Source of the DNA: Thermococci archaeon
GTDB taxonomy: Archaea; Hadarchaeota; B88-G9
Direction of reading: 5' to 3'
Length of the DNA: 18,752 nt
NCBI GenBank assembly: GCA_003660555.1
Contig: QMUK01000015.1
Coordinates: forward strand, 1 to 18,752
This document shows, piece by piece, positions 1 through 18,752 of this stretch. Made by a program: the position numbers and the translations under genes. The first letter of the stretch is position 1; each line of letters begins with the position of its first letter. The notes beneath the pieces are model-generated. The model searched no databases, was not told the DNA's origin, and saw only the letters and a list, made by a program, of their open reading frames with translations.

Positions 1-546
1 GTCTTCCTTGGGATCTTACTCAGAAACTCCATGATATTGATCCCAATAGTTCTATATTTAGCTTTAAAGAAGTCTTTTTGCGAAATAGGGCTCTGCAAAA
101 GCAAATTCTCCGTGAAAGAGGTGCTTATGGGACTTGGATTTGGATTGATCACTTTACTTGTTGGAGCATTTTCATCTGCTCTTTTGAGTAAAGTAGGGCT
201 AAAACCAGAGATTCCAAGCTATATCATACCAAGAAATGAGAAAGAACTGATGATAGCTCTCTCAGTAGTTACTATTTCCGTGGCCCCGACAGAGGAGGTC
301 ATATTCAGAGGTCTAGCTCTGTACTCCTTTGGGAGTAAGAAAGCATTTCTCTTGTTCTCCCCACTGGTTTTCTCTGTTTTGCACTATCACATGGGTCTAG
401 GTGGAATACTCTCGGTTTATCCCATAGCCTTACTTCTCTCTGTTTTCTACCTGAGCAGGGGGAATTTGTTCTCTCCAATCGCTGCCCATGCCTCGCACGA
501 TGTCTTAGCTATGCTTTCAGTCTACTACCTCTCCTCTCCCCAATAG
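1..546 (+). CDS. CPBP-family intramembrane metalloprotease (5' partial)
   Basis: This is a polytopic membrane protein of the CPBP (CAAX protease / bacteriocin-processing, Abi) family. Counting from the first ATG at 31, the diagnostic EExxxR motif is E88-E89...R93, followed by FxxxH (F114-H118) and a second metal-site histidine region (H153, H156). These glutamates and histidines form the membrane-embedded metal site in the family. The frame is open from base 1 to 31, so the true start probably lies upstream and the ATG at 31 need not be it. Several hydrophobic segments cover about residues 30-55, 72-86, 105-120 and 126-142. The substrate cannot be told from sequence; archaeal members mostly have no assigned substrate. 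The last 30 bases overlap the convergent small gene at 517-705. Confidence 0.85.
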   Translation, partial: VFLGILLRNSMILIPIVLYLALKKSFCEIGLCKSKFSVKEVLMGLGFGLITLLVGAFSSALLSKVGLKPEIPSYIIPRNEKELMIALSVVTISVAPTEEVIFRGLALYSFGSKKAFLLFSPLVFSVLHYHMGLGGILSVYPIALLLSVFYLSRGNLFSPIAAHASHDVLAMLSVYYLSSPQ

Positions 547-705
547 TCTGAGGACCTCATCTAGCTTTTCCTCTATGTTGACTAGTCTGTGAACTCTCGC
601 CCAGTCTCTTTCATTTAAACTCTCAAGTAGATCTATTACTTCCTCCAATCTGCTGTTTATTTCAAACAAGAGGTCCCTTATCTCAGATAGCAAGGGGTCT
701 GACAT
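517..705 (-). CDS. Small charged helical protein, function unknown
   Basis: A 62-residue protein starting MSDPLLSEIRDLLFEIN. It is almost entirely heptad-like leucine/isoleucine with Glu/Arg/Asp (residues about 5-57), as in a coiled coil or helical hairpin. It has no cysteines, signal peptide or membrane segment. I do not recognise a family. A real gene is supported by a strong Shine-Dalgarno (GGAGGA, plus-strand 712-717) about 7 bases before the ATG at 705 and by biased, hydrophilic composition. It lies 64 bp downstream of FEN-1 on the same strand and overlaps the convergent protease gene by 30 bp. It may be an oligomerising adaptor; that is speculation. Confidence 0.6.
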   Translation of the reverse strand: MSDPLLSEIRDLLFEINSRLEEVIDLLESLNERDWARVHRLVNIEEKLDEVLRLLGRGEVVD

Positions 706-734
706 TCTTCGTCCTCCTAACTCGTGGCTCAGTG

Positions 735-765
735 TTAGATAACAAAGAAAAAATACAAATAATGG
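735..765 (-). terminator. Possible T-rich terminator after fen
   Basis: On the minus strand the bases just after the FEN-1 stop read TATTTGTATTTTTTCTTTG, a T-rich stretch without an obvious hairpin. Archaeal RNA polymerase can terminate at T-tracts. This is weak evidence, because the same gap may also hold the promoter of the small gene at 705. Confidence 0.35.
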
Positions 766-769
766 AAGA

Positions 770-1789
770 TCAGGAGAACCAGGCCTCCAAACTAGATTGC
801 GATAGGGAGGCCATACTCTTTTCCAATCTAGATATGGCTTTCTCTACTCTATCCCTCGAGAAGTCTCTCTCCTCACATAGGAACTCAATTATTTTATCTC
901 TGGAAGGTTTCCTGAAGGATATGCTGTATTCAGAGGTTACCTCTGGATTGGAAAATATGGAGAAAATTTCTCTCCACTGAGTGACTTTCTCCTCAAGTAA
1001 TTCCTCCAGTAGTTCCTTCTCCGTTCTTTTTACTAGATCTAAGGCTCTCTTAGGTCCTATTCCTCTGACTCCTTCATTGTAGTCTGTTCCGACTAGTATT
1101 CCCAGAATTATCAGTTTTTCTGAGTCTATTCCTAGCTTATCTAGGACTTCCCTCAGGTCTATCAACTCCGGCTTGACCTCTATCCAAGTCTTCTTACCGG
1201 GGAGCTTCCTTCTCCCAGTGAGAGTGAGGTTTCTCACCAGCCTACTTGCTCCGAATAAGAGAGAATCGTAGTCTTGACTTCCAACTGCCCAAGCATCTCC
1301 TCTCTTGACCATGTGGGAAGCTTGAGCTTCACCTTCAGATGGAGCTTGTACCCATGGAATGCCCATGTAATCTAATAGCTCCTTTGATTCTTTCACCATC
1401 TCGTCAGTCAGTTTAGAAGATGCTTGAGCATACTTCCTTGCTTCTTCTATGTCACCTCTCTCCAAAGCCTCCTTCCAATGCATCTCTGCTTCTTTTCTAG
1501 TTTCTCTTCTTTCTTCTATCGTTTTGGATTTCAGCTCTGGTGGTTCTCCGTCGAAGACATAAACTGGCTTAACTCCTTCTTCCACTAGATTAGTAGTCCT
1601 ATACAAAAGTCCAGAGAGGTGTGAGGTAACTCTGCCTGTGGAATCCATCAGAGGAGTCCCATCTGGTTGTCTTATAGTAGCCAGGAACTGATACATTGAA
1701 TTAAAAGCATCTATGGCAATTACCTTTCCTCTCAAATCTTTAAAGCTCAGCTCCCTTTTCGGAACTATTTCTCCTATCTGCACCCCCAT
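770..1789 (-). CDS. fen: Flap endonuclease 1 (FEN-1)
   Basis: A structure-specific 5' nuclease that removes RNA-primer flaps during Okazaki fragment maturation and acts in base excision repair. The 339-residue length is normal for archaeal FEN-1. The metal-binding acidic residues are all present: D27 (IDAFN), D80 (FDGEPP), E152 and E154 (PSEGEA), D173 and D175 (QDYDSLLFG) and D236 (GTDYNEG). The helix-hairpin-helix region follows (VRGIGPKRAL). The C-terminus ends QSSLEAWF-S, a PCNA-interacting (PIP) box. The ATG at 1789 is chosen because archaeal homologues begin MGVQ; a TTG two codons upstream (1795) is the alternative. It is the last gene of the operon led by the regulator at 3283, 9 bp after aEF-1beta. 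A T-rich run (minus strand, about 735-765) follows the stop. Confidence 0.97.
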   Translation of the reverse strand: MGVQIGEIVPKRELSFKDLRGKVIAIDAFNSMYQFLATIRQPDGTPLMDSTGRVTSHLSGLLYRTTNLVEEGVKPVYVFDGEPPELKSKTIEERRETRKEAEMHWKEALERGDIEEARKYAQASSKLTDEMVKESKELLDYMGIPWVQAPSEGEAQASHMVKRGDAWAVGSQDYDSLLFGASRLVRNLTLTGRRKLPGKKTWIEVKPELIDLREVLDKLGIDSEKLIILGILVGTDYNEGVRGIGPKRALDLVKRTEKELLEELLEEKVTQWREIFSIFSNPEVTSEYSISFRKPSRDKIIEFLCEERDFSRDRVEKAISRLEKSMASLSQSSLEAWFS

Positions 1790-1798
1790 TTCCAAAAC

Positions 1799-2068
1799 CT
1801 AGAGGAGTCTGTGAAGGTCCACTACCTCTACACTCCTCACTCCATCTATTTCCCTTATGGCCTCCTCCACTGGGTCCGTCCCTCCCACAGTGTCACTGAC
1901 TATGACCGTGATCCTGAGGGCTTTCAAACCAAAAGCAATCGGTTCTTCCTCTATTTTATGTATCTCTACTTCCTCTGGTATTTTTTCGGATATAGATCTC
2001 TTAAGTTCTTCTAAATCTACCTCGACGTCCTCGGGCATTATCCTGAGGACTGCCAAAACTTCACCCAT
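1799..2068 (-). CDS. ef1b: Translation elongation factor aEF-1beta
   Basis: The archaeal guanine-nucleotide exchange factor for aEF-1A, promoting GDP release so the factor can reload aminoacyl-tRNA. From the ATG at 2068 it is 89 residues, the usual archaeal size (the catalytic C-terminal domain only). Family signatures are the N-terminal LAVLRIMPED strand, the IEEEPIAFGLKAL core that contacts EF-1A, and the VSDTVGGTDPVEEAI region. The start is set by a near-perfect Shine-Dalgarno (GGAGGTGA, plus-strand 2073-2080) four bases before the ATG; a longer in-frame ORF reaching 2104 would run into the zinc-ribbon gene. The gap is 14 bp after the zinc-ribbon stop and 9 bp before fen, so the genes are probably co-transcribed. 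Confidence 0.95.
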   Translation of the reverse strand: MGEVLAVLRIMPEDVEVDLEELKRSISEKIPEEVEIHKIEEEPIAFGLKALRITVIVSDTVGGTDPVEEAIREIDGVRSVEVVDLHRLL

Positions 2069-2082
2069 GGGGTCACCTCCTG

Positions 2083-2253
2083 TCAAGGTCCTTCGAAACC
2101 ACATTCTGGGCAGGTGTACTTGTTTCCGTGGATCCTACAGACTTCGCACCTCCAGAGTAGTACCTCTCCACAACTAGGACAGAAGAACTTGACCGATCTC
2201 TCTCTCGGCTTTATGTCTCTCTGACAACTGATGCATCTAGGGGTTTCCTGCAT
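2083..2253 (-). CDS. Zinc-ribbon protein, predicted RNA-binding, translation-linked
   Basis: A 56-residue protein read directly from the minus strand, starting MQETPRCISCQRD. It has four CxxC pairs: C7/C10, C25/C28, C36/C39 and C48/C51, enough for two zinc sites. The pattern (FFCPSCG, WRCEVCR, TCPECGF) matches the small archaeal zinc-ribbon proteins described as predicted RNA-binding proteins involved in translation, often found beside aEF-1beta. The start has a GGGTGA Shine-Dalgarno about 6 bases upstream. The stop is 14 bp before aEF-1beta and the start is 4 bp after the regulator's stop, so it sits inside the operon. The function is inferred from family and context only. It is easily missed because of its size. 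Confidence 0.88.
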   Translation of the reverse strand: MQETPRCISCQRDIKPRERSVKFFCPSCGEVLLWRCEVCRIHGNKYTCPECGFEGP

Positions 2254-2257
2254 GTGC

Positions 2258-3283
2258 TCACCCTTCCACCAGCTCCCGAGCCAACCTCAATATATATGTT
2301 TTCCCAACCCTCTCTCTAGTTATGACTCCCCTCTCCTCCAGTTCAGATATTATCCTACTGACCTTGGATCTCGAGAATCCAGTTCTCTGGGATATCTCCT
2401 CTTGTTTTATTTCCCCTCCTGACCTGATTATCTCCTCCACTATTCTCCTCTCGTCGGAAGTCAGAACCAACATTGGTATTCTGATCTTCGGTTTGAGTAC
2501 TTCTCTTATCCGATAATGGTGTTTGTAGACGAAGGCCCCAAGCAAGAAGGAAATCACTAAAGAGGAGGGATAAACTATCTTTCGGAAAAATTCCATTGAA
2601 AACCTTCTTTCCTCCTCCATTTCTCTTGGAGGGATCCTCTCTCCAACTTTCTTTGTTTCTACTTTTATTCCAAGACCTTTTATTGAAGAGATTACCTCTT
2701 TGGAGAATTTTCCAACTAGGATTACTTTTCTAGGCTTTATGTAGTACTTAAGAACGTTCTCTGTTGCCTCAGGTAGCTCCTCTTCCCTAGCCAAGAGAAT
2801 TGGGGATTCCAGCTCCAAGGCCCATCTCTGAGCTATCAAAGCGTATCCTATGTCGTCTCCGTTGGTTATCACTACAGTCTCCTGAGGGCCCCAGAGCTTC
2901 CTAGCTACGTCTGCTGCAGTGTGATACCTGTCCAGAGCGGAAATTCTATTGACTTCAAACCCCATTTCTCTCAACTCTTCCTCTACTCTCGGAGATATTG
3001 CCCTCTCACCACCTATTATTAGCACTTTTCCCTTCCTTCCTTCACTAGTTAGAGCTTTCGAATACTGCATTAGCTCTCTGAGCCTAGTCGGATCTATTTC
3101 CTCCGTGCTAGTTGAGAGTATCGGGACTCCCTCCCTATCTGCATATATTCTGGCCACTAGGGAGTCCCAGCTCTCGTCTTGCCTAACGATTATTAAGTCG
3201 TAGTTTCCACTATTCCCGTGAGGTGGGCTTGATACCAAGATGAGAGACAGGATCAACAGAACTTGAAGCATGGTCTGCCCCAT
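2258..3283 (-). CDS. Membrane-anchored winged-HTH regulator with cell-wall-binding-like ectodomain
   Basis: From the ATG at 3283 this is 341 residues. An N-terminal hydrophobic signal (about 5-20, LQVLLILSLILVSS) is followed by an ectodomain (about 25-230) whose segments KVLIIGGERAIS, RISALDRYHTAADVA and KVILVGKFSKEV resemble the cell-wall-binding repeat 2 fold (GG-x-x-ALS / R-x-x-GxDRYxTA). One transmembrane helix covers about 237-254. The last 66 residues (276-341) form a winged HTH: IKQEEISQRTGFSRSKVSRI is the recognition part and ERGVITRERVGKTYIL the wing. It therefore looks like an outside sensor-like domain coupled across the membrane to DNA binding, similar in plan to archaeal membrane HTH proteins. 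The in-frame ORF to 3361 overlaps the divergent gene; the ATG at 3283 or 3271 fits the signal peptide better. It leads the zinc-ribbon/aEF-1beta/fen operon. Confidence 0.75.
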   Translation of the reverse strand: MGQTMLQVLLILSLILVSSPPHGNSGNYDLIIVRQDESWDSLVARIYADREGVPILSTSTEEIDPTRLRELMQYSKALTSEGRKGKVLIIGGERAISPRVEEELREMGFEVNRISALDRYHTAADVARKLWGPQETVVITNGDDIGYALIAQRWALELESPILLAREEELPEATENVLKYYIKPRKVILVGKFSKEVISSIKGLGIKVETKKVGERIPPREMEEERRFSMEFFRKIVYPSSLVISFLLGAFVYKHHYRIREVLKPKIRIPMLVLTSDERRIVEEIIRSGGEIKQEEISQRTGFSRSKVSRIISELEERGVITRERVGKTYILRLARELVEG

Positions 3284-3299
3284 CTGATTAGGACTCAAT

Positions 3300-3318
3300 G
3301 ATAAAAAACGTTTGAGGG
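3300..3318 (+). promoter_or_regulatory. Promoter/RBS of primase-like gene in 41-bp divergent gap
   Basis: Only 41 bp separate the divergent starts at 3283 (-) and 3325 (+). The gap contains GATAAAAAACG (3300-3310), A-rich and TATA-like, and GAGGG (3314-3318), a Shine-Dalgarno six bases before the ATG at 3325. With so little space both promoters must overlap or lie in the opposite gene. Confidence 0.4.
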
Positions 3319-3324
3319 TTCGAG

Positions 3325-4458
3325 ATGCAGCTCGTGGATTTGGCCCTTGAGCACTATTCAAGAGAGGAAGTCAAGGAAATAGTTAGAGCTTTCTCTCGAG
3401 GAAGAATATGCCAAATATCTTGGGGAGTGAAGGGCAATCTGAAGAGTAGAAGAGCTTTCTGGATAGACGAGAGCATGAACATAACTATCGAAGATTACGA
3501 CAGTCTCTTCCTGAATTTTCCCTACGCTAAGGAATACTGGGTGTCTCGGGAGAGATACAGAATACCATCCAGAGGAGAGAGAGTCGAGAAAATAGATTTG
3601 TTCATGGAGATTTCCCTCTCTGGAGATTTGCCTATTTCGTCTGGGATTAAGTTTCTCTCAGCTGTCCTACTATCTGTTTATTCTGAAATGAAGAAATATT
3701 CTGGAATGAAGTGGCCCTTCTTTCCATATTTCAATGGGTTAGATGGATTCGTCTTGTATTTCCCACAGGAGAGCCTAGGGGAAATAGTTGGGGAGAAACT
3801 GGAGAGATTCAAATTCAAGTTAGAGGAAATACTGAGGAGGTCTTCAGAGGAGGTGCTACGGGAAAAGGAGGAATTCCTCAGAATGGGTATTTCCAAGGAG
3901 GACCTATCCAACCTGAGGATATCCCAGATTGACATGGCAATAGGTCCCTGCTCGATAAGAGTTGAGAGTTTCGAGAGATATGGCTATTATCTCTTTGCTG
4001 TCCCTGTGATTCCAGGTAAATTCGACCCGAAAAGGGATGCTAGGGTGGATCTTCATCCGGAATTTCCCGAAATCCCCCAAATTGGGGACATAAGCAAGTT
4101 CATAATCGAGGAGGAGGAAGAAACACCAGAATACTCTGCCAAGATAGATGAGAAGTTCTTTCCCAAGTGTCTCGAACGTGGGATAAAATCCAAAAACAGA
4201 GAGAATCTGTTCTGGATCATCAATTCTCTGAAAAACCTAGGGTGGTCTCTAGAGGAAATAGTGGATTTACTCTCAAGGGAGAATTGGGAAATCAACACAT
4301 CGGAAATAAGGGAAATCTACGAGGAGGCTGGAGAGGAAGAGCTCAGTTGCTATTGGGTTAAGAGAAACTTGGAGGTCTGCCTCAACCCTAGAGTTTGCGA
4401 GGACGCCTATCCAGATGAAACTCCAGAGAGAGTTGCCTTTAACAGGAGTAGGAGATGA
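3325..4458 (+). CDS. Archaeo-eukaryotic primase-like protein, PriS-like core plus PriL-like Cys domain, probably inactive
   Basis: A 377-residue protein. Residues 1-245 can be followed along the PriS (AEP primase) scaffold: the N-terminal helix, the P-x-x-x-Y-x-S-x-x-Y stretch (66-79), and ID...SIR...VP...FDPKRDARV (202-241). The catalytic positions differ. Where PriS has (E/D)LxFDID this protein has DLFMEIS (91-97), and where it has SGxRGFH it has NGLDGFV (137-143), losing the catalytic His. D203 remains. The PriS zinc knuckle is absent. Residues 277-360 resemble the PriL C-terminal / PriCT-type Fe-S domain: FFPKC (C282), a helical NRENLFWIINSLKNLGWSLEEI segment, then C342, C352 and C358, four cysteines in all. 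I infer an inactive or accessory primase paralogue. It is not the normal PriS, and the alignment is by eye. Seven bases separate its stop from the rhomboid TTG start. Confidence 0.55.
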   Translation: MQLVDLALEHYSREEVKEIVRAFSRGRICQISWGVKGNLKSRRAFWIDESMNITIEDYDSLFLNFPYAKEYWVSRERYRIPSRGERVEKIDLFMEISLSGDLPISSGIKFLSAVLLSVYSEMKKYSGMKWPFFPYFNGLDGFVLYFPQESLGEIVGEKLERFKFKLEEILRRSSEEVLREKEEFLRMGISKEDLSNLRISQIDMAIGPCSIRVESFERYGYYLFAVPVIPGKFDPKRDARVDLHPEFPEIPQIGDISKFIIEEEEETPEYSAKIDEKFFPKCLERGIKSKNRENLFWIINSLKNLGWSLEEIVDLLSRENWEINTSEIREIYEEAGEEELSCYWVKRNLEVCLNPRVCEDAYPDETPERVAFNRSRR

Positions 4459-4465
4459 GAAGAGG

Positions 4466-5287
4466 TTGATTCCCCTAGGAGATGAGAATCCTAGAGAGAA
4501 AGTCCCAGTAGTGAATTACGCCATAATCTCAGCTAACCTCTTAGTTTTTCTTTTCTCCATCTCCTCTGGAAGATATGGCGAAATAGTAATGAAATATGGA
4601 TTTATCCCGGAAAAGTTCTTCCGTGGAGAGAACCTATTCACTCTACTGAGTTCCATGTATTTGCACGGAGGCCTAGCTCATCTCGGATTCAACATGCTAT
4701 ATCTCTGGATATTCGGAGACAACATTGAAAACGAATTGGGTCATTTTAAATATTTGTTTTTCTACCATTTTTCTGGAATTGGGGCATCTATAACTCACGC
4801 CCTATTGACTGGAAGCCCGGATATTCCATCTATTGGTTCCTCTGGGGCAATAAGTGGAGTAATAGGAGCCTACTTCCTACTTTACCCTAGGGCTAGGGTC
4901 TACGTACTCTTCTTCATTTTCCCGTTCGTGGAGGCAAGAGCTATGCCTGCCTCTCTATTACTCGGTATTTGGTTCCTCTTTCAACTCCTCTTCGGGATAA
5001 TATCCGTGATAAAGCCTCTTTTCGGTATAGCCTATTGGGCACACGTCGGTGGTTTTCTGATTGGTTTGGCAGTGGGGACATTCCTGAAACTGAAAAATAA
5101 TGAGAGGAAAAGGAGAAAATCAGAGTTCTACTATTTCACGGGATACTTCCTCCTGTTCTTTTCTATCTTTTCGATTATGGCTTCTTCAGGATTTATTCCA
5201 AGAACGTCTGCCAATGACAGACAATATATCATCACGTCAGCTAGCTCTTCACGTACTTGCTCCGATTTCTCCTCACAGACTTTGTAG
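4466..5287 (+). CDS. Rhomboid-family intramembrane serine protease
   Basis: A polytopic membrane protease of the rhomboid family. From the TTG at 4466 the protein begins (M)IPLGDENP, the usual opening of prokaryotic rhomboids, so I prefer this start; an ATG at 4415 would add 17 residues and overlap the upstream gene by 44 bp. Motifs: HGGLAHLGFN (H67, H72, N76, the oxyanion region), GSSGAISG with catalytic Ser126, and AHVGGFLIG with catalytic His193. About six helices carry the core, followed by a basic NNERKRRK linker and a seventh hydrophobic segment (TGYFLLFFSIFSIMAS). The final ~30 residues are polar and Ser-rich. The last 157 bases overlap the convergent MazG-like gene, so the tail is constrained by the opposite strand. 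GGAG (4451-4454) can serve as ribosome site. Confidence 0.9.
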   Translation: MIPLGDENPREKVPVVNYAIISANLLVFLFSISSGRYGEIVMKYGFIPEKFFRGENLFTLLSSMYLHGGLAHLGFNMLYLWIFGDNIENELGHFKYLFFYHFSGIGASITHALLTGSPDIPSIGSSGAISGVIGAYFLLYPRARVYVLFFIFPFVEARAMPASLLLGIWFLFQLLFGIISVIKPLFGIAYWAHVGGFLIGLAVGTFLKLKNNERKRRKSEFYYFTGYFLLFFSIFSIMASSGFIPRTSANDRQYIITSASSSRTCSDFSSQTL

Positions 5288-5430
5288 GGATCGCTCTCCC
5301 ATTGAAATATCTCTAATAGTTCAGAAGCCTCTATGCATATCGATATGGCCAAGTCCTTCGGGTTGTGATACTTCCTCCATCCCCTCTCGTCCCGAAATTC
5401 CCTGATTGTTTTTAGGAGGTTCTCCAACAT
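5131..5430 (-). CDS. MazG-like nucleotide pyrophosphohydrolase
   Basis: A 99-residue all-alpha NTP pyrophosphohydrolase of the small MazG / dCTPase (RS21-C6-like) type, likely hydrolysing a (d)NTP to (d)NMP and PPi as a house-cleaning step. The metal-site signature ExxE...ExxD is E34/E37 (IEASELLEIFQW) and E62/D65 (EELADVMIY). The N-terminal RDERGWRKYHNPKDLA and the C-terminal EKIEKNRRKYPV are typical of the family, so both ends are complete. The nucleotide preferred cannot be read from sequence. GGGGTGA directly precedes the ATG at 5430. Its 3' end overlaps the rhomboid gene by 157 bp, and its start is 16 bp from the divergent kptA start. Confidence 0.92.
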   Translation of the reverse strand: MLENLLKTIREFRDERGWRKYHNPKDLAISICIEASELLEIFQWESDPYKVCEEKSEQVREELADVMIYCLSLADVLGINPEEAIIEKIEKNRRKYPVK

Positions 5431-5442
5431 TCACCCCGGTGA
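5431..5442. promoter_or_regulatory. Palindromic site giving Shine-Dalgarno motifs on both strands
   Basis: TCACCCCGGTGA is an inverted repeat (TCACC / GGTGA with CC in the middle). Read on the plus strand, GGTGATCC (5438-5445) matches the extended anti-Shine-Dalgarno complement GGAGGTGATCC and ends just before the kptA TTG at 5447. Read on the minus strand, GGGGTGA immediately precedes the MazG-like ATG at 5430. Confidence 0.6.
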
Positions 5443-5446
5443 TCCC

Positions 5447-6031
5447 TTGAACAAAGGGGAGAAGAAGTTTTCCAGAGTTAAGCTCAGCAAGTTCCTCTCC
5501 CTAGTGCTAAGACACAAACCATGGATACTTGGTCTAGAATTAGATGAAGAGGGATTTGTTCCAATTGAGGATCTGATTGAAGCGTTAAAGCGTAAGGGTT
5601 TCTTTCTAGATGAAAAAGAAGTTTTCCTCCTAGTAGAGAGGGATGAAAAGGGGAGGTTCGAGATTTCTGGAGGAAAGATTAGAGCTAGATACGGGCACAG
5701 CATTCCGGTGAGAATAGATTATCCAGAGGAGAAGAAAGTGAGAGTGCTGTACCACGGTACTTCTCCGAGAAACATTCCTAGGATACTGAAAGAGGGACTT
5801 AAGCCAATGAATAGAGTTTGGGTCCACATGTCTCCTAGTTTCGAAGAGGCTCTCAGAGTGGGACTGAGAAGGAGCAAGAACCCAGTGGTCTTGGAAATAG
5901 ACGTGGAGAAAATGAGGAAATTGGGTCTCAAAGTTTACAGAGCTTCCCCAAAGGTGTTCCTCAGCAAGGAGGTTCCACCAGAGTGCATAAGAGTGGCGCC
6001 GGGGCGGGGATTTGAACCCCGGAGGGCATAA
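5447..6031 (+). CDS. kptA: RNA 2'-phosphotransferase (Tpt1/KptA)
   Basis: This enzyme transfers an internal RNA 2'-phosphate to NAD+, giving ADP-ribose 1",2"-cyclic phosphate; in eukaryotes it finishes tRNA splicing, while its archaeal role is less clear. The protein of 194 residues has the full family layout: an N-terminal winged helix (SKFLSLVLRHKP with catalytic R22-H23, then GFVPIEDLIEAL) and a C-terminal ADP-ribosyltransferase-like NAD-binding domain (YHGTSPRNIPRILKEGL, WVHMSPSFEEAL). The start is TTG, supported by GGTGATCC ending next to it. The frame ends inside the tRNA-Ser gene on the other strand, so the last ~12 residues (after about CIRV) are encoded by antisense tRNA sequence and look non-conserved. 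It starts 16 bp from the divergent MazG-like gene. Confidence 0.93.
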   Translation: MNKGEKKFSRVKLSKFLSLVLRHKPWILGLELDEEGFVPIEDLIEALKRKGFFLDEKEVFLLVERDEKGRFEISGGKIRARYGHSIPVRIDYPEEKKVRVLYHGTSPRNIPRILKEGLKPMNRVWVHMSPSFEEALRVGLRRSKNPVVLEIDVEKMRKLGLKVYRASPKVFLSKEVPPECIRVAPGRGFEPRRA

Positions 6032-6080
6032 GCCCACTGGCTTAGCAGGCCAGCGCCTTACCAGACTCAGCCACCCCGGC
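5994..6080 (-). tRNA. tRNA-Ser(GCU), CCA encoded
   Basis: On the minus strand the sequence folds as a class II tRNA. The acceptor is GCCGGGG pairing with CCCCGGC, with discriminator G and an encoded CCA (plus-strand 5994-5996). The anticodon stem CTGGC/GCCAG encloses the loop CTGCTAA, giving anticodon GCT (AGC/AGU serine codons). A long variable arm (GGGC-TTAT-GCCC) and TTCAAAT T-loop are present, and there is no intron. The 5' end is only 3 bases from the 3' end of the SRP RNA on the same strand, and the 3' end overlaps the 3' end of kptA by 38 bp antisense. Confidence 0.97.
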
Positions 6081-6083
6081 AGC

Positions 6084-6377
6084 GCGGTGGGCGTGCCTGG
6101 AGATGGACTCCCCTCCCTGGGAAGAGTTGTCCCCATTGAGAGATCCGTCCTGCACCCCCGCAAGCACCGAACGTCCCGACTACGGCTGCTCCCTTCCGGG
6201 CCTGACCGGGTTCGCCGGGCAAAGGCCTCTAGGGCCACCGCCGGCCCTGCGGGACAGGAGTTCCTCCCCACAATGGGGGCTCATCCCAGTTCAGGGAGCC
6301 TCTCTCCAGGCTTCGGCCCCTCCGTTGGCGGGTTTGAGGTTACAGGGGACCGCCAGCCCCCCGGCCTAGCCCACCGC
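6084..6377 (-). ncRNA. ffs: Signal recognition particle (7S) RNA
   Basis: Archaeal SRP RNA of about 294 bases, the scaffold for SRP54 and SRP19 in co-translational targeting to the membrane. The 5' GCGGTGGGC (6369-6377) pairs with the 3' GCCCACCGC (6084-6092) as the terminal helix 1. The strongest signature is the helix 8 (domain IV) apical sequence GGTCAGGCCCGGAAGGGAGC (plus-strand 6188-6207), which binds SRP54. The whole region is extremely GC-rich and has no believable reading frame, although spurious ORFs cross it on both strands. Ends are set from helix 1 and may be off by a few bases. It is followed after 3 bases by tRNA-Ser, so the two are probably one transcript. Confidence 0.95.
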
Positions 6378-6397
6378 ATTCTCATCCTTTAACTGGA

Positions 6398-6412
6398 GAG
6401 TAATTAACACTT
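6398..6412 (-). promoter_or_regulatory. TATA-box promoter of SRP RNA-tRNA-Ser transcript
   Basis: On the minus strand AAGTGTTAATTACTC includes a TATA-like TTAATTA (6401-6407) centred about 27 bases upstream of the inferred SRP RNA 5' end (6377), the normal archaeal spacing. It lies in the gap after the thioredoxin-like gene's stop at 6455. Confidence 0.6.
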
Positions 6413-6454
6413 ACGCCTCACAATAGTGTTGGAGTTCCTGTCCTCCCAGCTCAG

Positions 6455-6832
6455 TCAAGTGATGGAGCGATTCTTCCTAGAGAAAAATTTCCTTATTGAG
6501 TCGAGTATTCCCTCTTCTTGAGAAAACTTCTCTTTCAGATCCAAAGGCATTTCCTCTTTCATTGCATCATATATGGCTAAGATTAACTGCCTCTCTGTTG
6601 GTACACCTCTTATTCCGACCTTCTCCTCTTTCCCATGTATCACTATGGTGGGTGTAGCTGTGATCCCAAATTTCCTAGCTCTCTTTAACCCCTTTGGAGT
6701 TCTCACATTTGTTTCCACTAACTTGGTCTTGAAATAGGGCTTGTATTTCTCCGATATCTCCTTAATTGCTTTGATGGCCACAGGACAGTGAGGACAGGTC
6801 GGACTCGTGAAGACCTCTAACTTGACTTCCAT
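6455..6832 (-). CDS. Thioredoxin/glutaredoxin-like disulfide oxidoreductase
   Basis: A 125-residue cytosolic thioredoxin-fold protein. The redox motif C13-P-H-C16 follows the first strand ([12 protein letters not shown] pattern), and the cis-proline loop is TATPT (P61). It has the short N-terminus and archaeal layout of small glutaredoxin-like thioredoxins. An extra charged C-terminal tail of about 40 residues (from MPLDLKEK to the end) goes beyond the usual ~85-residue core; its role is unknown. GGGAGGAG sits about 8 bases before the ATG at 6832. It diverges from the Alba gene across about 104 bp and is followed by the SRP RNA promoter. The partner reductase and substrate are not visible here. 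Confidence 0.88.
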
Positions 6833-6876
6833 TTCCTCTCTCCTCCCAGACTATGGGCCTCAGCGGGAAATACCGA

Positions 6877-6890
6877 AAAGTATTTATTGG
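6877..6890 (+). promoter_or_regulatory. TATA-box promoter of alba
   Basis: AAAAGTATTTATTGG contains a BRE-like purine run followed by TATTTATTG (6881-6889). It lies about 50 bases before the Alba ATG, implying a start site near 6907-6912 and a short leader carrying the GGAGGGGG ribosome site (6925-6932). Confidence 0.65.
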
Positions 6891-6936
6891 TTTCTCCTTC
6901 CAACTCACCCGAACAAAAGACAAAGGAGGGGGAACA

Positions 6937-7212
6937 ATGGCACAAGAGGAAAACGTGGTCTATATAGGAGGCAAGCCGGTTATGAACTACGTGCTGGCAG
7001 TGATAACCCAATTCAACGAAGGGGGAGATAGAGTAGTCCTGAAAGCCAGAGGAAGGGCAATTTCAAGAGCTGTAGACGTGGCTGAGATAGTGCGAAATAG
7101 ATTTCTGCCGAACATCGAAGTCAAGGACATAAGGATAGGGACCGAGGAACTTCAGTCAGAGGACGGTAGAACGGTGAATACCTCCACTATAGAGATAGTT
7201 CTAGGGAAGTAA
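6937..7212 (+). CDS. albA: DNA/RNA-binding protein Alba
   Basis: A 91-residue Alba (Sac10b family) chromatin protein that coats DNA and also binds RNA as a dimer. Signatures: [12 protein letters not shown] at residues 11-22, [20 protein letters not shown] in the middle helix and [10 protein letters not shown] at the end. K13 matches the conserved lysine 17 of the Sulfolobus protein, while the neighbouring position equivalent to K16 (whose acetylation is described in Sulfolobus) is Gly12, so that mode of control is not available here. The ATG at 6937 is chosen for its strong GGAGGGGG site and its match to family length; an upstream ATG at 6853 would precede the TATA box. No second Alba gene is in the window. 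Confidence 0.96.
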
Positions 7213-7296
7213 CATCAAAGTAGTAGTGGTGGTATTAGCCTGAAAGGGGCAGTGGGCCAGTGACTTCTCCCCTCATTTTTATTCGGAGGTGCCCTA
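7213..7296 (+). other. Alba-KH intergenic gap with possible terminator
   Basis: An 84-bp gap. CATTTTTATTCG (7274-7285) could be a T-rich terminator for alba or a TATA-like box for the next genes. GGAGGTG (7285-7291) is the ribosome site of the TTG-started KH gene, five bases away. I see no convincing RNA gene. Confidence 0.35.
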
Positions 7297-7803
7297 TTGA
7301 AGGCTCCCCTTTGCGAGATATGTGCCAAGACTGGAGTTTTGTGTCCTAGTTGTGAGAGTAAGCTGTCGAAAGGGGAGATCACAGAACTGGACGTCAAAGT
7401 TTCAAGGATCTTGTATGAGATGGCAAAGGAACACCCAATTATAGATAAAATAACTTTTCTCAGAGCATTCCAAGGGAAGAGGATAATAGTTCTAATGGTG
7501 GAGAAGGGAGACGTTGGACCCCTAGTAGGAAGAGGCGGTAGGATAGTGAGAGAACTCTCCAGGAAACTAAAGAAAGAGAAGGTGAGAATAGTAGGTAAGA
7601 GAGAGATGAAACAGATGATCCAAGACTTAATAATTCCTGCCAGACTTCTGGGGGTGAATGTCCTGTATTTGCCGGGTGGAAAGGAGAAATACAGAGTGAG
7701 AATACCCAAAGAAGATAGAAAGAAGATACCAGCCCAAAAGGAGGAGCTAGAGAAAATCATGCGTGAGATGTTCTCATCCGAATTCGAAATACGCTTCGAG
7801 TAG
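7297..7803 (+). CDS. Zinc-ribbon/KH-domain RNA-binding protein (NusA-like)
   Basis: A 168-residue protein starting at TTG, supported by GGAGGTG five bases upstream. The N-terminus holds a zinc site (C6-x-x-C9 and C16-x-x-C19; CEICAKTGVLCPSC). A helical segment leads into a KH fold whose GxxG loop is GRGG (VGPLVGRGGRIVREL, about 71-85), followed by a second strand-rich region (KVRIVGKREM, LGVNVLYLPGG). Such archaeal proteins are usually annotated as NusA-like or KH-domain RNA-binding proteins, and I recall them near aspS in other archaea. The exact RNA target is unknown. It lies 9 bp before aspS, so the two are likely co-transcribed. Confidence 0.78.
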   Translation: MKAPLCEICAKTGVLCPSCESKLSKGEITELDVKVSRILYEMAKEHPIIDKITFLRAFQGKRIIVLMVEKGDVGPLVGRGGRIVRELSRKLKKEKVRIVGKREMKQMIQDLIIPARLLGVNVLYLPGGKEKYRVRIPKEDRKKIPAQKEELEKIMREMFSSEFEIRFE

Positions 7804-7812
7804 GGGATTCAA

Positions 7813-9102
7813 ATGAGAACTCACTACTCCTCAGAGGTCTCTCCTGAGATGGATGGAGAAGAGGTAATCGTTTGCGGATGGGTCCACGATTTGAGGAACT
7901 TAGGTGGCCTGATCTTCCTAAAAATAAGGGATAGGGAAGGAGAAATACAAGTAACAGCCCCCAAGAGGAAAGTAGATCCAGAGACTTTTGAACTTATCAG
8001 TAAATTGAGCATAGAGGACGTGGTATCAGTAAGAGGAATAGTGAAAAGAGAGGATCAAGCTCCTAGAGGGTTGGAAATAATACCTCTAGAAGTGGAAGTG
8101 CTGAATGAGGTTCTGGGAAAACTCCCTCTGGATCCTAGGGGTAGAGTGAAGGCGGAACTAGATACTAGGCTAGATGCCAGAGTAGTCGACCTGAGGAAAA
8201 GGGAAAATCAGGCAATTTTCAAGCTTCGGTCAATAGTTCTGAGAAGAATTAGGGAATTCCTTTATTCTAAGGGATTCATAGAAGTGAATACTCCGAAGAT
8301 AATAGCAGCAGCTACTGAAGGTGGAACTGCGCTTTTTCCAGTCAAATATTTCGAAAGAAATGCCTTTCTATCTCAAAGCCCCCAACTTTACAAGCAAATG
8401 TTAATGGGTACTGGACTGGACAAGGTCTTCGAAATAGCTCAGTTTTTCAGAGCTGAAGAACACGATACTAGAAGACACGTAAACGAATTCACCAGTATAG
8501 ACATAGAAATGGCTTTCTCCAAAAAGGAGGACGTAATGCTCATCTTGGAGGAGTTACTGAGAGAGGTCCTATCAGAGGTTGTGAAGACCGAGGAATTAAA
8601 AGAATTGGGGATAGATGAAAAGGACTTAGATGTAGAGTTTCCTCTTCCTAGGATTCACTACGAAGAAGCCATCGAAATGTTAAGCGAAAAGGGAATAGAA
8701 GTGGAGTGGGGAGAGGACATTCCTACAAAGGGACTCAAGGAGCTCTGGAAGCTAGTTGGTACCAAAGCCTATTTCATAGTGGATTGGCCAATGAGTGCTA
8801 AGCCCTTCTACATAATGCCCAAGGGCGAGTTGTCTGAAAGCTTCGATCTGATGTTCTACGAAATAGAGCTCGCTTCTGGAGGACAGAGAAATCACCTTTA
8901 TGATTCCCTCGTAAAAGCCATAAGAAGTAAGGGGTTGGATCCAAATGACTTCTCTTTCTACCTAGATGCCTTCAAGTGGGGAATGCCTCCTCACTCCGGA
9001 TGGGGTCTTGGCCTTGATAGGCTAATGATGGCTTTAACAGGAGCAGACAACATAAGAGAGGTAATACTATTTCCCAGAGACAGAAACAGGGTGATTCCCT
9101 AA
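7813..9102 (+). CDS. aspS: Aspartyl-tRNA synthetase, archaeal type, probably non-discriminating
   Basis: A class II synthetase that charges tRNA-Asp, and tRNA-Asn too if non-discriminating. The 429-residue length is normal for the archaeal/eukaryotic-type enzyme, without the bacterial GAD insert. An OB-fold anticodon-binding domain (1-105) precedes the catalytic core: motif 2 around FRAEEHDTRRHVNEF, the QSPQLYKQ flipping-loop region and motif 3 GLGLDRLMMALTG, ending IREVILFPRDRNR. Residue 25 is His (GWVHDL) and residue 84 is Pro (EDQAPRG). By my recollection of the Thermococcus enzyme these correspond to Trp26 and Lys85 of a discriminating AspRS, whereas His/Pro marks non-discriminating ones. 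If so the organism needs an amidotransferase such as GatCAB for Asn-tRNA; none lies in this window. Confidence 0.96.
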   Translation: MRTHYSSEVSPEMDGEEVIVCGWVHDLRNLGGLIFLKIRDREGEIQVTAPKRKVDPETFELISKLSIEDVVSVRGIVKREDQAPRGLEIIPLEVEVLNEVLGKLPLDPRGRVKAELDTRLDARVVDLRKRENQAIFKLRSIVLRRIREFLYSKGFIEVNTPKIIAAATEGGTALFPVKYFERNAFLSQSPQLYKQMLMGTGLDKVFEIAQFFRAEEHDTRRHVNEFTSIDIEMAFSKKEDVMLILEELLREVLSEVVKTEELKELGIDEKDLDVEFPLPRIHYEEAIEMLSEKGIEVEWGEDIPTKGLKELWKLVGTKAYFIVDWPMSAKPFYIMPKGELSESFDLMFYEIELASGGQRNHLYDSLVKAIRSKGLDPNDFSFYLDAFKWGMPPHSGWGLGLDRLMMALTGADNIREVILFPRDRNRVIP

Positions 9103-9112
9103 CCAATATTGG

Positions 9113-10312
9113 TCAAGAATAGGAAAGGGCATCTGTCTTCATGAATTCCCTTATGACCACTGTAGCGTAGCTCCCCTTCTCCAAGAAGAAGTGAAAAACG
9201 ACTTCTCCATTTTCTTTTCCTGAAATCCCTATCCCCGGAGAAATGGATAATCTCCTAAGCTTTCCTGGAGCTCTGAGCTCCGGCATTCTCTCTACTCTGA
9301 AGTTCCTAGGAGAAATTTCATCCTCTTCGAGTACCTCCCTCTCTATTTTCCCTATCTCTCCACTGGAGAAATCTACTGCGAAACCTGGAACTAGGACTAA
9401 TGGTCTCCCGCTTTTATCAGTTCTCTCTCCGGGAACTGGTTCTAATAGATTTTCATGGATTTCCATCCTCCTACTTATTATTTTGTTGGTCAGATAGGAC
9501 TGGTATGAGTGAATGAACATTCTGGATAATCCTCTTGGTAGAGATCTTATTGCAGAGGCGTAATCTCTTGGATTTTTCTTTAGGGACTCCAAAATCGTTC
9601 TCTCGTATCTGAGACTGGTAGGGAAGAAATCCAAAGCCTCGGAATAGTTCCAGTCCTCTTCTAATATCTCTCTAGCTTTTTTCACCTTCTCGTCTTCTGC
9701 CTCAAAACGCATGGTAAGGAAAGTCTTAACTGCTCCTTCTAAATCTCCTTTCACTATCATCTTTCCGACTACGTGAGTAACAGGCCTTATGACGCCAAAT
9801 CTCTGCAGCCCAAAGTAATTGGGGATTCCTTTTGACTCTAATTCTGATCTTATTTCTAATGCTTTGTCTAAATCTCTAGTCTCCCTGATTACTATCCTGA
9901 AGTAGTTTCCTAGGAGGTCCCCCATGAGTATCCTATTTCTCCTTCTGCCTAGATACTTGAGTCTCAATCTTCCCTTCATTAGGGTCAGATCTCTTTTAGG
10001 GAAAGGAGATCTGATGCTTATGTACTGATAAGTCAATGCTCTTTTGTCTTTAAGGCCAGCTACACCAATCAATCTCGGAGATAATGAGAATCTCTCGGAT
10101 ATCTCTTCAATTGCTCTGAAAGTCTCTATGTTCTTCTTTATCAATAAGAATACCAAGTTTTTCCCTGTGTTTTCTATTAATCCCTCTGGTCTTTTTTCCA
10201 CGACTACAAAATCTTCTGGGTACTTTCTGGTTATTCCCCCAATTCCCTCTTCATTGGAAGAATAGTAAAACATCCCGACTGAGGCTTCCGTTTCGTCCTT
10301 ACTACGCATCAT
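9113..10312 (-). CDS. truD: tRNA pseudouridine(13) synthase TruD
   Basis: A TruD-family pseudouridine synthase of 399 residues, modifying U13 of tRNA (or, as Pus7, other RNAs). The catalytic aspartate is D89 in GLKDKRA. Other family marks are the DFVVVEK N-terminal motif, NYFGLQRFG, the SYQSYLTN segment and the TRUD insertion domain between about residues 150 and 310. The ATG at 10312 overlaps the pth2 stop codon (ATGA), so translation is probably coupled; a second ATG follows directly at 10309. It converges with aspS, with only 10 bp between the stops. Confidence 0.96.
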   Translation of the reverse strand: MMRSKDETEASVGMFYYSSNEEGIGGITRKYPEDFVVVEKRPEGLIENTGKNLVFLLIKKNIETFRAIEEISERFSLSPRLIGVAGLKDKRALTYQYISIRSPFPKRDLTLMKGRLRLKYLGRRRNRILMGDLLGNYFRIVIRETRDLDKALEIRSELESKGIPNYFGLQRFGVIRPVTHVVGKMIVKGDLEGAVKTFLTMRFEAEDEKVKKAREILEEDWNYSEALDFFPTSLRYERTILESLKKNPRDYASAIRSLPRGLSRMFIHSYQSYLTNKIISRRMEIHENLLEPVPGERTDKSGRPLVLVPGFAVDFSSGEIGKIEREVLEEDEISPRNFRVERMPELRAPGKLRRLSISPGIGISGKENGEVVFHFFLEKGSYATVVIREFMKTDALSYS

Positions 10313-10659
10313 AGTAGCTTTAACTCCCCCGTTATTTCGTCTATTTCCCTACATGGAGCAGGACCTATAGCCAAAACAGTGAGGGTTCCCTCCTCTATTT
10401 GAGTCAATCCCGCATCTCTAATCAATACTACTGGTAATTTCCTTCTGTTGGCCTTTTCATATAGTTTCAGTAACTCTTTCTCTCCGCTCACCTTCAAAAC
10501 TATTTTCTTCTGCCCTTCTCGAATCCATTTATTGATCCAATCTTCCTTCCCCATCTCTCTGGCCTTAAGGAAAGACGAAATAGACCCATGTGCTACTTGA
10601 GCTGCTATTTTTCCTTTGCCCATTCCTAGATCCGTTCTGACTACTATGACCTGTTTCAT
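10309..10659 (-). CDS. pth2: Peptidyl-tRNA hydrolase, Pth2 type
   Basis: Cleaves peptidyl-tRNA released prematurely from ribosomes, recycling tRNA. The 116-residue length and motifs fit archaeal Pth2: VVRTDLGMGKGKIAAQVAHGS at the N-terminus (catalytic Lys/His region), LPVVLIRDAGLTQIEEGTLTVLAIGPAP near the C-terminus. I see no Shine-Dalgarno before the ATG at 10659; the 33-bp gap after the surface-protein stop is pyrimidine-rich (CTTTTCTTCCCTCCC), which may terminate the upstream transcript and suggests a leaderless message. It overlaps truD by 4 bp (ATGA). Confidence 0.96.
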   Translation of the reverse strand: MKQVIVVRTDLGMGKGKIAAQVAHGSISSFLKAREMGKEDWINKWIREGQKKIVLKVSGEKELLKLYEKANRRKLPVVLIRDAGLTQIEEGTLTVLAIGPAPCREIDEITGELKLL

Positions 10660-10692
10660 ACGTAAGAAAAGTAGTGGGAGGGAAGAAAAGTT

Positions 10693-13119
10693 TTACTTCT
10701 TTCTCTGGGGAAGACCTCTCGGCCTAGTTCTGCTTGGAAGACCCCCCGGCCTTGGTCCTGTTCTGAGTGGGGGCGCCGGTGCTCTCCTAGTAACTGGAAT
10801 TCTAGGAGCTTCTTCTGGAGGTGGAGCTGGAGGTCTTTCCTCGGCTGCCTTAGGTCTTTTACCTCTACCCGCTATTAGTACCGCAACTATTAGGAGAACT
10901 ATTACTAGAACCATTGCTAGGGCTACAGGAGATATTGGCTTAGATACCTTGAGGGTTTGGCTCGCAGCAGAAGTAGCCGTCCTAGTTTCTCCCATCTCGT
11001 CAGAGTACTCTATGACTATTGAATCCCCTGGAATCGTGATTTCTCCAGATTCATTTGCTATTAGGTAGAACTTAGGCATTTTCTTTTGCCCAGGAGTTAT
11101 TCTTCCAAGAGTTACCGTTGTTGGTTGCCCTTCCTTTGGTTCCAACTCCATCGGTGGTGTGAAAGTAACCCTGACGTTGTCTGCGGTTCCGTCTCCAGTG
11201 TTCGTGATGGTAATGGATACCTCTACCTCCTCTCCGACCTTAGCTTCCGGAGGGTTCACTGAGTGAGTTACCTCTAGGGCTGGGGTGCCTACAACAGTGA
11301 CCGTAGCTCCCGAAGATGACTCTTCGTATAATCTTCCCTCTTCATCGTAGTAGGTCACCTTCGCTGGAGGTATTGTAATAGTTCCAGTCTTAGTAACCTT
11401 GAAATCGTAAGTGTGAGTAGTGCTTGCTTGAGGAAGTAGCTCAGGCACAGTCTTATCTTCAGGAGTCCCTAATGCTCCAACAGGTAGACTTCCAGATATC
11501 ACTAAGTTCTTCGCAGGAGCGTCCCCTGAATTCTGTACGTTAACGGTGACTCTAACTGTCTCGCCCTTCTTAACCTTCGTTGGTTCCACACTCATGCTTA
11601 CGGTGAGCCTAGGCTTGGTCTCCTTTACCTCTATGGTTATAGGTTGGGTTGGGTCTGAGGTGTATTTGTTCCCAGCTTCGTCCTCGTAATCTGCCTGAAC
11701 AGATGGCAGAGTTATCGTTCCAGGTTGATTTGCCTTCAGCACATAGCTTATTGTCTTCTGTTGATTTGAAGATATCGTAGTAGGTCCCAAACTCACACTT
11801 CCAGAAATTAGGGAAAGACCAGATGGCACAGTATCTCTGACTTTGACGTTCTTAGCTGTTCCATCTCCTATGTTCCTAACTGTTACGGTGACTCTAATTT
11901 GTTCTCCTTTCTTCACCTGGGTCTTGTCTACTTCCTTGGTGACTTGGATCTCAGGGAGTTTCTCTGGTTCTGCTGCTCCCTTCTCAGCTTTGAAACCCAT
12001 GGGACCTTCTATCATTAGGGTAGCTTGATTAGTAGTTACGCTCTGCAAAGAGACTCTGACCTTGTTGTCGTAAGAGGTCAAGTACTGGACTCCACCGAAT
12101 CCATAGGATGGATAGAGTTGCATTGACTTCGTACTACTGAATGGAGATATTTGAGTTATCCTGACCCAAGCACTTCCTACTGCTAGGCTCATTAGTTCTA
12201 CCTCGTACTTCTCTCCCATTGTCCCAGTCACTGTGACCTTCTCTCCCTGTTTCAGGGTGAATGTCCCCAAGGTCACTAGGTATCCGTAGCCTCCCCCCAT
12301 TCCTCCGAAACTCTTCTTCACATCTCCCTCTAGGTAAGGAGCTATGCTTACCCTCACTCTGGCCCACTTCTGGCCGTTATCTTCCCCTATTCCTCCGGGA
12401 AAGTCCATGGCTATTCTAAGGGCATCTCTAGTATCCCCAACAGAGATCTGGGTCTCTGGTCTTGCAGAGCTCAACTCCACAGTCCCAGAGTCCTCCTCAG
12501 AATTCGTTACTTCCCATCTTAAGGTCACTCTGTTGTTAGCTAAATCCACACTCACTACTTTTATGGTGACTTCCTCTATGCTCCCTTGATCCAATTCGTC
12601 TCTTAAGGATTGGCCTTCGGGTATCTTCTCGTCACTCAAATCCCTCAGGGTGACTCTTTCAATGTATAAGTTTATGTTAGCAGTTTGTTGGAACGTGTTT
12701 ATGGACTTGACCTCTATCCTGAAGTTTATGTCCTCATCCCTGTCTTCCAAGCTCTCGTCATCGTCTTCTCTAATCATCACTCGATCTAGCTCTCCTCCAT
12801 AATATCCTGGATATGTAGTTCCAGCAGAACCATAACCCGCGCCGTATCCAGTACCAGTATAACTTCCGTATCCTCCATATCCTCCGTAATAATACCCTCC
12901 ATAATATGTCCTCAGGACAAAGGTTGCTTCTCTGAATTGTATGCTCTCCAAGTTTATCTCATAATCATTTCCCACTACTAGGGATTCGCCCTGTCTAAGG
13001 GTACCATCCCATATCTTGACGTATCTATCTGGGACTGCAGCTTTACCGCCAGTAGAAACTAGAAGGGTACTGCCAATTGCTATGAACAACAGGAGGATTG
13101 TCATACCCCTCCTAATCAT
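10693..13119 (-). CDS. Large single-pass surface protein with three CARDB/DUF11-like domains
   Basis: An 808-residue envelope protein. Order: signal peptide (1-28), beta-rich N-terminal region interrupted by a Gly/Tyr-rich stretch (71-109), acidic DDDESLEDRDED patch, more beta-rich sequence with a repeated QGE-x-x-x-V-x-x-x-YE(I/V)-x-L motif near 43-57 and about 300, then three tandem Ig-like CARDB/DUF11-type domains (about 395-500, 505-610, 615-725), each opening with a K(V)KKGExxRVTVxVxNxGD pattern. A transmembrane helix follows (729-750), then a 58-residue cytoplasmic-side tail rich in Pro and Arg. Only one N-x-S/T sequon (NES) was found by eye. It could be an S-layer-associated or adhesion protein; the exact role is unknown. 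GGGGG lies 7 bases before the ATG, and a TATA box and leader hairpin precede it. Confidence 0.88.
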   Translation of the reverse strand: MIRRGMTILLLFIAIGSTLLVSTGGKAAVPDRYVKIWDGTLRQGESLVVGNDYEINLESIQFREATFVLRTYYGGYYYGGYGGYGSYTGTGYGAGYGSAGTTYPGYYGGELDRVMIREDDDESLEDRDEDINFRIEVKSINTFQQTANINLYIERVTLRDLSDEKIPEGQSLRDELDQGSIEEVTIKVVSVDLANNRVTLRWEVTNSEEDSGTVELSSARPETQISVGDTRDALRIAMDFPGGIGEDNGQKWARVRVSIAPYLEGDVKKSFGGMGGGYGYLVTLGTFTLKQGEKVTVTGTMGEKYEVELMSLAVGSAWVRITQISPFSSTKSMQLYPSYGFGGVQYLTSYDNKVRVSLQSVTTNQATLMIEGPMGFKAEKGAAEPEKLPEIQVTKEVDKTQVKKGEQIRVTVTVRNIGDGTAKNVKVRDTVPSGLSLISGSVSLGPTTISSNQQKTISYVLKANQPGTITLPSVQADYEDEAGNKYTSDPTQPITIEVKETKPRLTVSMSVEPTKVKKGETVRVTVNVQNSGDAPAKNLVISGSLPVGALGTPEDKTVPELLPQASTTHTYDFKVTKTGTITIPPAKVTYYDEEGRLYEESSSGATVTVVGTPALEVTHSVNPPEAKVGEEVEVSITITNTGDGTADNVRVTFTPPMELEPKEGQPTTVTLGRITPGQKKMPKFYLIANESGEITIPGDSIVIEYSDEMGETRTATSAASQTLKVSKPISPVALAMVLVIVLLIVAVLIAGRGKRPKAAEERPPAPPPEEAPRIPVTRRAPAPPLRTGPRPGGLPSRTRPRGLPQRKK

Positions 13120-13135
13120 GTTATCGCCCCCGCTC

Positions 13136-13159
13136 GGGATACCCCCTCCCCGGTATCCC
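13136..13159 (-). promoter_or_regulatory. Perfect 8-bp stem-loop in leader of surface-protein gene
   Basis: GGGATACC (13136-13143) and GGTATCCC (13152-13159) are perfect inverted arms around an 8-base loop. Given the TATA box at 13186-13197, the surface-protein mRNA would start at or just before the hairpin, about 40 bases from the ATG. It may stabilise the mRNA 5' end, or the DNA palindrome may be an operator. Confidence 0.6.
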
Positions 13160-13185
13160 TTTGGCAGGTATCACTTTAGCCTAAT

Positions 13186-13198
13186 GGTATTTAAACCT
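13186..13198 (-). promoter_or_regulatory. TATA-box promoter of surface-protein gene
   Basis: On the minus strand AGGTTTAAATACC holds a strong archaeal TATA box (TTTAAATA) 67-79 bases before the ATG at 13119. Transcription would begin near 13160-13166. Confidence 0.7.
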
Positions 13199-13249
13199 AT
13201 GTGTCCTTACTACGGAAGTAATCTAACCTTAGTTATAGAGTATCCGCTT

Positions 13250-13261
13250 GATATTTAAAAT
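13250..13261 (+). promoter_or_regulatory. TATA-box promoter of kinase-transferase operon
   Basis: GATATTTAAAAT (13250-13261) is a good TATA box on the plus strand, about 50 bases before the ATG at 13307, implying a leader of roughly 25 bases that contains AGGGGG (13292-13297). Confidence 0.65.
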
Positions 13262-13292
13262 GAAATAAGATGTGATAGGGCGTCTGCTAGTA

Positions 13293-13304
13293 GGGGGTTT
13301 CCCC
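13293..13304 (+). promoter_or_regulatory. Ribosome site folded into a small GC hairpin
   Basis: GGGGGTTTCCCC lies two bases before the ATG at 13307. The G-run is the only Shine-Dalgarno candidate, yet it can pair with the C-run (4 bp, 3-base loop), which would hide it. This may lower or tune translation. Confidence 0.4.
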
Positions 13305-13306
13305 AT

Positions 13307-14761
13307 ATGGAGCTACTTCGGAAATCAATTCATTCTCTTGGACTAACCTTTCCAATTCTAGGCGCAATTTTCGGAAGAGAGTTCTTACTTATGTTTTTGG
13401 TTATCTCAATAGTCTCATTTCTTGTTCTGGAAGGACTCAGAATCTCGGGAATCCAAATCCCAATATATTCGGAGATTATATGGATGTCTCTCAGAGATAA
13501 GGAGGATTCTAAGAAACCATTTCTTCCTACTTTTTACTTCTTGTTGTCTTCTTTAGTGCTGCTTCTCATATTCTGGGAAAAGATAGAAATCTTCTATTCC
13601 TCTGTCTCTATTCTGTCAGTCGGAGATAGTGTTTCATCAATTGTAGGAGCGTCTTTGGGTAGAAGAAAGCTACCTTACCCCATGGATAGTAATAAAACTA
13701 TAGAAGGAAGCGCATCGTTTCTCCTATCCTCTTTCTTAGTGTCCAATGTTTTCCTAGATTGGAAAGGCGCTCTAGCTTCCTCATTGATTGCTTGCTTCTT
13801 CGAAGCCATTGGCAGAGTAAATGATAACTTGAGTGTACCTTTCTCTTCTGCTCTAGGGCCCTACTTATCCAAAGGTAATCTGATGGCAACGCTAGTTTTT
13901 TCCTCATTTTTAATTACCTTCCTATTATCTTCTCTTTTTGCTAAGAAATTTCCGGAATTGGGCATATTCGGTGTAGATCTACACAAATTGGATAAGCCAA
14001 AAGTAGCGGAAATGGGTGGAATTTCCATCTTCCTCGGTCTAGTTCCTGTTCTCTTGATTTTGGGGAGAGATGAGCTATTTTTGGTAGCTCTGATATCTGT
14101 GACAATAGGAGTGATAGACGATCTAGTCCAGTTGAGACAGAGAGACAAGGTCATGCTCTGCGCCCTAGCTTCAATCCCCCTATTTCCAAGGGGTGAAGTA
14201 TTGGGATTCCAAGGACTTTTGGCCTACTTTCTCATGGCTATGGGTATTACTGGCGGAAGTAACGCTTTTAATTTATTAGCTGGATTTAACGGACTTGAAG
14301 CAGGGCTATCTCTGATCCTGTTCTCTTTCTCATGTATGTTTCTCAAAGGAGACTTGCTCGTAATATCTGCATGTATATCACTCTCATTGATTGCTTTCTT
14401 GTACTTCAATTGGTATCCTGCCAGAATATTTCCGGGAGATTCTGGGACTTTACTGCTTGGGGCCATGTACTCCTCCTTGGCAATACTAGGAAATTCGGAG
14501 CTTGTAATGGCATTATTCCTAATTCCACATATGGCAGACTTGCTACTCAAATCTAAATCGAGATTTGGGACTAAAAAAATTGGACCTACTGTTATATCTG
14601 AAAACGGATTTTTAATTCCTCCAAAGTATAGTTCACTCATCTCGGAGATCCTGAAGAGGAGAAGGTTTAAGGAGGTTGAGCTGGTGCTCCTACTCTTGGG
14701 AGTGCAACTCGCGACCTGTGGGGTGATCAGTTGTCTGTTCCTAGCAGGGCCTTGGTCCTGA
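13307..14761 (+). CDS. Fusion: dolichol kinase-like domain plus polyprenyl-P HexNAc-1-P transferase domain
   Basis: A 484-residue polytopic membrane protein with two enzyme domains in one frame. Residues 1-190 match the CTP-dependent dolichol/polyprenol kinase family (Sec59-like): RKSIH (5-9), SVGDSVSSIVGASLGRRKL (104-122), NKTIEGS (129-135) and NDNLSVP (172-178). Residues 195-484 match the MraY/Alg7 GT4-type transferases: VDLHKLDKPKVAEMGG (223-238), IGVIDDL with metal-site D271-D272, NAFNLLAGFNGLEAG (319-333), FPGDSG (375-380) and KKIGPT (423-428). The first domain would make dolichyl phosphate and the second would transfer a sugar-1-phosphate (probably GlcNAc-1-P) to it, starting a lipid-linked glycan. 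The reactions are inferred from families. The TATA box is at 13250; the next gene starts inside its 3' end. Confidence 0.88.
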   Translation: MELLRKSIHSLGLTFPILGAIFGREFLLMFLVISIVSFLVLEGLRISGIQIPIYSEIIWMSLRDKEDSKKPFLPTFYFLLSSLVLLLIFWEKIEIFYSSVSILSVGDSVSSIVGASLGRRKLPYPMDSNKTIEGSASFLLSSFLVSNVFLDWKGALASSLIACFFEAIGRVNDNLSVPFSSALGPYLSKGNLMATLVFSSFLITFLLSSLFAKKFPELGIFGVDLHKLDKPKVAEMGGISIFLGLVPVLLILGRDELFLVALISVTIGVIDDLVQLRQRDKVMLCALASIPLFPRGEVLGFQGLLAYFLMAMGITGGSNAFNLLAGFNGLEAGLSLILFSFSCMFLKGDLLVISACISLSLIAFLYFNWYPARIFPGDSGTLLLGAMYSSLAILGNSELVMALFLIPHMADLLLKSKSRFGTKKIGPTVISENGFLIPPKYSSLISEILKRRRFKEVELVLLLLGVQLATCGVISCLFLAGPWS

Positions 14762-15156
14762 GAGTCAAGCCAGGAGAAGAGCTGATATCTAGAATAAGGG
14801 AAGAGTGTGTGAGGGCTGGGATTAAGGCTGGAATAATCACCGGAATAGGTAGCCTTAAGACGGCAAAGATAGGATTCCTAGAGAGAACTCCCCCTCCAGA
14901 GTTCAGAGAGATGGAAATAGATGGACCATTGGAACTCATGTTCGTGGGGAACGTTACCGAGGAGAGAGAAGGGGTAAGGATACACTTGCACGCTACCGTC
15001 TCTAAGGGTGAGAAGACGTTCTTCGGACATCTCTTCAACGGTGAGATATTCACTACTGCTGAGGTCTTCGTCATTTCCTTAGAGGGCGTTAGGATCACTA
15101 GGAAACTCGACGAATCCACTGGGCTGGAGGAGATAGATATTGATGAGAGGAAATGA
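14731..15156 (+). CDS. PPC/DUF296-domain protein
   Basis: A 141-residue protein of the PPC (plants and prokaryotes conserved, DUF296) fold, which forms trimers; plant members are linked to AT-hook DNA-binding proteins, and prokaryotic function is unsettled. Family marks are AGIITGIGSLKTAKIGF near the start, a histidine cluster IHLHATVSKGEKTFFGHL (likely a metal or ligand site) and AEVFVISLEGV near the end. No AT-hook is present. It starts at TTG 14731 with GGGTGATC just upstream, matching the extended anti-Shine-Dalgarno complement, and overlaps the upstream fusion gene by 31 bp, so translation is probably coupled. Confidence 0.9.
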   Translation: MSVPSRALVLRVKPGEELISRIREECVRAGIKAGIITGIGSLKTAKIGFLERTPPPEFREMEIDGPLELMFVGNVTEEREGVRIHLHATVSKGEKTFFGHLFNGEIFTTAEVFVISLEGVRITRKLDESTGLEEIDIDERK

Positions 15157-16111
15157 ATACCCGGTGACTAAGCTCATAATAGTAATAAACACATTAGTCT
15201 TCCTAGTGACTTTAATTTCTCCGGACTTGGTGGTAAAAGGGGCTATTTCTAGAGATAATCTAAGTAATATATCTGAGAATCCTCTGTACATATTAACACC
15301 AATAACTAGCCTCTTCATACATGGGGGCCCCATTCACCTCATACTGAGTTTAATCACTCTGTACTTCTTGGGAAGATATTTAGAATCTAAAATTGGATCA
15401 TTACAGTTCACACTCACATATTTAATCTCTGGTATGGTTGGATCACTCTTCTTTCTCGTATTAAACGAGGGTTACGCCGTAGGATCCTCTGGAGCCATAT
15501 TGGGAGTAATATCAGCTCTAACTGTTTTGGAGCCAGACATCGTAGTTATATTCCTTGTTTTCCCTATGAGACTGGTTGTATTTACCGTTCTATTTACAGT
15601 AGCAACTGTAATATTTGCCATCTTCGGAATAATGCCTGAAATAGCACATACTGCTCACTTGGGAGGTATACTATCTGGGATCTTGATAGGACTCTACCTA
15701 AAAGGTGGTAAAGTAGAATTTGAGATCGGAATAGACTTATTTGAAGAGAAAGAAGGAGAAGAAGACGTAATAGATATATATCCAGACGAGGTGGAGGATT
15801 GGAGACCAAAGAGTGCTAGCGGGCCTAGGAGGAGTGTGAAATTGGACTTCACCAGAGGCAGGCTCGATTTGACTGAAGACGAAGTAGTAATTGAGTTCGA
15901 GCTCAGAGGAGCTAGAAGAGAGGACGTAGAGGTAAGAAGAGTTGGAAGGAGTTTGGAAATAGTAATTCCAAAGGAGAAGTATTTCCAAGCTTGGGAACTC
16001 CCAGAAGATGCCATGCCTGATTTAATGGAGTTCGAGGAAATTGGAGACTCACTCCTAATAATAAGAATACCCAGAGGGGGTGTTAGTAATGGTGGAATGC
16101 GTTTTCTGTAA
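15143..16111 (+). CDS. Rhomboid protease fused to a C-terminal Hsp20-like domain
   Basis: From the ATG at 15143 this is 322 residues. Residues 1-188 are a rhomboid membrane domain: HGGPIHL (H60, H65), GSSGAILG with catalytic Ser116 and AHLGG with catalytic His172. The oxyanion asparagine usually four residues after the second His of the HGG motif is Ser here. An acidic linker (about 195-222) leads to residues 230-310, where EVVIEFELRGARREDVEVRRVGR and SLEIVIP, then SLLIIRIPR, follow the alpha-crystallin/Hsp20 (or CS-like) beta-sandwich pattern. The domain would sit in the cytoplasm if topology is typical. GGAGGAG (15127-15133) precedes the start, and the gene overlaps its upstream neighbour by 14 bp and the HIT gene by 23 bp. 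Confidence 0.85.
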   Translation: MRGNEYPVTKLIIVINTLVFLVTLISPDLVVKGAISRDNLSNISENPLYILTPITSLFIHGGPIHLILSLITLYFLGRYLESKIGSLQFTLTYLISGMVGSLFFLVLNEGYAVGSSGAILGVISALTVLEPDIVVIFLVFPMRLVVFTVLFTVATVIFAIFGIMPEIAHTAHLGGILSGILIGLYLKGGKVEFEIGIDLFEEKEGEEDVIDIYPDEVEDWRPKSASGPRRSVKLDFTRGRLDLTEDEVVIEFELRGARREDVEVRRVGRSLEIVIPKEKYFQAWELPEDAMPDLMEFEEIGDSLLIIRIPRGGVSNGGMRFL

Positions 16112-16484
16112 AATAATTTCTGGAGAGATAGACTCCTACAAAGTTCACGAGGGGGACCTAGTAGTAGCTTTCTTAGACATAAATCCGGCAAACGACGGCC
16201 ACGTGCTAGTGGTTCCAAGGAAACACTTCGAGAGCTTGGAGGAAATGGATGAGGATAGCCTTAGATCAATGTTCCTAGTGGTCAGAGAGATAGTGTCCAA
16301 GATAAAGAGGGAATTAAATCCAGATGGGATAAACATACTCTTGAACCAAGGAGAGGCCGCTGGACAAATAGTCAAACATCTGCACGTACACGTAATACCC
16401 AGATGGGAAGGGGATTCAGTTAAAATAAGTTGGACCCCGAGAGGAAAGGAGAAACTTGAGGAAATATGGAGGAAAATTAAGTAA
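16089..16484 (+). CDS. HIT-family nucleotide hydrolase
   Basis: A 131-residue histidine-triad protein of the Hint type, likely hydrolysing nucleoside phosphoramidates or dinucleoside polyphosphates. The triad is HLHVHVIPR near residues 97-105; the GHVLVVPRKHF core and NILLNQGEAAGQIVKHLH segment are typical. The CVFCKI start (C4, C7) gives the zinc-binding cysteine pair of the Hint branch. I choose the ATG at 16089, six bases after GAGGGGGTG, over the GTG at 16080. It overlaps the rhomboid-Hsp20 gene by 23 bp, and its stop codon shares a base with the Lhr start (TAATG). Confidence 0.94.
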   Translation: MVECVFCKIISGEIDSYKVHEGDLVVAFLDINPANDGHVLVVPRKHFESLEEMDEDSLRSMFLVVREIVSKIKRELNPDGINILLNQGEAAGQIVKHLHVHVIPRWEGDSVKISWTPRGKEKLEEIWRKIK

Positions 16485-18752
16485 TGAGCTTCTCCCTTTT
16501 AGATAAAAAAATAAGAGAATTACTAAAGGAGAGAGGATTCAAACAGGAGACAGAGGTCCAATGGAGGGCAATACCTCTAATACTAACTGGGAAAAACGTG
16601 CTAATAATATCTAGGACTGGCACCGGCAAAACAGAGGCTGCTCTCCTTCCTTTGTTCAGCAAAATGTTGAAAGAAGTTGGAAATGGATCCAAGGGAATAA
16701 CACTTCTATATATTACTCCCTTGAGAAGTCTAAATAGGGACCTACTGGATAGAATTGAGTGGTGGTCCTCTAAGCTAGGATTATCCACGGAAGTTCGGCA
16801 CGGAGATACCTCGCAAGGTGAGAGAAGGAAGCAAGCGATGAATCCTCCTGACATATTAATCACCACTCCGGAAACATTGCAGGCGATTTTACCAGGAAAA
16901 GTGATTCGAGAGAGATTAAAGAGTCTCAAATACGTAGTGATAGACGAAATACATGAGCTAGTTGAGGAAAAAAGAGGAGCACAGCTATCCATAGCCCTAG
17001 AGAGACTTGAAGAAATCTCCTCTGGTTTCCAGAGGATAGGATTATCCGCTACAATAGGATCTCCGAAGGAGGTCGCTGAATTCCTAGTTGGTCCCGAAAG
17101 AGAGTGTGAGGTCGTCGTTGCAGATGAGGAAAAGGGGTTCGAATTCAAGGTAGAGCTAATAGAGGATCTAAAAGACAGACTAGATAGGATACTACAAGTA
17201 ATTGAGGAGTCTAGATCAACACTTATATTCTGCAACACTAGGGAAACTGCTGAAGCCTTGGGATCTAGACTGAAGAAGCTGGGAGCAAGGGTTGAAGTCC
17301 ACCATTCCAGCCTCTCTAGGGAGGTAAGAACAGATGCAGAGAGGAAATTCAAGTCTGGAGAGATCAAGGCATTGATATGTACTAGTTCCATGGAGCTGGG
17401 GATAGACGTGGGGAGCGTAGACGTGGTGATACAATACATGTCGCCTAGGCAGGTGACTAGACTAATACAGAGAGTTGGGAGATCCGGGCACAGAATAGGA
17501 GAGGTTTCCAGAGGGATTCTGATATCTACTGATCCAGAAGACGCTCTAGAATCCATAGTGATATCTTGCATGGCTAAAAATGGAATGTTGGAAAGAACTA
17601 GGATTAACGAAGGTGCGTTAGATGTATTGGCTCACCAAATATCTGGAATATGTTTGGATTTCGGTAAAGTAGAAGTCGACAAGGCCTTTCACATAATAAA
17701 AAGATCATATCCTTATAGAAGGATATCAAAGGATGAATTCATGAAAGTCTTGAAGTTCATGGATCAGCAAAGGATTCTGTTCTTCTCTGAGGATGAAGGG
17801 GTGATCTATAGGAGAAAAAGAACCTGGGAATACTATTACTCTAACTTATCCATGATTCCCGACTATAGGAGAGTTCCACTAATTGACCTCGCATCTAGGA
17901 GAAAAATAGCAGAATTGGATGAAGAATTCGTGCTCTCCGATATAGAGGTTGGAAGTACACTAATTTGCAAGGGAGAATTCTGGAAGGTAATAGAAATACA
18001 ACAGCAGGAGGGGGGCAAACTCATCAAAGTAGTAGCTGAGAGGACTGATTCAGAAGGAGAGACTCCGTCTTGGGAAGGTGAAATGATTCCCGTAATGTCA
18101 GAAGTTTCTGAAAAGGTCTTTGAAATTAGAGCTAGTGAGGAAAGACTGAGGGAGTATTTGGAATCTTCGGGTGTGATAGTAAACGAAGAGAGCATATCTA
18201 GGATACTAGACTTCTTCAAAGAGTGCCCAGAGGGGTATTTCCTAGAGGTGAGAAGTACATCGGATCTAGTTCTACACGTTCCTGGGGGGAGCAGAGCTAA
18301 CGAGGCGTTGTCGAAGGCCATAGCTTCCCTCTTGACCTACAGAACTGGAAGCGTAGCAACTAAGGCTACCCCGTATTCAATTCAGTTCAAGACTAGGAAT
18401 GGTCTAGAAGCTTTCAGAGAAGTAATCAAGGGAATAGAACCAAGACATCTAGAAAGTATTCTCGAGCTAGCTATAAGTAGAACTTCGCTCTTCAAATGGG
18501 TCTTCCTCCAGGTGGCGAAGAGATTTGGCATGATTTCCGATGCGCCAAGACTCTCCCTGGACAAATTGATAGAATTTTCCAGAGACACTCCAGTGTATGA
18601 AGAGACTCTAAGAGAGTTGTTCTTCGATAAGCTAGATGTAAAGGGGGCAGAGAAAATAATAAGGACAATTAGAGAGAATGGAATCCCGGAAGTCAGTGGG
18701 CCTCTCAGTTTTTCTGTGGATGTCAAATTCCACGAGATAGTGCCACAATCGA
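16484..18752 (+). CDS. lhr: Lhr-type ATP-dependent helicase (3' partial)
   Basis: A superfamily 2 helicase of the Lhr group, involved in DNA repair or RNA metabolism in archaea. The frame is open without a stop for 756 codons to the window end, so the C-terminus is missing (archaeal Lhr is typically around 850-950 residues). Motifs: Walker A RTGTGKT (44-50), TPLRSL (78-83), TTPETL (127-132), DEIH (154-157), SAT (188-190), and motif VI QRVGRSGH (329-336). Beyond the two RecA domains come the Lhr winged-helix and core regions, including GEMIPV, seen in the family. It starts at TAATG, sharing bases with the HIT stop. A long antisense ORF on the minus strand (16477-17571) is only its shadow. Which archaeal Lhr subgroup it belongs to needs phylogeny. 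Confidence 0.95.
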   Translation, partial: MSFSLLDKKIRELLKERGFKQETEVQWRAIPLILTGKNVLIISRTGTGKTEAALLPLFSKMLKEVGNGSKGITLLYITPLRSLNRDLLDRIEWWSSKLGLSTEVRHGDTSQGERRKQAMNPPDILITTPETLQAILPGKVIRERLKSLKYVVIDEIHELVEEKRGAQLSIALERLEEISSGFQRIGLSATIGSPKEVAEFLVGPERECEVVVADEEKGFEFKVELIEDLKDRLDRILQVIEESRSTLIFCNTRETAEALGSRLKKLGARVEVHHSSLSREVRTDAERKFKSGEIKALICTSSMELGIDVGSVDVVIQYMSPRQVTRLIQRVGRSGHRIGEVSRGILISTDPEDALESIVISCMAKNGMLERTRINEGALDVLAHQISGICLDFGKVEVDKAFHIIKRSYPYRRISKDEFMKVLKFMDQQRILFFSEDEGVIYRRKRTWEYYYSNLSMIPDYRRVPLIDLASRRKIAELDEEFVLSDIEVGSTLICKGEFWKVIEIQQQEGGKLIKVVAERTDSEGETPSWEGEMIPVMSEVSEKVFEIRASEERLREYLESSGVIVNEESISRILDFFKECPEGYFLEVRSTSDLVLHVPGGSRANEALSKAIASLLTYRTGSVATKATPYSIQFKTRNGLEAFREVIKGIEPRHLESILELAISRTSLFKWVFLQVAKRFGMISDAPRLSLDKLIEFSRDTPVYEETLRELFFDKLDVKGAEKIIRTIRENGIPEVSGPLSFSVDVKFHEIVPQS

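Follow-up and report, generated by a model that had tools for sequence, protein, structure and literature searches.

Enzymes of two known families are brought together in the protein analyzed here. The free-standing archaeal homologues of its N-terminal half are taken by us to represent the dolichol kinase group arCOG01881. Phytol, farnesol, and geranylgeraniol serve as substrates for related kinases (PMC10849223), and a charged clamp formed by Arg29, Lys30, and His33 has been proposed for the Plasmodium prenol kinase (PMC10849223). Kinase-like domains of this type are known to take part in gene fusions: in Methanosarcina barkeri, Mbar_A3310 carries a dolichol-kinase-like domain fused to arCOG02245, and the latter is found in the neighborhood of uppS (Makarova and colleagues, PMC5898192). 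Among the GT4 transferases, AglH of Sulfolobus is an archaeal member that has been tested by experiment (PMC5222938). We found no description of a fusion between a kinase of the first family and a transferase of the second in the literature searched, which for the most part did not reach into subscription journals. The fusion reported below joins two known enzyme families, is probably real, and is apparently undescribed.

The window, 18,752 nucleotides long, is contig 15 of an archaeal MAG (1.3 Mb, 91% complete, 150 contigs). Its positions 13307..14761 on the plus strand, delimited by the ORF listing, Pfam, and the homologues of each half, hold a gene that starts with ATG and encodes 484 amino acids without an internal stop, the frame from stop to stop covering 500 amino acids. 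The original prediction of one uninterrupted frame was thus confirmed, together with the motifs quoted for the kinase (GDSVSSIVG at residues 106–114, NKTIEGS at 129–135, and NDNLSVP at 172–178) and the transferase (DLHK at 224–227, AEMGG at 234–238, DD at 271–272, NGLEAG at 328–333, and FPGDSG at 375–380). Statistically, the family matches lie far outside what chance would give. The ribosome-binding region (tagtagggggtttccccat-ATG, 13285..13306, plus strand) contains a strong Shine–Dalgarno-like site with an anti-SD duplex of −10.5. On the other side and back to back with the gene, the minus strand encodes an 808-residue surface protein (10693..13119; ORF listing and Pfam) that contains DUF11/CARDB repeats and has a hydrophobic segment at its C-terminus. 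Downstream, the plus strand continues with a PCC (DUF296) domain protein whose start overlaps the end of the fused gene (14731..15156; anti-SD duplex −10.9), an intramembrane protease of the rhomboid family, extended at its C-terminus (15140..16111), and a HIT-family hydrolase (16080..16484), all with overlapping ends. This context is as originally described, and the overlapping genes together with the divergent surface gene suggest that the fused gene probably heads an operon, with the PCC-domain gene as the next member.

Some further features of the window stand apart from the fused gene. The rhomboid protein at 15140–16111 (plus strand) has a C-terminal extension of ~120 amino acids that looks Hsp20-like by eye, with a Pfam E value of only 0.18. 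A 377-residue ORF at 3325–4458 (plus strand) overlaps the start of a rhomboid gene downstream of it and matches no Pfam family, its one match being at chance level (E 0.15). At 2258–3361 (minus strand), one protein unites CWB2 repeats (PF04122) with a hydrophobic segment and, C-terminally, a winged-helix DNA-binding domain (DUF7343/MarR-like); it may be a transcription regulator that is bound to the membrane and senses the outside. A second protein with a CWB2-type look by eye is encoded at L113:6824–8323 (minus strand). A KptA gene is also present in the window; like AglB on contig 10 and the named relatives described below, it fits an archaeal origin.

The N-terminal half (residues 1–189; 13307..13873, plus strand) was assigned to the dolichol-kinase family by a family profile, its invariant residues, and an AF2 model. 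It matched the archaeal dolichol-kinase (SEC59/COG0170-like) family over the full length: BLAST against free-standing archaeal ORFs of ~200 amino acids gave values from 1e-23 to 1e-13 over ~185 residues, and an archaeal family profile, built from ten sequences of which the query itself was one, aligned up to model position 190 of 192. All 12 columns invariant among 26 sequences of the family are kept in the fused protein (R5, H9, R63, D107, G114, G118, K130, G134, E166, D173, N174, and P178), and the conserved set attributed to the CTP and lipid site is complete (R-x-x-x-H, GDS, K-S/T-x-EG, E, and DN-x-x-x-P). The domain carries R5/K6/H9, R63, the GDSVSSIVG segment with D107, NKTIEGS, E166, and NDNLSVP; of these, R5/K6/H9 resembles the R-K-H clamp proposed for the Plasmodium kinase and, by analogy, may be equivalent to it in position. 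The two halves were modeled singly, each with its own alignment, and with 26 alignment rows residues 1–190 formed a block with pLDDT mostly between 83 and 98, dipping at residues 51–70.

Other comparisons of this half were less specific. The Pfam superfamily model PF01148 matched it weakly (E 0.015, 15.6 bits, below the cut-off of 24), and since the free-standing archaeal homologues likewise miss this cut-off, we regard PF01148 as a poor test of the kinase family. For the kinase model, Foldseek gave nothing at E ≤ 0.001, perhaps due to the poor quality of the other half of that model. The best structural match was the archaeal membrane-lipid enzyme of entry 5guf, with a middling Z score of 7.3 and an rmsd of 2.6 over 96 residues; as unrelated helical chains reached 7.2 and 6.7, this match is weak when taken alone. 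The family profile also reaches the phosphatidate cytidylyltransferase 4q2e (E 2.7e-4). The hits to PF01148, 5guf, and 4q2e, all from the same superfamily, would fit an N-terminal half that makes a CDP-lipid in the manner of CdsA or CDP-archaeol synthase and is no kinase at all. We consider this very unlikely: the domain has the short architecture of the kinases (~190 amino acids) and shares R-K/Q-x-x-H, K-S/T-x-EG, and DNxxxP with the free-standing archaeal homologues, and a CDP-lipid would not be a substrate for the adjoining GT4 domain. Of the full kinase domain originally claimed, the full-length family match and the intact invariant residues stand, while the Pfam score falls below its cut-off. 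The name dolichol kinase is used here for the family to which the sequence points and does not assign a substrate.

The C-terminal half (residues 192–484; 13880..14758, plus strand) is a GT4 domain of the Alg7/DPAGT1/MraY type, as was evident from Pfam, the match to DPAGT1, the AF2 model, and Foldseek. PF00953 matched residues 258–395 with an E value of 4.6e-27 (95.4 bits against a cut-off of 27), and homology to GT4 proteins extended from residue ~191 nearly to the end of the protein. The catalytic motifs DxxK, DD, NxxN, NGLEAG, and FPGD are all present, and the residues conserved in the family are kept (D224, K227, D271, D272, N319, N322, N328, E331, P371, G377, and D378). With 33 alignment rows, the block of residues 190–484 was modeled with pLDDT mostly above 90, and all 38 Foldseek matches with E ≤ 0.001 were of DPAGT1 or MraY type, DPAGT1 being the best (E 2e-14 to 2e-12) and MraY the next. 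The claim of a full Alg7/MraY-type domain is well founded on this evidence. By sequence, too, human DPAGT1 was the closest relative of solved structure (E 4.9e-11), and its higher score than that of MraY hints at Alg7-type specificity, that is, for UDP-GlcNAc and dolichyl phosphate, although such a ranking is only suggestive. The closest matches of the domain were GT4s of families f9 and f136 (37–44%), which appear to be Thermococcales-like (f9 judging by genome features), and not the second GT4 of its own genome. In the tree, the fused GT4 and that second GT4, from contig 10, formed separate long branches, the fused one joining the f9 sequences with moderate support (93/86).

Whether the two halves are one protein or two depends on their seam. 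Homology to the kinases stops at residue ~189 and homology to the GT4s starts at ~191–198 in the identical frame; the homologies thus abut without a linker at 13874..13879 (plus strand; the limits of both homologies), and any hidden error is confined to about ten to thirty bases. We considered that the assembly, through a wrong or missing base near 13857–13883, joins what are in reality two adjacent, translationally coupled genes, first the kinase and then the GT4. The sequence comes from a single MAG of many contigs, the homologues are all split among the matches listed, and several codons at the seam are one substitution away from a stop (e.g., AAA → TAA). Furthermore, an in-frame ATG (Met193, 13883..13885, plus strand), which may be the relic of a separate GT4 start or serve as an alternative one, is found exactly where the GT4 homology begins, and the seam includes the string CTGATGG, in which a TGA and an ATG overlap in another frame, a warning sign as such joins are typical of coupled genes. 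However, Met193 lacks a clear Shine–Dalgarno site: its anti-SD duplex is −4.0, against −10.5 for the fused gene and −10.9 for the gene that follows it, and 31% of the internal ATGs in the main genes of the window are as good in anti-SD energy. An internal start at Met193 was rejected for having a ribosome site no better than the background, and an artefact by frameshift or stop loss gained no support from the homology limits, the other frames, or the strength of the ribosome site. As the seam has no long homopolymer either, and the homologies share their frame to within a few residues, we judge the coupled-genes explanation to be distinctly unlikely; the abutting homologies in one frame and the absence of a recognizable ribosome site at Met193 argue against a sequencing artefact. 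Among the findings named in advance as refuting the prediction were a hidden stop near codon 190 and the failure of either half to match its family; there is no sign of such a stop, and neither half fails. On balance, we think it rather likely that the gene is a genuine fusion of a CTP-dependent polyisoprenol (dolichol) kinase and a compact Alg7-type HexNAc-1-P transferase starting a lipid-linked glycan.

The kinase family is widespread, being present in 271 of 394 archaeal genomes, mostly in frames of ~190–220 amino acids; about 15 of the frames listed have 300–400 amino acids, and the fused protein alone reaches 500. Among the matches listed, none in ~480 other archaeal genomes was a second kinase–GT4 fusion, and none spanned both halves, whether in the 394 archaeal genomes or among the 115 searched in the phylum of G387. 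The fusion was also not found in 27 genomes of its own phylum; the scan of the phylum of G049 comprised G049 alone. The scan across genome species produced GT4 matches only, and the named relatives were archaeal but for one. In L049 and L058, long frames containing a GT4 were examined as candidate second fusions and rejected, Pfam finding the GT4 domain alone. A PHROGs search gave no match. The claim of novelty is supported insofar as the fusion occurs in one genome only and is missing from the matches listed for the ~480 others; that the listed homologues are otherwise always split weakens the case but does not refute it. As a separate observation, the matches listed for the same-phylum genomes G001–G027 included none to the GT4 half and only a few to the kinase, which suggests that the sister families have lost the carrier pathway or that it has strongly diverged.

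The host genome contains a cis-prenyltransferase gene and AglB (STT3), which together indicate a polyisoprenyl-phosphate glycan pathway. PAP2 was not found in the genome (91% complete), and no BacA match exceeded the cut-off. The original idea of an enzyme that makes and primes its own carrier was too strong, as the chain would come from the separate cis-prenyltransferase and the kinase would only phosphorylate or rephosphorylate free polyisoprenol. In the proposed mechanism, the N-terminal domain, as a SEC59/COG0170-type polyisoprenol (dolichol) kinase, would transfer phosphate from CTP to free polyisoprenol at the cytoplasmic face of the membrane, giving polyisoprenyl phosphate. The adjoining GT4 domain, a compact Alg7-type UDP-HexNAc:polyisoprenyl-phosphate HexNAc-1-phosphate transferase, would then convert this and UDP-HexNAc to polyisoprenyl-PP-HexNAc and UMP, and the lipid-linked glycan so begun would probably be destined for the cell surface. 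Family membership points to CTP as the phosphate donor, and we infer dolichol and UDP-GlcNAc as the substrates. From the alternating helices in the separate models of the halves and the positive loops, both active sites are predicted to be cytoplasmic: after the kinase site, the last helix of the kinase would run outward and the first helix of the GT4 inward to the DLHK loop. A local hand-over, or channeling, of the lipid between the sites is plausible and the least supported step of the proposal. We therefore put forward only tentatively, as a possibility short of even, that one membrane protein couples carrier phosphorylation and the first glycosylation by passing the lipid directly from site to site, and acts as a dedicated recycling-and-priming enzyme for an archaeal surface glycan.

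A fusion may also be real without such coupling. The kinase could act on another lipid alcohol, such as geranylgeraniol or a short polyprenol, or mainly supply the whole cell with lipid phosphate, and the GT4 could gain stability or co-localization without channeling. The phytol, farnesol, and geranylgeraniol kinases (PMC10849223) are precedents for the former. For the latter, the profile search detected no kinase-family match in the host genome other than the fusion, and any further enzymes that use the carrier may rely on this one kinase; given that a second GT4 exists, the kinase may work for more than the transferase it is joined to. That second, unfused GT4 (L072, G000 contig 10; 6395–7363, plus strand) is convergent with and overlaps AglB (7328–9241, minus strand) and is perhaps the initiator of N-glycosylation in the host, in which case the fused enzyme may not be. 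Nevertheless, the partner GT4 domain uses polyisoprenyl phosphate, and the gene associations described below point to a long carrier; we regard a different lipid or a mainly cell-wide role as unlikely, though deserving more weight than either coupled genes or a cytidylyltransferase.

The kinase domain is found in other combinations in our data. In seven genomes of five families, a PAP2 lipid phosphatase and a C-terminal dolichol-kinase-family domain share one frame (L075/L090 in G057, L078/L084 in G035, L079/L088 in G040, L098 in G174, L101/L116 in G062, L102 in G082, and L117 in G311), the phosphatase and the kinase perhaps acting on one and the same lipid. Within 6 kb of G033 (L111 3122–8988), a cis-prenyltransferase and a GT4 are encoded together with a kinase-family protein that has an additional region at its N-terminus. 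Together with the arCOG02245 fusion, these cases suggest that the kinase domain is a module of polyisoprenyl-phosphate metabolism. A fusion is strong evidence of a functional link, and the kinase–GT4 and recurrent PAP2–kinase fusions connect a little-studied family of archaeal kinases with the long glycan carrier and not with other prenols. A compact fused protein lends itself to the study of two questions: by what route dolichol is recycled and phosphorylated in archaea, and whether channeling of lipid carriers occurs.

In comparison with known systems, the N-terminal half resembles the archaeal dolichol kinase family (SEC59/COG0170, arCOG01881) in its full length, invariant residues, and order of motifs, but the members of that family are free-standing proteins of ~200 amino acids, whereas here the domain forms the N-terminal half of 484 amino acids, with ~30% identity to the nearest homologues. 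The C-terminal half shares the DxxK, DD, NxxN/NGLEAG, and FPGD motifs and the fold with Alg7/AglH/DPAGT1 and MraY/WecA, and differs from them in having a kinase domain in front. As in the PAP2–kinase fusions, the kinase domain is joined to an enzyme of lipid phosphates; in those, the kinase is C-terminal and the partner is a phosphatase. The SEC59–arCOG02245 fusion of Mbar_A3310 likewise has an N-terminal kinase-like domain in a membrane protein, the partner there being another cytidylyltransferase-type domain.
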